Positions 1-64,000 of a stretch of 64,000 nt of DNA are shown piece by piece. How positions within the stretch are numbered: position 1 is the stretch's first letter; the number at the start of each line of letters is the position of its first letter. Under the pieces are notes generated by a model that ran no database searches, was not told the origin of the DNA, and saw only the letters and a program-made list of their open reading frames with translations. Source of the DNA: Ulvibacter algarum (GTDB taxonomy: Bacteria > Bacteroidota > Bacteroidia > Flavobacteriales > Flavobacteriaceae); assembly GCA_947488905.1 (NCBI GenBank), contig CANLBJ010000002.1, positions 124,001-188,000 on the forward strand, given 5' to 3'. The translations under genes and the position numbers were made by a program.

Positions 1-458
1 AATGAAATAAACACTACACCTTTCTCTACATTAATCTGTATATCTTGATCATTCATCCCAACTTCTTTTTTCAAGCTAGATACTAATGCAAGTGTTACAG
101 AATCCTTTTTTGATAAAGCGTCTTGTAAACGTGTTATCTTAAGGTCTCTTTCTTTTAAACTTTCTAAAGATTTTTCAAGATTATCAGCTCCTTTAGATGT
201 AAGTACGGTAAGATCTTTAGAGCTCTCAATTAAGTGCTGGTTAGAGTCTTTTAAATCATTTAAACGGTCTTGTAATCCTTCTGCTCTAGCCATTGCTGCA
301 GACTTGTCTGACAGGCATGAGTTCAGTTTTACGGTTGCTGTATTTAATAAATCTTCTGTTTGCTTTTGCTTAGTTTGTAGCGCGGCAAACTCTTTCTTAG
401 ACACACAAGAAGTGAGTGTTAAGCCTGCGCATAGGGTAATTAATAAGATTTTTTTCAT
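1..458 (-). CDS. OmpA-family lipoprotein, N-terminal part (cut by window edge)
   Basis: The frame opens at an ATG at 458 and stays open to base 1, so about 152 residues are visible and the C-terminus lies outside the window. The N-terminus is a lipoprotein signal with lipobox LTSC near residues 15-18. A long Lys/Glu/Leu-rich stretch likely to form a coiled coil follows, and the visible part ends with VEKGVVFIS. That pattern (lipobox, coiled coil, then the start of a beta strand) is typical of flavobacterial OmpA-like peptidoglycan-binding lipoproteins. Their OmpA domain would be in the missing part, so the family call is inferred from the N-terminal architecture only. Confidence 0.7.
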   Translation of the reverse strand, partial: MKKILLITLCAGLTLTSCVSKKEFAALQTKQKQTEDLLNTATVKLNSCLSDKSAAMARAEGLQDRLNDLKDSNQHLIESSKDLTVLTSKGADNLEKSLESLKERDLKITRLQDALSKKDSVTLALVSSLKKEVGMNDQDIQINVEKGVVFIS

Positions 459-538
459 AATTAAATTATAGGTTGTTATTAATATAAGACAAAATTATTA
501 AAAGTTAGATTGTAGCAATGGGCATTAACAATACTTTA

Positions 539-1537
539 TTACTTAATTAGGTCACTGTATAAACGTTTTCCTTTTACAAAGTATTGCCACACGATGCTTT
601 TCTGGGCAGCATAGCCTTTTTGTTTTTTAATTTTACGTCGTTTTACAATTGTATTAGGTAATAAACAGTAAAAACTAAAATGTGCTTTAAGGACTGCAAC
701 AAAGTGTAAAGGTTTCATCTGCAATAATAATTGTATTGCTGCAACACCGTCAAGTAGCATTCTAACAAGTATTAAAAATACAACTTTTATTCCAGGTATA
801 TTTTTAACCATCATTAATAAGGAGTTCCTAAAATTATAAAACGTTTTTTTTGGGTTCTGTGTTTCTAAGGTTGCACCACCCAGATGGTAGATTTTAGATT
901 TTCCTATATATTTTATTTCTTTACCTAAACCGTGAAGGCGCCAGCATAAATCTATTTCTTCTTGGTGCGCAAAAAATGTTTCATCAAACCCTCCAGAGAT
1001 TTTAAAATCTGTGTTTCTAATAAACAAACAAGCACCAGTAGCCCAAAATATAGAAATGGTGTCGTCATATTGACCTTTGTCCTCTTCTATAGTGTTAAAA
1101 ATACGACCACGACAAAAAGGGTATCCTAAAGAATCAATAAAACCACCCGCAGCACCAGCATATTCAAAATGTGTTTTATTTTTATCATCTAGTATTTTAG
1201 GTTGTGCAGCTGCTAGGTTTTTGTCTTTCTGAAATTCACTAACAACAGGCACTAGCCAGTTTTTTGTAACTGCGACATCACTATTTAATAGAACTAAAAG
1301 GTCTTCGTTTAGATTTTTTAATGCTTCATTGTATCCTTTTGCATAACCACCATTTGTTGCGTTCTGTATAATTTTTACTGAAGGAAACTCACGTTGTACA
1401 AAAGCAACAGAATCATCTGTAGAGGCGTTATCTGCTACATAAATAATAGCATCACCAGAAAAGGCAACCACAGAAGGGAGGTATGTTTCTAATAATTTTT
1501 TACCATTCCAGTTAAGAATGACGACTGCAGTTTTCAT
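539..1537 (-). CDS. Family 2 glycosyltransferase
   Basis: A 332-residue GT-A glycosyltransferase, probably adding a sugar to a surface polysaccharide or lipid-linked glycan at the inner membrane. It shows the N-terminal VVILNWNG (5-12), the nucleotide-binding DNASTDDS (36-43), a DxD-like LNSD (84-87) and the acceptor-side block FDETFF...EEIDLCWR (184-200), close to rhamnosyltransferase-like WbbL proteins. A hydrophobic segment near 260-285 probably anchors it. It is divergent from bshC. The start at 1537 lies only 4 nt after a good -7 box, so the mRNA may have no leader. Donor and acceptor cannot be told from sequence. Confidence 0.85.
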   Translation of the reverse strand: MKTAVVILNWNGKKLLETYLPSVVAFSGDAIIYVADNASTDDSVAFVQREFPSVKIIQNATNGGYAKGYNEALKNLNEDLLVLLNSDVAVTKNWLVPVVSEFQKDKNLAAAQPKILDDKNKTHFEYAGAAGGFIDSLGYPFCRGRIFNTIEEDKGQYDDTISIFWATGACLFIRNTDFKISGGFDETFFAHQEEIDLCWRLHGLGKEIKYIGKSKIYHLGGATLETQNPKKTFYNFRNSLLMMVKNIPGIKVVFLILVRMLLDGVAAIQLLLQMKPLHFVAVLKAHFSFYCLLPNTIVKRRKIKKQKGYAAQKSIVWQYFVKGKRLYSDLIK

Positions 1538-1541
1538 ATTG

Positions 1542-1549
1542 CAAAATTA
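1542..1549 (-). promoter_or_regulatory. Bacteroidota -7 box (TAATTTTG) for the glycosyltransferase gene
   Basis: An exact match to TAnnTTTG on the minus strand. Only four bases separate the box from the ATG at 1537, which places the expected transcription start at or next to the start codon. No clear -33 TTTG was seen. Confidence 0.5.
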
Positions 1550-1610
1550 CAGTCTTTTTTAAGATTTGTGTAATTAACAATACTTTAAAACGTACCAATT
1601 AAAAAGTGCT

Positions 1611-1618
1611 TATTTTTG
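1611..1618 (+). promoter_or_regulatory. Bacteroidota -7 box (TATTTTTG) for bshC
   Basis: An exact TAnnTTTG match with 16 nt between the box and the bshC ATG. The -33 element is weak. It sits about 60 bp from the divergent glycosyltransferase promoter. Confidence 0.55.
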
Positions 1619-1634
1619 TTACAAGATTAAATCT

Positions 1635-3242
1635 ATGCCAACCCAACACATTGCTTACTCAGATACAGGATATTTTTCAAAAACCGTTTGTGATTATTTA
1701 TCACGAGATACGTCTTTAAAGGATTTCTACGGAAATTTTCCAAACTTGGAGAATTTTAAAAATCAAATAAAACAGAAGTCAGAAAATTTTTCTCTGGAGT
1801 CACGAGCTACTTTAGTGGCACAATTAAATGAGCAGTATAAAGGTCTTTCGGTATCAAAAAGCACGCAAAAAAATATTGATTCATTAATAGATGGTAATTC
1901 ATATACCATCACCACTGGACATCAACTTAATCTTTTTACAGGGCCATTATATTTTTTATACAAGATTATATCGGTCATTAATCTTTCAGAAGAATTAAAC
2001 ATAGCATATCCAGAAAATCACTTTGTGCCTGTTTACTGGATGGCAACAGAAGATCACGATTTTGACGAAATTAATTATTTCAACTTTAGAGGAAAAAAAG
2101 TAGTTTGGGATAGACCTTCTGGGGGTGCTGTGGGTGAGTTAAGTACAGAAGGATTACAAAATGTATTTTTAGCTTTTGAACAAGAATTAAAAGAAAGTTT
2201 TGGTTTTAGTGACAACGCAAAACAGTTGTTAAAACTTTTTAAGAAAGCCTACTTAGACCACGGAACCTTAACAGATGCTACTAGGTATCTAGGTAATCAA
2301 CTTTTTAAGGAGTATGGCTTAGTGATTGTTGATGGTAATGACTCAAAATTAAAACGAGCATTTAAACCTTTTGCAAAAAAAGAACTTTTATCTCATTTGT
2401 CATTTAATCAAGTTTCAAAAGCTACAGAAGCCCTTGTTAAAGCTGGCTATGGTGAGCAGGTGCACCCTAGAGATATAAATTTATTTTATTTGACAGAAGG
2501 TGTAAGAGAGCGTATCATTAAAATAGGTGATGTTTATAGTGTTAACGATACAGAAATCATTTTTTCTGAAGAAGAAATACTAGCAGAATTAGATTCTCAT
2601 CCAGAACGTTTTTCGCCAAATGCTTTGCTACGCCCACTATATCAAGAAGTGATTTTACCTAATCTGTGTTATACTGGTGGAGGTGGAGAGCTGGCTTATT
2701 GGTTTCAATTACAAGATTATTTTAAGAGTGTTGCGGTGCCGTTTCCTATTTTGTTATTACGTAATTCTGGTCTATTAGTTTCTGAAAAGGCAGGCGTACA
2801 AATGAAAAAGCTTGATCTAACTCTAGAAGACTTGTTTGCTAAACAGCATAAATTACAATCAGACTACACAAAGAGAATTTCTAAAATTGAAATTGATTTT
2901 ACACAACAACGCGAGCATCTTAAGTCTCAATTTGCTGCTATGTATGATATTGCAAAGCAAACAGACGCTTCTTTTGTTGGCGCTGTTGGTGCTCAAGAAA
3001 AAAAGCAATTAAAAGGTTTAAATAATCTAGAGAAAAGGCTGCTTAAAGCTCAAAAAAGAAAGCACTCAGAGTTATTAAACAAAGTCACAGCAATACAAGA
3101 CGAGCTATTTCCGAAGCAATCTTTACAAGAACGTAATACTAATTTTGCAGAATTTTACTTAGAGTACGGTTCAGATTTAATAAATGAGATAAAAGAAGCG
3201 CTCAAACCATTAGACTTAAGATTCTCAATAATCCAGTTATAA
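1635..3242 (+). CDS. bshC: Bacillithiol biosynthesis cysteine-adding enzyme BshC
   Basis: A 535-residue protein of the usual BshC length. BshC adds cysteine to glucosaminyl-malate in the last step of bacillithiol synthesis, in the cytoplasm. Recognisable blocks are TTGHQLNLFTGPLYFLYK (about 93-110), the PVYWMATEDHDFDEIN block (about 132-147) and LCYTGGGGELAYW in the middle, followed by a long coiled coil at about 395-495 that is the family's dimerisation arm. BshA and BshB are not in the window. A bacillithiol-transferase-like gene at 19684 suggests the thiol is used here. The gene ends about 70 bp before guaA. Confidence 0.92.
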   Translation: MPTQHIAYSDTGYFSKTVCDYLSRDTSLKDFYGNFPNLENFKNQIKQKSENFSLESRATLVAQLNEQYKGLSVSKSTQKNIDSLIDGNSYTITTGHQLNLFTGPLYFLYKIISVINLSEELNIAYPENHFVPVYWMATEDHDFDEINYFNFRGKKVVWDRPSGGAVGELSTEGLQNVFLAFEQELKESFGFSDNAKQLLKLFKKAYLDHGTLTDATRYLGNQLFKEYGLVIVDGNDSKLKRAFKPFAKKELLSHLSFNQVSKATEALVKAGYGEQVHPRDINLFYLTEGVRERIIKIGDVYSVNDTEIIFSEEEILAELDSHPERFSPNALLRPLYQEVILPNLCYTGGGGELAYWFQLQDYFKSVAVPFPILLLRNSGLLVSEKAGVQMKKLDLTLEDLFAKQHKLQSDYTKRISKIEIDFTQQREHLKSQFAAMYDIAKQTDASFVGAVGAQEKKQLKGLNNLEKRLLKAQKRKHSELLNKVTAIQDELFPKQSLQERNTNFAEFYLEYGSDLINEIKEALKPLDLRFSIIQL

Positions 3243-3303
3243 ATTTGTTTATTAGTTGCTGAAAATTATTTTGGCAACGGTGCCATTAAAGCAATAAATA
3301 AAT

Positions 3304-3311
3304 TATTTTTG
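3304..3311 (+). promoter_or_regulatory. Bacteroidota -7 box (TATTTTTG) directly before guaA
   Basis: An exact TAnnTTTG match. Only three bases separate it from the ATG at 3315, so transcription would begin at about the start codon. A TTTG at 3270-3273 is 30 bp upstream, longer than the 19 bp spacing seen in the best promoters of this window. Confidence 0.45.
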
Positions 3312-3314
3312 CTT

Positions 3315-4844
3315 ATGCAAAATAATGTCCTCATTCTTGATTTTGGATCACAATATACACAGCTTATCGCTAGACGTGTACGCGAGTTAAATATTTACTG
3401 CGAGATCCACCCTTACAATAAAGTTCCAAAAGATTTATCATCATTTAAGGCTGTTGTCTTATCTGGTAGTCCGTCATCTGTAAGAACAGAAGATGCGCCT
3501 ACACCAGATTTATCAAACATTAAAGGTAAGTTACCTTTACTAGGTGTTTGTTATGGTGCGCAATTTATGGCACATAATTATGGAGGCGAAGTAACTCCAT
3601 CTAATATTAGAGAGTACGGTCGTGCAAAATTGAGCATGATTAAAGATGGCGAAGCATTATTTGCTAACATCTCTCAAGGATCACAAGTATGGATGAGTCA
3701 CAGTGATACCATAGGTACTTTACCTACAGGTGGCGTTAGGCTTGCAAGTACGGCAGATGTTGCTAATGCAGCTTATAGAATTGATGGTGAAGAAACATAT
3801 GCAATACAGTTTCATCCAGAGGTGTACCACACAACAGATGGAAAGCAGTTGCTAGAAAATTTTCTAGTAAATATGGCAGGTGTTGAGCAATCATGGACAC
3901 CGGCAGCCTTTGTAGATACTACAGTGGCAGATTTAAAGAAAAAAATTGGTGATGATAAAGTAGTTTTAGGTTTAAGTGGAGGAGTAGATTCTACGGTAGC
4001 TGCTATTTTATTGCACAAAGCTATAGGGAAGAATCTCTATTGTATTTTTGTGAATAATGGATTGTTACGTAAAGATGAATTTAGTTCTGTACTAGAGCAA
4101 TATAAAGGTATGGGCTTAAATGTAAAAGGAGTTGATTCTTCTGCTCGTTTTATGTCTGCTTTAAAAGATTTATCAGATCCAGAAGCAAAAAGAAAAGCTA
4201 TAGGTAACGCTTTTATTGAAGTGTTTGATGATGAAGCAACTTCTATTAAAGATGTGGTATACTTAGCACAGGGTACTATTTATCCAGATGTGATAGAGAG
4301 TGTGTCTGTTAATGGTCCTTCTGTGACTATAAAATCACACCATAACGTAGGTGGACTTCCAGATTTTATGAAACTTAAAATTGTAGAGCCACTAAGAATG
4401 TTGTTTAAAGATGAGGTGCGTAGAGTAGGTGCTCAAATGGGTATAGATCCATTACTTTTAGGTAGACATCCTTTTCCTGGGCCAGGACTAGCAATTAGAA
4501 TTTTAGGTGATGTTACAGAAGAGAAGGTAAGAATTCTTCAAGAAGTAGATGCTATTTTTATAGATGGTTTACGCAAATGGGATTTGTATGATAAAGTATG
4601 GCAAGCAGGTGCAATGTTACTACCTGTTAATAGTGTAGGGGTGATGGGAGATGAGCGTACTTATGAGAAGGTAGTTGCACTAAGAGCTGTAGAGAGTACA
4701 GATGGTATGACGGCAGACTGGGTAAATTTACCATACGAGTTTTTACAAGAGACGAGTAATCATATAATAAACAGAGTTAAAGGCGTTAATAGAGTAGTGT
4801 ATGATATAAGTAGTAAGCCGCCAGCAACAATAGAGTGGGAATAA
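3315..4844 (+). CDS. guaA: GMP synthase (glutamine-hydrolysing)
   Basis: Converts XMP, ATP and glutamine to GMP in purine synthesis. The 509-residue protein has the class I glutamine amidotransferase domain first (GVCYGAQF with nucleophile C79; H167 and E169 in FHPEVY), then the ATP pyrophosphatase domain with P-loop [12 protein letters not shown] (about 219-230), and the C-terminal dimerisation domain ending [17 protein letters not shown]. An in-frame TTG lies two codons upstream at 3309, but [16 protein letters not shown] starting at the ATG at 3315 matches the family N-terminus. The promoter box abuts this ATG. Confidence 0.97.
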
Positions 4845-4965
4845 ATTAAGTTAACAAATGCGGTAAAACCTTAGTGTGATTGCTGCATTTGCTACAACCC
4901 TTTTATTTGAGAGTGGAACGATACTTGTTTTACAAAGTGAAAATTGATTTTTACAATAGAGAGAT

Positions 4966-6891
4966 ATGTTTAAGAAAATTCTAATTATCCCAATATTAAT
5001 GTTTTTCTTTTTTTGTGGGTCTTTGACGGCACAAGAAAAGTACAGAAGTCATATTGTTAAAAGTGGTGAGACAATTACTACTATTAGTGAAAAATATGGT
5101 ATTTCTGAAAGAGACATTTTTAAGTTAAATCCTGATGCAAAAGAGGGTATTCGTGAGAATGCAGTAATTATACTTCCTAATGATGGGGTGATAATGAAAC
5201 CTGGAAGCGGGATTTCTTTTGTGATACATAAGGTTAGAAGAAAAGAAACTTTATTTAGTCTTGCTAAAAAATATAATGTTTCTATTGATGATATCAAGAA
5301 GTATAACAAGCAATTGTATGCAGAACATCTTCGTAAAAATGATAAGATAAAAATTCCTCAAGGAACACCTAGTGTTACTAAAGTTGATGAGGTAATTACA
5401 ACTTCTCCTTCACAGACAACAACTGTAGCGACTGCAACAGAAAAGCATACTGTACAACCTAAAGAAACGGTATACGGTATAGCAAGAATGTATGGCATCA
5501 CTATGAGTGAGCTAATAGGTATGAACCCAGGTTTAACAACAGATCTACCTATAGGTACTGAGCTTAATGTACCAAGAAAAACAGTGACTACATCTGCAAA
5601 TATTGACAATGAGCTTTATGGTTTTTATACTGTAAAACAAAAAGAAGGGTTTTTTAGATTAGAGCAAAATTTAGGATTAACTGAAGAAGAAATTATTGCT
5701 TTAAATCCATATGCAAAAGATGGGTTAAAGGAAGGAATGATTCTTAAGGTACCTAAAAACAACGCGACAGTATCTGTCTCTGGAAAAGTGCTACCTACAG
5801 ATTTGTCTATGTCAATAAGCAATCGTCAAACAAAAAGAATTGCATTGATGTTGCCTTTTCAATTAGATAAAGCGCAAGACGGTACAGAAGAGACAACAAA
5901 AGATGTTTTAAAAGGTAGCTCAGCAATGAGAGTAGCTTTAGATTTTTATAGTGGCGCAATGATGGCTACAGAGTTTTTAAAAGATAAAGGAGTCTCTACT
6001 ATTGTAGATGTGTATGATACAGAAGGTAAAGAGGCTAAGGTGTCAAGTATTATTGCTTCTAATAGCTTTAGTAATACAGATGCGGTAATTGGACCACTTT
6101 TAAGCAAGACAGTAGCCAAGGCAGCTTCAGAATTAAAAGGAAATAATATTCCTGTTTTTTCTCCAATAAGTAACCGTGCTATTAATATGACATCAAATCT
6201 TTTTCAGACCATACCTAGTGATAATATGTTAGGTGATCGTTTGATAGAGTATATGAAACCATTAGCGGTAGATAAAAACCTTATTATTGTTACAGATAGT
6301 AAAAGTGCAGCAGATCGCGCAAAATTAGGTAAGGCATTTCCTGGAGCGGCAGTGATTACTCCTAAAGATAAGGGGTATATTTATGTGGCAGATGTAGATA
6401 AGTTGCTTGTAAAGGGAAAAGATAACTGGGTAATACTAGCGAGTGATAACCCTATTATAGTTAGTAATATTGTACCTATGTTAAACGGGATTCCTGGTGA
6501 TTATACCATTCGTCTTTTTGCATTAAATAAAAGTAATGCATATGAGTCTAATGATGTTTCAAATGTGCAATTGGCAAATTTAGATTTCACTTTTCCTTCA
6601 GTAAATAAGAGTTATGATTATAAGTCTAAAGAGGCCTTTTTAATTAGTTATAAAAACAAGTATAAAGTTATGCCTAACCGTTTTGCGGTAAGAGGTTTTG
6701 ATGTAACTTATGATGTTTTATTAAGACTAGCAAATGAAGAAGATGTTTATAAAGCTAGTGATCGTGATTTTATGACAGAATATATTGAGAACAGATTTAG
6801 ATATGAGAAAAAGACTTTTTCTGGATATGAGAATACGGCTCTGTATATTTTAAAATACACAGATAAATTACAATTTGAAGTTTTAGATTAA
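4966..6891 (+). CDS. LysM-repeat protein with C-terminal periplasmic-binding fold
   Basis: A 641-residue exported protein. After a signal peptide (cleavage near SLTAQ-EK, residue 23) come four LysM modules at about 27-72, 85-133, 160-203 and 219-265. The repeated hallmarks are HIVKSGETITTISEKYGIS, HKVRRKETLFSLAKKYNVS and HTVQPKETVYGIARMYGIT. LysM domains bind peptidoglycan. The rest (about 285-641) resembles the type 1 periplasmic-binding fold of branched-chain amino acid receptors (IALMLPFQLD, VIGPLLSKTVAKAASEL). No transporter genes are nearby, so a cell-wall sensing or scaffolding role seems likelier than uptake. An OsmC-like gene starts 4 nt after the stop, so the two probably share a transcript. 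Confidence 0.8.
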   Translation: MFKKILIIPILMFFFFCGSLTAQEKYRSHIVKSGETITTISEKYGISERDIFKLNPDAKEGIRENAVIILPNDGVIMKPGSGISFVIHKVRRKETLFSLAKKYNVSIDDIKKYNKQLYAEHLRKNDKIKIPQGTPSVTKVDEVITTSPSQTTTVATATEKHTVQPKETVYGIARMYGITMSELIGMNPGLTTDLPIGTELNVPRKTVTTSANIDNELYGFYTVKQKEGFFRLEQNLGLTEEEIIALNPYAKDGLKEGMILKVPKNNATVSVSGKVLPTDLSMSISNRQTKRIALMLPFQLDKAQDGTEETTKDVLKGSSAMRVALDFYSGAMMATEFLKDKGVSTIVDVYDTEGKEAKVSSIIASNSFSNTDAVIGPLLSKTVAKAASELKGNNIPVFSPISNRAINMTSNLFQTIPSDNMLGDRLIEYMKPLAVDKNLIIVTDSKSAADRAKLGKAFPGAAVITPKDKGYIYVADVDKLLVKGKDNWVILASDNPIIVSNIVPMLNGIPGDYTIRLFALNKSNAYESNDVSNVQLANLDFTFPSVNKSYDYKSKEAFLISYKNKYKVMPNRFAVRGFDVTYDVLLRLANEEDVYKASDRDFMTEYIENRFRYEKKTFSGYENTALYILKYTDKLQFEVLD

Positions 6892-6895
6892 TACC

Positions 6896-7300
6896 ATGAG
6901 CACTGCAAAAGTTATATATCAAGGAGAGTTAAGAACAGAATGTACTCATTTAAAATCTGGGGATACTTTTATAACAGATGCTCCCACAGACAATAATGGT
7001 CAAGGTGCGGCTTTTTCACCTACAGACACCGTTGCTACTGGTCTTGCCAGTTGTATGCTAACCATGATGGGTATTAAAGCAAACCAGTTAGAGGTTTCTA
7101 TAGATGGTGCCACGGCAGATGTTACTAAGATAATGGCGAGTGAGCCTCGTCGTATTTCAGAAATAAAAGTTGTGCTTCATTTTCCTACAGAAATATCTAA
7201 AAAAGATCAAACTATCCTAGAGAGGACAGCAAACACTTGTCCTGTGCATTATAGCTTACATCCAGATATTAAAAAAGACATCACGTTTATTTGGGGATAA
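6896..7300 (+). CDS. OsmC family protein
   Basis: A 134-residue OsmC/Ohr-fold protein. The family reduces organic or fatty-acid hydroperoxides using two cysteines, seen here as C53 (GLASCMLTMMG) and C115 (TANTCPVHYSL). The spacing and the second motif fit the OsmC/YhfA branch rather than classical Ohr. The ATG lies 4 nt after the LysM gene stop, so it is probably cotranscribed. The reducing partner is unknown, but bacillithiol is a plausible low-molecular-weight thiol given bshC in this window. Confidence 0.85.
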   Translation: MSTAKVIYQGELRTECTHLKSGDTFITDAPTDNNGQGAAFSPTDTVATGLASCMLTMMGIKANQLEVSIDGATADVTKIMASEPRRISEIKVVLHFPTEISKKDQTILERTANTCPVHYSLHPDIKKDITFIWG

Positions 7301-7343
7301 TGATTTTGGCATCATTTTTTCTTTATTATTTCAAAAAGAACCC

Positions 7344-7886
7344 ATGAAAATATCGGCAATACTTCTTCTACTTTTATCTTTTGTAACGTTACATCTAACC
7401 GCACAAGAAGAAAAGTTAGAATGGGGTGCAGACAGGCAGCTTACTTGGAGAGACTTTAAGGGAGAACCAGAAAAATCTAAAGAATTTGTAGCAACTACAA
7501 ACTCTGGTGTTTCGCTCGCTTTTAGTAGTCAAACAAAAAACAAAATTACTACATACACTACAGCTGTAACTACATTTTTTTACCCGCATAGTTCTTGGTA
7601 TAGACCAGGTAACGTGAGCGCTTATATTTTAAAGCACGAGCAAACACATTTTGATATTTCAGAAATATTTGCTAGAAAATTGCGTAAAACTTTAAAAGAA
7701 TTAGATCAAAACGACCCTGAGTTTAAAAACTTAGTTCAAAAAGCATTTAATGATAATGAGTATGAGCGTGTACTGTTTCAATCTACGTTTGATGTAGAAA
7801 CAGACCATTCTAATTACCCAGATCAAGAACGTGAATGGGAGCAAAAAGTAATAGACCTTTTAAAAGAATTAGATGCCTACAAATAA
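7344..7886 (+). CDS. Secreted DUF922-like putative zinc protease
   Basis: A 180-residue protein with a signal peptide ending near HLTAQ (about residue 21). A metalloprotease-type HExxH motif is visible as KHEQTHFD (H98, E99, H102, D104), and ADRQLTWRDFKG is typical of the DUF922 family, which has been proposed to contain secreted zinc proteases. Activity is inferred, since no third zinc ligand was assigned with confidence. Its last 14 bases overlap the next gene, indicating translational coupling. Confidence 0.75.
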   Translation: MKISAILLLLLSFVTLHLTAQEEKLEWGADRQLTWRDFKGEPEKSKEFVATTNSGVSLAFSSQTKNKITTYTTAVTTFFYPHSSWYRPGNVSAYILKHEQTHFDISEIFARKLRKTLKELDQNDPEFKNLVQKAFNDNEYERVLFQSTFDVETDHSNYPDQEREWEQKVIDLLKELDAYK

Positions 7887-8124
7887 TTTACCCCAAAAGC
7901 CTATAGGGCCAGACCCAAAACATCTTATTGAGTTGGCAAATTATAAAATGCCTTTTGGTAAATATAAAGGGCGTTATCTTGTAGATCTCCCAGAGCCATA
8001 TTACACTTGGTTTAGACAAAAAGGATTTCCAGAAGGTAAGCTAGGTAGGCTTATGACTGAGATGAATGAGATTAAAATTAATGGGCTAGAACCTTTAATT
8101 AGAAAATTTATTCGGAAATATTAA
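7873..8124 (+). CDS. DUF3820 family small protein
   Basis: An 83-residue protein whose core, MPFGKYKGRYLVDLPEPYYTWF, is the DUF3820 signature. The same fold occurs at the C-terminus of some exonuclease X-like proteins. Its function is not established. The ATG at 7873 lies inside the end of the preceding DUF922 gene in another frame (14 bp overlap), so it is read from the same mRNA. It has no signal peptide and is probably cytoplasmic. Confidence 0.8.
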   Translation: MPTNNLPQKPIGPDPKHLIELANYKMPFGKYKGRYLVDLPEPYYTWFRQKGFPEGKLGRLMTEMNEIKINGLEPLIRKFIRKY

Positions 8125-8182
8125 GTACTTGACGCAACCTCTTTTTATTTTATACATCTTAGTAATATAAAATAACAAGCAT

Positions 8183-8557
8183 ATGAAGTTACTCGTACTC
8201 AAATCTGCCTTTAGATTCTTCCCAGAAGTATTATTAACCCTTGTCGTTTTATATTATTGGTCCTTGACGGCAGCTATAGTTAATCCTGTTGCAATTGCAT
8301 TATTAATCCCTTTAGGTATTCTGTTTTTATGGAATAACAAAACCTTGGGTGTTATCACTGCGACTATCTTTTTAGTAGCGACTTTATATTTAAGTCTAGC
8401 TTTGTTTTCAGATATTATAAATATGGATACATTTTTTCCAGAAGGGTTAAAATTATTAGTAGGAGGTTTGTTGTTTTTAGGATTAACAGGTTTTGCATCT
8501 GTGTTAATGCTTATAAAACATACTAAAAAAACACCGGGACGCATTATTATCAACTAG
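8183..8557 (+). CDS. Small membrane protein, function unknown
   Basis: A 124-residue protein with about four hydrophobic segments (about 12-30, 33-50, 53-75 and 92-112) and a short basic tail, KHTKKTPGRIIIN. It resembles the poorly characterised DUF2568/YrdB-type small membrane proteins of flavobacteria, but the match is not certain. It starts at the ATG 58 bp after the DUF3820 gene and is followed by a strong terminator, so it may be the last gene of the 4.9-8.6 kb transcription unit. Confidence 0.65.
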   Translation: MKLLVLKSAFRFFPEVLLTLVVLYYWSLTAAIVNPVAIALLIPLGILFLWNNKTLGVITATIFLVATLYLSLALFSDIINMDTFFPEGLKLLVGGLLFLGLTGFASVLMLIKHTKKTPGRIIIN

Positions 8558-8587
8558 AAGTTTAAGTTTATTTTTTTTTATAGTAAC

Positions 8588-8619
8588 AAAAACCCTCAAG
8601 TTTACGCTTGAGGGTTTTT
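8588..8619 (+). terminator. Rho-independent terminator
   Basis: An inverted repeat AACCCTCAAG / CTTGAGGGTT around a six-base loop, flanked by A and T runs. It closes the unit that ends with the small membrane protein. Confidence 0.85.
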
Positions 8620-8680
8620 ACAGTTTATTTTTTTAGGGAATTATTTGTATTTAGTTTCCGTCAGATAGGTGCGAATAGTA

Positions 8681-8688
8681 TATCTTTG
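8681..8688 (+). promoter_or_regulatory. Bacteroidota -7 box (TATCTTTG) for pyrG
   Basis: An exact TAnnTTTG match located 31 nt before the pyrG ATG. Upstream GTTTCC may serve as a poor -33 element with a 22 bp gap. Confidence 0.6.
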
Positions 8689-8698
8689 CATCCCGTAA

Positions 8699-10327
<1,629 letters not shown>

Positions 10328-10437
10328 CAGACAATCTGGCACAAGTAAAATTAAGGCTAGATTTTTGAAATCGTAAAAACTTAATACAGCATTTATTTTT
10401 GCTGAAATATTTATAACCTCACACTGAGGCACCTATT

Positions 10438-12327
10438 ATGGAAAATAAAAAATTTGATTTAAACTCGCTTATTGGCTTCTTATTAATTGGAGGTATTCTT
10501 ATATGGATGCTTTATTTAAATAAGCCAAGTGAAGAAGAAATACTAGCAGAAGAAGCGAGAGTAGAAGCAGAAGCGGCAAAACAAGCTGCAGACAAACAAG
10601 CTGCAGATACAACTACTTTAACAGAGGCAACTCAAGAGATGGCTGCTGCGCCTAATGACTCACTTGCAATGGTACAACTTGCAAGTAAATTAGGTTCTTT
10701 TTCTTATTCAGGAAGTTTAGCATCTGCAACTAACGGTACTACAGTTGTAGAAAATGATGTTTTATATCTTGAGGTAAGTAATAAAGGTGGTTATGTAACA
10801 GAAGCAAGGTTAAAGAAATTTAATACATATGACTCTATACCTGTATACCTTATTAAGGACGGGAATTCTAGTTTTAATTTAAAGTTTACTTCAGAAAATA
10901 GAACTTTAAATACTAAAGATTTATTCTTTGAGCCTGCATTATCTCAAAATGGTCAAAATCAAGTTTTGACTATGCGTTTAAAAACTGCAGCAGATAAGTT
11001 TATAGAGTATCGCTATGAGTTGATACCTGGTGAGTATATGACTAATTTTGGTATACGTTCTCAAGGTTTAGACGGTGTACTTGACACAAGCCAGCCTCTA
11101 GAGATTGACTGGAAATTAAAAGGATATAGACACGCAAAAAGTATTGCTTACGAAAATAGATATACACGTTTAACCTATGAGTATGAAGGTAGTAAGCACT
11201 CTAAGTTAGACCCTACAGGAGAAGATGAAGAGTTAGAGAAAGAAGTAAGTTGGTTAAACTTCCGTCAGCACTTTTTTAGTTCAATGCTATTAACAGATGA
11301 TCCTTTTCAAGAAGTAAAGCTTTCTTCTGTAAACTTAGTAGAAGACGAAGAGATTGACACTGTTTTTACAAAACAATACGGAGCAAAAATGTTGCTAGCA
11401 CCTAAAGGTGGCGCACTGTCTTATAATATGAATATGTATTATGGACCTACAGATTATGAAATTTTTAAAAAATACGACCGTAATCTAGATGAAGCTATGC
11501 CATTAGGTTGGGGAATATTTGGTGTGATTAACAAGTATGTGATTATTCCTTTATTTGGTTTTTTAAGTACCTATTTAAGTGCTGGTATTGCAATTATTGT
11601 GATGACCATTTTAATCAAATTGATGCTTTCTTTTGTACAATACAAGCAGTTTTTAGCGCAAGCTAAGATGAAAGTATTGAAGCCAGAAATAGATGCGATA
11701 AAAGAAAAGTTTGAAGGTAACAAAATGAAGATTCAGCAAGAAACAATGAAGCTTCAAAACATTGCAGGTGCAAGCCCGTTAAAAGGATGTTTGCCCGCTT
11801 TATTGCAGATGCCAGTATTCTATGCTTTATTCACATTTTTCCCAACAGCGATTGCCTTAAGACAAAAAAGTTTCTTATGGGCAGATGATTTATCAAGCTA
11901 TGATACTGTATTAGATTTACCATTTACAATTCCTTTTTATGGAGATCACGTGAGTTTATTTCCTATACTAGCTTCTATCGCCATCTTCTTTTATATGACG
12001 ATGACAATGGGGCAAAGTATGCAGGCACAGCAACAGCCTGGTATGCCTAACATGAAGTTCTTAATGTACTTATCACCATTATTTATGTTAGTGTTTTTCA
12101 ACAATTATGCGAGTGGATTATCATTATACTACTTTATATCAAACTTGATTACCATTGGTTTAATGTTAGTGATAAAGAACTTTATTATTGACGAAGATAA
12201 AATACACGCACAGATACAAGTGAAAAAAGCGAAGCCAAAGAAACAAAACAAGTTTCAGAAAAAAATGGCAGATATGATGGAGCAAGCAGAACAGCAAAAA
12301 AACGCTGATAACAAAAAGAAAAAGTAG
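10438..12327 (+). CDS. yidC: Membrane protein insertase YidC
   Basis: Inserts and folds inner-membrane proteins, alone or with Sec. The 629-residue protein has the Gram-negative layout: an N-terminal membrane segment (about 8-25), a large periplasmic beta domain (about 60-345), then the conserved 60KD_IMP core with five membrane segments. Core blocks include LKPEIDAIKEKFEGNKMKIQQETMKL, GCLPALLQMPVFYALFTFF and the final NLITIGLMLVIKNFIID. The C-terminal tail is strongly basic (KKAKPKKQNKFQKK), as expected for ribosome contact. It is probably cotranscribed with pyrG. Confidence 0.96.
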   Translation: MENKKFDLNSLIGFLLIGGILIWMLYLNKPSEEEILAEEARVEAEAAKQAADKQAADTTTLTEATQEMAAAPNDSLAMVQLASKLGSFSYSGSLASATNGTTVVENDVLYLEVSNKGGYVTEARLKKFNTYDSIPVYLIKDGNSSFNLKFTSENRTLNTKDLFFEPALSQNGQNQVLTMRLKTAADKFIEYRYELIPGEYMTNFGIRSQGLDGVLDTSQPLEIDWKLKGYRHAKSIAYENRYTRLTYEYEGSKHSKLDPTGEDEELEKEVSWLNFRQHFFSSMLLTDDPFQEVKLSSVNLVEDEEIDTVFTKQYGAKMLLAPKGGALSYNMNMYYGPTDYEIFKKYDRNLDEAMPLGWGIFGVINKYVIIPLFGFLSTYLSAGIAIIVMTILIKLMLSFVQYKQFLAQAKMKVLKPEIDAIKEKFEGNKMKIQQETMKLQNIAGASPLKGCLPALLQMPVFYALFTFFPTAIALRQKSFLWADDLSSYDTVLDLPFTIPFYGDHVSLFPILASIAIFFYMTMTMGQSMQAQQQPGMPNMKFLMYLSPLFMLVFFNNYASGLSLYYFISNLITIGLMLVIKNFIIDEDKIHAQIQVKKAKPKKQNKFQKKMADMMEQAEQQKNADNKKKK

Positions 12328-12467
12328 TTTATAGCCGCAGTAATAATTTTCAGTAATAAAATGGACTGAATACTGTTACTGCCTACTAAACATTGGCACT
12401 CTTTTTGAAATATGGTAAAACGTTCAATAGAATAACAATTATCACGTTATACCTAAAAGTAAAACAT

Positions 12468-13157
12468 ATGCGTTTTTTAATACCTTTATTATTGTTTGTT
12501 GTTTCCTTCGGAAATGCACAAGAAATTAACCAAATGGACTCTAATGGTGAACGCCACGGAGTCTGGAAAAAATATTTTCCAAAAACAAAACAACTTCGTT
12601 ATGAAGGTGCTTTTGAACACGGAAAAGAAGTTGGTACATTTAAGTTTTATTGTGAAGAATGTAAAGACCAACCTACTGTTGTAAAAGAATTTACTCTAGA
12701 TAACTCCCTTGCAAATGTAAAATACTACACTGCAAAAGGAAAATTGGTGAGTGAAGGAAAGATGGAAGGAAAACTCAGAATAGGAGAGTGGCTTTATTTT
12801 CATAAAAAGAACTCAGAAGTAATGACGAGAGAGCAGTATGAAAACGGAAAGCTTGCAGGTAAAAAATATGTATACTACGGTAATGGTGTTGTAGCAGAAG
12901 AAGCTACCTATAAAGATGGGTTGTTAAACGGTCCTAGCTTATATTACAGTTATGATTCTAAATTATTGAAAGAATTATTTTATGTTAACGACAAACTAGA
13001 AGGTCCAGCAGTATATTATGATGCAAAAGGAGCAAAGCAGATGGAAGGGAAGTACGTTAATGATAGAAAGAAAGGCATCTGGAAATACTATATAAATGGA
13101 CAATTGGACAAAGAAGAAACATTCCCCAAGCCATTAAAGAAGAATATAAAAAACTAA
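12468..13157 (+). CDS. Exported MORN-repeat protein (YwqK-like)
   Basis: A 229-residue protein with a signal peptide MRFLIPLLLFVVSFGNAQ followed by at least six MORN-type repeats (for example NGERHGVWKKY, YEGAFEHGKEVGTFK, YKDGLLNGPSLYY, YVNDRKKGIWKYY). Such proteins are often auto-annotated as YwqK-family antitoxins, but in Bacteroidota they are usually stand-alone envelope proteins and no toxin partner is next to this one. An in-frame TTG at 12393 would put extra residues before the signal peptide, so the ATG at 12468 was chosen. A terminator follows. Confidence 0.8.
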   Translation: MRFLIPLLLFVVSFGNAQEINQMDSNGERHGVWKKYFPKTKQLRYEGAFEHGKEVGTFKFYCEECKDQPTVVKEFTLDNSLANVKYYTAKGKLVSEGKMEGKLRIGEWLYFHKKNSEVMTREQYENGKLAGKKYVYYGNGVVAEEATYKDGLLNGPSLYYSYDSKLLKELFYVNDKLEGPAVYYDAKGAKQMEGKYVNDRKKGIWKYYINGQLDKEETFPKPLKKNIKN

Positions 13158-13180
13158 AAGTCAATGTATTTTGGCTCAGT

Positions 13181-13210
13181 AAAAAAGTTCTCTTATGAGG
13201 ACTTTTTTTT
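13181..13210 (+). terminator. Rho-independent terminator after the MORN gene
   Basis: A nine-base-pair stem (AAAGTTCTC against GAGGACTTT, with one G-U pair), a four-base loop and an eight-T run. It overlaps the upstream promoter region of mnmA. Confidence 0.8.
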
Positions 13211-13216
13211 ATTAAT

Positions 13217-13224
13217 TACCTTTG
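13217..13224 (+). promoter_or_regulatory. Bacteroidota -7 box (TACCTTTG) for mnmA
   Basis: An exact TAnnTTTG match starting just after the MORN terminator. Six bases separate it from the mnmA ATG at 13231, so the mRNA leader would be nearly absent. Confidence 0.5.
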
Positions 13225-13230
13225 CATGTT

Positions 13231-14433
13231 ATGAAGAAAAAAAGAGTTGTTGTTGGTTTAAGTGGTGGTGTAGACTCTAGTGTTGCTGCTTATCTTTTAA
13301 AGGAACAAGGTTATGAGGTGATAGGTCTTTTTATGAAGAACTGGCACGATGATTCTGTAACCATCAGTGACGAGTGTCCTTGGCTAGATGATAGCAATGA
13401 CGCGATGTTAGTGGCACAAGCCTTAGATATTCCTTTTCAGACGGTAGATCTAAGTGTAGAGTATAAAGAGAAGATTGTAGACTACATGTTCTTAGAGTAT
13501 GAAAGAGGTCGCACGCCTAATCCAGATGTGCTTTGCAACCGTGAGATTAAGTTTGATGTTTTTTTAAAAATAGCACTAGATCTCGGTGCAGATTTTGTTG
13601 CAACAGGTCATTATTGTAGAAAAGGGATTGCTTCGGAAACATCAAATGATGGCACACCCATCTATCAATTATTAGCTGGTAAAGATCCAAACAAAGATCA
13701 AAGTTACTTTTTGTGTCAATTATCTCAAGAACAATTATCAAAAACATTATTTCCTGTTGGCGAACTTTTAAAACCAGAAGTGCGTAAAATTGCGTTAGAA
13801 CAAAACTTAGTTACCGCAGAGAAACGAGACTCTCAAGGTCTTTGTTTTATTGGTAAAGTAAGATTGCCAGAATTTTTACAACAAAAATTAGCACCTAAAG
13901 AGGGTAAAATAATAGAGATTGCAGTAGATAGCGATGTGTATAAAAAAACACCAGTTTCATTTATTTCTGAAACGCAAGAGCTTGAATATTTGTCTTTTAA
14001 ACAAACCTATACTATTTCCGAAGGAAAAATATTAGGAACTCATCAAGGCGCTCATTATTTTACAAAAGGACAACGTAAGGGGCTTGCTGTAGGTGGCACA
14101 AAAGAGGCGCTCTTTGTTATAGATACAGATGTAAATGAGAATGTTGTGTATACTGGACAAGGTAAATCGCATCCAGGTTTATATAGACGTGGTTTATTTA
14201 TTATGGAAGATGAGATACACTGGGTACGCCAAGATTTAGCTCTTGAAGTTGGAGAAAAAATGGAAGTAGAAGCTAGAATAAGGTATAGACAACCTCTAGA
14301 AAAAGCAACGTTACACCGCGTAAAAAAAGGATTATATGTTATCTTTGAGAATGCACAGTCTGCCATTGCAGAAGGGCAGTTTGCAGCATGGTATAAAGAA
14401 GAAGAATTGATAGGAAGTGGAGTGATTTCCTAA
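13231..14433 (+). CDS. mnmA: tRNA-specific 2-thiouridylase MnmA
   Basis: Thiolates U34 of tRNA-Lys, -Glu and -Gln. The 400-residue protein carries the ATP pyrophosphatase P-loop [12 protein letters not shown] near the start, the first catalytic cysteine context [14 protein letters not shown], the DQSYFLCQL block, the second cysteine in SQGLCFIGK and the C-terminal tRNA-binding barrel. An in-frame TTG three codons upstream was rejected because the ATG gives the standard [13 protein letters not shown] start. A T9SS subtilase gene follows by 15 bp. Confidence 0.96.
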
Positions 14434-14448
14434 AAAAAAAAGAGAATT

Positions 14449-16071
14449 ATGAAAAAAATAATACTATTAGTACTGGTTGCACTTGCAACACAGACAGGAT
14501 GGGCACAAGAAGATGCTTTAGTGTTTTTTAGTGCAAAGGCAGATGTTGCGGCATCATTAGCAAACCCAATATCTATTTTAACTCAAGATGCTTTAGATAG
14601 AAAAGCAATGCATGGCGTAGCTATAGATGAAAGAGATGTACCTGTTGATGAAAATAATATTGCAATGCTAAAGGCAGAACCTGGTATTACGGTATTCTCA
14701 AAATCTAAATGGATGAACGCAGCTTATGTGCGTGGTGGTCAGTCAAACATAGAAAATCTTGTTGGTAATGGTTATGTAGAAGCCGTAGAGTTTATGAATA
14801 AATCTCTAAATCTTGCGCCTATTACACCTTTTTCAAGTGAAAATAAGTTTGACCAAGAAAATAGTTTTGTTAGCACTGTTTACAATTACGGTGATGCAAC
14901 TAACCAAACAGAGATGATTAGCATGGATTATATTCACGAGCAAGATTTTACAGGAGAAGGTATGGTTGTAGCGTTTATGGATAGTGGTTTTCCTAATGTG
15001 TTTACAAACCCTGCTTTTAGTCATGTTGTAAATGAGGGTCGTTTTTTAGGTACTTATGACTTTGCTTTGAGACAAACTAACGTTGATGGTACTGGTACAC
15101 ATGGTGCTAACACATTGAGTGATGCGGCAGCAATAGTAGATAATGAGTTTGTAGGTACAGCACCAGATGCATCTTATTATTTGTTTAGAACAGAATACGC
15201 ACCTTCAGAAAACCCAGTAGAAGAAGCTTGGTGGGTAGAGGCATTAGAAAGAGCAGATAGTTTAGGAGTAGATGTTGTAAATACTTCTTTAGGGTATCAA
15301 GATTATGATGACTCATCTTATAGTCACACATATTCAGATTTAGATGGGCAAACTACTATAGGTGCTAGAGGAGCAAACCACGCGTTTGATAAAGGAATGT
15401 TATTAGTAACTTCTGGTGGTAATGATGGTAATGGTTTTGGTACTGTAGCAACACCAGCAGATGCTCCAGGAGTATTGAGTATTGGTGCAGTAGATAGTAG
15501 TGGTAATTATGCTTCTTTTAGCTCTAGAGGACCAACAGTAGATGGTCGTATTAAGCCAGATGTAATGGCACAAGGAGCAAGCGCAGCAGTAGTAGATACA
15601 GACGGAAATGTAACTACAAGCAGTGGTACTTCTTTTAGTGGGCCTATTATGGCAGGTGCTGTGACAAGTTTATGGCAATCAAGACCAAATACACCTAATG
15701 GTGAATTAATGCAAATTGTGAGAGAATCTGCACATTTATATAATAACCCAACAGACGAAATGGGATATGGAATCCCAAATTTTGAATCTGCTTATTTATC
15801 ACTTCAGGCATTATCTGTAGAAGATAAAATATTAGCAAATAACTTTGCCGTGTATCCAAATCCAGTAAGAGATAGATTAAATATTTCTTTTCCTGAACAA
15901 GTTACTTCTGCTACTATGACTTTGTATAATATTTTAGGGTCAAAGGTGTTAGAACAACAAATCTCTGCTACAAATAATAGTCTAGAGGTATCAGATCTTA
16001 AGTCTGGTGTATATCTAGCAAGTATTTCTTCAGAAGGAAAAACAAACAGTTTTAAGATTATTAAAGAATAA
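14449..16071 (+). CDS. Secreted subtilisin-like (S8) serine peptidase with T9SS sorting tail
   Basis: A 540-residue protease exported by Sec (signal peptide to about residue 19) and then by the type IX system. The S8 triad is visible as D178 (VVAFMDSG), H218 (DGTGTHGAN) and S395 (SSGTSFSGP), with the oxyanion asparagine likely N325 (TSGGN). A propeptide-like region occupies about 20-150. The last 80 residues (FAVYPNPVRDRLNIS... ending SFKIIKE) are a type A T9SS C-terminal domain, so the enzyme should be released or surface-anchored. It starts 15 bp after mnmA, an unlikely functional partner, so the pair may simply share a promoter. Confidence 0.93.
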   Translation: MKKIILLVLVALATQTGWAQEDALVFFSAKADVAASLANPISILTQDALDRKAMHGVAIDERDVPVDENNIAMLKAEPGITVFSKSKWMNAAYVRGGQSNIENLVGNGYVEAVEFMNKSLNLAPITPFSSENKFDQENSFVSTVYNYGDATNQTEMISMDYIHEQDFTGEGMVVAFMDSGFPNVFTNPAFSHVVNEGRFLGTYDFALRQTNVDGTGTHGANTLSDAAAIVDNEFVGTAPDASYYLFRTEYAPSENPVEEAWWVEALERADSLGVDVVNTSLGYQDYDDSSYSHTYSDLDGQTTIGARGANHAFDKGMLLVTSGGNDGNGFGTVATPADAPGVLSIGAVDSSGNYASFSSRGPTVDGRIKPDVMAQGASAAVVDTDGNVTTSSGTSFSGPIMAGAVTSLWQSRPNTPNGELMQIVRESAHLYNNPTDEMGYGIPNFESAYLSLQALSVEDKILANNFAVYPNPVRDRLNISFPEQVTSATMTLYNILGSKVLEQQISATNNSLEVSDLKSGVYLASISSEGKTNSFKIIKE

Positions 16072-16155
16072 AACTTTTGAAGTCGAAATCAAAATCGAAT
16101 TTGAAGATACATTGAAAATCTGATGATGCTGGCTTTGGAGTTTTAAAATGTGCCT

Positions 16156-17091
16156 ATGAATAAAATCACCCAACTTTTTAATATAAAATATCCACTTATT
16201 CAAGCAGGAATGATCTGGAACAGTGGCTGGCGATTAGCAAGTGCTGTGAGTAATGCAGGTGGATTAGGAATAATAGGTGCTGGATCTATGTATCCAGACG
16301 TGCTTAGAGAACATATATTAAAATGCCAAGCAGCAACAGACAAACCTTTTGGTATCAATGTCCCAATGTTATATCCTAACATTGATGAGATAATTGCCAT
16401 TATTATTGAGCTAGGAGTAAAAATTGTTTTTACCTCTGCAGGAAACCCAAAAACACATACGGCTAACCTTAAATCTCACGGGATTGTAGTGGTGCATGTG
16501 GTGAGTAGTGTGAAGTTTGCACTAAAGGCACAAGATGCAGGAGTAGATGCAGTAGTAGCAGAAGGTTTTGAGGCTGGAGGTCACAATGGTCGTGATGAGA
16601 CAACTACCTTTACGTTAATTCCAATGGTGAAAGAAGTGTTAGATATCCCACTAATCGCAGCAGGAGGTATTGCTACCGGAAGAGGTATGCTAGCTGCTAT
16701 GATTCTTGGAGCAGACGCCGTACAGGTAGGAAGTAGATTTGTTGCCAGTGAAGAATCTAGCGCACACCGTGCTTTTAAAGACCTTGTAGTCAATGCAAAA
16801 GAGGGCGACACCCTTTTAACTTTAAAAGAATTAGCACCCGTACGTTTATTAAAAAACAAATTTTTTGATGATGTGATGGAGCTTTACACGACCAATCCAT
16901 CAAAAGAAGATTTAATAAAATTACTAGGTAGAGCACGCGCAAAGAAAGGAATGTTTGAAGGTGACCTGGTAGAAGGAGAACTAGAAATAGGCCAGATCGC
17001 AGGGCTAATTCACGATATTAAACCTGCTGCTGAAATTGTAAAAGAGATTATTGCAGAGTTTGAGGCTTTGAATGGAAAGAAGGTTTTATAG
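16156..17091 (+). CDS. Nitronate monooxygenase / NAD(P)H-dependent flavin oxidoreductase
   Basis: A 311-residue FMN-dependent TIM barrel of the 2-nitropropane dioxygenase family. Visible motifs are YPLIQAGMIW at the N-terminus, VVAEGFEAGGHNG in the middle (the GGH loop with the candidate catalytic His) and PLIAAGGIATGRGMLAAMILGADAVQVGSRF for phosphate binding of FMN. Members oxidise nitronates or reduce quinones, and the substrate cannot be told. A GTG at 16150 is in frame, but the ATG at 16156 gives the usual MNKITQLFNIKYP start. A second paralogue is at 55462. Confidence 0.87.
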   Translation: MNKITQLFNIKYPLIQAGMIWNSGWRLASAVSNAGGLGIIGAGSMYPDVLREHILKCQAATDKPFGINVPMLYPNIDEIIAIIIELGVKIVFTSAGNPKTHTANLKSHGIVVVHVVSSVKFALKAQDAGVDAVVAEGFEAGGHNGRDETTTFTLIPMVKEVLDIPLIAAGGIATGRGMLAAMILGADAVQVGSRFVASEESSAHRAFKDLVVNAKEGDTLLTLKELAPVRLLKNKFFDDVMELYTTNPSKEDLIKLLGRARAKKGMFEGDLVEGELEIGQIAGLIHDIKPAAEIVKEIIAEFEALNGKKVL

Positions 17092-17132
17092 TGACATATT
17101 AATTTTATTAAACTGTAGAAGTAATTAACTAC

Positions 17133-17696
17133 ATGGAAAATTTAAAGAACTGCATATTGAGTCAAGTTACAGTTGAGAAAAACTCGCTAGACAATATTCT
17201 TTCAGTTTTTGAACCTTTTGAAATAGCTAAAGGAGAATTTTTTCTTAAATCTGGAAAAATCTGTAGGCAAATGGCATTTATTGATTCGGGTTTTATGAGA
17301 ATGTATGACATTGTAGATGGAAAAGAAATAACCCTATGGATAGGTAGTGATAGTAAATTTATAACTTCACTTTCAAGTTTTGTTTTTGAGACGAGTAACA
17401 ATTGGAATATACAGGCAATTACTGACTGTAAACTTCACATTATAAGCCGAGATAATCATATGAAACTTAGTAAAAATGAACCTAAATGGTTAGAGTTTGA
17501 TAATTTTTTATTGGCAAATTCTTTCGCCTTACTTGAGAAAAAAATGTTCACTCAACTTCACACTACTGCAAAACAAAGGTTTCTTAATTTAAGAGATGAA
17601 GAACCTAATCTTTTTAAATATGTTCCGCTACAATATATAGCTTCTATGCTAGGGATAACACCAGAGTCATTAAGTAGACTAAGAAAAATGAATTAA
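17133..17696 (+). CDS. Crp/Fnr-type transcriptional regulator
   Basis: A 187-residue protein with a cyclic-nucleotide-binding-like beta barrel (about 25-115, with FEIAKGEFFLKSGKICRQMAFIDSGFMRMY) and a short C-terminal helix-turn-helix (PLQYIASMLGITPESLSRLRKMN). This short form is very common in Bacteroidota. The residues that bind cAMP phosphate in E. coli Crp are not evident, so the ligand is unknown. The next gene, a small membrane protein 65 bp downstream on the same strand, could be its target. Confidence 0.85.
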   Translation: MENLKNCILSQVTVEKNSLDNILSVFEPFEIAKGEFFLKSGKICRQMAFIDSGFMRMYDIVDGKEITLWIGSDSKFITSLSSFVFETSNNWNIQAITDCKLHIISRDNHMKLSKNEPKWLEFDNFLLANSFALLEKKMFTQLHTTAKQRFLNLRDEEPNLFKYVPLQYIASMLGITPESLSRLRKMN

Positions 17697-17761
17697 TTAT
17701 CATTTGTCAAGAGTAATTGTTGTTTGTTTGAGGAAATTTGCAGAATAAAAATTTCAAACAT

Positions 17762-18145
17762 ATGAACAAATTACAGAAAGCTTTAAAAATAAATTCATTA
17801 TTCTCAAGCGTCTCAGGGATATTACTAGTTTTGTTGAATCAACAAATTGCAAAATTATTTAGAACTAGTAATAATACAGTTTTTTGGATAGTCGGAATAA
17901 TTTTGATATTTTTTGCACTTACTATCTGGTATGAAATAAGGAAACAGAGAAATCTTGCTGTAAGTTGGATTATTATTCAAGATTACATTTGGGTTTTAGG
18001 AAGTTTAATTCTTATAATATTCAATCCGTTTAATATTTCAATGATAGGAAATTTAATAATCGGGATAGTAGCTTTAGTTGTTTTATTTATGGGAATAAAT
18101 CAAATGATTGCACTTAAAACAACTATAACCAGCAAGGATGTGTGA
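17762..18145 (+). CDS. Four-helix membrane protein, function unknown
   Basis: A 127-residue hydrophobic protein with about four membrane segments (about 15-30, 42-58, 70-90 and 98-117) and no soluble domain. It lies directly after the Crp-like regulator, a frequent regulator-target arrangement, but no function can be assigned. An in-frame TTG at 17738 would add eight polar residues, and the ATG at 17762 was preferred. Confidence 0.6.
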   Translation: MNKLQKALKINSLFSSVSGILLVLLNQQIAKLFRTSNNTVFWIVGIILIFFALTIWYEIRKQRNLAVSWIIIQDYIWVLGSLILIIFNPFNISMIGNLIIGIVALVVLFMGINQMIALKTTITSKDV

Positions 18146-18297
18146 AAAAACGCGCAAATAGTTTCTAACAAGCTGGTTTAAAAATTTGTGAACTCTTTAT
18201 TTTGTTTTAAAGTCTTATGACATGGGTACTTTTACAAAGTGATCTTTCATCTTTATCATAAAAAAATTAAATAGTATTACTTCAAAAAGGGGAAGTG

Positions 18298-18328
18298 TTT
18301 GATAAATACGCGCATTAAAGTATCTTTA
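18298..18328 (+). promoter_or_regulatory. Promoter of the DUF1456 gene
   Basis: A -33 TTTG (18298-18301) and a -7 TATCTTTA (18321-18328, one mismatch to TAnnTTTG) with exactly 19 bases between. It ends 15 nt before the ATG at 18344. Confidence 0.6.
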
Positions 18329-18343
18329 CCCTAAAACCAAAAT

Positions 18344-18595
18344 ATGCCATTAAATAACAACGATATATTTAAAAAACTACGAGTTGCACACAAGCTGCGC
18401 GATGATGATATTGTAAAGATTCTTCAACTAGTAGATTTTAGTGTCACTAAAAGTGAATTAAATGCCTTTTTCAGAAATGAAGAGCACCCTAAATATATGG
18501 AAGTAGGGGATCAGATTCTTCGTAATTTTTTAAATGGATTAATTATTCATTTAAGAGGACCAATGCCTCCCAAGCAACCTAAGAAAAAGGACTAA
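18344..18595 (+). CDS. DUF1456 family protein, single-copy form
   Basis: An 83-residue protein matching one repeat of the DUF1456 (YehS-like) family: NNNDIFKKLRVAHKLRDDDIVKIL, then FFRNEEHPKYMEVGDQILRNFLNGLIIHLRG. E. coli YehS is about twice this length with two copies, and here only one is present with a short Lys/Pro-rich tail. The family's function is unknown. It has its own well-spaced promoter. Confidence 0.8.
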   Translation: MPLNNNDIFKKLRVAHKLRDDDIVKILQLVDFSVTKSELNAFFRNEEHPKYMEVGDQILRNFLNGLIIHLRGPMPPKQPKKKD

Positions 18596-18624
18596 AAGCA
18601 TTTTACAATTGTAAGGGTATCCCG

Positions 18625-18632
18625 TATCTTTG
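18625..18632 (+). promoter_or_regulatory. Bacteroidota -7 box (TATCTTTG) for the dual isomerase gene
   Basis: An exact TAnnTTTG match 23 nt upstream of the ATG at 18656, between the DUF1456 stop and the isomerase start. Confidence 0.6.
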
Positions 18633-18655
18633 CAAAAAATTTAATAAAAAGAATT

Positions 18656-19591
18656 ATGCAAGACGGAATATACGTTAAGATCACAACAGAAAAAGGAGAA
18701 ATCCTTGGTCAACTACATTACAAGAGAACACCAGGAACGGTGGCAAACTATGTAGCACTAGCAGAAGGAAACCTAGAAAACGAAGCTAAACCACAAGGAA
18801 CACCTTATTATGATGGGTTAACATTTCACCGTGTAATTCCAGATTTTATGATTCAAGGTGGAGACCCAGCAGGAACAGGAGCTGGAGGTCCAGGTTATAA
18901 GTTTGATGATGAGTTTCACCCAGAATTAAAGCATGATAAGCCAGGTATCTTTTCTATGGCAAATGCAGGACCAGGAACTAACGGTTCTCAGTTTTTTATC
19001 ACACACGTACCTACAGATTGGCTAGACGGAAAACACACTGTTTTTGGTGAGGTTATTGAAGGAATGGATGTTGTAAATGGTGTAGCTCAAGGTGATAGCA
19101 TCCAGAAAATGGAGATTATAAGAGTAGGTGACGATGCAAAAGCATTTAATGCGGTAGAAACTTTCAGAAAATTTAGCGGAGCTAAAGCAGAAAGAGAAGC
19201 TGCAGCAAAAAAAGCGCAAGAGCAATCAATGGGCGACCTTGTAGCTGGTTTTGATAAAACAGAAAGCGGATTATACTACAAGATTATACAAAAAGGTGAT
19301 GGACCAAAACCAGAATCTGGTAATACTGTTTCTGTACACTACAAAGGGATGTTAGCAGACGGTACTACGTTTGATTCTTCTTACAAAAGAGGAAACCCAA
19401 TTGACTTTCCAGTAGGAATGGGACATGTAATTGCAGGATGGGATGAAGGTATCTTATTGTTAAACAAAGGAGATAAAGCTCGTTTTGTAATCCCAAGTGA
19501 TTTAGGGTACGGAGCACAAGGTGCAGGAGGTGTAATACCACCCAATGCTACTTTGGTTTTTGACGTTGAGTTAATGGACATCAAAAGTTAA
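18656..19591 (+). CDS. Dual peptidyl-prolyl isomerase: cyclophilin fused to FKBP
   Basis: A 311-residue fusion of two unrelated proline isomerase folds. Residues 1 to about 165 are a cyclophilin ([51 protein letters not shown]). A charged Ala/Lys/Glu linker at about 175-198 leads to an FKBP domain at about 202-311 ([55 protein letters not shown]). There is no signal peptide, so it should be cytoplasmic and act in protein folding. Such dual-family immunophilins have been described in flavobacteria. A promoter box precedes it and a strong terminator follows, so it is monocistronic. Confidence 0.93.
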
Positions 19592-19612
19592 TAACATCTT
19601 TTAAATACTATT

Positions 19613-19644
19613 AAAAACGCTCCTAATTGTTAGGAGCGTTTTTT
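19613..19644 (+). terminator. Rho-independent terminator after the isomerase gene
   Basis: A near-perfect 14-bp stem built on ACGCTCCTAA / TTAGGAGCGT with a three-base loop, flanked by A5 and T6. Confidence 0.88.
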
Positions 19645-19683
19645 AGTTTTAACAAGTTTTAATTATATACTATTTCCGAAGCA

Positions 19684-20202
19684 ATGAGTAGACCACAATA
19701 TCCTATTGGCCCCTTACAGATACCTGCAACAATAACAGAAGATGAACTTAAAGTAGCTGTAGCGGTATTAAAGAAATTTCCTGCTCAACTTAGAACGCTA
19801 ACTCAAGACCTTTCTGATGCTGTTTTAAATCAGCCTTACAGAGATGATAGCTGGACTATAAGACAGTTAGTGCATCATATTTCAGACTCGCATAATCATA
19901 GTTATAATCGCATACGATGGGCGTTATCTGAAAATAGCCCGCTAATAAAAGCCTATGATCAAGATGCGTATGCAAATATGGATGACTATAAAACGATGCC
20001 TATTGCTTGGAGTTTAAACCATATTGAGGTAATACATCATAAAATTATCTACATTTTTGATAACTTATCAAAAGAAGATTGGAAAAAACAATGGATACAT
20101 CCAGACACCAAAAAAGAAATGACGGTAGAGCAAACGGCACATATGTATGCGTGGCATAGTATGCATCATTTTACTCAAATTAAAAATGCGCTAAACTATT
20201 AA
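19684..20202 (+). CDS. DinB/YfiT-like metal-dependent thiol transferase (putative bacillithiol S-transferase)
   Basis: A 172-residue four-helix-bundle protein of the YfiT branch of the DinB superfamily. It shows SWTIRQLVHHISDSH (H64/H65) and the C-terminal YAWHSMHHFTQI (H158, H162), which supply the three-histidine metal site of this fold. Characterised relatives (BstA) conjugate bacillithiol to electrophiles, and bshC in the same window fits that role. Substrate is inferred. It starts 3 nt after a copy of the TTTCCGAAG word and ends 7 nt before the convergent DUF1028 gene. Confidence 0.82.
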   Translation: MSRPQYPIGPLQIPATITEDELKVAVAVLKKFPAQLRTLTQDLSDAVLNQPYRDDSWTIRQLVHHISDSHNHSYNRIRWALSENSPLIKAYDQDAYANMDDYKTMPIAWSLNHIEVIHHKIIYIFDNLSKEDWKKQWIHPDTKKEMTVEQTAHMYAWHSMHHFTQIKNALNY

Positions 20203-20209
20203 ATCTAAA

Positions 20210-21745
20210 CTATTGTTTCATTATTTTTTTTGTTGTAGTGCCTACTTCTGTATTGATTTCTATAAAATACATTGCTGTTGTTAAGTGAGAGATATCAATT
20301 TTATAGTTTTGATTATTAATCTGTTCTTTAAAAACAACTCTGCCTTTTATATCATAAAGCTTTATATCTTTCACTAATGATAAAGGAGACATAATATTTA
20401 ATACCTCTTGAGTAGGATTGGGATAAATACTTATAACTTCTAGAGCATTATTATCTTGACCTAATACTCCAGAAGATAGGGTGATATTATCAATAGCCAC
20501 ATCACCTCTTTCTCCAACTCCAGTTGTGCTATCTATTCTTAGTTGAATAGTCTGGTTAGTATAATCCTCTAGGCTTATACTAGCGGTATTCCACTGGTTT
20601 CCTTGATTTCCGTTTTGCAACCATATTGTAGTCCATCCTGTACCATCGTTTACACGCACTGCAATATTACCTATGTTAGTCCCAAACAGGTGGTAGTTAA
20701 AAGTTAGCGTTGGTATCTCTGTTATACTACTTAAGTCAAAACAAGGACTATTTAAAACAGCTCTTTTTGTTGGATTTCCTATATTAGTTCCTGTTGCTTC
20801 TGTATATAGATAAAAATCTCCATCTGTAGCAGTGTCAGGGCCAGTATTACTTGTAGGAGTACCCTCTGCATCTCTAGTCCAATCAAAATCTGTGTTTCCT
20901 ACATGAGATAAGTCAATGTCATTTTGTTCCCATAAACCAAGATCTGTCTCAAAACTTTCAGAATATGGATAACTAGTTACGGTATCATTGCAGGAAGTTT
21001 CTGGGTTATTTAAATAAAAATCATAGGTTGTCTGTAGTACATCTATTGGGTCTTCTGCAAACGCAGTTTTACTTACATTAAGATCTACAGATAAATGGCC
21101 ATAATTGGTAAATAAATCTTCTGTTTTTGCTACACGTAAAAAGGCAGATTTAGAACTTGTTTGATTATTACTACATGAGGTTTGAGCTCCTATACGTTTT
21201 GCACCTTGCATAGCAGCCATCAACTTGTCTGCTAGAGAGCCAGTAGTATCAAGAAAACCAGTCTCCATGTCATCTAATACTTCTTGAGAGATAAGAATAT
21301 TACCTTGTATGGCATAATTAGGTCCTACAATATGATTTGCAATACTCCCATTGTTAGCCCCTGTAAAACCTGCTGCTCTTGGTGTTCCACCTGATCCACC
21401 AATTAAGTCTACAATCCCATATTGTCGTGTTTGATGTTGAGGGTCATTAGCCATTAACCAATCTAAAATTTCTTGAGGTGAATCACCAGATTCCATTCTG
21501 GCTCTTGCTTGTGCTTGAATTGCAAACGTAAAAAAAGATTGTGTATGGATACCTCCTACACCTAAAATAATATCACTTACAACTAGAGCGCCTTCTTCTC
21601 CATTAAGGTCGTCTATATCAAGACAAGTTGCACCAGCGCTGCCTATTTCTCCTGTCTCTGTATCTACAGCAACTATAGAAAATGTATGTTGTGCAAACAA
21701 AAAGGTTGAGCTAAATAAGGAAAGTAAAACAACTAATGTTTTCAT
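20210..21745 (-). CDS. Secreted DUF1028 protein with MAM-like domain and T9SS tail
   Basis: A 511-residue three-part protein. After a signal peptide (MKTLVVLLSLFSSTFLFAQ) comes DUF1028 at about 19-225 (HTFSIVAVDTETGEIGSAGATC, QSFFTFAIQAQARARMESG), a fold related to Ntn hydrolases. A MAM/jelly-roll-like beta domain follows at about 255-405 (SFETDLGLWEQ, LTFNYHLFG, VAIDNITLSSG), then a type A T9SS sorting domain at about 435-511 (ISIYPNPTQEVLNI... KKIMKQ). It should be exported to the cell surface. Its enzymatic role is unknown. Confidence 0.85.
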   Translation of the reverse strand: MKTLVVLLSLFSSTFLFAQHTFSIVAVDTETGEIGSAGATCLDIDDLNGEEGALVVSDIILGVGGIHTQSFFTFAIQAQARARMESGDSPQEILDWLMANDPQHQTRQYGIVDLIGGSGGTPRAAGFTGANNGSIANHIVGPNYAIQGNILISQEVLDDMETGFLDTTGSLADKLMAAMQGAKRIGAQTSCSNNQTSSKSAFLRVAKTEDLFTNYGHLSVDLNVSKTAFAEDPIDVLQTTYDFYLNNPETSCNDTVTSYPYSESFETDLGLWEQNDIDLSHVGNTDFDWTRDAEGTPTSNTGPDTATDGDFYLYTEATGTNIGNPTKRAVLNSPCFDLSSITEIPTLTFNYHLFGTNIGNIAVRVNDGTGWTTIWLQNGNQGNQWNTASISLEDYTNQTIQLRIDSTTGVGERGDVAIDNITLSSGVLGQDNNALEVISIYPNPTQEVLNIMSPLSLVKDIKLYDIKGRVVFKEQINNQNYKIDISHLTTAMYFIEINTEVGTTTKKIMKQ

Positions 21746-21828
21746 AAATAAGAATTTTTATAATTGCAATATAGCTTGAAGAACAAATGAAAAACGATAA
21801 CATTAGATGTTTATGAGAAATAAAAAAC

Positions 21829-22383
21829 TTATTTCCACTTAATACCACAACCTACACTAGGTTTTTGATCTTTAAGTTGAGTTGTGTTATTTAAAATTCT
21901 GTCCATTGCTTCGCGCAAATCACGACCATTTACTGGCACCCCATTTCCTGGTCTTGATGTGTCAAGTTGACCTCGATAGACTAGTTTTAAGTCTTCATCA
22001 AAAAGATAAAAGTCTGGGGTACACGCAGCGTCATAAGCTTTTGCTACTTCTTGAGATTCATCAAATAAGTATGAAAAAGGATATCCTTCTTCTCTAGCAA
22101 CCTTCCACATATTTTCTGGGCTATCTGCAGGATATTTAATAACGTCGTTGCTGTTTATTGCTACAAAGCCAAAACCAGTAACTCGATAATCATTACATAG
22201 ACGAACTAACTCTTCATTCACGTGCTTCACAAAAGGGCAATGATTACAAATGAACATTACTACTGTTCCTTTTTTTCCTTTAATACTTGATAATGATTCA
22301 GGATTTTTAGTCACTGCGTCTATCAAAGTGAAGTCTGGAGCTTTTGTTCCAAGCGGTAACATAGTAGAAGGGGTAAGTGCCAT
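21829..22383 (-). CDS. Thioredoxin-like AhpC/TSA-family protein
   Basis: A 184-residue thioredoxin-fold protein with the redox motif CNHC (C46, C49; VVMFICNHCPFVKHVN) and the downstream TPDFYLFDEDLKLVYRGQLD that carries the cis-proline region. No signal peptide is evident, so it is probably cytoplasmic. Relatives are annotated as redoxins or alkyl hydroperoxide reductase-like proteins. It is divergent from csaA, with about 80 bp between the two starts. Confidence 0.85.
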   Translation of the reverse strand: MALTPSTMLPLGTKAPDFTLIDAVTKNPESLSSIKGKKGTVVMFICNHCPFVKHVNEELVRLCNDYRVTGFGFVAINSNDVIKYPADSPENMWKVAREEGYPFSYLFDESQEVAKAYDAACTPDFYLFDEDLKLVYRGQLDTSRPGNGVPVNGRDLREAMDRILNNTTQLKDQKPSVGCGIKWK

Positions 22384-22461
22384 TTTTTTTTAGTGTTTTT
22401 AGATGAAAACGTGCTAACAGGTTTGTCGCAAATTTGCTACTTTAGTTACAAATTTACAATT

Positions 22462-22794
22462 ATGGAAATTACTTGGAGCGATTTTGCCAAGATAGATATG
22501 CGAGTAGGCACAATTGTAGCCGTAAATGATTTTCCGGAAGCTCGTAATCCCGCTTATCAATTGCATATTGACTTCGGAAATGAGCTAGGCATTAAAAAGA
22601 CTTCTGCTCAAATTACTACTTTATATAAGAAAGAAGATTTAATGGGTCGCCAGATTGTCGCGGTTGTAAATTTTCCGAAGAAACAAATAGCCACCTTTAT
22701 GAGTGAATGTTTAGTGCTGGGTGCCGTTGATGGAAAGGATGTGACTTTATTACATCCAGGATTAAAGGTCGAGAATGGATTGAAGATTTCATAG
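22462..22794 (+). CDS. csaA: CsaA-like tRNA-binding domain protein
   Basis: A 110-residue stand-alone OB-fold protein of the CsaA family, which has chaperone-like and tRNA-binding activity. The typical blocks are WSDFAKIDMRVGTIVAVNDFPEARNPAY, KKTSAQITTLY and the final LLHPGLKVENGLKIS. The open frame extends upstream to 22393, but that adds 23 residues absent from the family, so the ATG at 22462 was chosen. Two copies of the TTTCCGAAG word sit 100 bp apart inside this short gene, one on each strand. Confidence 0.9.
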   Translation: MEITWSDFAKIDMRVGTIVAVNDFPEARNPAYQLHIDFGNELGIKKTSAQITTLYKKEDLMGRQIVAVVNFPKKQIATFMSECLVLGAVDGKDVTLLHPGLKVENGLKIS

Positions 22795-22816
22795 CCTCTT
22801 ATTTATTAATAAGAAG

Positions 22817-23044
22817 TTGTCATTCCGAACTTGATTCGGAATCTTAGTCACCCTAGCACATTGTTATTGGATAAGATTATTGTTGCTCACGATTGCGCAA
22901 CACCTCCTTGACTTCCCCCTTAAAGGGGAACACTCTGCTGTTGAGCTTCAAATAGTTAAATAGTGTATCAGGTAGTTTTTTTTAGAATTGCTATTCATTG
23001 AAGATTGTCAAGCCCATTGTCTTCGACTGCGCTCAGACTGACAA
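22817..23044. repeat. Intergenic region with three short palindromic repeats
   Basis: The 312-bp gap between csaA and the M28 gene has no gene. It contains TTCCGAA/TTCGGAA (22823-22841), a nearly perfect palindrome around CCCTTAAAGGG (22913-22930), and TTCGACTGCGCTCA followed by GACTGACA (about 23023-23044). The last recurs in other gaps at 43.0 and 54.0 kb. These look like small dispersed flavobacterial repeats. Confidence 0.6.
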
Positions 23045-23048
23045 AGTC

Positions 23049-23084
23049 AAAAAAAGCCTCAAGTCATATGACAAGAGGCTTACT
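23049..23084 (-). terminator. Terminator of the M28 peptidase gene
   Basis: On the minus strand, AAGCCTC pairs with GAGGCTT around an inner GTCATATGAC palindrome, followed by a run of seven T. Confidence 0.8.
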
Positions 23085-23106
23085 GTATTTTGAAATATGA
23101 TTGAAT

Positions 23107-24123
23107 CTACAACTTATCTGCAGTAATTCTACCTTCACGATTAGCTATTTCCCAAGCGGTGTGAAAAATAAGACGTGTTCTTTTTTCCATTAATTCATAT
23201 TCTATTTTATCTGGAGTATCAGAGATTTTGTGATAATCTGCGTGTACACCATTAAAATAAAAGATGACAGGAATATTGTTTTTAGCAAAGTTATAATGGT
23301 CACTTCTGTAATAAAAACGGTTAGGGTCATTGTCATCGTTGTATGTGTAATCTAACTCAAGGTCACTGCTATATTTTGCTGCAACAGCCTCAGACACATC
23401 GTGAAGTTCTTGACTTAGTTTGTCACTACCTATTAAGTAAATATAATTAGGTGTAGCTTCTTTATCAGGATCAATACGACCTATCATATCTGTGTTTAAG
23501 TTAACTACAGTATTTGCTAAAGGGAAAATAGGGTTTTCAGAATAATAAGCAGAACCGTATAAGCCTAGCTCTTCTCCTGTTACGTGTAAAAATAAGATAG
23601 AACGTTTAGGTCCTTTTCCATCTTTTACTGCTTGTTTAAAAGCTTCTGCCATTTCTAATAACGCTACTGTTCCAGAACCATCATCATCTGCACCGTTAAA
23701 TACATTACCATCATCATCTATACCTACGTGGTCTAGGTGAGCAGAAAGTACAATCACTTCATCAGGAAATTCACTACCTTCTATAAAAGCAACTACGTTT
23801 TCAGAATCCTTTGCATCTTTCACTCTTTTAAAGTAAGAAGCAGGAACAGGCTGGTAATAATTTAACTCTTCAATAGGAGAGGGGATACCTTGATCTTGGT
23901 AAAAGTTACGAATGTACTCTGCAGCCATTTTTTGACCTTTAGATCCAGTCATTCTTCCTTCCATCTCATCACCTGCATAGATATAAAGATGTTTTTTTAG
24001 ATCTTTTGCAGTAATTGTACTTGCGTATTTTTCAGAAACATCTCCTGAATCTTTGTTGTTTGTTTTTGTTGCGTTGCAAGCATTCATTAATACTGCAATC
24101 GTAAGAAAAGCTAAATATTTCAT
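23107..24123 (-). CDS. M28 family zinc aminopeptidase, lipoprotein
   Basis: A 338-residue exopeptidase anchored as a lipoprotein (lipobox VLMNAC, C16). The two-zinc site of family M28 is complete: H129 and D131 (LSAHLDHVG), the bridging Asp in NGADDDGSG (about 147), the catalytic and ligand pair E184-E185 (TGEELGLYGS), D212 (NTDMIGR) and H298 (HADYHKISD). It probably trims peptides in the periplasm or at the outer membrane. It is transcribed alone and ends at a terminator. Confidence 0.93.
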   Translation of the reverse strand: MKYLAFLTIAVLMNACNATKTNNKDSGDVSEKYASTITAKDLKKHLYIYAGDEMEGRMTGSKGQKMAAEYIRNFYQDQGIPSPIEELNYYQPVPASYFKRVKDAKDSENVVAFIEGSEFPDEVIVLSAHLDHVGIDDDGNVFNGADDDGSGTVALLEMAEAFKQAVKDGKGPKRSILFLHVTGEELGLYGSAYYSENPIFPLANTVVNLNTDMIGRIDPDKEATPNYIYLIGSDKLSQELHDVSEAVAAKYSSDLELDYTYNDDNDPNRFYYRSDHYNFAKNNIPVIFYFNGVHADYHKISDTPDKIEYELMEKRTRLIFHTAWEIANREGRITADKL

Positions 24124-24227
24124 AGTTTATTTTTAAAAAAAAGTAAATATACAAAGTATTAAAAGTCAATATACATTTTTGTTAATTAATTAACTTATTG
24201 TTCTCTGCGCTCAAATTTAGCATTTGT

Positions 24228-24235
24228 TATCTTTG
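24228..24235 (+). promoter_or_regulatory. Bacteroidota -7 box (TATCTTTG) for the MBL/rhodanese gene
   Basis: An exact TAnnTTTG match 18 nt before the ATG at 24254. A convincing -33 element was not found at the usual distance. Confidence 0.6.
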
Positions 24236-24253
24236 CAAAAATTTAAGAGAACT

Positions 24254-25639
24254 ATGCATATTGAACAGATTTATACAGGATGTCTATCGCAAGGAGCGTA
24301 TTATATAGCAAGTGATGGTGAAGCGGCGATAATTGATCCTTTACGTGAATCAAGACCATATCACGATCGTTTAGAAAGAGATGGTGCAAAATTGAAATAT
24401 ATTTTTGAAACACATTTTCATGCAGATTTTGTGAGTGGTCACGTTTCATTATCAAAAGAAACTGGTGCAGCTATTATTTATGGTCCCACAGCAAACCCAA
24501 GTTTTGATGCAATAATAGCAGAAGACGAACAGGTTTTTAAAATAGGAAAAGTTACTATTACAGCCCTCCACACACCAGGTCACACCATGGAGAGTACTAC
24601 CTATTTATTAAAAGATGAACATGGTAAAAACCACTGTATTTTTAGTGGAGATACTTTATTTCTAGGTGATGTAGGTCGTCCAGATTTAGCACAAAAAGGG
24701 GCAGATCTTACAATACAAGATCTAGCAGGAATTTTATTTGATAGTCTGCGTAGCAAGATAATGATACTAGAAGATGATGTTATTGTTTATCCTGCTCATG
24801 GCGCAGGTTCTGCTTGTGGTAAGCACATGATGAAAGAAACTGTTGATACGCTAGGCAATCAAAAAAAGGTCAATTATGCATTAAGAGCAGATATGACTAA
24901 AGCTGAGTTTATAGAAGAAGTAACTGATGGGCTTGCGCCACCACCAGAATATTTTCCGCTCAACGTAAAAATGAATAAAGAAGGGTATGACTCTCTTGAC
25001 AACATTATAGAAAAAGGTACAAAGCAACTAGACGCAAATGCTTTTGAGAAGCTAGCAACAAGTTCTGGTGCTGTAATGCTTGATGTTCGTAACCAAAAAG
25101 ATTTTATGGAAGCGCATATACCTAATTCTATTTTTATAGGTATTGATGGAGGTTTTGCTCCTTGGGTAGGTGCTCTTATAGGTGATACAGAGCAAACCAT
25201 TTTATTAATAGCTCCAGAAGGTAGAGTAGAAGAGACTATTACTAGATTATCTCGTGTAGGTTTTGATAATACTTTAGGCTTTTTAGATGGTGGTATTGCA
25301 ACTTGGAAAGCTGCTGGTAAAGAAATAGCTTCTATGAAATCTGTTTCTGCAGATACATTAAAAGAAAAAATAAAAGAAGGCGCTCCAGTTTTTGATGTTC
25401 GTAAAGATGGCGAATTTAATAACGCTCACATACCGAGTGCAAAACATACTTCATTAGAATTTTTAAACTCGCATCTTGATGCATTTCCAGAAGAAGAACC
25501 ATTTTATGTGCATTGTGCAGGTGGGTATCGATCTGTGATTGCAGCTTCTATATTAAAAGCACGAGGTGTACATAATGTGATAGACGTTGCTGGCGGTTTT
25601 AAGGCAATAAAAGAGGCTGGTATTGAGATAGTATCTTAA
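24254..25639 (+). CDS. Metallo-beta-lactamase-fold hydrolase with two rhodanese domains
   Basis: A 461-residue protein of the persulfide dioxygenase-like type, linked to sulfide and persulfide oxidation. The MBL domain (1 to about 250) has THFHADFVSGH (H54, H56, D58), HTPGHTMEST and FSGDTLFLGDVGRPD. A first rhodanese-like domain at about 270-360 has no active-site cysteine (LIAPEGR stands there). The second at about 365-461 has it (HCAGGYRS, C421). One degenerate and one active rhodanese is a known layout. The ATG at 24254 follows the promoter, and upstream in-frame codons lack family support. Confidence 0.9.
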   Translation: MHIEQIYTGCLSQGAYYIASDGEAAIIDPLRESRPYHDRLERDGAKLKYIFETHFHADFVSGHVSLSKETGAAIIYGPTANPSFDAIIAEDEQVFKIGKVTITALHTPGHTMESTTYLLKDEHGKNHCIFSGDTLFLGDVGRPDLAQKGADLTIQDLAGILFDSLRSKIMILEDDVIVYPAHGAGSACGKHMMKETVDTLGNQKKVNYALRADMTKAEFIEEVTDGLAPPPEYFPLNVKMNKEGYDSLDNIIEKGTKQLDANAFEKLATSSGAVMLDVRNQKDFMEAHIPNSIFIGIDGGFAPWVGALIGDTEQTILLIAPEGRVEETITRLSRVGFDNTLGFLDGGIATWKAAGKEIASMKSVSADTLKEKIKEGAPVFDVRKDGEFNNAHIPSAKHTSLEFLNSHLDAFPEEEPFYVHCAGGYRSVIAASILKARGVHNVIDVAGGFKAIKEAGIEIVS

Positions 25640-25660
25640 AAACAAAACTTCTTACAATTA

Positions 25661-25698
25661 AAAAAAAATCCCGAGATAGAATTTCTATCTCGGGATTT
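25661..25698. terminator. Bidirectional terminator between convergent genes
   Basis: A perfect stem AATCCCGAGATAGA / TCTATCTCGGGATT preceded by A8. The T run is strongest on the minus strand, serving the PA2169-type gene, while the plus strand has a weaker T-rich tail. Confidence 0.85.
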
Positions 25699-25720
25699 CT
25701 AATTTTACTTAAAACGATAA

Positions 25721-26206
25721 TTAGTCCCAAGCATCTGCAATATTCTCAAGAGTTTTAACTTGAGATACTGTTTTTTCTATTGTAGCAAGTTGGTTACTTA
25801 AAATGCTACGCACGTTTTCTGGAAAGTTATTTTCCTGAAGTCTGTTTTTATATTCTTCAAGACTTGCTTTTTCACCGCGTATGCATTCTTCTAAGACTGC
25901 TTCATCATTTTCTCCTGTCACAGCTGTCTTTATATCTATCCACGCTCTGTGTGCTGCTCCTGTAAAACTACCACTGTCTTTAGGCGTTTCGTTTAAGTTT
26001 CTAATCTCTTTATCAAGTTCGTTAACAAACTGACTTCTTTGTGCAGCTTTACGCTGTAAAAAATTCTTTAATTGTCCATCTTTAGCGTCTGTCATGGCTT
26101 TTGTAAAACCTTGCTCTGCGTCATAATTCTTTTCTAACAACTCTTGTAAATTACTTACTAGATTGTTATGATTCTCTTTTTTTGCTTGTTCTAATGTAGT
26201 TTCCAT
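25721..26206 (-). CDS. PA2169-family four-helix-bundle protein (ferritin-like)
   Basis: A 161-residue, highly charged helical protein. The pattern LQELLEKNYDAEQGFTKAM, FLQRKAAQRSQFVNELD and HRAWIDIKTAVTG is that of PA2169/DUF2383 proteins, which have a ferritin-like bundle and are often stress induced. No complete di-iron site could be assigned by eye. It stands alone, followed by a terminator shared with the convergent MBL/rhodanese gene. Confidence 0.82.
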   Translation of the reverse strand: METTLEQAKKENHNNLVSNLQELLEKNYDAEQGFTKAMTDAKDGQLKNFLQRKAAQRSQFVNELDKEIRNLNETPKDSGSFTGAAHRAWIDIKTAVTGENDEAVLEECIRGEKASLEEYKNRLQENNFPENVRSILSNQLATIEKTVSQVKTLENIADAWD

Positions 26207-26419
26207 AATTGGTCTATTTTAATGTTATACCTCAAATATAATATCATTAAATAGAGATTATAGTTATAGAAATGTGAATTAGTAAGTAATTAACAGACAG
26301 TGTTAAAGGTTTCATTAATTAAGAAAAACAGTAGTTTTATTAGCTGTTAGCAATAAAATATGATTCTCTTGGTTTTATTAATATGAGTAACTTTATCTTA
26401 ATTAAAACGGTTGTCAATT

Positions 26420-26986
26420 ATGCATAAGATATTTTTCATTTTATTATTTATTCCTATCATTACAATTAGTGCTCAAACGGGTAACGCGTTTGGTATTAAA
26501 GGTGGTCTTAATTATAACAGCAATGGCGATTATATTAATGAGCTACAGATAGAAAATGGTTCAAAAAACATTGGGTTTCACATAGGTGTTTTTGGAAAAC
26601 TAGATGCAGGGCCTATTTATTTGAGACCAGAATTAATTTATACTAGAACTTCAAGTGAGTATTGGGTAGAAGATTTAATTATCTCAAAAATAGACGTTCC
26701 CATATTAGTGGGGCTAGATATACTAGGTCCTTTAAGTGTATTTGCAGGCCCAGATTTACAATACATTCTATCTAATGACTTCGGAAATATTAACATTGAA
26801 GATCCTGAGAATGAGTTTACTATTGGGGCTCAATTTGGGGTAGGTCTTAATTTTGAACAATTTGGTATCGATATTCGTTATGAAAGAGGACTTTCTGAAA
26901 ACGAAGCACTACTCACGGGAGTACCCGATAGCAGAGTAGATACACGACCAGAACAGATTATTTTAAGTTTGTCTGTTAAGTTATAG
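26420..26986 (+). CDS. Outer-membrane beta-barrel protein (PorT-like)
   Basis: A 188-residue exported protein: signal peptide MHKIFFILLFIPIITISAQ, then alternating strands with Gly/aromatic ends (FGIKGGLNYN, IGFHIGVFGKLDAGPIYLRPELIYTR, FTIGAQFGVGLNFEQFGIDIRYERGL), ending in a hydrophobic C-terminal strand (QIILSLSVKL). This is the small outer-membrane barrel type of Bacteroidota. An in-frame TTG at 26411 was not used, as the ATG starts the signal peptide. Its stop lies 2 bp from the stop of the convergent glpD with no terminator between. Confidence 0.8.
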   Translation: MHKIFFILLFIPIITISAQTGNAFGIKGGLNYNSNGDYINELQIENGSKNIGFHIGVFGKLDAGPIYLRPELIYTRTSSEYWVEDLIISKIDVPILVGLDILGPLSVFAGPDLQYILSNDFGNINIEDPENEFTIGAQFGVGLNFEQFGIDIRYERGLSENEALLTGVPDSRVDTRPEQIILSLSVKL

Positions 26987-26988
26987 CA

Positions 26989-28662
26989 TTAAAACTCTTC
27001 TGTATAAAATGTAGTGGCGTCTTTGATTAATACATCAAGTGATGCCATTTCTTTTTGTTGCCTAGTTTTATCCCAATCAATGGCTTCTGTAAAAGCTTTT
27101 AGTAGTAGCTCTTTGTGTGCTATTACACTAGCAATATGAAAATACAATCTTCCCGTGCGCCTCACAAAAAAATCTGTTAGCGAATTAATTTGTTCGTGAT
27201 GTAAGCAGTACCAAAACTCAGCTAAAATTAAAGTTTCATTATTAATAACCTTATTAGATTTAACTACAATGTCTAATATTGTGTCTGCCTGCTTACCAAA
27301 AGTAGTAACCAAATGCCAAGCATATAAAGGAAAATCAAAACCTATGTTTTTTAACCTTTCAATTATGTAATTTTCATACATTAAAACTTCATTACTAGAA
27401 GTGAGTGGAGGCGTTGTCAATGAGATTTTTCGAGTAGATGATCGTGGCCATTTTTCCCTATCTTCTTTTTTAAGGGTACTAATCACTTTTTCATTGACAC
27501 GTTGTGCCATTTTACGATAGCCAGTAAGTTTACCTCCAGCGATAGAAATTAACCCGCTCTCTGACACAAAAATTTCATCTTTTCTAGAAAGTTCTGATGG
27601 TGATTTATCGTCCTCGTGAATAAGTGGCCTTAATCCTGCCCAACTAGATTCTATATCTTTTTCTTGAAGATTAATGCCTTTAAAAGTTGTGTTTACAGCA
27701 TCTAATAAATATATAACATCTTCTTTTGTAGTTACTATTCTTTCTAATGAACCTTTATAAGTGGTATCTGTAGTCCCAATATAAGTAACCCTACCACGCG
27801 GTATGGCAAAAATCATTCGGCCATCTGGAGTATCAAAATAAATAGATTGTTTAACGGGTAATTTTTCCTTCGGAAATACTAAATGAACTCCCTTAGTTAA
27901 ATATAAATGCTTGTTATTTAATGGTGCATCCTTTTTCCGAAGTATATCTACCCAAGGTCCAGCTGCAGAGACTACTCTTTTTGAAATAATAGAAAATGAC
28001 TCGCTAGTATTATGATCAGTACAGACAATACCTTTTACTTTACCTTTATTGCTATAGATATAATCTGTCATCTCGCAGTAGTTGATTATTTCTGCCCCAT
28101 AGTTACTTGCGGTTTTTAAAAGCTCAATAGTTAGCCGGGCATCATCTGTTCTATACTCAGAATAGTAGCCACCTCCTGTTAAAGAATCTTCTTTAAGTAG
28201 AGGTTCTTTGCTCAAAGTCTCTTTTTTGTTAAGCATTTTACGTCTGTCTTCACCTTCTACATTTGCAAGTACATCATATACTTTAAGACCTATACTTGTC
28301 ATTAAAGCACCATAGTTACCATTTTCTGTTAATGGTAATAGCATCTTTTCTGGAATTACTAGGTGAGGAGCGAGGCTATGAACAATGGCTCGTTCTCGTC
28401 CAGATTCTTTTACTAATCCTATTTCTAGTTGTTTGAGGTAGCGTAAACCACCGTGAATTAATTTTGTAGATTTATTACTCGTGCCAGAAGCAAAATCTTT
28501 TTTCTCAACCAGACAGACTTTCATACCGCGAGAAGCAGCGTCTAGAGCAATACCAGCTCCAGTGACACCACCACCAATAATGATGAGATCAAATCTAGAT
28601 TCTTTAATGCGCTTTAATTGTGAAGCGCGATTAAGAATAGAAAAAGAAGAATTTTTAGACAT
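26989..28662 (-). CDS. glpD: Glycerol-3-phosphate dehydrogenase (FAD)
   Basis: Oxidises glycerol-3-phosphate to dihydroxyacetone phosphate at the inner membrane and passes electrons to quinone. The 557-residue protein has the FAD dinucleotide motif FDLIIIGGGVTGAGIALDAA (about 24-43), GTSNKSTKLIHGGLRYL, the RGRVTYIGTTDTTY block and the C-terminal helical domain. It starts 4 nt after glpK, so the pair forms an operon for glycerol use. No glpF or regulator is adjacent. Two TTTCCGAAG words lie 66 bp apart within it, on opposite strands. Confidence 0.94.
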   Translation of the reverse strand: MSKNSSFSILNRASQLKRIKESRFDLIIIGGGVTGAGIALDAASRGMKVCLVEKKDFASGTSNKSTKLIHGGLRYLKQLEIGLVKESGRERAIVHSLAPHLVIPEKMLLPLTENGNYGALMTSIGLKVYDVLANVEGEDRRKMLNKKETLSKEPLLKEDSLTGGGYYSEYRTDDARLTIELLKTASNYGAEIINYCEMTDYIYSNKGKVKGIVCTDHNTSESFSIISKRVVSAAGPWVDILRKKDAPLNNKHLYLTKGVHLVFPKEKLPVKQSIYFDTPDGRMIFAIPRGRVTYIGTTDTTYKGSLERIVTTKEDVIYLLDAVNTTFKGINLQEKDIESSWAGLRPLIHEDDKSPSELSRKDEIFVSESGLISIAGGKLTGYRKMAQRVNEKVISTLKKEDREKWPRSSTRKISLTTPPLTSSNEVLMYENYIIERLKNIGFDFPLYAWHLVTTFGKQADTILDIVVKSNKVINNETLILAEFWYCLHHEQINSLTDFFVRRTGRLYFHIASVIAHKELLLKAFTEAIDWDKTRQQKEMASLDVLIKDATTFYTEEF

Positions 28663-28666
28663 TGAC

Positions 28667-30148
28667 TTATTTAGTTAGTGTTCGTTTAATTGCTTTTTTC
28701 CAGCCCAAATATTTGAGATGTCGCATTTCAGAAGTCATAGTTGGCATATAGATTTCTTCTGTTTTACGCAACGTTTGTAAATCTGTTTCATTCCAGATAC
28801 CAGCTTTTAAACCAGCTAACAGTGCTGCGCCAAGCGCTGTTACTTCTATAATTTCTGGTTTGTCAACAGGTACATTAAGCATATCTGCTTGAAACTGCAT
28901 TAAATAACTATTGTTGCTTGCACCACCATCTACTTGTAGTTTTTTGAGTTTCATCTTACCATCTTCTTGCATTGCTTTAAGTACATCTTTGGTTTGATAA
29001 GCCAATGCCTCAACTGTAGCTTTTATTATTTCATTTTTGCCCGTGTCTAAAGTTAAACCATACATGGCACCTTTTGCGTCTGCATCCCAATAGGGAGCAC
29101 CTAGACCTGCAAATGCGGGTACAACATACACGTCTTTTAAAGGCGGGATGCTATTACAAATGTCTTCGGTTTCTTGAGCCGTACTAATAATTTGTAATTG
29201 ATCGCGCAGCCATTGAATAGAAGCTCCACCTACAAAAATGCTTCCTTCTAAGGCATATTGTACTTCTTGATTAGGTAAACTACAGGCTATGGTAGTAAGT
29301 AATCCATTTTTTGAAACAATAAACTCTTTACCGGTGTGCAACAACATAAAACAACCTGTCCCATAGGTGTTTTTTGCAATCCCAGGCGCGGTACCACCTT
29401 GACCAAATAATGCTGCTTGTTGATCACCGGCAACACCATAAATAGGTATCTCAATATTGTTATAAGTGATGTTCCCAAAATGTGAAGAAGAAATCTGCAC
29501 ATCTGGTAGCATTGTTTCCGGTATATTAAATATGTTTAATAATTTTTTGTCCCATTTTAATTCTTTACAATTATAGAGCATTGTTCTAGACGCGTTAGTA
29601 ACATCTGTAACATGTTTATCACCATTGGTAAATTTATAAATAAGCCAAGCATCTATGGTCCCAAATAGTAGCTTTCCTACTTCTGCTTTCTCTCTAGCAC
29701 CTTCTACGTTATTTAAAATCCAGTTAAGTTTTGTCGCAGAAAAATATGAGTCAATCATAAGACCGGTATTAGCGCGTACATAAGCTTCGTGACCTTCTTC
29801 TTTTAATTCTTTACAATAATTTTTGGTCCTACTGTCTAACCATACAATAGCATTATAAATTGGGATACCTGTCTCTTTATCCCAAACCACTGTTGTCTCT
29901 CTTTGATTTGTAATACCAATAGATGCAACATCTTTTTCTGAAATATTAACTTTATTTAAAACTTCTTCAAAAGTTGCTTTTTGATGTTTGTAAATCTCAA
30001 TAGCGTCATGTTCTACCCAACCAGATTGAGGGTAGTGCTGAGTAAGTTCTCTTTGTGCTGTAGCTACAATATGGCCAGAAGCATCAAATAAGATGGTTCT
30101 AGTACTTGTAGTACCTTGATCAAAAGCAATAATATACTTAGTAGTCAT
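28667..30148 (-). CDS. glpK: Glycerol kinase
   Basis: Phosphorylates glycerol to glycerol-3-phosphate with ATP. The 493-residue FGGY-family protein shows IIAFDQGTTSTRTILFD at the start (phosphate 1 loop), SGWVEHDAIEI, the first FGGY signature region (GNITYNNIEIPIYGVAGDQQAALFGQ) and LQVDGGASNNSYLMQFQADML near the end. It is followed by glpD in the same operon. No clear TAnnTTTG box was found just upstream. Confidence 0.96.
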   Translation of the reverse strand: MTTKYIIAFDQGTTSTRTILFDASGHIVATAQRELTQHYPQSGWVEHDAIEIYKHQKATFEEVLNKVNISEKDVASIGITNQRETTVVWDKETGIPIYNAIVWLDSRTKNYCKELKEEGHEAYVRANTGLMIDSYFSATKLNWILNNVEGAREKAEVGKLLFGTIDAWLIYKFTNGDKHVTDVTNASRTMLYNCKELKWDKKLLNIFNIPETMLPDVQISSSHFGNITYNNIEIPIYGVAGDQQAALFGQGGTAPGIAKNTYGTGCFMLLHTGKEFIVSKNGLLTTIACSLPNQEVQYALEGSIFVGGASIQWLRDQLQIISTAQETEDICNSIPPLKDVYVVPAFAGLGAPYWDADAKGAMYGLTLDTGKNEIIKATVEALAYQTKDVLKAMQEDGKMKLKKLQVDGGASNNSYLMQFQADMLNVPVDKPEIIEVTALGAALLAGLKAGIWNETDLQTLRKTEEIYMPTMTSEMRHLKYLGWKKAIKRTLTK

Positions 30149-30311
30149 AGCGATAAAGTTCTATTACAATAATAAACTATTCTGTTTTATTATGCTTGCA
30201 TAGTAAATGGATTCGGCTCTTTTTTAATACTACACAATATAGAAAACTCTTTAAGTTGAGATAATAAAAAGAAGATGAAATACAAATAATAAAGATTATG
30301 TGTAAAATCTT

Positions 30312-30342
30312 TTTGACCGTAAGAAAAAACCTACTATATTTG
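30312..30342 (+). promoter_or_regulatory. Strong promoter of an orphan short transcript
   Basis: A -33 TTTG (30312-30315) and -7 TATATTTG (30335-30342) with exactly 19 bases between, the same geometry as the tRNA-Met promoter in this window. No protein gene follows on this strand. Confidence 0.7.
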
Positions 30343-30346
30343 TGAT

Positions 30347-30424
30347 GTATGTTTTATTTACGGTTACTATATCATATAGTATATCGTGAAAGCGGGTTTA
30401 GCGGGGGCTAACCCGCTTTTTTTG
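30347..30424 (+). ncRNA. Candidate small RNA (or mini-ORF transcript) of about 75-80 nt
   Basis: The 328-bp gap between glpK and the ABC permease gene, both on the minus strand, holds a compact plus-strand unit: a consensus promoter, a body of about 45 nt with a near-palindrome around ACTATATCATATAGT, and a strong terminator with T7. Two short frames occur inside it: 14 codons from the ATG at 30345 and 20 codons from the ATG at 30349, the second stopping within the terminator stem (30409-30411). Whether it acts as RNA or encodes a peptide cannot be decided here, and I do not recognise it as a known RNA family. Confidence 0.45.
30389..30424 (+). terminator. Rho-independent terminator of the short transcript
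   Basis: AAAGCGGGTT and AACCCGCTTT pair (the inner stem extends to AGC/GCT with one bulged T), followed by seven T. The minus strand lacks a T run. Confidence 0.82.
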
Positions 30425-30476
30425 TTGCAATAAAAATTAACTAATTATTTATGTTGATCTTTATTTTCTACAAAAT

Positions 30477-31718
30477 TTACTCATATCTCAAACTCTCCAC
30501 AGGGTCAAGTTTGGCTGCCTTAGTTGCAGGATAAGCTCCTGCTGCAAGAGCGACTAGAAAAGTAATAATGGTGGCATAGATCATTGCCCCAATGGGCAGT
30601 TCAAACTCAGACCCAAAGCCTTTTGCGAGCGCCCAGCCCGTGAGCAAACCTAAAACAATACCTAATAAACTCCCTATTTGACCAATAACAATTGTCTCAA
30701 TAAAAAACTGAAGCGAGATAGTAGAGCTTTTTGCTCCTAATGCTTTACGTACCCCAATTTCGCGTGTACGTTCTGTCACAGATACAAGCATAATATTCAT
30801 TAATGCGATAGAAGAACCTAAAATGGTGACCGTACTAATCACAATTGCAGCGATATTAAGCATGTTGCTAATCTCTGCAATTTGATTTAATAAATCATCA
30901 CTACGCATAATCCCAAAGTTGTCTTTATCAAGTGGGCTTAACCTTCTTATGTTTCTTAAAGTAATAATAGCTTCATTTTGAGCTTGATCCATTAGTTCAT
31001 TATCATCAACTTTAACACTAATGTTATAGTTAATATTAGGTTGCGTAAACATACCTCTAGCTACTTGAATAGGTATCATTACTCTTAAATCTTGATTGTT
31101 ACCAAAGGTAGAACCCTTAGATTCCATCACACCAATTACTTTAAATTTTGCACCTCTTATAGAAATTGTTTTACCAATAGGAGCATCATTTTTAAAAAGA
31201 GACTTTAAAAAATCGCTACCTATTAAGCATACTTTAGTGTTGTTTGCAACGTCAAATGAGGTAAAATTTCTTCCATCATCTATTTTGATACCAGAGTTTT
31301 CTAAAAAAGTCTCATTAACACCAAGTACTTGAACTTCTGGATCAGTTTTTTCGTTTTCAAATTTTACTTCGGCAGTGGCAGTACCTGTAAATGATACAGA
31401 AGTTTGTGCCGTAGGAAATTGATATAATTCGATAAACTCACGTACATCGTTATAACTTATTATAGGATTCACTTTACGTTTTTCACCACCTCTGTTAGAG
31501 TCAAAACTTACATTATAACGCTGTATATTAAACGTGTTAGAACCCATTGAGGCAAAATTGCCCGCAATATTATCAGACAATACATTTACTAAACTCAATA
31601 TACCAACAAGTGCCCAAATACCTATACCAATAATGACGACCGTTAAGACGGTTCTTAGCATTTGGCTTCTAATAGAATCTAGCGCTATGCGCACATTCTC
31701 TCTAAAAAGTGAAAACAT
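30477..31718 (-). CDS. MacB/FtsX-type ABC transporter permease
   Basis: A 413-residue inner-membrane protein with the MacB topology: a first membrane segment at about 22-45, a large periplasmic core (about 50-280), then three membrane segments in an FtsX domain (about 288-410). The conserved block ERTREIGVRKALGAKSSTI lies at about 318-336 and the terminal AAKLDPVESLRYE is typical. Such permeases export peptides or lipoproteins or act as mechanotransmitters. The ATPase and adaptor are not in the neighbourhood, so this is an orphan component. Confidence 0.9.
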   Translation of the reverse strand: MFSLFRENVRIALDSIRSQMLRTVLTVVIIGIGIWALVGILSLVNVLSDNIAGNFASMGSNTFNIQRYNVSFDSNRGGEKRKVNPIISYNDVREFIELYQFPTAQTSVSFTGTATAEVKFENEKTDPEVQVLGVNETFLENSGIKIDDGRNFTSFDVANNTKVCLIGSDFLKSLFKNDAPIGKTISIRGAKFKVIGVMESKGSTFGNNQDLRVMIPIQVARGMFTQPNINYNISVKVDDNELMDQAQNEAIITLRNIRRLSPLDKDNFGIMRSDDLLNQIAEISNMLNIAAIVISTVTILGSSIALMNIMLVSVTERTREIGVRKALGAKSSTISLQFFIETIVIGQIGSLLGIVLGLLTGWALAKGFGSEFELPIGAMIYATIITFLVALAAGAYPATKAAKLDPVESLRYE

Positions 31719-31999
31719 AAGGGTGGTTATTTTGGTATATAAGACTGAAAACGGTGTATAAAGTTACATTAAAAGCATTAATTATATTTTTTTCTCACTT
31801 CGGAAATGCGCTAGCCTCAAAATCTGCCTATTTTTTAGGATATTTGCACGGAGAATTTGAAATCGAATTCGAAATTGAAAATGAAAAAAAGGACGATGTC
31901 GCGTCGCGCACTATTTGAGAAAATACCAATGCCTATTTTTGAGGATAGCCTAAGTAGTTTACGAGAGCTCCTATAATAACAATACTAAATATTACCAAA

Positions 32000-33370
32000 T
32001 TGTCAAAAAAGCCAAGCATACCTAAAGGAACCAGAGATTTTTCTCCTACCGAAGTTGTAAAACGCACCTATATTATGGACACCATAAAAAGGAGCTTTAC
32101 ACAATTTGGGTTTCAACCTATTGAGACACCTAGTTTTGAGAACAGCGATACCTTGATGGGTAAGTATGGTGAAGAAGGAGATCGCCTTATTTTTAAGATA
32201 TTAAATAGTGGTGATTATTTAAAGAAAGTTGATGATGCTTTATATTCTGAAAAAGATAGTGGGAAGATGACTCCTAAAATCTCAGAAAAAGCACTCCGTT
32301 ATGACCTAACAGTGCCTTTTGCTAGATACGTAGTACAACACCAAAACGAAATTACCTTCCCTTTTAAGCGTTACCAGATTCAACCTGTTTGGAGAGCAGA
32401 CAGACCTCAAAAAGGACGTTTTAGAGAGTTCTTTCAGTGTGATGCAGATGTGGTGGGGAGTAAATCTTTATGGCAAGAAGTAGAGTTGGTGCAATTATAT
32501 GATACCGTTTTTACTGCCTTAAAATTAGAAGGTGCTACCATTAAAATGAACAACCGTAAAATATTAAGCGGTATTGCAGAGGTAATAGGTGCTCAAGATA
32601 AATTGATAGACTTTACAGTCGCTTTAGACAAATTAGATAAAATAGGGGAGGAAGGCGTTAAAAAAGAAATGCGCGAAAAAGGCATTACAGAAGATGCCAT
32701 AGAAAAAGTACAACCACTATTTTCATTTACAGGAACCGCAATAGAAAAGTTAACCAGTTTAGAAACAATGCTAGCAAGCTCTGAGACTGGACAAAAGGGT
32801 ATTGAAGAGCTGCGTTTTATTGTTGATAATATTTCGGCATTAGGATTACAGAGTGCGCATCTAGAAATAGATGTAACGCTGGCAAGAGGTCTTAACTACT
32901 ACACAGGCGCTATTTTTGAAGTTGCTGCACCAGAAGGCGTGGCAATGGGAAGTATAGGCGGCGGTGGTCGTTATGATGATCTTACAGGTATTTTTGGGAT
33001 GAAAGATGTGAGTGGGGTAGGAATCTCTTTTGGGCTTGATAGAATTTATCTTGTAATAGAAGAATTAGGCTTGTTTCCAGAGACAGTTTCTGCAAATACG
33101 AAGGTATTATTTATCAATTTTGGAGAAAAAGAGGCCTTATATGCTATGAAAGCCATCACAAAACTTCGTGGTAAAAATATTTCTGCAGAGTTGTATCCTG
33201 ACGATGCAAAAATGAAAAAACAGATGGGTTATGCAGATAAAAGAGATATAACTTACACAGTATTAGCTGGTGACAAAGAAATGGAATCTGAAATATTTAC
33301 CTTAAAAAACATGAAATCTGGTGAGCAAGAGTCTTTAGATTTTGACGGATTAGTAAATAGATTAAAATAA
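32000..33370 (+). CDS. hisS: Histidyl-tRNA synthetase
   Basis: Charges tRNA-His. The 456-residue class II synthetase begins [19 protein letters not shown]. Motif 2 is seen as [24 protein letters not shown], the His-binding [15 protein letters not shown] follows, then motif 3 GGRYDDL...GISFGLDR and the anticodon-binding domain (about 365-456). The start codon is TTG: the first in-frame ATG lies 25 codons later and would delete the conserved KGTRDF region, so TTG at 32000 must be used. The gene is the last core gene before the tRNA-Met/accessory region. Confidence 0.95.
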
Positions 33371-33382
33371 TTAAAAGTAATT

Positions 33383-33413
33383 TTTGCAAGCGTATTTTAA
33401 GTTGTTATATTTG
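33383..33413 (+). promoter_or_regulatory. Consensus promoter of tRNA-Met
   Basis: TTTG at 33383-33386, 19 bases, then TATATTTG at 33406-33413. This is the cleanest Bacteroidota promoter in the window, and the tRNA begins 30 nt after it. Confidence 0.8.
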
Positions 33414-33443
33414 CAGCCGCTAAAATATCTGTTTTAGCAAAAT

Positions 33444-33517
33444 GGCGAGGTAGCTCAGGTGGTTAGAGCGTCGGATTCATAACCCGGAGGTCACGGGTTC
33501 AAGTCCCGTTCTCGCTA
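33444..33517 (+). tRNA. tRNA-Met (CAT), elongator type
   Basis: A 74-nt cloverleaf can be drawn: acceptor GGCGAGG with TCTCGCT, D arm GCTC...GAGC, anticodon loop TTCATAA, T arm ACGGG TTCAAGT CCCGT. CCA is not encoded. The anticodon stem lacks the three G-C pairs of initiator tRNA (one position is A opposite C), so elongator Met is preferred. A tRNA-Ile with lysidine-modified CAT cannot be fully excluded. Its last 26 nt and the following terminator are duplicated exactly 360 bp downstream. Confidence 0.88.
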
Positions 33518-33548
33518 CAAAGTCCCCAATTTTATTGGGGACTTTTTT
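33492..33548 (+). repeat. 57-bp direct repeat, proximal copy (tRNA 3' end plus terminator)
   Basis: It covers the T arm, acceptor 3' strand and terminator of tRNA-Met. An identical copy lies at 33852-33908, offset exactly 360 bp. The two copies bracket the GIY-YIG gene, as attL and attR would in an element inserted into a tRNA 3' end. Confidence 0.9.
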
Positions 33549-33549
33549 T
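33519..33549 (+). terminator. Terminator of tRNA-Met
   Basis: AAAGTCCCCAAT pairs with ATTGGGGACTTT and is followed by a T run. It ends 5 nt before the GIY-YIG start codon. Confidence 0.85.
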
Positions 33550-33554
33550 GTTTT

Positions 33555-33818
33555 ATGGAACATGTAGTTTACATATTATATTCTAAGAAATTTGATAAGA
33601 CCTATGTTGGTTGCACTTCAAGTATAATTTCTCGATTTCATTCACATAACACTTATGCTACAAAAGGTTGGACTGTACGTTACAGACCTTGGGAAGTATC
33701 ACATATAGAGTTTTTTAATACCAAAACTGAGGCTCTATCAAGAGAAAAGTGGTTTAAAACAGGGACAGGTAGAAGAGAGAAAGATAAGTTACTACAAGAA
33801 TTTATAAAAAATAATTAA
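33555..33818 (+). CDS. GIY-YIG nuclease-domain protein
   Basis: An 87-residue single-domain GIY-YIG protein (UPF0213/SLX1-like size). The hallmark strands are VVYILYS (4-10) and KTYVGCT (15-21, YVG in place of YIG), with the catalytic Arg as R27 (SRFHSHN) and the metal-binding Glu as E64 (LSREKWFK). All key residues are kept, so it should be an active nuclease. It sits between two copies of the tRNA-Met 3' end plus terminator. Its ATG is 5 nt after the first terminator, leaving no room for its own promoter unless that lies within the tRNA. Expression would need read-through. Confidence 0.88.
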   Translation: MEHVVYILYSKKFDKTYVGCTSSIISRFHSHNTYATKGWTVRYRPWEVSHIEFFNTKTEALSREKWFKTGTGRREKDKLLQEFIKNN

Positions 33819-33825
33819 GAGTGGA

Positions 33826-33877
33826 GGATTCATATCCGCCGAAGAGGCGGACACGGGTTCAAGTCCCGTTCTCGCTA
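33826..33877 (+). pseudogene. tRNA-Met 3' half with an extra hairpin
   Basis: It contains GGATTCATA (as in the real anticodon loop), then a 6-bp hairpin TCCGCC/GGCGGA with loop GAAGA in place of the normal anticodon 3' stem and variable loop, then the exact T arm and acceptor 3' strand of the tRNA. No D arm or 5' acceptor strand precedes it, so it cannot be a tRNA by itself. Confidence 0.75.
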
Positions 33878-33908
33878 CAAAGTCCCCAATTTTATTGGGG
33901 ACTTTTTT
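33852..33908 (+). repeat. 57-bp direct repeat, distal copy
   Basis: Identical to 33492-33548. Flanking bases differ on both sides (t/a before, t/a after), which fixes the repeat length at 57 bp. Confidence 0.9.
33879..33908 (+). terminator. Second copy of the tRNA-Met terminator, closing the GIY-YIG gene
   Basis: Same stem as at 33519, with a six-T run. It would end any read-through transcript carrying the nuclease gene. Confidence 0.82.
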
Positions 33909-34000
33909 ATGAAAAATAATTTGGATGTTGTATTACTGGTTTTAGGTAATCACCTTTTAAAAAGATGGATTATATAAATGTTTTAGTAAACTTTAAAATT

Positions 34001-34038
34001 AAAAAATGCCCTGTCTAATTTTTGATAGGGCATTTTTT
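34001..34038. terminator. Bidirectional terminator at the end of the accessory gene array
   Basis: AAAAAATGCCCT pairs with AGGGCATTTTTT around a loop of about 14 nt. No plus-strand gene ends here, so its likely use is to stop minus-strand transcription coming through the accessory genes above 34.1 kb. Confidence 0.75.
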
Positions 34039-34069
34039 AATTTTTGTAGGAATACGGCGTAGGAACTTA

Positions 34070-34100
34070 TGTTTTATATCACGTGTTGTGTGTTCGTACT
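34070..34100 (-). repeat. Palindromic element A: single arm only
   Basis: TATCACG-TGTTGTG resembles the stop-proximal arm of elements B and C (TATACACG..TGTTGT) and abuts the stop of the 174-aa gene. The other arm is not recognisable, so the array seems truncated here. Confidence 0.4.
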
Positions 34101-34103
34101 TTT

Positions 34104-34628
34104 TTATCTAATCGTTTTCCTAATTCCAGGATACATCTTTCCATTGAATCTAGTGCTTTCTTCTTCAGGGTGAAAATAATAAATCTGCTTTCTCTCTAAA
34201 TCCTTGTATGCATAGCAATTATCGAACAGTATTATTCCGCTATTTTTTATTTTCCAATAGTCAACTTTCGGAAACCATTCAGGTATAATATTTTCCACTA
34301 ATTTAATTTGCGATTGGAAAATTCCAATGTAAGTTTTGTCAATATGATTTTCCTTATTAAAGATTGAGTCATAAAGTTCCTCATTTTCGTAGTCAAAAAC
34401 TCCAAATACACATTTTGTACTTAAATAGGATATGTTTTTTATATTCTGTGCGTCAGATTTTATTAACTCGACAGGAAACCAACCTGTCAATCTCGGATTT
34501 TCAATTTTACTGAATTCGTCATAATTCTCAAATTCTTGTAAATAATCTCCATTATTACAAGACACCAAAAACAATAGAACTAATATTCCGAAAAAGGATA
34601 AATTCAAATTTAGATTCTTAAATTTCAT
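34104..34628 (-). CDS. Orphan lipoprotein, function unknown
   Basis: A 174-residue protein with a lipoprotein signal (lipobox FLVSC, cysteine near residue 24) and no domain I recognise. It contains several aromatic clusters (GWFPVELIK, PEWFPKVDYWKIKN). It is the last of five minus-strand genes in the 34.1-37.1 kb accessory block, lying between palindromic elements A and B. Its A/T-rich codon use and lack of metabolic neighbours fit a mobile gene cassette. Confidence 0.6.
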   Translation of the reverse strand: MKFKNLNLNLSFFGILVLLFLVSCNNGDYLQEFENYDEFSKIENPRLTGWFPVELIKSDAQNIKNISYLSTKCVFGVFDYENEELYDSIFNKENHIDKTYIGIFQSQIKLVENIIPEWFPKVDYWKIKNSGIILFDNCYAYKDLERKQIYYFHPEEESTRFNGKMYPGIRKTIR

Positions 34629-34655
34629 TCAGTTTTACGATTTTTTGGGTATGAC

Positions 34656-34790
34656 ACACAACGTGTTCGTGTATGGTTAGTTGCGTTGGCTAGGTCTAAA
34701 TTAGTAAAAGAAAACGAACTAGAGGAAAATCCGCAGGATTTTCCGAGTACACACAGAACGAGTAATTAATTATACACGTTGTTGTAAAAC
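34656..34790 (-). repeat. Palindromic element B (attC-like)
   Basis: The outer arms at 34657-34686 and 34758-34790 pair imperfectly: CGTGTATGGTTAGTTGCGTT faces AACGAGTAATTAATTATACACG. The central part holds a perfect hairpin GGAAAATCC-GCA-GGATTTTCC (34724-34744). The element starts within 5 nt of the stop of the 146-aa gene and runs to the start region of the 174-aa gene. Confidence 0.7.
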
Positions 34791-34794
34791 GTTT

Positions 34795-35235
34795 TTACTT
34801 ATTTTCCATTATATATTTATTTTCCAAATAATATTTTTCATTTCCTTTTACCTTATCAAAATCCAACTTAATTATCGTATCGAGATTTTCCCTCTTGAGA
34901 TTTATTAATAAAGATTCATTTTTTTTAGTTAAAGTGTCTCCTATTTTAATGAAGTCAAAAAAGTCAGAGCTTTGAAAAACAAAATCCTTTTTAATATTAT
35001 CAAAGATTTGATGTCTGATAATAACTATAGGTCTTGCGTGATTTTCTTTGTCAATATATTTTTCGGTAACTACTCCGTCATAGTTTGAGTGATATTCATC
35101 ATAAACTATTTTGTCGAAAAATTCTTTTTGAGTTTGATTATCACAAGAATTTAATCCGATTACGAGTGGAATTCCGCTTAATAGAATTCCAATTCCTCTT
35201 ATTATTTTTTTCGATATGAATTTTTCGGTCTTCAA
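34795..35235 (-). CDS. Orphan lipoprotein, function unknown
   Basis: A 146-residue protein whose N-terminus has a basic, hydrophobic signal with lipobox GLNSC (cysteine near residue 31). The mature part is Lys/Asp/Phe-rich and has no motif I can name. It starts 12 nt after the stop of the 101-aa membrane gene, and there is no palindrome between the two, so they behave as one two-gene cassette ending at element B. Confidence 0.55.
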   Translation of the reverse strand: MKTEKFISKKIIRGIGILLSGIPLVIGLNSCDNQTQKEFFDKIVYDEYHSNYDGVVTEKYIDKENHARPIVIIRHQIFDNIKKDFVFQSSDFFDFIKIGDTLTKKNESLLINLKRENLDTIIKLDFDKVKGNEKYYLENKYIMENK

Positions 35236-35247
35236 TTCAAAGGTTTA

Positions 35248-35553
35248 TTAGGATAATGACATAATTGACAAAAAAGTAGTTAATCCAAAATAAAAGAATG
35301 CCATATATCGGCTTTTCGGAACTGACTTTTCACATATTTTCATCGCATACTTAAAAATGAAATTATTGTTCTCAAAGAAGTAAGAGAGTAAAAATATAAT
35401 TCCGATGAGTTGGATATAGATAACTAAAAAAATGTTCACTTTTAATTCTGATTGTAAATGGTAATATGATAAAAACAGAAAAACTGCTAAAATCAATATT
35501 ATCAAATATCCATTCCAATAGTAGGACTTATTTTTGGCTTCGGAACTGTTCAT
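35248..35553 (-). CDS. Small membrane protein, function unknown
   Basis: A 101-residue protein with about three hydrophobic segments (about 11-30, 37-57 and 80-98) joined by short basic loops. It lies between element C and the 146-aa lipoprotein gene on the same strand and is probably translated from the same mRNA as that gene. No family was recognised. Confidence 0.55.
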   Translation of the reverse strand: MNSSEAKNKSYYWNGYLIILILAVFLFLSYYHLQSELKVNIFLVIYIQLIGIIFLLSYFFENNNFIFKYAMKICEKSVPKSRYMAFFYFGLTTFLSIMSLS

Positions 35554-35564
35554 TCAAATGTTTT

Positions 35565-35699
35565 ACAACGTGTTTGTGTATGATTTCGTTGCGTGTTTCA
35601 GCAACTAAATTAGCAAACTAAAACGAACCAGAGGAAATTCCGAAGGAATTTCCAAGTAGGCGAGTACTAGCAATGAATTATACACGGTGTTGTACAACG
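35565..35699 (-). repeat. Palindromic element C (attC-like)
   Basis: The left arm ACAACGTGTTTGTGTATGAT (from 35565) pairs imperfectly with the right arm at 35670-35693 (GCAATG...GGTGTTGT). The centre has a perfect hairpin GGAAATTCC-GAA-GGAATTTCC (35633-35653). It directly abuts the stop of the 214-aa gene at 35700. Arms and the inner AAACGAACCAGAGG match element B (AAACGAACTAGAGG). Confidence 0.72.
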
Positions 35700-36344
35700 T
35701 TATTTTATTTTTTTTATAATTCCGAAATGAGTTTTTTCTTCAAAGTTTGCTTTCGATTTATACACATAACTTCCATCGTCAAGAACATCAATAATTTCTA
35801 CGTCAATTTCCTTTCCAATTAAATGTTTTAATCTTGGTTCAGTCATTTTTTTATATATCAAAACATAATGACAATCCGAAATCCATTTTATATAATAAAT
35901 CTGCTTGCCTCCTTTAAATATTTCCCTTTGAACTTTGCGTTTGCGTTTAATCTTGGTGTCCTGATAGAGAACGTTCTTGTATGCGTAAATTCCAGTTTTA
36001 AATTTTTCGCAAGCGTTACATTCTTCCTCGTTTAGGCTTTTATTTTCATATGTATTATTTATGAATTCAAAAGTTGAATCGTAACAATTGTTTTTTAGTT
36101 TACTATCAGGATAATATTGAATTCCGAGAAGATATTGACGAAGTTGCTCAATATTATATTCATTTTCATATGTAGTTTTTTCCGGAACAATGGTTACTTC
36201 GCTAATTTTAGCTTCGTCATTCACACAGAAATTCACAGTAACATATTCAATACTTTTTACGTCTTCGACAAAGAACATTTTCTGCACTTGTCCGAATGTA
36301 TTTGAGAAAACAAAAAGTGCTAATAATAATATAATTTTGTTCAA
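35700..36344 (-). CDS. Exported protein of unknown function
   Basis: A 214-residue protein with a signal peptide (MNKIILLLALFVFSNTFGQ). It contains an EECNACEKF motif with two cysteines near the middle and a C-terminal KSKANFEEKTHFGIIKKIK. I do not recognise the family. Its stop codon is immediately followed by element C, and element D lies just upstream of its start. It is on the same strand as its neighbours in the accessory block. Confidence 0.55.
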   Translation of the reverse strand: MNKIILLLALFVFSNTFGQVQKMFFVEDVKSIEYVTVNFCVNDEAKISEVTIVPEKTTYENEYNIEQLRQYLLGIQYYPDSKLKNNCYDSTFEFINNTYENKSLNEEECNACEKFKTGIYAYKNVLYQDTKIKRKRKVQREIFKGGKQIYYIKWISDCHYVLIYKKMTEPRLKHLIGKEIDVEIIDVLDDGSYVYKSKANFEEKTHFGIIKKIK

Positions 36345-36365
36345 ATTTCGTGGTTTTTGGTAATG

Positions 36366-36562
36366 TTGTACAACGGCTACGGCTATGGTTAGTAAGGGAT
36401 TTAAAAGTAGTAAACTTTCGATTAATCACTTAGCCAAAACTTTTTATTTTGTTTTATTTTTTTCTTTATAAAGCCAAATCAAAAAGATTTGGCGGACTCG
36501 GTTATAAGCTCGAAACTTTTGATTAAGCACAAAAGCCCGTATTAATTATAGCCCTTGTTACC
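36366..36562 (-). repeat. Palindromic element D (attC-like), overlapping the FMN reductase 3' end
   Basis: The left arm ACAACGGCTACGGCTATGG pairs imperfectly with the right arm at 36536-36562, whose minus strand reads AACAAGGGCTATAATTAA. The centre holds a perfect hairpin GCCAAATC-AAAAA-GATTTGGC (36473-36493) and an 18-bp direct repeat (36412-36429 and 36514-36531, two mismatches). The right arm contains the final codons and stop of the FMN reductase gene. Confidence 0.7.
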
Positions 36563-37102
36563 TGCTGGCTTTCTTGTCAATTTTTCAAACGATTCAACGA
36601 ATTTTTTCAATTCAGTTTCTGTTTTCTTATCTGATACCTTACCATTTTTCTCCACTTTACCTTTTATTCCCTGAATTAAAAGAGCTGTCTCATCTGTAAA
36701 TTTAGTTTGGACAGTTTCCATAATCAATTTCAGTTCTTCGTGTCCTTTTATTCCGCTTGCCGAAGCTGTGATAAGTCCAATTGGTTTGTCAGAGAAGACA
36801 GTTGTAGACACACACCATTCAATCATATTTTTTAAACCACTAGGAATACTGAAAACATATTCAGGTGTACAAATTATAACTCCGTCAGCATTTTCAATTT
36901 TAGTCCTAAATTCTGCAATTTTTTCAGGTATATTTTTGTCAGTCAGTTCTGTTTTGAAGTGTGGTAATTCGGTCAAATCATCTATAATCTCCATATCAAA
37001 ATCAGCTTTACCTGATTCCGCTATCCACTTGAGAATTGACAGATTTGCAGAATTATGACTGGCACTTCCACAAATTCCAATTATTTTTTTATTCCCTATC
37101 AT
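36542..37102 (-). CDS. NADPH-dependent FMN reductase family protein
   Basis: A 186-residue flavodoxin-like reductase. The FMN phosphate loop is GICGSASHNSANLSIL (about 9-24), and the conserved TPEYVFSIPSGLKNMIEW appears in the middle. The family reduces flavins, quinones, azo dyes or chromate, and the substrate is unknown. It is the first gene of the accessory block and the only one with a recognised function. Its last residues (GNKGYN) are encoded inside the arm of element D, so the gene and the palindrome move together. No start-proximal promoter box was seen. Confidence 0.88.
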   Translation of the reverse strand: MIGNKKIIGICGSASHNSANLSILKWIAESGKADFDMEIIDDLTELPHFKTELTDKNIPEKIAEFRTKIENADGVIICTPEYVFSIPSGLKNMIEWCVSTTVFSDKPIGLITASASGIKGHEELKLIMETVQTKFTDETALLIQGIKGKVEKNGKVSDKKTETELKKFVESFEKLTRKPAGNKGYN

Positions 37103-37278
37103 TCAATTTTTATTCGATTTTTTTTGCTTGCAGGTAACTAGTTATATAGTGCAATTTATGCATTATATCCAGTAAATAAAACTAGATATCTTTAGTTTAA
37201 AGTGCATCATATCAAGATACTAATTACTTATAAAAACAACAGAATACACACAGATTAAAAACTACTTAAAATTTCTAT

Positions 37279-37410
37279 TTAAGAGGGAAACCATATAAAG
37301 ACTATAATCCAAGTTAGAATGATTAAAATACTTGCCACGACGGCTATTCGCGTATTACTGCGAAAGACATCGGCTAAAATTTCTAATGCTAATTTTATTA
37401 ACTCAACCAT
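37279..37410 (-). CDS. 43-residue single-span membrane protein
   Basis: A short frame with an amphipathic N-terminus (MVELIKLALEILADVFRSN) and one strong membrane segment (about 22-41, VVASILIILTWIIVFIW). It begins 34 bp after the sodium:solute symporter stop on the same strand, and the gap has no obvious terminator, so it may be the last gene of that operon. It is supported by composition and context only. Function is unknown, though an accessory peptide of the transporter is one possibility. Confidence 0.5.
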   Translation of the reverse strand: MVELIKLALEILADVFRSNTRIAVVASILIILTWIIVFIWFPS

Positions 37411-37444
37411 TCTAGTTTAGCACGATTCTTTTATTATTTACCCA

Positions 37445-39151
37445 TTATTCAACAACAACCGCTTCACTTCTGTCATTAGGGCTATTACCCATTACTACTT
37501 GCAGTAAAACAGCGATCCCCATCACAATCCCAGAACCTGCAACATTAAGCCACAAGTAAGGCATTAAGTCTATCCACCAGAAATAGATGATGATGGCTTG
37601 GGTGATTATGGCAGCGATAAAAACTGCGCGGCTTTTCACAAATTTTATAAAAAAGGCGAGCAGGAAAATACCTAGCACATTTCCGTAGAAAATAGAGCCT
37701 ATGATATTTACAAGTTCAATTAGGTTTTCAAACAAGTTTGCAACAGAGGCCACGCAAATAGCAATGATTCCCCATAGTAGGGTAAACCATTTTGAAGCGT
37801 TTACATAATGCTTTTCGCCACGACCCCGCACGTTTCTTTTATATAAATCTATAGTGGTGGTTGATCCCAGTGCATTTAATTCTGACGCCGTAGATGACAT
37901 CGCGGCACTCAATATTACGGCAAGCAACAGCCCAATCATACCGGTAGGTAGATTGTTTAATATAAAGTGAATAAAGACATAATCTTTGTCATTAGTCTCA
38001 GCATCTGGATTTGCTTTTTTGATAGTAACTTTTGCTCTTTCTCTTAAGGCTTCTTGTTCTTTATTAAGCCCAGCTATTTCAGATAAAAGTTGTTTTTTCT
38101 CTGTTTGATTTTCAACTCTGCTGTACACTATTTGCTTTTTCTTGATGGCAGCCTCTAGTGTTATTTGTTCGCCTTCTAGAGTAGCATACTCTGCAGCAAA
38201 AGGAGAATTACGCACATCTTCTACCGCGCTTGGGTTAAAGTGAACAGGAGAGCTGTTAAACTGGTAAAAAACAAATACCATCACACCTACAAGCAAAATG
38301 AAAAACTGCATAGGTACTTTTAAGAGACCGTTAAAGATCATTCCCATTTGCATTTCTTTCATAGAACGACCGCTCAAATAACGCTGTACTTGACTTTGGT
38401 CAGTACCAAAATAGGAGAGTGCTAAAAAGGTTCCCCCTATTAATCCACTCCACACGGTGTACTTATTATTAAAATCAAAAGAAAAATCTAGCACATCTAG
38501 TTTACCACTAGCGCCTGCAATTTCTAGTGCTTTAGTAAAATTAACATCTAGCGGTAAATAATTTAAGATGATTAAAAAGGCAAGAAACATCCCTAAAAAG
38601 ATGATTCCCATTTGTTGTTTTTGGGTAACACTCACTGCTTTTGTACCACCACTCACGGTATAGATAATAACTAATAAACCAATACCAATATTAAGGTACA
38701 TTAAGTCCCAACCCAGAACGGCAGATAAAATTATAGAAGGCGCAAAGATGGTAATCCCAGCGGCAAGACCACGTTGTATTAAAAACAAGATGGCTGTTAA
38801 GGTTCTGGTTTTTAAATCAAACCGCGTTTCTAGATATTCGTAAGCTGTATAAACTTTAAGTCTGTGATAAATGGGGATAAACACGAGGCATATAATAACC
38901 ATCGCGATAGGGAGTCCAAAATAGAATTGTACAAAACCCATCCCGCTATGAAAGGCTTGCCCTGGCGTAGATAAAAATGTAATTGCACTCGCTTGAGTAG
39001 CCATTACACTAAGGCCAATGGTCCACCAGCGAGAGTCGCTCCCGCCTTTTAAATAATCTTTTACGTCTTTATTTGAGCGTGATTTATAAGTACCATATAG
39101 TACGATAAAAACAAGGGTTCCAATAAGAATATACCAGTCTAGATGCTGCAT
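37445..39151 (-). CDS. Sodium:solute symporter (SSS family)
   Basis: A 568-residue inner-membrane transporter of the LeuT-fold SSS family with about 13 membrane segments. Typical blocks are SRWWTIGLSVMATQASAITFLSTPGQAF, YEYLETRFDLKTRTLTAILF, YTVSGGTKAVSVTQKQQM and SAAMSSTASELNALGSTTTIDLY. Between later segments there is a polar insert of about 90 residues (about 295-385) predicted to be coiled coil (TLEGEQITLEAAIKKKQ...). The start follows the stop of the 44-aa gene without a gap, and the PIG-L gene is upstream in the same operon. The substrate is unknown; a sugar or amino-sugar derivative would fit the PIG-L neighbour. Confidence 0.9.
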   Translation of the reverse strand: MQHLDWYILIGTLVFIVLYGTYKSRSNKDVKDYLKGGSDSRWWTIGLSVMATQASAITFLSTPGQAFHSGMGFVQFYFGLPIAMVIICLVFIPIYHRLKVYTAYEYLETRFDLKTRTLTAILFLIQRGLAAGITIFAPSIILSAVLGWDLMYLNIGIGLLVIIYTVSGGTKAVSVTQKQQMGIIFLGMFLAFLIILNYLPLDVNFTKALEIAGASGKLDVLDFSFDFNNKYTVWSGLIGGTFLALSYFGTDQSQVQRYLSGRSMKEMQMGMIFNGLLKVPMQFFILLVGVMVFVFYQFNSSPVHFNPSAVEDVRNSPFAAEYATLEGEQITLEAAIKKKQIVYSRVENQTEKKQLLSEIAGLNKEQEALRERAKVTIKKANPDAETNDKDYVFIHFILNNLPTGMIGLLLAVILSAAMSSTASELNALGSTTTIDLYKRNVRGRGEKHYVNASKWFTLLWGIIAICVASVANLFENLIELVNIIGSIFYGNVLGIFLLAFFIKFVKSRAVFIAAIITQAIIIYFWWIDLMPYLWLNVAGSGIVMGIAVLLQVVMGNSPNDRSEAVVVE

Positions 39152-39286
39152 TTAGGCAAAGTGATTCATTAATAAATACATAAGATAAATATACACGGCG
39201 TTTGCTAATAAGACGACGGTAAATTTCCATTTCCAAACCACTTTGTGTTTGGCTATTTCTACTTGTTCTTCTGGGTCTGTAATCAT
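39152..39286 (-). CDS. 44-residue membrane protein between PIG-L and symporter genes
   Basis: An acidic N-terminus (MITDPEEQVEIAKHKVVW) and one or two membrane segments (about 22-42, FTVVLLANAVYIYLMYLLM). Its ATG overlaps the PIG-L stop as ATGA (39286-39283), and its own stop is directly followed by the symporter ATG. Tight coupling on both sides is strong evidence that it is translated. The layout recalls the small membrane subunits that precede some SSS transporters, so a transporter-associated role is inferred. Confidence 0.72.
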   Translation of the reverse strand: MITDPEEQVEIAKHKVVWKWKFTVVLLANAVYIYLMYLLMNHFA

Positions 39287-41775
39287 TTTCCTATCGAAAT
39301 TAGGTTAGTAAATAATCGATATGCTCCTGGAACACCTGCTGGTAACTCTCTAAAAAAGCTGAGTCCAGTGTAAATATAATGCCCTTTTCCGAAGGGAGCA
39401 ACAAGCAGCGACCCTTCTGTTTGCGGGTAGTCTTTATCGTGCATCCCTAAAATAGGCGTGAAGTTGTCATCCCATTCACTCGGGAAGTATAACCCACGTT
39501 CTTGTACCCATCCCTTAAAATCATCTTGTGTAATCTTATTAGGGGTATTAAGTACTGCGTGTTTTGGCGCTAAAAAATCTACTTTAGAAAACTCATCTGT
39601 TACACGATCACGAGATAGCTTTAATGTATAAGGAGCAAGATCTTCTGTTTTTAGACGATGACTCGTGTTGTATTGTAATAATAACGTCCCGCCTTGTTCT
39701 ACATATTTATTAAGTTCGTCTTGTTTAAAAGCAAGTTCTTCTACCGTATTATACGCTCTAATTCCCATTACTACAGCATCATATTTCTTCAGGTTTGCTG
39801 CGGAAATATTATTAGGTTCAATAGTAGTTACAGTATAACCTATTTGTCTTAAACTTTCTGGTATCGCGTCACCAGCGCCGTTGACATACCCTATGTGTTC
39901 TCCTTTTTTCTTAATATTTAAACGTGCCACCTTAGCTTTAGAAGGCAGTAACACACTTTGATATGGTATGTGGTCATAATCTAGAGTCACTAACTCTTTA
40001 GAATAAAAACGATCGCCCACAACTGCAAGCGGCTCAATATACCCTTCACTTTGATTTTCTGGTGGTGTCACTGTAAATATGACTGTTTGTTCTTCTCCTT
40101 TTCTAGTAAGCGAAAAAGATTGCTGTGATGGCGTTACCGTCCATCCTTCTGGTTTACCTAATTGTACAAAACCATTTACGTTATCTCTACCAGCTCTTAC
40201 TTTTATTGGAATTTGCTTTGCATCACCGCTTGCAAAAATTAATACTTTGTCTGCAATACTAGTGCTTACTTCTGGTACAATCTCAAGTGGTTGATACACT
40301 TCGCCATCTACAGGGTCATTATATTTATAAATCACATTACGGGTGATAGGCAAAGTCATTCTTCTATACTGTAAATTAAAGACCACTTGTTCTTGCACAG
40401 GTGTTTCTGGCAGGCCAATTAACGCTTCTTTTACTTTATACATACCAAGACTTCCTTCTTCTTGTAGCCAGTATGGGGCAGAAGATTCTGTTGCTTTACT
40501 CACCATCTCAGATGGGTAGTTAAATTTTTGGTTCTGTGTTAAAGCTTCATTCAACACTAAAATATCAGCGCCATCTTTTGCTTTTATGCTCTGTAAATTA
40601 AAAGGAACAGTCCCACGGTTTACGGCTTCAAAAGTAACGTTGTATTTCCCTTTGTTGTTTATGGTTTGTGTGTCTGCAACGGCTTCTATGTATAAACCGC
40701 TACAATCTATAATGAGTTGCTCTATTTCTGCTAGTTTAATAGCGCGCCAGTGTGAGTCTTCTAATTGAGAAATCATTTGGTGCGCTTGCATTAATGGCCC
40801 CACTATCGTTGAAGGATCTTTAAAATCAAAGTTAGCTTCTAGTGGGTTTAGTATGGCACCTATTGCATCACCACCTTTTAATCTTGACCAGTTAGTATTA
40901 ATACCACTAAATGGGTTTGTTTTTTCCTTCGGAAATTCTCCTTTTAAAAATTCTAGGTATTCTGTTTCATTACCACGAGTTCCAGTATTCCCGAAACCTT
41001 GTGACTTGTGCATACTTCTACTTAAAGCTGCAATCTCACCATTGCTTAAACCAAGGGCAGGGTAGTAGTTACCTGTTTCTACTTCTATTAAGTTTGTTTT
41101 ATCTGCTTTGTCAAAATTCTCACGGCTTCCATAAAACCACCAAGAAGTGTTCATAAAAAGTCGAGTAGGTTGCCAAGCTCCAAATGCCTTAGCAGAATTA
41201 GGAAACTCATTCGCATTTCCGACGCGATCAAAAGCATCAAAACTCAACATGGCAGAAGTGGTGTGATGACCGTGCGTTTTACCCGGAGTTCTGTGGTCAA
41301 AACGGTTAATGATAATATCTGGTTTAAATTTACGGATGGCTCTCACAACGTCACTCAAGACTTCATCGCTTTCCCAAATGGCAAGTGTTTCGTCTGGATG
41401 TTTAGAATACCCAAAGTCATTGGCGCGGGTAAACATTTGGCTCCCGCCATCTGTGCGACGCGCTGCTAATAACTCTTGCGTACGTATTACCCCAAGTAAT
41501 TCTCTAATTTCTGGACCTATTAGATTCTGGCCACCATCACCACGAGTTAGTGATAAATAGGCAGTACGTGCGTGAATATCATTTGCTAAAAAAGAAATAA
41601 GTCGCGTGTTCTCATCATCTGGATGCGCGGCAACATATAATGCAGAACCTATAAAATTGAGGTTCTGTAAATCGTGATATATTTCTGAAGCTGTTGGTTT
41701 TTGTGGCTGTTGAGCTAGTAGAGTAGTGGCGCTTACAAGTAGAAAAAGTAAGGCTGTAGTGATCTTTTTTGTCAT
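39283..41775 (-). CDS. Secreted PIG-L (LmbE-like) deacetylase, large form
   Basis: An 830-residue protein with a signal peptide to about residue 21. The PIG-L catalytic domain occupies about 40-280: VAAHPDDEN supplies H51, D53 and D54, and THGHHTTSAM supplies the third zinc ligand (H168 or H171). The family removes N-acetyl groups from sugars such as GlcNAc. The remaining 550 residues contain beta-rich regions and a late ThuA/GATase-like segment (YDAVVMGIRAYNTV, YVEQGGTLLLQYNT). It is much larger than BshB, so a bacillithiol role is unlikely. It heads an operon with a 44-aa membrane protein and a symporter, suggesting processing of an extracellular glycoside before uptake. Confidence 0.87.
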   Translation of the reverse strand: MTKKITTALLFLLVSATTLLAQQPQKPTASEIYHDLQNLNFIGSALYVAAHPDDENTRLISFLANDIHARTAYLSLTRGDGGQNLIGPEIRELLGVIRTQELLAARRTDGGSQMFTRANDFGYSKHPDETLAIWESDEVLSDVVRAIRKFKPDIIINRFDHRTPGKTHGHHTTSAMLSFDAFDRVGNANEFPNSAKAFGAWQPTRLFMNTSWWFYGSRENFDKADKTNLIEVETGNYYPALGLSNGEIAALSRSMHKSQGFGNTGTRGNETEYLEFLKGEFPKEKTNPFSGINTNWSRLKGGDAIGAILNPLEANFDFKDPSTIVGPLMQAHQMISQLEDSHWRAIKLAEIEQLIIDCSGLYIEAVADTQTINNKGKYNVTFEAVNRGTVPFNLQSIKAKDGADILVLNEALTQNQKFNYPSEMVSKATESSAPYWLQEEGSLGMYKVKEALIGLPETPVQEQVVFNLQYRRMTLPITRNVIYKYNDPVDGEVYQPLEIVPEVSTSIADKVLIFASGDAKQIPIKVRAGRDNVNGFVQLGKPEGWTVTPSQQSFSLTRKGEEQTVIFTVTPPENQSEGYIEPLAVVGDRFYSKELVTLDYDHIPYQSVLLPSKAKVARLNIKKKGEHIGYVNGAGDAIPESLRQIGYTVTTIEPNNISAANLKKYDAVVMGIRAYNTVEELAFKQDELNKYVEQGGTLLLQYNTSHRLKTEDLAPYTLKLSRDRVTDEFSKVDFLAPKHAVLNTPNKITQDDFKGWVQERGLYFPSEWDDNFTPILGMHDKDYPQTEGSLLVAPFGKGHYIYTGLSFFRELPAGVPGAYRLFTNLISIGK

Positions 41776-41798
41776 TTGAATGAATTATCTATTCATCC

Positions 41799-41806
41799 CA
41801 AAGATA
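41799..41806 (-). promoter_or_regulatory. Bacteroidota -7 box (TATCTTTG) for the PIG-L/symporter operon
   Basis: An exact TAnnTTTG match on the minus strand, 23 nt before the PIG-L ATG and just after the mscS-like gene stop. No good -33 element was seen. Confidence 0.55.
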
Positions 41807-41825
41807 CCTAAAACCTAAAAAAACC

Positions 41826-42419
41826 TTAATCTATTGGCTGTTCTTTAACATTTTTATCATCAGAATGGTCTTCAGCCTTTTCTTCATGATTTATTAAAAC
41901 ATTAATTAAATCTATCTCCTCTGGCTTAACAACACTCACTCCTTTTTGAATAATAAGACTATTTGGGTAGGTGATCATTTCGCCTAAAGTGGTTCTAAGA
42001 ATCACGTGAAATGTTTTGATATCTTCTATAGTACCTTGAAAATCATTCTCCTTATCATGTATCTTAATATAGTCTCCTATCTTATACGGAAATATAAAAA
42101 ACATAATAATACCGCTAGTAATGTTAGTAAGAATAGACCATTGTGCAAAAAAACCAACCCCTATTACTGCAAAAACAGATAGAAAAACAGAACCTAAATG
42201 ATCAAAATCTACTCCCCAAATGAAAAATATTACAAGGGCAATACAGAAGACCGTGGCATAATTAATATGCTTAATTATCAAACCCGTTCTTTGCTCTACA
42301 CGTTCTATTTTTCGAGCATATCTTTTGGTTAAATGAATTAACGTACCTCTTAGTAATATTAAAACAATGATGGTAATTAAGGTCTTTATTATACCTATTT
42401 CAAATGGACTTAAACTCAT
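41826..42419 (-). CDS. Small mechanosensitive channel (MscS family)
   Basis: A 197-residue membrane protein. Three hydrophobic segments (about 8-25, 50-70 and 75-105) are followed by an MscS beta domain with the recognisable FPYKIGDYIKIHDKENDFQGTIEDIKTFHVILRT and MITYPNSLIIQKGV. It releases solutes under osmotic downshock. It is shorter than E. coli MscS (286 residues) because the C-terminal alpha/beta domain is reduced to a short charged tail. It starts 6 nt after maf and is probably the last gene of the operon that begins with DUF2520. Confidence 0.88.
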   Translation of the reverse strand: MSLSPFEIGIIKTLITIIVLILLRGTLIHLTKRYARKIERVEQRTGLIIKHINYATVFCIALVIFFIWGVDFDHLGSVFLSVFAVIGVGFFAQWSILTNITSGIIMFFIFPYKIGDYIKIHDKENDFQGTIEDIKTFHVILRTTLGEMITYPNSLIIQKGVSVVKPEEIDLINVLINHEEKAEDHSDDKNVKEQPID

Positions 42420-42425
42420 AGTACT

Positions 42426-43013
42426 TTATGTATTTGCAATATCTAATAATCCTTGATAGACTTTACGCGTAGGTAATCCCATAACATTAAAGAAGCAACC
42501 TTCTATTTTTTCAATACCTATATATCCTAACCAATCTTGAATACCGTAGCTTCCTGCTTTGTCAAATGGCTTATAATTATCTACATAAAAAGCAATCTCA
42601 TCATCTGTTAATTCTTTAAACCAAACTTTAGTTACGTCATTGACTGTTGTTTGGCTATTTGCCATTGTAAAAGTTACAGAGGTAAACACCTCGTGCATAT
42701 CATTGCTTAAAGATCTAATCATTCTTTTAGCATCTGCAACATCTTTAGGTTTCCCTATGGCTTTTCCATCTTTCCAGACTATGGTGTCGCTTGTTACCAC
42801 AATAGTTGCTTCGGAAATGTCATTAAACGCACTCGCTTTAAGCTGCGATAAATAATCTGTAATGGCTTCACGTTGCAAGCTCTCATCAAATACTTCTTCT
42901 ACTTCTCTTACATCAATAGTAAAATCAAGGTCAAGTTTAGAAAAGAAATCTTGTCTTCTAGGTGAACCCGAGGCAAGGACGATATTGTATTTTTTTAATT
43001 GTTCTTTTAGCAT
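42426..43013 (-). CDS. maf: Maf-like nucleotide pyrophosphatase
   Basis: A 195-residue member of the Maf/YhdE family, house-cleaning enzymes that hydrolyse non-canonical or methylated nucleoside triphosphates. The signatures are ASGSPRRQDFF (about 14-24), VVTSDTIVWKDGKAIGKPKD and the late DKAGSYGIQDWLGYIGIEKIEGCFFNVMGLP. It is followed closely by the mscS-like gene and preceded by a 200-bp gap with dispersed repeats. Confidence 0.94.
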   Translation of the reverse strand: MLKEQLKKYNIVLASGSPRRQDFFSKLDLDFTIDVREVEEVFDESLQREAITDYLSQLKASAFNDISEATIVVTSDTIVWKDGKAIGKPKDVADAKRMIRSLSNDMHEVFTSVTFTMANSQTTVNDVTKVWFKELTDDEIAFYVDNYKPFDKAGSYGIQDWLGYIGIEKIEGCFFNVMGLPTRKVYQGLLDIANT

Positions 43014-43028
43014 TTTTTATATTATTAT

Positions 43029-43206
43029 GTCACATTGAGCGCAGTCGAAATGCTTATAGAATCCAAAGATTTAAAATATAATCCTATGGTGAATAATCAC
43101 ATTTGAGTGAGTGTGTCAATATTGTTATTCATTTGGTCTTCACAACTACGTTAGGTATCTTCAAATTTGCTTATCACAAATTCTCAAATAATGCTCAGAC
43201 TGACAT
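43029..43206. repeat. Two dispersed repeat fragments in the maf-GNAT gap
   Basis: CACATTGAGCGCAGTCGAAATG (around 43030-43052; reverse complement contains TTCGACTGCGCTCAATGTG) and GCTCAGACTGACATT (about 43194-43208). Similar words occur at 23.02, 53.96 and 54.03 kb, always between genes. No coding region was seen in the gap. Confidence 0.6.
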
Positions 43207-43212
43207 TTTTAT

Positions 43213-43809
43213 TTATTTTACTTTACTCTCAAGCATTTCTCTCACACCATCAAACCACTCCTCCTTCAATATACTCAGCACGATACTATCTCTTCTTCCT
43301 TCTGGGGCGGCACAGTTAGATCTTAATATACCTTCTACGGTGCAACCTATACTTTTCATTGCAGCAATGCTCCTTTCATTTGCTGCATCTGCTCTAAACT
43401 CTACACGTTCTACACCTAGAGTTTCAAATGCAAAAGTAAGCATCAATAGTTTACAATTTTTATTTAATCCGGTTCCTTGATAGTTTTTTCCGTACCAAGT
43501 ATATCCTAGTTGTAAGGTATTGTGTTGTGGCTGTATATCGTAAAAACGAGTAGTCCCAGCACATTGCCCAGTCGCTTTATCAAAAATGATAAACGGAAAA
43601 CTATCTCCCGTTTCTTTTTTCTGAAATGCCACATTTACATACCTACGCATATTCATTTCACCACTGGCAGAGAGTAACGAGTAAGTCCATAATGTGGGCT
43701 CGTTAATTGAAAAGGGTAAAAGTAAATTGATATCTTTTGGCTCTAATGGACGCATTAAAACACGATCGTTTTCTAAGACTAAGGTATTATTAAAGAGTGA
43801 TAGGTTCAT
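43213..43809 (-). CDS. GNAT family N-acetyltransferase (RimJ/RimL-like)
   Basis: A 198-residue acetyltransferase. The N-terminal LENDRVLMRPLEPKDINLLLPF is typical of RimJ/RimL-type GNATs, QLGYTWYGKNYQGTGLNKNCKLLMLTFAFE is the acetyl-CoA-binding motif A region, and GVERVEFRADAANERSIAAMKSIGCTVEG is motif B. The substrate could be a ribosomal protein, another N-terminus or a small amine. It overlaps the end of the UbiA gene by 20 bp, so it belongs to the same operon. Confidence 0.88.
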   Translation of the reverse strand: MNLSLFNNTLVLENDRVLMRPLEPKDINLLLPFSINEPTLWTYSLLSASGEMNMRRYVNVAFQKKETGDSFPFIIFDKATGQCAGTTRFYDIQPQHNTLQLGYTWYGKNYQGTGLNKNCKLLMLTFAFETLGVERVEFRADAANERSIAAMKSIGCTVEGILRSNCAAPEGRRDSIVLSILKEEWFDGVREMLESKVK

Positions 43810-44719
43810 AATTTAATATTTCGGTATAAAAAATAAGGGAACAAATTCCTGCAAGCATAATAAGCTTTAAAAGTAAAGAGATCATTTTAAAATCTTTTTC
43901 TTTCTCTGCGCTATAAGCACGGATGCAAAAAACTAACAACGGCCCACCAATTAAAAAAACAAAATAGAACGCTGCTTTTTGAGATTGGTACACATGTAAA
44001 TATGTAAACCCAAGAATACCAAGTAGCGCAATTATACCCATGGCAAAGGCTACGTTTCTAGCACGTGTTCTGCCTATTACAACTGCAAGCGTATTTTTAC
44101 CGCCTTTTTGATCACCGTTAATATCTTGAATATCTTTTACAATCTCACGCATTAAGTTGATGTAAAATGCAAAACCTGCGTACAGTAATATGGTGTGTGT
44201 AGCCAGTAGTTGTATAGGGCGTTCTGCCTCATTGAGCCCCGGGAGAATGTCAAAAATGATAAAAACTAGCAGCGAACTTGCCACTAAAAAGGACACGAGA
44301 ATATTTCCTAAAAGTAATTTTGTTTTTAGCTGTGTTGCATAAAAGTTAAGCAAAGCCGCGATGATAATAAAGATGATGGCAAAGCTAGGTTTTCCTATAG
44401 CATTGGCAACATAAAAGCCTGCACAAACACCTGTAAATGTGAGTGCAATGTATAGGTAGTTGGCCGTTTTTTCTGAAACCTTTTTACCAACGATTACTTT
44501 TTTTGGTTTGTTTACTGAGTCAATGGCAACGTCATTAATATCGTTAATTACATTACCACCCGCAGCAATGCAAACGGTTGCGATTACTAATGCTATAAAA
44601 CCAGATGTATTTAATCCTAAGGTAACGTTTAGAGGTTCTAGTAATGCTAGTTTTACAACGCATTGTACTAAGATTAGTAGGAGCAGGTTTATTGGTCTGA
44701 GGAGTTTTAGGATTGACAT
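43790..44719 (-). CDS. UbiA-family prenyltransferase (geranylgeranylglycerol-phosphate geranylgeranyltransferase type)
   Basis: A 309-residue protein with about eight to nine membrane segments. The first Asp-rich motif is GGNVINDINDVAIDSVNKP (D60, D63, D67), and the second is near IVKDIQDINGDQKGGKNTL. In Bacteroidota this orthologue group is annotated as geranylgeranylglycerol-phosphate geranylgeranyltransferase; the exact acceptor is uncertain. It lies in an operon with kdsC, maf and a DUF2520 protein, a gene order often seen in flavobacteria. Confidence 0.88.
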   Translation of the reverse strand: MSILKLLRPINLLLLILVQCVVKLALLEPLNVTLGLNTSGFIALVIATVCIAAGGNVINDINDVAIDSVNKPKKVIVGKKVSEKTANYLYIALTFTGVCAGFYVANAIGKPSFAIIFIIIAALLNFYATQLKTKLLLGNILVSFLVASSLLVFIIFDILPGLNEAERPIQLLATHTILLYAGFAFYINLMREIVKDIQDINGDQKGGKNTLAVVIGRTRARNVAFAMGIIALLGILGFTYLHVYQSQKAAFYFVFLIGGPLLVFCIRAYSAEKEKDFKMISLLLKLIMLAGICSLIFYTEILNYEPITL

Positions 44720-44746
44720 GTATATTAAAGAATATAGTTTAATGTA

Positions 44747-45574
44747 TTATTTAATTCCTTTTAATTTATTAAGAGTTTCGATAAGCCAATCTTCATTTAC
44801 TTTTTTAAATTTCTTATTCAGTTGTATTTGTTTTTCAAGATTCGAAATGAAGCTCTTATCTCCTAATTGTTCAATAGATTCTAAAATTAAACCACCATTA
44901 TTATCGATGTTTTTAAGTTCAGTAATTAAAACTTCTTTGATTCGATTATCTTTTCTCAACGCTAAGCCAGAAATAGCTTCAAATTTTGTGGTTTCATCTT
45001 TGTCTAATACTCTATTCCATAAAGCGTTTCGAATATTTATATTGTCAATATCGATTAAACTTCCAATGCCAAAGGTTGACCAGTTTCTAATATCAGAATC
45101 TTTATCATTCGATAACTCAATTAACGTTTTAATTGCTAAATCATTTTCAATTGTACTTAGAGAAGAAACTAAACTGAATCTTACTTTTACACTTTTATGA
45201 TTTTTAAATGTAGAAAGAAATTTAACTTGCTTTTTTGTTAGATTTTCATTGTTGTGACTTATTCCGTAAAGAATTGAGAATAGTACCTCTATTTCAGTTT
45301 CAAATTGTAATAAGTTAAAAAACAATTTGATAATTTCTTTTTTGTAACGTCTAGGAAAACCAAATTGAGATAATATATCTGCACCTATGACTCTTTCCTT
45401 AGTTTTATTAGATCTTATAAGACTACAGCTTATATCAAAAATTTCATCTGTTTTACGCTTTCGTAGTTCACTTACATATTGCCAATAGTTTTTCCTTGAC
45501 TTATTATTTAAAAGTCTTTGAAATATTTTTTCAGTAGTGTAATTAGTTAATTTATTCAAGGATTTTTTTATCAA
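44747..45574 (-). CDS. HEAT-repeat protein with TTG start and no internal methionine
   Basis: A 275-residue alpha-helical protein with degenerate HEAT repeats (NLLQFETEIEVLFSILYGIS, LIELSNDKDSDIRNWSTFGIG, DETTKFEAISGLALRKDNRIKEVLI). The start is a TTG at 45574 that overlaps the kdsC stop as TTGA, with in-frame stops just upstream. The frame contains no ATG at all, so no other Met start is possible. It is inserted between kdsC and ubiA, which often neighbour each other, and its Lys/Asn/Ile-rich composition differs from its neighbours. It probably acts through protein-protein contacts; function is unknown. Confidence 0.7.
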   Translation of the reverse strand: MIKKSLNKLTNYTTEKIFQRLLNNKSRKNYWQYVSELRKRKTDEIFDISCSLIRSNKTKERVIGADILSQFGFPRRYKKEIIKLFFNLLQFETEIEVLFSILYGISHNNENLTKKQVKFLSTFKNHKSVKVRFSLVSSLSTIENDLAIKTLIELSNDKDSDIRNWSTFGIGSLIDIDNINIRNALWNRVLDKDETTKFEAISGLALRKDNRIKEVLITELKNIDNNGGLILESIEQLGDKSFISNLEKQIQLNKKFKKVNEDWLIETLNKLKGIK

Positions 45575-46104
45575 TCATACTTAGCACTAAACTCACCACC
45601 CTTCATCCAATTACCTTGCACCTTTAGTACTTGTTCTATAATATCACGCACACAGCCTTTACCGCCATTTTTGTGTGATATGTAGGCGCTAATCTCTTTG
45701 ATTTCTGCTACGGCATCTTGTGGGCAACATGGCAAACCTACGTGCTGCATTACCTCATAATCTGGTAGGTCATCGCCTACATAAAGTGCTTGACTTTTGT
45801 CTACGTTTTTTTCTTTGAGGTAGGCTAAAAGCACTTCGGTTTTTTTGTGAGTGCCTAGGTGTATGTCTTTGATTCCTAGACCCGCAAGTCTTTTGCGCAC
45901 ACCCTCATTTGAGCCACCAGAAATGACTAACACATTATACCCGCGATCTACTGCCGTTTTTAACGCGTAGCCGTCTTTGATGTTCATGGTGCGGTATAAC
46001 TCGCCAGTGGTTGTGACTTGCACAGAGCCGTCTGTGAGCACGCCGTCCACGTCAAAAACCAGTGTGTTTATATTGTTTAATAGTACTTTATAGCTTTCCT
46101 TCAT
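45571..46104 (-). CDS. kdsC: KdsC-like 3-deoxy-D-manno-octulosonate 8-phosphate phosphatase
   Basis: A 177-residue HAD phosphatase of the C0 (KdsC) type, which forms free KDO for lipopolysaccharide inner core. The HAD motifs are visible: I, LVFDVDGVLTDG (D18, D20); II, VLVISGGSNEGV; III/IV, ALYVGDDLPDYEVM. It overlaps the DUF2520 gene by 17 bp at its start and the HEAT gene at its end, so translation is coupled. Confidence 0.92.
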   Translation of the reverse strand: MKESYKVLLNNINTLVFDVDGVLTDGSVQVTTTGELYRTMNIKDGYALKTAVDRGYNVLVISGGSNEGVRKRLAGLGIKDIHLGTHKKTEVLLAYLKEKNVDKSQALYVGDDLPDYEVMQHVGLPCCPQDAVAEIKEISAYISHKNGGKGCVRDIIEQVLKVQGNWMKGGEFSAKYD

Positions 46105-46864
46105 TGGGTTTAGTATAAGTGTTTTTAATCGCTTTTGTGAGCAGCGTATAAATGTCTTTTTGAGTGTCGCCTTTAAGTTGGCTCAAGTGTCTTTCTATGG
46201 TTTGCTCGTCGTTCCGTTTTGCTGGTCCAGTTTGCGCATCTTTAGCAGAAAGAAATTCAATTTTTGAGGCCGTCTCAATAATTAAAGGTTTTAATAATGA
46301 GAAATCTAGATTATTCTCTGTCATTATTGCTTCGGAAACGTGATACAAATGATTCACAAAGTTATTGACAAATACAGCAGCGACGTGAATCTTAGAACGC
46401 TCCAGGCTTGAAATCTCAGTGACTTTTTCTGAAATAGATTGTCCAAGTTTTTTTAATAAATCAAGATCATCTGCTTGGGTTGCCTCTATACAGATAGGGA
46501 TTTCTGTAAAAGAAATTTCTTTATCTTTTGAGAAAGTCTGTAGCGGGTAAAATACACCTTGTCTATTTTTAGCGTCAAGCACATCCATAGCTACACTCCC
46601 TGAGGTGTGCACCACAAATCTATCTGTAAAAGGTATTTTTTCTGAAACAGCTGCAATATGATCATCTGGTACAGCAATGATATAGCAATCTGCCTCTGTG
46701 AGGTCACTTAGGTCATTAATAAAATCAATGTCATCTATCGTTTTTTTTAATGAAACAGTGCTACGGGAGAATACCTGTGATATTTTCGCGTAAGCAGAAT
46801 CATTAATAGCCTTCACAAGATGTGAACCTACATTTCCGTAACCAATTATTGTAACCGTAATCAT
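46088..46864 (-). CDS. Rossmann-fold DUF2520 protein
   Basis: A 258-residue protein with an N-terminal NAD(P)-binding motif TIIGYGNVGSHLVKAI (GxGxxG at 8-13), followed by a helical C-terminal domain containing KIHVAAVFVNNFVNHLYHVSEAIM. This is the Rossmann-like/DUF2520 pair related to ketopantoate-reductase-like dehydrogenases; the substrate is unknown. It is the first gene of the operon running to mscS. Its ATG lies 4 nt after a -7 box, so its mRNA may be leaderless. Confidence 0.88.
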   Translation of the reverse strand: MITVTIIGYGNVGSHLVKAINDSAYAKISQVFSRSTVSLKKTIDDIDFINDLSDLTEADCYIIAVPDDHIAAVSEKIPFTDRFVVHTSGSVAMDVLDAKNRQGVFYPLQTFSKDKEISFTEIPICIEATQADDLDLLKKLGQSISEKVTEISSLERSKIHVAAVFVNNFVNHLYHVSEAIMTENNLDFSLLKPLIIETASKIEFLSAKDAQTGPAKRNDEQTIERHLSQLKGDTQKDIYTLLTKAIKNTYTKPNEGKL

Positions 46865-46868
46865 CTTA

Positions 46869-46876
46869 CAAAAATA
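46869..46876 (-). promoter_or_regulatory. Bacteroidota -7 box (TATTTTTG) for the DUF2520 operon
   Basis: An exact TAnnTTTG match on the minus strand, with four bases (TAAG) between it and the start codon at 46864. Confidence 0.5.
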
Positions 46877-46957
46877 CGTATTTAAATAGTGAAGTATGTG
46901 GTGTGTTAATTATCTTATTTTTAAGAAATAGAAGAGAGCTAAACCGTCAAGTTTCAG

Positions 46958-46965
46958 TATTTTTG
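46958..46965 (+). promoter_or_regulatory. Bacteroidota -7 box (TATTTTTG) for ccsBA
   Basis: An exact TAnnTTTG match 16 nt before the ATG at 46982, with no clear -33 TTTG. It is divergent from the DUF2520 promoter about 80 bp away. Confidence 0.55.
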
Positions 46966-46981
46966 CAAAAAAAATAGCACG

Positions 46982-49900
46982 ATGCAAAAGAAGTTAGCTT
47001 CCATTCTTTTTTCAACCCGATTAACAGGGACATTATTCATCGTTTTTGCCATTGCAATGGCAGTAGGTACGTTTTTAGACGCATCTTCAGAAACGTCACC
47101 AACACCTTATTCTAGAGAACTTATTTATAACGCATGGTGGTTTGAGGCCATTATGGTTATTTTCTTGATTAATTTTTTGGGTAACATGTTTCGCTACGGT
47201 TTAAACAAACGCGAAAGATGGTCTACACTTCTTTTACACTTGGCATTTATCTTAGTTATTATAGGAGCGGGAATTACTCGTTATATAGGGTATGAAGGTG
47301 TAGTGCACATACGTGAAGGAGAAACTTCAAATATTATGTTGTCAGAACATGTTTATTTAACCACGTTTGTAGACGGTGACTCTGTAGTAGACGGTGTAGC
47401 ATTAAGACGAAATCTTGCGCCACTTAAACTTAATCTAAGCGAGCGGTTAAACAATAACTTTGAGATTGAAGATAATTACAACAATAAGCCTTTTAAAATT
47501 GAATTTAAAGATTTTATAAAAGGAGCAAAAGAAGGCTTAGTAGAATCTGAAGAAGGCGAGCAGTATTTAAAAATAGTTGAGGCTGGTGATGGTAGTAGAC
47601 ACGATCATTATGTGGCGTCTGGTACCGTTCAAGATATTCACAACATACTTTTTGCAGTAAACTTACCAACACCGGGAGCAATCAATATCACATTTACAGA
47701 AGACGATGGCTTTAGTATAGAGTCGCCCTTTGATGGTAGTTATATGCGAATGGCAGATAGAAAACAAGGTACTGTTGTAAAAGATAGTCTACAACCTTTT
47801 GAGCTTAGATCACTGTATCAAATGGCAGATATGGCTTTTGTAATCCCAGAACCAATGGTTACTGGAAAACAAGGAGTGATAAAAGCTAGTGCAGAAGAAG
47901 GTTCTGTTTTAAATGGGTTAATCTTAGATGTCTCTTCTGGCGGCGAAACTAAAACTGTAGAGTTATTAGGTGGTAAAGGAACAAACCCAGAACCTGTTTT
48001 AGTAAAAGTAGGTGCTCTTGAAGTGAATCTTGCTTACGGCTCTAAGGTGTACGAACTTCCTTTTGATATTACTTTAAACGATTTTATTGCTGATAAATAT
48101 CCAGGTACAGAAAAAGGATATTCTGCTTTTAAAAGTATTGTTACCGTAACCGATGCAGATGGTGCTAGTACAGATCAAGAAATTTTTATGAATAATGTAA
48201 TGGATAAAGACGGGTATCGTTTTTTTCAGTCTGGTTTTGATCCAGATGAAAAAGGAACTATACTAGCAGTAAACCACGACCAGTGGGGAACTTGGGTCAC
48301 ATATGCGGGTTATACCTTATTATACATTGGATTAATGGCAATATTATTTGACCCTAGATCACGTTTTGGATTTTTAGAAAAACAATTAACTAAAATTAAG
48401 AAGAAGAAAGCAGCGATGACTGCAATGCTATTTCTTTTTATGAGTTTAGGCCTTTCTGCTCAAGAAGTAGCTCAAGAAACACCTCAAGATACTCACGCAA
48501 ATCATCAAGAGCTTGTTACTATTAAAAATGTAGAAAAATTTATTGTAGCAAATGCAGTAGATAAAGAGCACGCAGCAAAGTTTGCAAAAATGGTGATCCA
48601 GGATGATGGTCGTATGAAACCTGTAAATACTTTTGCTAGTGAATTGCTACGTAAAGTAAGTGCAGAAAACACCTATGAAGGGCTAGATGCAAATCAAGTG
48701 TTTCTTTCTATGTTAGAGTTTCCGAGAGAATGGTCTCAAGCAGAAATAATAAAATTGAAAAGAGGTAATGACAGTATCAGAACTATTTTTGGTGTTGAAA
48801 AAGACGCCACTAAAATTTCGCTTTTAGATTTATTTGATCCTGTTACCGCACAGTATAAACTAGAACCTTATCTAGCTGCAGCAACGAGTACCAATAATCC
48901 TAATCAGTTTCAAAAAGATTTTATAAAAGCACACGAGAGTTTTTATTTATTAAATCAAGCTTTAAGTGGTACTATTTTAAAGATATTTCCGAAGCCAAAT
49001 GACGATAATAATAAATGGATTGCAGCTGCAGAACTAGGGGAGTCTGGGCTTAAAGGAAAAGATTCACTATTTGTAAGAAGTTATGTGCCAGCATATTTTG
49101 CTACAATCGCACAAGCAAGAACTACAGGAGATTATAGTAAAGCAGATGAAGTTTTAGAGATATTACATACTTACCAAACTAAAAACGGTGCAGATGTAAT
49201 GCCAACAGAGAATAAGCTGAATGCAGAGATCTTTTACAATAAAGTAGATGTTTTTAATCGCTTATATAAACTGTTTTTATTAGTTGGAGCTTTTATGTTT
49301 TTCTTTATTATCTACGGTATTTTTACTGAAAAAGCATGGCTTCAAAAAGCGACAAACGTTTGTAAATATATTATGTGGGCTTTCTTTGCGACAATGACTG
49401 CAGGGCTTGCATTAAGATGGTATATTAATGGTCACGCTCCTTGGAAAGATGCCTATGAATCTATAATTTATGTAGGTTGGGCCACTGTATTTTTTGGTCT
49501 TGCCTTTGGTCGTAAAAGTGATTTGACAATTGCCTCTACCGCATTTGTAGCGAGTATTATTTTATGGGTAGCAAGTAAGAGTTGGTTAGATCCTTCTATT
49601 GCTACATTACAGCCAGTTTTAGATAGTTATTGGTTAATGATACACGTGGCTGTAATTGTGGCTAGTTATGGACCCTTCACGCTAGGTATGATTTTAGGAA
49701 TCACATCATTAGTACTTATTCTACTTACTAATGAGCGTAACTTTAAGAAGATGGATATCAACCTTAAAGAGCTAGCAGTTATCACAGAAATGGCACTTAC
49801 TGTAGGTCTTGTGATGCTTACCATCGGAAATTTTCTGGGGGGACAATGGGCTAATGAAAGTTGGGGTCGTTATTGGGGTTGGGACCCTAAAGAAACATGG

Positions 49901-50173
49901 GCCTTAATTAGTATTATGGTATATGCTTTTGTAATACACATGAGATTAATACCAGGCTTACGTGGTCGTTGGGGCTTTAGTTTTGCTGCAATTGTGGCTT
50001 ATGCTTCTATTATGATGACTTATTTTGGAGTCAACTTTTACCTTACAGGATTACACTCTTACGGTAAGGGAGATGTACCAACTACACCAGCTTATGTATA
50101 TACTATTATAGTTATGATTATTATTCTTTCTATAGCATCATGGTTTAAGTACAAGAAGTTCTATAAAAAGTAA
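46982..50173 (+). CDS. ccsBA: Fused cytochrome c biogenesis protein CcsBA (ResB-CcsA)
   Basis: A 1063-residue system II cytochrome c synthetase that attaches haem to CXXCH motifs in the periplasm. The N-terminal ResB part has three membrane segments early (about 14-105) and a large periplasmic domain. A further membrane segment near 435-455 is followed by a second periplasmic region (about 490-760). The CcsA part has the tryptophan-rich haem-handling loop WGRYWGWDPKETWAL (about 963-977) among its last membrane segments. The fusion is usual in Bacteroidota. The lipoprotein cytochrome c at 53492 is one possible client. Confidence 0.95.
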   Translation: MQKKLASILFSTRLTGTLFIVFAIAMAVGTFLDASSETSPTPYSRELIYNAWWFEAIMVIFLINFLGNMFRYGLNKRERWSTLLLHLAFILVIIGAGITRYIGYEGVVHIREGETSNIMLSEHVYLTTFVDGDSVVDGVALRRNLAPLKLNLSERLNNNFEIEDNYNNKPFKIEFKDFIKGAKEGLVESEEGEQYLKIVEAGDGSRHDHYVASGTVQDIHNILFAVNLPTPGAINITFTEDDGFSIESPFDGSYMRMADRKQGTVVKDSLQPFELRSLYQMADMAFVIPEPMVTGKQGVIKASAEEGSVLNGLILDVSSGGETKTVELLGGKGTNPEPVLVKVGALEVNLAYGSKVYELPFDITLNDFIADKYPGTEKGYSAFKSIVTVTDADGASTDQEIFMNNVMDKDGYRFFQSGFDPDEKGTILAVNHDQWGTWVTYAGYTLLYIGLMAILFDPRSRFGFLEKQLTKIKKKKAAMTAMLFLFMSLGLSAQEVAQETPQDTHANHQELVTIKNVEKFIVANAVDKEHAAKFAKMVIQDDGRMKPVNTFASELLRKVSAENTYEGLDANQVFLSMLEFPREWSQAEIIKLKRGNDSIRTIFGVEKDATKISLLDLFDPVTAQYKLEPYLAAATSTNNPNQFQKDFIKAHESFYLLNQALSGTILKIFPKPNDDNNKWIAAAELGESGLKGKDSLFVRSYVPAYFATIAQARTTGDYSKADEVLEILHTYQTKNGADVMPTENKLNAEIFYNKVDVFNRLYKLFLLVGAFMFFFIIYGIFTEKAWLQKATNVCKYIMWAFFATMTAGLALRWYINGHAPWKDAYESIIYVGWATVFFGLAFGRKSDLTIASTAFVASIILWVASKSWLDPSIATLQPVLDSYWLMIHVAVIVASYGPFTLGMILGITSLVLILLTNERNFKKMDINLKELAVITEMALTVGLVMLTIGNFLGGQWANESWGRYWGWDPKETWALISIMVYAFVIHMRLIPGLRGRWGFSFAAIVAYASIMMTYFGVNFYLTGLHSYGKGDVPTTPAYVYTIIVMIIILSIASWFKYKKFYKK

Positions 50174-50309
50174 AAATGTATTCTATTAGATATTGTACCT
50201 GATTATTTTATAAATGAGATAGTATAACAAGAAATAGCGATTTCTTATATCACAATTAGTATAATTATTATCGAGCTATTGTACTTGTTTTAAAAGCATC
50301 TAATGTAAT

Positions 50310-50357
50310 AAAACAGAAACACCTTCTTCTTTTAAAAGAAGAAGGTGTTTCTGTTTT
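50310..50357. terminator. Very long bidirectional terminator between ccsBA and the LuxR-type gene
   Basis: A perfect inverted repeat of 24 bases per arm (AAAACAGAAACACCTTCTTC... mirrored), with an effective loop TTTAAA. It separates two convergent genes. Confidence 0.85.
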
Positions 50358-50408
50358 ATTTGCTATTTATAGCTGGTAATAATTTAATTAAAAGCAGATA
50401 GTTTGTTT

Positions 50409-51662
50409 CTAATTATAAATAAAATCTGGTTGAGATTCTACTAAGTTATGATCTATTTTAACCTGTTCACCAATTTCTAGTTTTTGATAAAGATCACTGG
50501 TAGCTTCTTCAAGATAGTTTTCACTTATTCTTAATTTACGTGCAATCTTTTCATTTGATTTTCCTTCAGAGATGTACTGGAGTAATTTAATTTCAAATAC
50601 ATTAAGATCATATAACATAATCACGTTTTCTAGATATTCATCTGCAATGTATCTTTCTGTTTTTTCACGCGCTGTCATTTCTTGATTTGCAAGAAATATT
50701 TTTAATTCATTTTGCTTGTGTAAGCTTTCATCTTTAATTTCTTTCATTCTATATAAAATGGCATAAGTAAGCACAACTATTTGTGCTATAAAAGCGCCTT
50801 TGAGATGCCCTAATTCTATATGTAGCATAGATATACTAAAAGGCTCAAACAATAAATAATCTAGAATAAAAAGTAAAGGGATTATTGATGCAACAACATA
50901 CATTTTTGCATAGTTTCTTTGATTAAAAAGTAGTACACCAGATATAAAATAACTTATTACAACTGTCATCGCTAAAATATTAGTAATGGTAGCAAGTAGC
51001 TCTTCTCCCAATAACCAACCAGAAATTAGGGTAATACTAGCAGCGGTAAATATACCTGTGGTCACATATTTTAATTTAGGGAATAAGGTATTAAGATTTA
51101 AAAAATGCGAACTAAATATGGCAAATGCAATTGCAGATACTAAAAAGAAAGAAGCTTGTTCAATCTCAGCATTATATAGTGAATGTACATCAAAAAATTC
51201 AAACAGACCATCACTAAAAAATAAAAATGCGGCTAGTGTTACCAATGAGCATCCGTAGAGCAAATAAGTTTTTTCGTCAAAAATTATAAAGCTAACTAAG
51301 TTAATAATGATGAGTAATGTGAGAATACCATAAAACATACCTTGCCAAAACCCATTAATATACTTTTCAGATAGTACAGAGGTTTCAGCTTTAGTAGAAA
51401 CTTCTTCTTTTTGGGTAGACTCAATAGCTAAACTGCTAGATGTTAATTGTTCAGTTTGCTGATGCTTAAAAGTAAGATCAGTATTTAATTTGTTTTGCTT
51501 GACATTTAAACCTTCTGTTACTGTAGTACTTAAGTTGAGTTGCGGCTCAGTATTGCTTAATGAATACTGGTTTGTAGCTGTGTTAATCTTTGCACCGTTT
51601 GCTGTATTAAAAGATACAAGCAACAATAGCAGGATTAAAAGCGGGATGTATTTCTGCTTCAT
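50409..51662 (-). CDS. Membrane-bound LuxR-type regulator with 7TMR-DISM-like domain
   Basis: A 417-residue protein with a signal peptide (about 1-23), a polar Thr/Gln/Asn-rich stretch to about 105, seven hydrophobic segments (about 110-305) resembling the 7TMR-DISM domain (INGFWQGMFYGILTLLIIINL, EKTYLLYGCSL), a short coiled coil (about 305-345) and a C-terminal LuxR helix-turn-helix (LLQYISEGKSNEKIARKLRISENYLEEATSDLYQKL). DNA binding from a membrane protein is unusual, so it may work after proteolysis or near the membrane. The signal is unknown. Confidence 0.8.
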   Translation of the reverse strand: MKQKYIPLLILLLLLVSFNTANGAKINTATNQYSLSNTEPQLNLSTTVTEGLNVKQNKLNTDLTFKHQQTEQLTSSSLAIESTQKEEVSTKAETSVLSEKYINGFWQGMFYGILTLLIIINLVSFIIFDEKTYLLYGCSLVTLAAFLFFSDGLFEFFDVHSLYNAEIEQASFFLVSAIAFAIFSSHFLNLNTLFPKLKYVTTGIFTAASITLISGWLLGEELLATITNILAMTVVISYFISGVLLFNQRNYAKMYVVASIIPLLFILDYLLFEPFSISMLHIELGHLKGAFIAQIVVLTYAILYRMKEIKDESLHKQNELKIFLANQEMTAREKTERYIADEYLENVIMLYDLNVFEIKLLQYISEGKSNEKIARKLRISENYLEEATSDLYQKLEIGEQVKIDHNLVESQPDFIYN

Positions 51663-51848
51663 ATAAAGTAGGTTTCATTCAATTTGGGACTCGCAATATA
51701 TGAATAAAAATGTATTTCAGCAGAATAAAGTGCTTTTAATCGATGAAAAGCGTTGTTTTTTGTGATTTGAATTGTTTGGTTTGTTAAAATTGAATTTTAA
51801 TGGCCACTTTTAAATCGTTAATATTTCAGCATAAAAAAAATAAAGCAT

Positions 51849-51886
51849 AAAAAAATCGCCTTTACTATACATAGCAAAGGCGATAA
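51849..51886 (-). terminator. Terminator of fumC
   Basis: On the minus strand, ATCGCCTTTGCTAT pairs with ATAGTAAAGGCGAT (one mismatch) around a short loop, followed by T7. Confidence 0.82.
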
Positions 51887-51905
51887 TTGATAAGAAAATA
51901 ACTAT

Positions 51906-53297
51906 TTATTTACCTACCATATTTGCAGGGATTACCCATTTATCAAATTCTTCTTCTGTTAAATAACCAAGTTTTACAGCTTCTACTTTTAACGTAGTTC
52001 CATTTTTATGTGCTGTATTTGCAATCTCTGCAGCTTTATAATATCCTATTTTTGGGTTTAAAGCTGTCACTAACATTAGTGAGTTATTTAATTGCTTCTC
52101 GATAACTTCTTTATTTGCTTCTATACCTTGCGCACAGTGCTCGTCAAAAGAAACACAAGCATCACCTATTAATTGTGCAGACTGAATCATGTTTGCAGCC
52201 ATCATAGGTTTAAATACATTAAGTTCATATTGTCCTTGCATACCACCTACAGCAATCGCCATATCATTACCTATTACTTGTGCACAAACCATTGTTAAGG
52301 CTTCACACTGAGTAGGGTTTACTTTACCTGGCATAATAGAAGATCCTGGCTCGTTTGCTGGGATGGTGATTTCACCAATTCCGCTACGAGGTCCGCTGGC
52401 AAGCATACGAACATCATTTGCTATTTTGTTAAGCGAAACCGCTAATTGTTTTAAAGCACCGTGAGATTCTACAATCGCATCGTGCGCCGCTAAAGCTTCA
52501 AACTTATTCTCTGCTGTGATAAAAGGAAGACCAGTGAAGGTAGCAATGTGTGCTGCTACTTTTTCAGAATATCCTTCTGGCGTGTTAATTCCTGTTCCAA
52601 CTGCAGTACCACCTAAAGCTAATTCGCTTAAGTGAGCAAGTGTATTTTTTAACGCTTTTAAACCGTGTGCTAATTGAGAAGCATACCCACTAAACTCTTG
52701 CCCTAAGGTTAGGGGAGTAGCATCCATTAAATGCGTACGACCTATTTTTACAACGTTGTCAAACTCTTTAGTTTTTGCAACAAGTGTATTATATAATTGC
52801 TCTACACCAGGAATCGTTACTTCTACTAATTTCTTGTAAGCAGCAATGTGCATTCCTGTAGGGAAGGTATCGTTAGAAGATTGTGACTTATTTACATCAT
52901 CATTAGGTGCTAAGGTTTTCTCACCTTCGCCAACGGTTTTTCCTGCTAATTGATGCGCGCGATTTGCCACCACTTCATTCACATTCATATTACTCTGCGT
53001 CCCAGAACCCGTTTGCCAGATTACTAACGGAAACTGATCATCGTGTTGTCCTGCAAGAATCTCGTCACATACAGTAGCAATTAAATCTCTTTTTGCTTCG
53101 TCAAGAATACCACACTCGTGGTTTGTGTAAGCAGCAGCTTTTTTAAGATAAGCAAAACCGTAGACCACCTCAAGTGGCATTGATGCTGCTGCACCAATTT
53201 TAAAGTTATTTCTAGAGCGTTCTGTTTGAGCTCCCCACAATTTATCTGCAGGCACTTGAACATCACCCATCGTGTCTTTTTCTATTCTGTATTTCAT
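51906..53297 (-). CDS. fumC: Class II fumarate hydratase
   Basis: Interconverts fumarate and malate in the TCA cycle. The 463-residue protein starts [28 protein letters not shown]. Conserved blocks are [54 protein letters not shown] and the fumarase/aspartase signature [11 protein letters not shown]. The frame extends 10 codons further upstream from 53327, but that extension is not part of the family, and two -7-like boxes sit just before the chosen ATG. Confidence 0.97.
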
Positions 53298-53324
53298 GTT
53301 GTTTTTGTTGTGTAGTTTAAAGAA

Positions 53325-53340
53325 CAAATTTACAAATTTA
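53325..53340 (-). promoter_or_regulatory. Tandem -7-like boxes (TAAATTTG twice) for fumC
   Basis: Two back-to-back copies of TAAATTTG on the minus strand, both matching TAnnTTTG. The nearer copy ends 27 nt before the fumC ATG at 53297. Confidence 0.45.
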
Positions 53341-53491
53341 TTGCTAAAAAAGATTGTGGTTTGTTGTTTATGGTTAAGGTTTTAAAATGCATAATGCATA
53401 ATTTTTATACAGTAGATATTTTCTTCGGAAATATGAATTTTATAAAGCATTGGCTTAGTTTATTTAAAAGAATAATAAATCAAAACTAAAA

Positions 53492-53932
53492 TTATTTGGT
53501 CACTGACTTAACCTCCTCAACAGTCACCATCTCATCCTGTGTATTGCCCCAAGTATTCATAATGTAGTTCATAACATCTGCAGTTTCTTGATCACTTAAT
53601 CCTAGTGGAGACATTACGTTATCATAGGTTTTACCATTTACTTGTATTTCTCCTTTAAGACCATATTTAATTGCGTGAATACTTTCTGTTCTTTTATCAG
53701 TTAACCAGTCTGAGCCTACTAGTGGCGGGTAGGTTTTACCCAAGCCTTTTCCTTTAGGTCTATGGCATTGATTACAGAAATCTTTATAGACAATAGCACC
53801 ATCTGCGATGCTTTTCTCTAGTGGCGTTTGTTTTTCTGTGGTGTAACTTGCCATATCTGTTTTCTTATTTTCTTTGCTGTTACAAGCTAATAGTAGGAGG
53901 GATAGGGTTAGTATTGTTAATGTGTTTTTCAT
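53492..53932 (-). CDS. Lipoprotein cytochrome c
   Basis: A 146-residue protein with a lipoprotein signal (lipobox LLAC, C17) and one haem-binding site CNQCH (C53, C56, H57). M107 in YDNVMSPLGL is the likely sixth ligand. It is a class I monohaem cytochrome anchored in the periplasm. It lies downstream of a PQQ-type sugar dehydrogenase on the same strand and could accept its electrons. The frame runs 17 codons further upstream, but the ATG at 53932 begins the signal peptide. Confidence 0.9.
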   Translation of the reverse strand: MKNTLTILTLSLLLLACNSKENKKTDMASYTTEKQTPLEKSIADGAIVYKDFCNQCHRPKGKGLGKTYPPLVGSDWLTDKRTESIHAIKYGLKGEIQVNGKTYDNVMSPLGLSDQETADVMNYIMNTWGNTQDEMVTVEEVKSVTK

Positions 53933-53957
53933 TATATTTTTATTAATAATTTGTAAT

Positions 53958-54045
53958 TCTGTGACTAGCGAGCCCTTCGACAAGCTCTGGGTGACAGTAA
54001 TTTTTTTGGAAATTTAATAACACTTCGACTGCACTCAATCTAACA
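53958..54045. repeat. Dispersed repeat fragments between the dehydrogenase and cytochrome genes
   Basis: CCTTCGACAAGCTCTGGGTGAC (around 53970-53992) and ACTTCGACTGCACTCAATCT (around 54023-54043). Both resemble the TTCGACTGCGCTCA family seen at 23.02 and 43.03 kb. Confidence 0.55.
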
Positions 54046-54081
54046 TAAGCTCTTTCTTCTTTCAGTGAAACGGTCTTTCTT

Positions 54082-55203
54082 CTATTTTCCAGGCATAATT
54101 CTAAAAATACCATCGCCTTCAACGGCAATATAAATAAAACCATCGGGTCCTTGTTGCACATTACGAACTCGACCAATATCTTCTGCAATTTTTTCTCGAT
54201 CTACTACTTTGTTACCCTCTAGTTTAAGAAGTTCTACGTAGTTAAACTTAAGCGAACCAACTAGTAAATTGCCTTTCCAGTCTGGGTATTTGTCTCCAGT
54301 TACAAAGGTCATTCCGCAAGGCGCGATAGATGGAACCCAATAATAAATAGGGTCTTCCATGCCTTCCATTTTTGTTTTGTCTGTAAACTTTGTGCCACTA
54401 TAATTTACGCCATAAGAGATTAATGGCCAGCCGTAATTTGCGCCACTTTTTAAAATATTAACTTCATCACCACCTTTTGGGCCGTGCTCGTGAATCCATA
54501 TTTCTCCCGTTTCTGGATGTTGATCCATCCCTTGTGGGTTTCTATTTCCGAAGGTATAAATTGCTTTTACAGCGTCTGCTTCATTAAAAAACGGATTGTC
54601 CTCTGGCACACGACCGTCATCGTGTAATCTATATATTTTACCGCCGTCTCTTGTTTTGTCTTGCGGGTTTGTATCACGGTCTCCACGCTCGCCAATAGAA
54701 AAATAAACATATCCTTTGTCATCAAACTCAATACGTGAACCAAAATGTTGACCGCGGGTACTATTGGGTGATGCTTTATAAAGGTGTTCAATTTCAGAGA
54801 GTGCGTTTTCTTTTAATTTTGCTCTGCTAAGTTTTGTATTTCCTCCTTCGCCTTCACCTTCTGTAGAGGCATACGTAAAATAAATCCAACCGTTAGTGGC
54901 ATAGTCTGGGTGCACTTTAATATCTAGTAATCCACCTTGCCCACGATTATAAACCTCGGGCACATTTTTAATTTCGGTTTTTGTGCCGTCTTTAAATTGT
55001 ATGAGTTCACCGCTTTTTTCTGTGATGAGCATACTGCCATCTGGCAACCAAGTCATTCCCCAAGGATTTGAAAGCTCATCTACTATTTTTTCAATGCTAT
55101 AAGTTTTTTGTACTGTATTAATAGCAATATTTTTTTCTTTTTTTGGAGTGTTGCATGCAAGAAAACTTATACACAGAACTCCTATTAATAAGCTATTTTT
55201 CAT
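54082..55203 (-). CDS. PQQ-dependent aldose sugar dehydrogenase-like lipoprotein
   Basis: A 373-residue six-bladed propeller of the soluble glucose dehydrogenase/YliI family. The lipobox is SFLAC (C17). Typical blocks are LSNPWGMTWLPDGSMLITEKSG, GGLLDIKVHPDY, RGQHFGSRIEFD (likely active-site His), YTFGNRNPQGMD, IWIHEHGPKGGDEVN and IAPCGMTFVTGD. The family oxidises aldoses in the periplasm with PQQ. No PQQ synthesis genes are present here. A cytochrome c gene follows 150 bp downstream and may be its electron acceptor. Confidence 0.9.
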   Translation of the reverse strand: MKNSLLIGVLCISFLACNTPKKEKNIAINTVQKTYSIEKIVDELSNPWGMTWLPDGSMLITEKSGELIQFKDGTKTEIKNVPEVYNRGQGGLLDIKVHPDYATNGWIYFTYASTEGEGEGGNTKLSRAKLKENALSEIEHLYKASPNSTRGQHFGSRIEFDDKGYVYFSIGERGDRDTNPQDKTRDGGKIYRLHDDGRVPEDNPFFNEADAVKAIYTFGNRNPQGMDQHPETGEIWIHEHGPKGGDEVNILKSGANYGWPLISYGVNYSGTKFTDKTKMEGMEDPIYYWVPSIAPCGMTFVTGDKYPDWKGNLLVGSLKFNYVELLKLEGNKVVDREKIAEDIGRVRNVQQGPDGFIYIAVEGDGIFRIMPGK

Positions 55204-55237
55204 AGTGAGAATTTATACCGAAAATATACAAAAAAGA

Positions 55238-55271
55238 AGAAGCCCGAACAACAAGTGTTATTCGGGCTTTA
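55238..55271 (-). terminator. Terminator in the gap after the second nitronate monooxygenase gene
   Basis: AAGCCCGAA pairs with TTCGGGCTT, extended by AACA/TGTT inside. On the minus strand it is followed by a T-rich tail (CTTCTTCTTTTTT). Confidence 0.8.
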
Positions 55272-55350
55272 AGGAATTTTGTTGAGTGCACCAGTAACCA
55301 ACCAAACTAGGACTCTTTCCTATTATTACATACGGCAAAAGGTGTGCCAT
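55258..55350 (-). CDS. Possible 30-residue peptide ending inside a terminator
   Basis: A frame from the ATG at 55350 to a stop in the terminator loop (55258-55260), starting MAHLLPYVIIGKSPSLVGYW. It has no promoter box that I could match with confidence and no recognised homologue. It is listed because the 258-bp gap is otherwise unexplained and the region looks less random than its surroundings. It may equally be part of an untranslated or non-coding RNA. Confidence 0.2.
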   Translation of the reverse strand: MAHLLPYVIIGKSPSLVGYWCTQQNSLKPE

Positions 55351-55461
55351 GGTTTTTAAATGTCTAGAAAATATTTTTTATCAACTACCGTTTTCGACAA
55401 AGAGTAATAAAAATCTTATAATTTATAATTGATAAAAACACTATGACAATAAGTGTCTGTC

Positions 55462-56433
55462 TTATTTACTATACTTCTCTAATACTTTTTGTTGATGCTC
55501 GATAGCATCTTTAAATTCTACTTTCATTCTATCAACTAGATCGCTCATAGGTAAAGAGTCATCAATAGATGCAACACCTTGTCCTGCAGACCAAATGGTT
55601 TTCCAAGCTTTTGCTTCTGTATCCATCTCTTTCCCAAAATCTATTTTTGCAGTACTCTTTAATTGTTCTTCTGAAACACCAGCAGCATCTAAGCTTTTGC
55701 TTAAAAAGTTTGCACTCACACCACTAATTGCAGCCGTGTATGTGATATCTGTGGTTTGAGAATCTTCTATCATTTTACGGTATTCGTCATTTGCTTTACT
55801 CTCGTCTGTATTGATAAAGCGAGTTCCCATATAAGCAAGATCTGCGCCCATTTGCATTGCACTAGCTACATCTTGACCAGTACTTAATGCGCCCGAAAGT
55901 AAAATGAAACCGTCAAATATTTGTTTGATTTCGTTAATAAAAGGTACAGGGTGTAGTGTACCTGCGTGACCACCTGCACCTGCACACACTAATATTAATC
56001 CATCTACTCCAGCTTCTATCGCTTTTTCTGCGTGTCGTCTTTTAATAACATCATGAAAAACAATACCTCCATAACTATGTACTGCATCTACTACCATAGA
56101 AATAGCACCAAGAGATGTAATAATTAAAGGTACTTTATGCTTTGCGCAAATTTCTAAATCTGCCTGTACACGTGGGTTAGTTCCGTGAACAATCAAGTTA
56201 ACACCAAAGGGTGCTGCTTTTTTACCTGTTTCTTTTTCCCAAGCTTCAAGTTCTGTTTTAATTTGCACAACCCATTCTTCAAAACCTTCTGTAGTACGTT
56301 GATTAAGGGCAGGGAAGGTACCTACAATTCCTTTTTTACAGGCAGCGATTACTAACTCTGGTCCAGAGATTAAAAACATAGGCGCTGCTACTACTGGCAA
56401 GGATAGGTTCTCTGTAAATTGATCTTTATTCAT
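55462..56433 (-). CDS. Nitronate monooxygenase family protein, second copy
   Basis: A 323-residue FMN-dependent TIM barrel of the same superfamily as the gene at 16156 but clearly diverged. N-terminal LPVVAAPMFLISGPELVIAACKKG, middle VCAGAGGHAGTLHP (GGH motif with the likely catalytic His) and GADLAYMGTRFINTDES for FMN phosphate are visible. The C-terminus is a longer charged helix. The substrate is unknown, with a nitronate or quinone most likely. It is probably transcribed alone. Confidence 0.86.
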   Translation of the reverse strand: MNKDQFTENLSLPVVAAPMFLISGPELVIAACKKGIVGTFPALNQRTTEGFEEWVVQIKTELEAWEKETGKKAAPFGVNLIVHGTNPRVQADLEICAKHKVPLIITSLGAISMVVDAVHSYGGIVFHDVIKRRHAEKAIEAGVDGLILVCAGAGGHAGTLHPVPFINEIKQIFDGFILLSGALSTGQDVASAMQMGADLAYMGTRFINTDESKANDEYRKMIEDSQTTDITYTAAISGVSANFLSKSLDAAGVSEEQLKSTAKIDFGKEMDTEAKAWKTIWSAGQGVASIDDSLPMSDLVDRMKVEFKDAIEHQQKVLEKYSK

Positions 56434-56795
56434 TGGGATATATTTAGATAAATTATTTCTATTGTAAAAATACCGTTTATTCTGCGTTTGTCAAAGTATT
56501 ATGCGTGAATAGTATTATGTGAAATTTAAATTTATGAACTGATGAATATGATAAAAAAAATAAGTTGATACCAACTACTTCAGTGCTGAGAAGAGATTCC
56601 TGAAACTCCACAATTTATAACAACATATGTAACTAATGATAATGAAATAGCAGATCTATTAAACCCAGCATATTTTCGCGTAAGCTAAACCCAAACAGCT
56701 TTTAATAAACAGTAAAATTATTTAAGTAAGCTAGCGTGTAATGTAACGACTAAAATTATTATTTTTACGTTCCAAAAAAATTAAGAAAAATAGTT
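56434..56795. other. 362-bp gap without a recognisable gene
   Basis: The sequence between the divergent nitronate monooxygenase and trxB genes is A/T rich, with stops in all frames at short intervals. No TAnnTTTG box with good spacing was found, although TTATTTTTACG at about 56758-56769 is a weak candidate for trxB. No hairpin terminator was seen. Confidence 0.5.
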
Positions 56796-57758
56796 ATGAG
56801 TGATACAATAGAAAGAATTAAATGTTTGATTATTGGTTCTGGCCCTGCAGGTTACACGGCAGCAATTTATGCAGCACGTGCAGACCTTAAGCCTATTATG
56901 TATACAGGTATGGAGCCAGGTGGACAATTAACAACGACTACAGAGGTTGATAACTTTCCTGGTTACCCAGAGGGTATTGATGGGCCAACAATGATGGTGC
57001 AGTTACAAAAACAAGCAGAGCGTTTTGGTACAGAAGTTCGTATTGGGATGGTTACTGCTGTTGATTTTAGTACAGAAGTAGGAGGAATACACAAAGTAAC
57101 AGTAGATAATAAAACTCAAATTGAAGCAGAATCTGTAATTATATCTACGGGAGCAACTGCAAAATATTTAGGGTTGCCAAGTGAGCAAAAGCTAAGAGGT
57201 GGAGGAGTATCTGCTTGTGCAGTTTGTGATGGTTTCTTTTATAAAGAACAAGATGTGGCTATCGTAGGAGCAGGAGATACTGCAGCAGAAGAAGCTACAT
57301 ACCTTGCTAATATTTGTAAAAACGTAACGATGCTTGTGCGTAAAGATCACATGAAAGCGTCTAAAGCAATGCAACATAGAGTTACAAATACACCAAACAT
57401 TACGGTACATTACAACACAGAAGTTGATGAGGTATTAGGTGATATGGTAGTAGAAGGTTTACGTATGAAAAATAACCAAACTGGTGATAAAGAAGATATC
57501 GCTATTACTGGATTATTTATAGCAATAGGTCATAAACCAAACACAGACATCTTTAAAGGGCAACTAGATATGGATGATACTGGATATTTAATTACTAAAG
57601 GTAAATCTACTAAGACAAACCTTCCTGGCGTTTTTGCTAGTGGAGATGTACAAGATAAAGAATACCGTCAAGCAGTTACTGCTGCAGGAACTGGATGTAT
57701 GGCTGCACTAGACGCAGAACGTTATTTAGCCACTGTAGAAGAGCCAGCAGAAGCATAA
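56796..57758 (+). CDS. trxB: Thioredoxin reductase
   Basis: A 320-residue NADPH-dependent flavoenzyme that reduces thioredoxin. The FAD motif is CLIIGSGPAGYTAAIYAAR (GSGPAG at 14-19), the redox pair is CAVC (C141, C144), the NADPH motif is VAIVGAGDTAAEEA, and the C-terminal FAD motif is GVFASGDVQDKEYRQAVTAAGTGC. No C-terminal thioredoxin fusion is present. It has a strong terminator and stands alone. The stop is followed within 7 bp by a TTTCCGAAG copy. Confidence 0.96.
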   Translation: MSDTIERIKCLIIGSGPAGYTAAIYAARADLKPIMYTGMEPGGQLTTTTEVDNFPGYPEGIDGPTMMVQLQKQAERFGTEVRIGMVTAVDFSTEVGGIHKVTVDNKTQIEAESVIISTGATAKYLGLPSEQKLRGGGVSACAVCDGFFYKEQDVAIVGAGDTAAEEATYLANICKNVTMLVRKDHMKASKAMQHRVTNTPNITVHYNTEVDEVLGDMVVEGLRMKNNQTGDKEDIAITGLFIAIGHKPNTDIFKGQLDMDDTGYLITKGKSTKTNLPGVFASGDVQDKEYRQAVTAAGTGCMAALDAERYLATVEEPAEA

Positions 57759-57781
57759 TCTTTTCTTCGGAAATAGTATAT

Positions 57782-57814
57782 AAAAAATCCCCAAGGTAAC
57801 TTGGGGATTTTTTT
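57782..57814 (+). terminator. Terminator of trxB
   Basis: AAATCCCCAAG pairs with CTTGGGGATTT around a four-base loop, with an A run before and T7 after. Confidence 0.88.
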
Positions 57815-57827
57815 ATTGATTTATATT

Positions 57828-57866
57828 AAAAAAAATCTGCCAACACTATGGGTGCGGCAGATTTTA
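57828..57866 (-). terminator. Terminator of the PspC operon
   Basis: On the minus strand, AAAATCTGCC pairs with GGCAGATTTT around a loop of about 14 nt, followed by T8. Confidence 0.8.
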
Positions 57867-57898
57867 AAACCTAAGTGGCGCGATAGCAGTGTTGCCTC

Positions 57899-59686
57899 TT
57901 AGTTATCTTCAGAGTCTAATTGAACTTCATTTTTAAATTCTTCAATTGAGTCTTTAAGTTCTTTGTCAAAGTTGTTACTTTTAACTTTAATTTCAGACTC
58001 TCCATCACCGTCTAGGTCAATATTAACTCCATTATTGTCAATATTCATTTTAAAGTTATCAATATCGATGTTCACATTTCCGTGGTCGTCGTTATCATAA
58101 AGTTCTTCCATTACTTCTTTAGGACAGTCAAGACATTTTAAAAAGTCATCTTCAACAATTAAATTATAGCCTTCCATACCATTATCTAATATGTCATTAT
58201 AGTAACTGTCATTTCTATGAAAAGAGTAAGTGCTCTCATCTGCGTTTAGAATAACACCTTCTGGTAAATAGAGAATTATCTCTATTTCTTGGTCTCTAAA
58301 CTTTTCTTGTACAGCAGAGGTTAAATAACCATCAAGCAATAGGGTTCCGTTTTCTAGAGTAAAACCGTAGTTGATGGCCTCTGCTCTTTCTTTAGCATCT
58401 CGTGAGCTACTGCCATCTGCTTTCTTTTCAACAAGCATTCTACCTATAGAGTCTTTAGAGCTACGTACTATAAGACGAACATCACTTGAATAAATAATTT
58501 GCTCATCATTCTCGTTATATTTTAATTTTAAACCATAACGTCTACTCACATCTGTATCATAAAGTGAGTTTGATCTCATTGCTAGTTTTAAAGTCTCGCC
58601 AGCATGTACAGGGACCATATGCTCTGTGATTACTTCTTCATCAAAGGCTTGTTCTGTAACTTGATGTATTGCTATTATCGCAATCCCTACTAAAGAGGCT
58701 AACCATAATACAATGAGTATTATTTTTGCAGTCCACCCCATAGAACGTAGATTTTTAATAAGAATTTTTAATCCTAATATAGCAAGTGCTAAAAACGGAA
58801 TCCCTACAGCAAACAAAAGCAATAATGAGATTAACCAAATAGGGGCGTCACTTGTATTTACTACATTAACATAGTCCATAGAAGCTCCATCTTTATAGAT
58901 ACCTAGCGTGCCTGCAGTAAATAAGCCTATAATAAGCGCTATCACCGTAGAAAACCCTACTATCACCATTAATACCCCAAAGAACTTACCGAAGATCTTA
59001 AAAATGGTCATAAAAATTTTACCTATGGTATCAAAAAAACCAGAAGCACCACTATTTATTTTTTGACCATATTTATCATAGTCAGCATTCTTTATACCGT
59101 CGGCTACAGCTTCATAACCCTCTTTGAACTTTTTTTCAATATTAGTTATAGTAACGGCTTCACGGTTCATTTTTAATTTATCGCTTACAGATACTGCTGC
59201 TGGCATTAAAATCCAGAGTAAAATGTAAATAGGGATAATCATTCCAGAGGTAATAAATGTCAAAAAGATCCAGATAAGGCGAATCCAGATAGCATCTATC
59301 TTAAAATAGTGACCTAGACCAGAAGAAACACCAGAGATAAATTTATTATCAATGTCTCTAAAAAGCTGGTTGTAGGTAGTTCTCTTACTACCACTTACTG
59401 GTGCATCTTCAAAGATTTCTTCATCTACAGAATAATCTTCTGGTTGTCCCATTACGGCAATAACCTCATCAAGCTCACTAGTAGAGATTACTTGTGTGTT
59501 TGACTCTATTTTTTCAGAAAAAAGTTCTGCAATACGACCTTCAATATCTCGTATAATCTCGTCACCACCCTGTGGATCGCTCAGTGATTTTTTTATGGCG
59601 TCTAAGTAACGTGATAGCTTGCCAAAGGCATCTTCATCTATATGAAAAAAGGTACCTGCTAAGTTTATGTTTACTGTCTTTTTCAT
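57899..59686 (-). CDS. PspC-domain membrane protein
   Basis: A 595-residue protein. The N-terminal 100 residues are soluble and helical (VNINLAGTFFHIDEDAFGKLSRYLDAIKKSL). A PspC domain follows at about 108-170 (LFRDIDNKFISGVSSGLGHYFKIDAIWIRLIWIFLTF), then further membrane segments at about 225-330, and a C-terminal extracytoplasmic beta region ending in a very acidic tail (DNDDHGNVNIDIDNFKMNID). PspC proteins sense or relieve envelope stress. It overlaps the PadR gene as ATGA and so is the last gene of a four-gene operon controlled by that repressor. Confidence 0.87.
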   Translation of the reverse strand: MKKTVNINLAGTFFHIDEDAFGKLSRYLDAIKKSLSDPQGGDEIIRDIEGRIAELFSEKIESNTQVISTSELDEVIAVMGQPEDYSVDEEIFEDAPVSGSKRTTYNQLFRDIDNKFISGVSSGLGHYFKIDAIWIRLIWIFLTFITSGMIIPIYILLWILMPAAVSVSDKLKMNREAVTITNIEKKFKEGYEAVADGIKNADYDKYGQKINSGASGFFDTIGKIFMTIFKIFGKFFGVLMVIVGFSTVIALIIGLFTAGTLGIYKDGASMDYVNVVNTSDAPIWLISLLLLFAVGIPFLALAILGLKILIKNLRSMGWTAKIILIVLWLASLVGIAIIAIHQVTEQAFDEEVITEHMVPVHAGETLKLAMRSNSLYDTDVSRRYGLKLKYNENDEQIIYSSDVRLIVRSSKDSIGRMLVEKKADGSSSRDAKERAEAINYGFTLENGTLLLDGYLTSAVQEKFRDQEIEIILYLPEGVILNADESTYSFHRNDSYYNDILDNGMEGYNLIVEDDFLKCLDCPKEVMEELYDNDDHGNVNIDIDNFKMNIDNNGVNIDLDGDGESEIKVKSNNFDKELKDSIEEFKNEVQLDSEDN

Positions 59687-60021
59687 TTTTTTGGTGTTGT
59701 AGTGGTTACAATATTTACAGCCTTTTGCAGGTCGCTCCAGGTAGTGTTTAATTCTTTTAAAAATAATCTCCCGGTTTCTGTGAGATCATAATACTTGCGT
59801 GGTGGCCCACTGCTAGATTCTTCCCATCTATATGATAAGAGTCCTGCGTTTTTAAGACGGGTGAGAAGGGGATAAATGGTACCCTCGACTACTAACATCT
59901 TAGCGTCTTTTAAAGTTTCAAGAATATCGCTGGTATATGCCTCACCATCTTTTAAGATAGAAAGTATGCAATATTCTAGAACTCCCTTACGCATTTGCGC
60001 TTTTGTGTTTTCAATTTTCAT
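59683..60021 (-). CDS. PadR family transcriptional regulator
   Basis: A 112-residue winged-helix protein: MRKGVLEYCILSILKDGEAYTSDILETLKDA, VVEGTIYPLLTRLKNAGLLSYRWEESSSGPPRKYYDLTETG, then a short C-terminal dimerisation helix. The open frame runs 34 codons further upstream, but the ATG at 60021 fits the family and overlaps the stop of the 68-aa gene as ATGA. PadR genes paired with PspC-domain genes are common, and autoregulation of the operon is expected but not shown by the sequence. Confidence 0.92.
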   Translation of the reverse strand: MKIENTKAQMRKGVLEYCILSILKDGEAYTSDILETLKDAKMLVVEGTIYPLLTRLKNAGLLSYRWEESSSGPPRKYYDLTETGRLFLKELNTTWSDLQKAVNIVTTTTPKK

Positions 60022-60224
60022 AGGAGTGTGTTTTTCTGTGCTTTTATGTTCGATTTTTTGATTGATGATATGTCTGTGATCATTAACATATCTGTTGATG
60101 ATGATGGTTCTGTCTCGCAGCATTCTATGGTAACTTGGTGTACCACAACCTCTGGAGGTATTTCTTCTGAAATACCAAGAAAACTAAATGTTAGTGCTGC
60201 AATAAATTCTACGATGGTACTCAT
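60018..60224 (-). CDS. 68-residue protein coupled to DUF4870 and PadR genes
   Basis: A frame joined by a 4-bp ATGA overlap to the gene on each side: its ATG (60224-60222) overlaps the DUF4870 stop, and its stop overlaps the PadR ATG (60021-60018). The product begins with a hydrophobic stretch (MSTIVEFIAALTFSFLGISE), continues acidic with a Cys-Cys pair (TIECCETEPSSS), and ends basic. I do not recognise the family. The double overlap argues that it is a real gene and may be a small membrane-associated partner of the PspC system. Confidence 0.68.
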   Translation of the reverse strand: MSTIVEFIAALTFSFLGISEEIPPEVVVHQVTIECCETEPSSSTDMLMITDISSIKKSNIKAQKNTLL

Positions 60225-60772
60225 AATGATTGGTTTTGATTGGTTTCTGTAATCGCTTTATCAGTGTCTATTATAGTAGTAGTTTCCGAAGTTATATTCT
60301 CTTCATTATCGCTCCCTAAAAAAGGAATACAAAAAGGGTAGTGGTAGTATTCTCCTTTTGATGCCTTCATACTAGCACTTATAACGGCGTATAATTCAAA
60401 AAAGAATAAACCAATTAATAAGAGTACAGCAACAGCAAATAATAAAATATAGCCAGTTAGGTTTTGCACTTCGTTCATTTTTGTGCTATCCATCCCGTCA
60501 CCTATTGCTTCTATTAATGAAACAAAGTCTGTAGCAAAAATGACAAAAAATGGAATACAGATAACACCTATTGCGATGCTGTATAATAGTATGCTTAATT
60601 GAAAATTAACGGCTTGTCTACCATGGTGATCAATAAACTTTTTGTTACTATTTACTTGCCATAAAATAATAGGTAATAAAAAATTACCAAATGGGAAGAG
60701 GTACTTCGCAAATGTTGAAAGATGGGTGGCAGCTGCCACTTGTTTGTCGTTTTTTGTTGGTGTAGTGTCCAT
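60221..60772 (-). CDS. DUF4870 (Tic20-like) membrane protein
   Basis: A 183-residue protein with a short polar N-terminus, about three to four membrane segments (about 23-42, 58-82 and 108-135), the DHHGRQAVNFQLSILLY block typical of DUF4870, and a Thr/Asn-rich cytoplasmic-like tail. Function is unknown. It is the first gene of the operon DUF4870-68aa-PadR-PspC, preceded by a good -7 box. Confidence 0.87.
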   Translation of the reverse strand: MDTTPTKNDKQVAAATHLSTFAKYLFPFGNFLLPIILWQVNSNKKFIDHHGRQAVNFQLSILLYSIAIGVICIPFFVIFATDFVSLIEAIGDGMDSTKMNEVQNLTGYILLFAVAVLLLIGLFFFELYAVISASMKASKGEYYHYPFCIPFLGSDNEENITSETTTIIDTDKAITETNQNQSL

Positions 60773-60791
60773 AGCTTATTAGAATCTTATA

Positions 60792-60799
60792 CAAATATA
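60792..60799 (-). promoter_or_regulatory. Bacteroidota -7 box (TATATTTG) for the PadR/PspC operon
   Basis: An exact TAnnTTTG match on the minus strand 19 nt before the DUF4870 ATG. The -33 element is weak (GTTAC at a 20 bp distance). Confidence 0.55.
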
Positions 60800-61005
60800 T
60801 GTCTTTTAAAAGGTATTATGTAACGCATAGTACTAAAAATTAACATAAAATTAACATTTTAATTTCTGAAATATTAAAGGGTAAATACCTGTTAATTGTA
60901 GTTTAAATAGGTGTTCACGTAGTTTTAAGGCCTAATTAGACTTTTTAATGAAAAGTAATTTTGATGTAATATACCTTCTGCCTATATTCGCTTAAAACAC
61001 ACAAG

Positions 61006-61479
61006 ATGCTTAAAAGACCTAAAGGATTTAATACTTTTTTATTCTTAAAATTACCTTCTGCTTACTTAACAGGGGTACGACTCAAATCTATTAATAATGA
61101 AACCTGTGTGAGCACAGTAAAGTATAAATGGATCAATCAAAATCCTTTTAATTCTATGTTTTGGGCAGTGCAGGGGATGGCAGCAGAGTTAAGTACTGGG
61201 GCTTTGGTTATGGGATATATAAGAGAAACTAGTGCGCCAGTCTCTATGTTAGTTGCAAATAACAAAGCGACCTTTACTAAAAAAGCAAAAGGGAAAATCA
61301 CGTATACATGTAATGATGGCTTAGCTATTAAAAAAACTATTGATGCTGCTATTGCCACAGGAGAAGGTCAAGTATGCTGGATGCACGCAGATGGTATAGA
61401 TGAGGCAGGTGATGTGGTGTCTAAGTTTGCTTTTGAGTGGACCGTGAAGAAAAAGAAAAATAAAAAAATTACTTCTTGA
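61006..61479 (+). CDS. DUF4442 hot-dog-fold (thioesterase-like) protein
   Basis: A 157-residue protein with the DUF4442 pattern: LKLPSAYLTGVRLKSINNETCVSTVKYKWINQNPFNSMFWAVQGMAAELSTG. The fold is related to acyl-CoA thioesterases such as YiiD/PaaI, but no activity is established. The C-terminus is strongly basic (KKKKNKKIT). It starts 11 bp before an outer-membrane barrel gene on the same strand, with which it may be cotranscribed. Confidence 0.82.
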   Translation: MLKRPKGFNTFLFLKLPSAYLTGVRLKSINNETCVSTVKYKWINQNPFNSMFWAVQGMAAELSTGALVMGYIRETSAPVSMLVANNKATFTKKAKGKITYTCNDGLAIKKTIDAAIATGEGQVCWMHADGIDEAGDVVSKFAFEWTVKKKKNKKITS

Positions 61480-61489
61480 TTTTTTAAAT

Positions 61490-62050
61490 ATGAAAAATAC
61501 GCTGCTAATAGTAATTTTTTTTCTGTCTCCTTTTTTTGTGAAAGCACAATTTATAAAGGAAAAGTCTCTTGGTGTTCAGGTTGGATATGGTGTTACTATA
61601 CCCTATTATAGCGAGGCGGATGTTGGCGGAACAGGTTTTTTTGCTCAAGGAGAAATAATTTATAAAGTAACTAACTGGGTAGAATTAAGGCCGTATGCTG
61701 GTCTCTTTATTACAAAAGCTGATGATGAGGATTTTGACGGGAATCCCACTGATGAATATGCAGAATCTAAAGCATTTCTTATAGGTGGTAAAACAAGATT
61801 AAGAATTCCTATACCATATATAGCTCCTTATATAGAAGTAGGTTTTGGGGCATCAATAGGGAGTTTTAAAACATCAACAGTTTTTGACTACTACGATAAA
61901 AAGGGAGTGATTTATCACATACCTATTTCTTTTGGATTAGAATTAGGTAAGAATAACGGTGTAGACATAGGCTTTTCATATTTTTTACACAATAGTGTAG
62001 AACAACAGTCTGGCGCCTTTGCACTAGGACTTTCTTTTCCTTTAAAATAA
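61490..62050 (+). CDS. Outer-membrane beta-barrel protein
   Basis: A 186-residue exported protein with a signal peptide (MKNTLLIVIFFLSPFFVKAQ) and alternating amphipathic strands (LGVQVGYGVTIPYYSEADVGG, WVELRPYAGLFIT, PYIAPYIEVGFGASIGSF, IPISFGLELGKNNGVDIGFSYF), ending in ALGLSFPLK. It resembles the small porin-like OmpW/OprF barrels of Bacteroidota, with no defined substrate. It follows the DUF4442 gene by 11 bp. Confidence 0.78.
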   Translation: MKNTLLIVIFFLSPFFVKAQFIKEKSLGVQVGYGVTIPYYSEADVGGTGFFAQGEIIYKVTNWVELRPYAGLFITKADDEDFDGNPTDEYAESKAFLIGGKTRLRIPIPYIAPYIEVGFGASIGSFKTSTVFDYYDKKGVIYHIPISFGLELGKNNGVDIGFSYFLHNSVEQQSGAFALGLSFPLK

Positions 62051-62171
62051 TTTTATTAATAACTACAAGTAGATTTTAACATTTTGCTAAACAATTTTTA
62101 TTATCTTTAGATAGTTAAATATAAAACGAGACGCCTATACTAAGAAACTACTTAACTAAATTACGAATACT

Positions 62172-62375
62172 ATGGCTAGAGCTATGTTTGACTATACCAA
62201 GGCAGTGCTTTCTAAAGTAAGCTTTGATGTAAGCTTGTTCTGCAAAGAGTTACAAAAGGCGATGGACAGATTACTTCCTTACGAAATTGAGGAACTTAAA
62301 ATCTGGGTAGATGATCTCTTAAAACAGAACCCTCAATTAAATTTAAATCAGTGTTTAATTTACTTAAACCCTTAA
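62172..62375 (+). CDS. Small conserved-looking cytoplasmic protein, function unknown
   Basis: A 67-residue protein without a signal peptide, predicted to be helical (MARAMFDYTKAVLSKVSFDVSLFCKELQKAMDRLLPYEIEELKIWVDDLL). Charged and hydrophobic residues alternate as in a folded small protein, and a strong terminator directly follows the stop, so I consider it real. It is not homologous to anything I can name. A TATCTTTA box with a TTTG 15 bp upstream may be its promoter. Confidence 0.7.
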   Translation: MARAMFDYTKAVLSKVSFDVSLFCKELQKAMDRLLPYEIEELKIWVDDLLKQNPQLNLNQCLIYLNP

Positions 62376-62420
62376 AACAAAAACGACCCACTTTTTTTAA
62401 AAGTGGGTCGTTTTTGTTTT
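62374..62420. terminator. Bidirectional terminator between the 67-aa gene and uvrA
   Basis: A long, nearly perfect inverted repeat AACAAAAACGACCCACTTT / AAAGTGGGTCGTTTTTGTT with T-rich flanks on both strands. It begins at the stop codon of the small gene. Confidence 0.88.
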
Positions 62421-62436
62421 AAGTAATAAGGTAGGT

Positions 62437-64000
62437 TTATTTTGCTTCAAGTTCTTTTTTTAAGAATCTTGCGGTATGACTTTTCTTTACTTTACTCACC
62501 TCTGTTGGTGTGCCTTTTGCAACAACAGTACCACCTCCTTTACCGCCTTCAGGGCCTATATCAATGATATAATCTACCGTTTTAACCACATCTAGATTAT
62601 GCTCTATAATTAGTACGGTATTCCCTTTATTTACTAATTTGTTAAGCACAAGCATTAATACTCTTATATCTTCAAAGTGTAAACCTGTAGTAGGTTCATC
62701 AAGAATATAGAAGGTATTACCTGTATCTCTTTTAGAAAGTTCTGTAGCAAGTTTTATGCGTTGCGCTTCTCCACCAGATAGGGTAGTAGATTGCTGTCCA
62801 AGTGTGATGTATCCTAAACCAACATCACGTATAGTTTTTAACTTTCTAAATATCTTTGGTATATTTTCAAAAAATTCACAAGCTTCATTGATGGTCATGT
62901 CTAGCACATCAAAGATTGACTTTGTTTTATAGCGTATTTCTAACGTCTCACGGTTAAAACGTTTTCCCTGGCAAGTTTCACACTCAACGTACACATCTGG
63001 TAGAAAGTTCATTTCTATAACGCGCAATCCGCCACCACGGCAAGTTTCACAACGACCTCCTTTTACGTTAAAGCTAAATCTTCCTGGCTTATAACCACGT
63101 ATCATTGCTTCTGGCACTTTTGCAAAAAGACTTCTTACTTCTCCCCAAACACCTGTGTATGTTGCAGGATTACTCCTTGGGGTTCTACCTATGGGCGACT
63201 GGTTAATATCAATCACTTTGTCTATATGATCAAGACCTTTAATCTTTTTATAAGGCATAGGTTTTTTAACGCCATTAAAATAATACGCGTTAAGAATAGG
63301 GTAGAGAGTCTCATTAATTAATGTAGATTTTCCGCTACCAGAAACACCTGTAACGCCTATCATTTTTCCTAACGGAAATTTTACAGAAACGTTTTTAAGG
63401 TTGTTACCTGTACATCCAGTTAATTCTAGAAAATTCCCGTTTCCTTCTCTAAGTTTTTCTGGGATTTCAATTTTTTTAGTCCCATTTAAATAATCTGCGG
63501 TAAGTGTTTTGTGTTTTAAAATTTCCATAGGAGTACCCTCAGATACTATCTCGCCACCATATTTTCCTGCTGCAGGACCTATATCAATTACATAGTCTGC
63601 ACTCTCAATCATGTCTTTATCGTGCTCTACCACAATTACAGAATTCCCCACATCGCGCAATGCAACAAGTGACTTAATCAGTTTCTCATTATCTCGTTGA
63701 TGCAGGCCAATACTAGGCTCATCAAGAATATAAAGTACTCCAACTAATTGAGAACCTATTTGTGTTGCAAGCCTAATACGCTGCGCCTCACCTCCCGAAA
63801 GTGATTTAGAGCTTCTATCAAGTGCGAGATATGTGAGCCCCACATCAATTAAAAACTGAAGACGTGTGCGCACCTCTTTTACAATTTCTGCTGCAATCTT
63901 TAATTGGTTTTTACCCAATCTTTTTTCTATGCCTTTAAACCACTCTGCCAGCTCAACAATGTCCATTTGAGCTAGCTCTGCAATGTTTTTACCGTCTACT
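62437..64000 (-). CDS. uvrA: UvrABC excinuclease subunit A, C-terminal part (cut by window edge)
   Basis: The frame is open to base 64000, so the N-terminal 400 or so residues are missing. The visible 521 residues contain two ABC signatures ([13 protein letters not shown] and [13 protein letters not shown]), the second Walker [13 protein letters not shown], the zinc-finger cysteines CETCRGGG...CETCQGKR that contact DNA, two Walker B/D-loop segments ([22 protein letters not shown]) and the switch histidines VVEHDKD and IIEHNLD. It recognises damaged DNA in nucleotide excision repair. An internal ATG at 63966 is not the start, because homology continues upstream ([10 protein letters not shown]). 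Confidence 0.96.

Follow-up and report, generated by a model that had tools for sequence, protein, structure and literature searches.

A gene-cassette array in Ulvibacter algarum points to an integron-like system run by a non-IntI recombinase

Results

Four cassettes with self-matching ends

A four-cassette array occupies positions 34085-37147, on the minus strand, of the 64,000-nucleotide stretch of Ulvibacter algarum DNA that we analysed (the window). Coordinates of the genes (36542-37102; 35700-36344; 35248-35553 and 34795-35235; 34104-34628) and of elements D, C, B and A confirmed a sequence-only reading of five genes, all on the minus strand, in four units with palindromes at the unit ends. 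All four cassettes start with GTT-N7 and end with its reverse complement, N7-AAC, and the N7 sequence is specific to each cassette; the match spans 9-10 nt at either end in 4/4. A foldable element of about 120-190 nt lies 3' of each cassette (D, C and B; A is truncated), and an attI-like site, ATATAACTAGTT (37136-37147), marks the start of the array. The terminal repeats, a key feature of the array, had been overlooked in the sequence-only reading, as had the attI-like site. The parts are as follows.

37136-37147, minus strand: attI-like site ATATAAC-TA-GTT, array start; sole ATATAACNNGTT match in the window, with about 0.5 expected by chance
36372-37138, minus strand: cassette 1, GTTACCTGC, gene 36542-37102 (NADPH-dependent FMN reductase), GCAGGTAAC and element D; terminal inverted repeat 37130-37138 / 36557-36565
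36372-36559, minus strand: element D, attC-like, GGCTAT/ATAGCC arms, 188 nt
35567-36374, minus strand: cassette 2, GTTGTACAAC, gene 35700-36344 (214 aa), GTTGTACAAC and element C; terminal inverted repeat
35567-35691, minus strand: element C, attC-like, GTGTAT/ATACAC arms, 125 nt
34660-35569, minus strand: cassette 3, GTTGTAAAAC, genes 35248-35553 (101 aa) and 34795-35235 (146 aa), GTTTTACAAC and element B; terminal inverted repeat
34660-34783, minus strand: element B, attC-like, GTGTAT/ATACAC arms, 124 nt
34085-34662, minus strand: cassette 4, GTTGTGTGT, gene 34104-34628 (174 aa, lipoprotein-like), ACACACAAC; terminal inverted repeat
34064-34087, minus strand: element A, left arm only (AACACGTGATATAAAACATAAG), truncated

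A layout had been proposed as common to elements B, C and D. The repeats between B and C and their shared AAACGAAC(T/C)AGAGG are real, but D has a different arm type (GGCTAT/ATAGCC, against GTGTAT/ATACAC in B and C). The FMN reductase gene, whose stop codon lies within the left arm of D, is the only one of the five window genes with a clear Pfam match (PF03358, E 4e-29). An Rfam search of 33900-37300 gave no relevant match. Element A continues into the old flank, which is recognisable in the sister species.

Parts of each cassette recur elsewhere. Cassette 1 has a homologue in genome G002 that spans the GTT through a related element, and a fragment of element D (q602-791) has matches of 81-90% identity in many family genomes. 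The cassette 2 gene and its ends are also present in G282 and G021, there with a different or degenerate element, and elements up to 98% identical to element C occur in other genera. Relatives of the second gene of cassette 3 in G049, G231 and G314 end in GTTTTACAAC, followed by different elements. G166 has one copy of cassette 4 and G347 has two; all are 86-87% identical and share its ends, and each carries a different element.

Elements share one orientation and fold more stably on the bottom strand

The pattern GTGTATGNTTN{73,103}AATTATACAC matched 10 times in the Ulvibacter genome, compared with 0 for the reversed control, and was present in 67/149 family genomes, again with 0 control matches. 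Elements were located by profile search; a looser regular expression allowing three mismatches gave noise. In one relative, G014, all 97 profile matches lay on one strand (97/97). The main open reading frame was forward in 44/46 cassettes having one. End matching extended to 6/6 bases in 52/82 cassettes from arrays (shuffled mean 2.19/6; next-cassette control 2.35). About 30/82 intervals lacked matching ends, and many of these probably reflect an element missed by the finder. The palindromes thus lie at gene 3' ends in one orientation rather than at random relative to genes, supporting the core idea of the sequence-only reading: that these are cassettes of the integron type, all pointing the same way and each with a foldable element 3' of its gene.

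attC sites fold as imperfect hairpins with a bottom-strand preference (PMC2727003). When sites were folded in their circle form (cassette ends plus element), as imperfect hairpins, the bottom strand was the more stable in 50/51 (p 6e-10; DNA parameters, folding only). The L arms covaried in 170/178 cases, compared with 90 expected. A terminal A.C mismatch, which the search pattern does not force, was present in 46/52; the L-box A.C count of 250/254 is partly forced by the search pattern and was left out of the evidence. Seen from the bottom strand, the conserved top-strand A.C mismatches become G.T wobbles, so the sequence itself appears to encode the choice of strand.

A tyrosine recombinase adjoins attI-like sites and arrays

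No recombinase adjoins the window array, as had been noted, and tblastn gave no convincing recombinase remnant beside it; its attI-like site stands without an adjoining enzyme. The sequence-only reading had left a choice between an orphan cluster and a different mobile system. That choice is resolved by an enzyme elsewhere in the same genome (C3:918-2081), which adjoins an attI-like site and another cassette and belongs to a family distinct from IntI. Recombinases of this family adjoin arrays in at least 10 genomes.

The array-associated enzyme is a tyrosine recombinase of 370-440 aa. PF00589 was found in 12/12 sequences, and the catalytic residues R228, K253, H317, R320, H343 and Y352, as an integron's tyrosine recombinase should have them, were invariant in the 12. 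The distance from GKGxKDR to HxLRH is 58 residues (57-61), compared with 100 in IntI, and matches to TIGR02249 fall below the cut-off with positions roughly 180-240 missing. The family thus lacks the IntI-specific additional domain, which sits around patch III (PMC9668308, PMC8138268). By these sequence comparisons it is distinct from IntI, the tree behind its placement being a quick tree. Xer enzymes act in chromosome dimer resolution at dif. The catalytic domain of the recombinase is closest, by sequence and fold, to XerA and IntI4, and its closest equivalogs score below cut-off (XerA-type NF040815, 211.6 bits against a cut-off of 220); unlike the XerA-type simple tyrosine recombinases (NCBIfam NF040815; PDB 5hxy, 4a8e), it has an N-terminal domain and precedes cassette arrays.

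This extra N-terminal domain makes the enzyme about 88 residues longer there than IntI. The top matches to its predicted fold were UvsW/XPB (Z 6.6-6.8), with SMARCAL1 HARP also matched; the Foldseek E value was 0.05. The likeness, to the XPB damage-recognition domain, the T4 UvsW N-terminal domain and SMARCAL1 HARP, is suggestive, with Z under 8, below the level that excludes a common arrangement; it is one of predicted fold, and those domains are helicase-associated. A recombinase with this N-terminal domain is present in over half of the family genomes sampled.

As in integrons, where attI lies beside the integrase gene, an attI-like site followed the recombinase stop codon by no more than 200 bp in 63/72 named loci, compared with 4/72 upstream and 5.9% of shuffles; it was not found downstream in 9/72. 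Among family loci, the site lay beside the recombinase in 27/30. Starting from attI alone, we found the exact reverse complement of the first 10-mer no more than 5 kb away in 30/50 loci (controls 2, 1 and 0), and most spacers were close to 117-121 or 180-190 nt. Of the more remote loci in the phylum, about half did not extend far enough for cassette testing. Across whole genomes, the association between one strict element pattern and the recombinase was weak (44/67 compared with 37/82, Fisher p 0.014), blurred by orphan arrays and other element types, and we therefore used positional linkage.

Cassette borders and competing explanations

Duplicated cassettes in G014 are 97-100% identical and have different neighbours. 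Identity starts at GTT and stops at the GTT after the element, as would be expected of cassettes that comprise a gene plus a 3' site and exchange at G/TT. In the sister species, a different gene lies between recognisably the same flanks as those of the window array, so the two do not share the block as one fixed segment. Cassette cargo includes a CBASS cyclase, Thoeris ThsA and DSR2-like proteins.

Across lineages, a gene and its N7 ends occur with unrelated elements. Conversely, pairs of elements sharing at least 95% identity sit on genes that are unrelated and differ in N7 (380 pairs). This test used ungapped identities; gapped ones are uninformative because unrelated AT-rich DNA aligns near 55%. 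Both observations would suit a transposon-like family in which the gene is mobilised through its terminal inverted repeat, GTT-N7...N7-AAC, while the elements always stay behind as fixed spacers. We consider this unlikely: in the G014 duplicates the copied segment includes the element and runs to the next GTT, the ends vary from cassette to cassette as transposon ends do not, an attI-like entry point lies downstream of the recombinase, and element folding is strand-specific.

Even less probable is a remnant of a classical integron (a CALIN, defined in the IntegronFinder model as at least two attC sites without an integrase), in which attC sites and cassettes would have outlasted the integrase of an ordinary IntI integron. 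The window array likewise has several attC-like sites without an adjoining enzyme, and layout, direction and bottom-strand folding are alike. However, its sites do not appear to be of the IntI attC type, and the enzyme is present elsewhere in the genome. The AAC/GTT borders do fit attC R boxes, as had been proposed, but the heptamer consensus RYYYAAC/GTTRRRY fits only 11/253 left and 12/253 right ends, whereas GTTR fits 249/253. IntI scored above cut-off in 0 genomes of the window's family, compared with 84/296 phylum genomes, and the recombinases that adjoin the arrays are of another family, one that has no IntI domain. Palindromic repeats scattered through the genome (REP/MITE-like), or transcription terminators, lying at gene ends by chance would account for palindromes abutting stop codons and for copies dispersed in the genome, but hardly for long arrays in one orientation (97/97), cassette-specific end pairing, duplication with exact borders and linkage to recombinase and attI, and are scarcely credible. 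The REP/MITE, terminator and classical CALIN readings were set aside on orientation, end pairing, borders, recombinase/attI linkage, R-box misfit and the lack of IntI in the family.

Discussion

The small cassette array in the window very probably belongs to an integron-like system run by a non-IntI recombinase, with recombination itself inferred. The earlier reading was partly supported, being largely right yet incomplete. At the level of sequence, the platform runs from the tyrosine recombinase gene through an attI-like site (ATATAAC-N1-4-GTT) to the cassettes, each with one forward gene, cassette-specific GTT-N7...N7-AAC ends and a 3' foldable element, and identity between duplicates is bounded by GTT on both sides. 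IntI integrons, including Vibrio superintegrons, share the recombinase-attI-cassette order, mostly single-gene cassettes in one direction, large arrays, AAC/GTT borders, a foldable 3' site with a bottom-strand preference and defence genes among the cassettes. By contrast, the Bacteroidota system departs from two defining IntI/attC features: the recombinase lacks the IntI additional domain, and the N7 boxes are cassette-specific rather than RYYYAAC/GTTRRRY. In addition, the recombinase has about 88 extra N-terminal residues, its gene is mostly co-oriented with the cassettes, and the system is found mainly in Flavobacteriaceae.

In the integron-like model, the recombinase would act on a hairpin formed by the element's bottom strand, with N7-AAC/GTT-N7 as the R stem and GNNTAT/ATANNC as the L stem. 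Excision as a circle would restore the cassette's own R stem, and the cassette would then enter attI, or the junction of another cassette, through strand exchange at G/TT; G|TT and GT|T are indistinguishable because GTT is common to all sites. The N-terminal domain, with its XPB/UvsW/HARP-like predicted fold, may recognise the hairpin. Since a gene and its N7 ends are kept together while the element is exchanged between lineages, recombination or conversion would also have to occur on the AAC side. The window array would represent a platform whose enzyme has been lost, or else a secondary site of insertion that depends in trans on the C3 enzyme. We give about even chances to a separate origin in Bacteroidota of a second integron class, with a Xer-like recombinase, an N-terminal structure-reading domain replacing the IntI insert and a hairpin module exchangeable between cassettes.

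Integrons have been thought nearly absent from Bacteroidetes. IntegronFinder 2.0 recorded a single complete integron in Bacteroidetes proper, in Salinibacter ruber (PMC9024848), and the IntI insert has been described as essential to integron function (PMC8138268). We found no description of this integron-like cassette system in the literature searched. A widespread Bacteroidota system appears to do the job of an integron without that insert, and how folded single-stranded sites are read without it becomes a testable question. The recombinase lacks the insert that is the hallmark of integron integrases and has an additional domain at its front in its place, so a large reservoir of exchangeable genes, some of them anti-phage, seems to have gone unrecognised. 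The origin of cassette recombination sites also becomes testable, because one gene, its ends unchanged, can be found with more than one hairpin module. If these arrays do represent a second class of integron, the exchangeable hairpin module would show how cassettes gain or change their recombination sites.

Cassette ends pair within each unit

Inspection of the window bore out five minus-strand genes in four units (34070-37102), and the sequence-only reading was right that B, C and D are genuine imperfect palindromes and that A keeps one arm. The elements, which lie at the cassette 3' ends, are as follows.

36372-36559, element D, imperfect palindrome
35567-35691, element C, imperfect palindrome
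34660-34783, element B, imperfect palindrome
element A, single arm retained

Folded as single-stranded DNA, element B was more stable than most shuffles (z about -2.6). In gene sense, all four units read GTT-N7 - gene(s) - N7'-AAC - element - GTT, where N7 is seven cassette-specific nucleotides and N7' is the reverse complement of that unit's own N7 (GTTACCTGC/GCAGGTAAC, GTTGTACAAC/GTTGTACAAC, GTTGTAAAAC/GTTTTACAAC and GTTGTGTGT/ACACACAAC). In relatives' arrays, all six tested bases were complementary in 52/82 cassettes, with means of 2.19 in shuffled and 2.35 in next-cassette controls. Cassette ends pair within their own unit; therefore, the element is a joint where two cassettes meet, whereas the equivalents of the R boxes are part of the cassettes themselves. 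The coding sequence of the FMN reductase continues into element D's left arm (36542-36559), where TATAATTAAT provides its stop codon.

Beside the array lie a tRNA and its partial copy.

33444-33518, tRNA-Met
33555-33818, GIY-YIG gene, after tRNA-Met
33860-33908, second, identical copy (49 nt) of the tRNA 3' end and terminator, after the GIY-YIG gene

This arrangement (33444-33908) resembles a scar left by some small insertion at the tRNA; only remnants of the tRNA-adjacent GIY-YIG gene are present in the sister species.

Cassettes are widespread and appear to move as units

The strict element pattern matched ten times in the window's own genome (control, 0), and the same palindromes recur in other Flavobacteriaceae, with the strict pattern present in 67/149 genomes. 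Window cassette DNA found matches in 219/397 family genomes, for the most part to elements and in some cases to single cassettes in other contexts. In one relative, G014, a profile search gave 97 matches, all on a single strand; they fall into two clusters spanning about 50-65 kb each. Cassettes there that are 97-100% identical have unrelated neighbours, and the identity starts at GTT and stops at the GTT after the element (ten comparisons per side, some reciprocal or from overlapping loci). From these boundaries, cassettes appear to move as units, element included. Element pairs about 556-560 bp apart are repeated many times in the G014 arrays (L047-L053, for example L053:5403-6114) and seem to be one multiplied cassette. 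One cassette gene there (L052:493-1773) itself encodes a tyrosine recombinase (426 aa), but of a different type.

The window block is not fixed between relatives. In the sister species G156, whose flanks share about 84% DNA identity with the window's, a different gene (305 aa) occupies the interval bounded on the left by the attI-like flank and on the right by ACGTGATAnAAAACATnAAG, the latter matched by eye. Nothing similar was found at the corresponding place in G076 and G149.

The longest ORF pointed forward in 44 of the 46 complete cassettes that contain one. Its stop codon was mostly 11-24 nt upstream of AAC, and the earliest potential start codon was mostly 12-40 nt downstream of GTT. The 85 cassette proteins included one match each to ThsA, CBASS cyclase, DSR2, SpbK, Fic and others, as well as immunity-like proteins.

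The hairpin module may be exchanged

G166 has one copy of window cassette 4 and G347 has two, at 86-87% identity; all keep its N7 ends but have other elements, and cassettes 2 and 3 likewise keep their own ends with other elements in other genomes. Conversely, 380 element pairs at least 95% identical lie on unrelated gene ends, with mostly different N7. The same cassettes with other elements, and near-identical elements on unrelated genes, indicate that some process swaps or converts the segment from AAC to GTT. Without extrahelical bases, the top-strand recombination point of attC moves to the R'' box (PMC2727003), and such a shift could be a route for this exchange.

The bottom strand folds more stably

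When the element was joined to the cassette's own ends before folding (circle form), the bottom strand was more stable than the top in 50/51 cases (mean -28.9 vs -24.6 kcal/mol, p 6e-10); in array form, this held for 48/51. The advantage arises because a conserved A facing C on the top strand of the terminal repeat (46/52) corresponds to a G.T wobble on the bottom one. Covariation is seen in the L arms, with 170/178 complementary (90 expected; types TG, TA and GC). Classical attC sites also use the bottom strand alone, selected through extrahelical bases (PMC2727003).

A distinct recombinase family adjoins the arrays

The best IntI-like matches of array-bearing genomes adjoin the arrays. In the window's own genome, the recombinase gene (C3:918-2081, elsewhere in the genome) is followed by ATATAACGAGTTGGC and then a cassette with its element at C3:83-191. 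Members, mostly 370-440 aa, consist of about 90 N-terminal residues absent from Xer and IntI, a SAM-like domain and PF00589. GKGxKDR and HxLRH are 58 residues apart, compared with 100 in IntI; scores fall under the cut-off for TIGR02249, and NF040815 gave 211.6 against a cut-off of 220. In a quick tree of 89 sequences with few outgroups, the family and 30 IntI formed separate branches (support 86 and 93). IntI above cut-off occurred in 84/296 phylum genomes, one of them in the window's class, and in none from the window's family. The recombinase N-terminal domain was found in 81/149 family and 47/296 phylum genomes. Plasmids of Chryseobacterium, Pontibacter and Rufibacter (NZ_CP041688, NZ_CP094530, NZ_CP111080 and NZ_CP012644) carry relatives that match the recombinase over most of its length, including the N-terminal part, and mobile versions may exist.

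Predicted alone (pLDDT 77.5), the N-terminal domain is beta-beta-alpha-beta-beta-alpha-beta. Its closest folds are UvsW and XPB (Z 6.6-6.8; Foldseek E 0.05), SMARCAL1 HARP ranks lower, and Pfam HARP matched 1/12 members weakly (E 0.0098). Because domains of these types bind DNA structures, the predicted domain would suit a hairpin substrate.

An attI-like motif (ATATAAC-N1-4-GTT, one mismatch allowed) lay no more than 200 bp past the stop codon of the recombinase gene in 63/72 named loci (upstream control, 4/72; shuffles, 5.9%) and in 27/30 family loci; its single occurrence in the window is at the array head. When only the attI-like site was taken as the starting point, 30/50 loci had an exact reverse complement of the first 10-mer no more than 5 kb away (controls 2, 1 and 0). 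In 16 loci, at least two cassettes follow one another in a chain, and most of their spacers are close to 117-121 or 180-190 nt. In a separate group of the family (loci L082 and L089, and L092, whose recombinase is short), arrays diverge from the recombinase gene, as they do from the integrase in classical integrons; the attI region of this group looks different.

Relation to known integrons

No description of this cassette system was found in the literature searched; because the search reached few subscription journals or preprints, the system is likely, though not certainly, new. By its sequence organization, it appears to work like an integron. It lies outside the IntI integron family, as both defining tests, the IntI additional domain and the attC R-box consensus RYYYAAC/GTTRRRY, were negative, and it possibly had a separate origin from IntI integrons.
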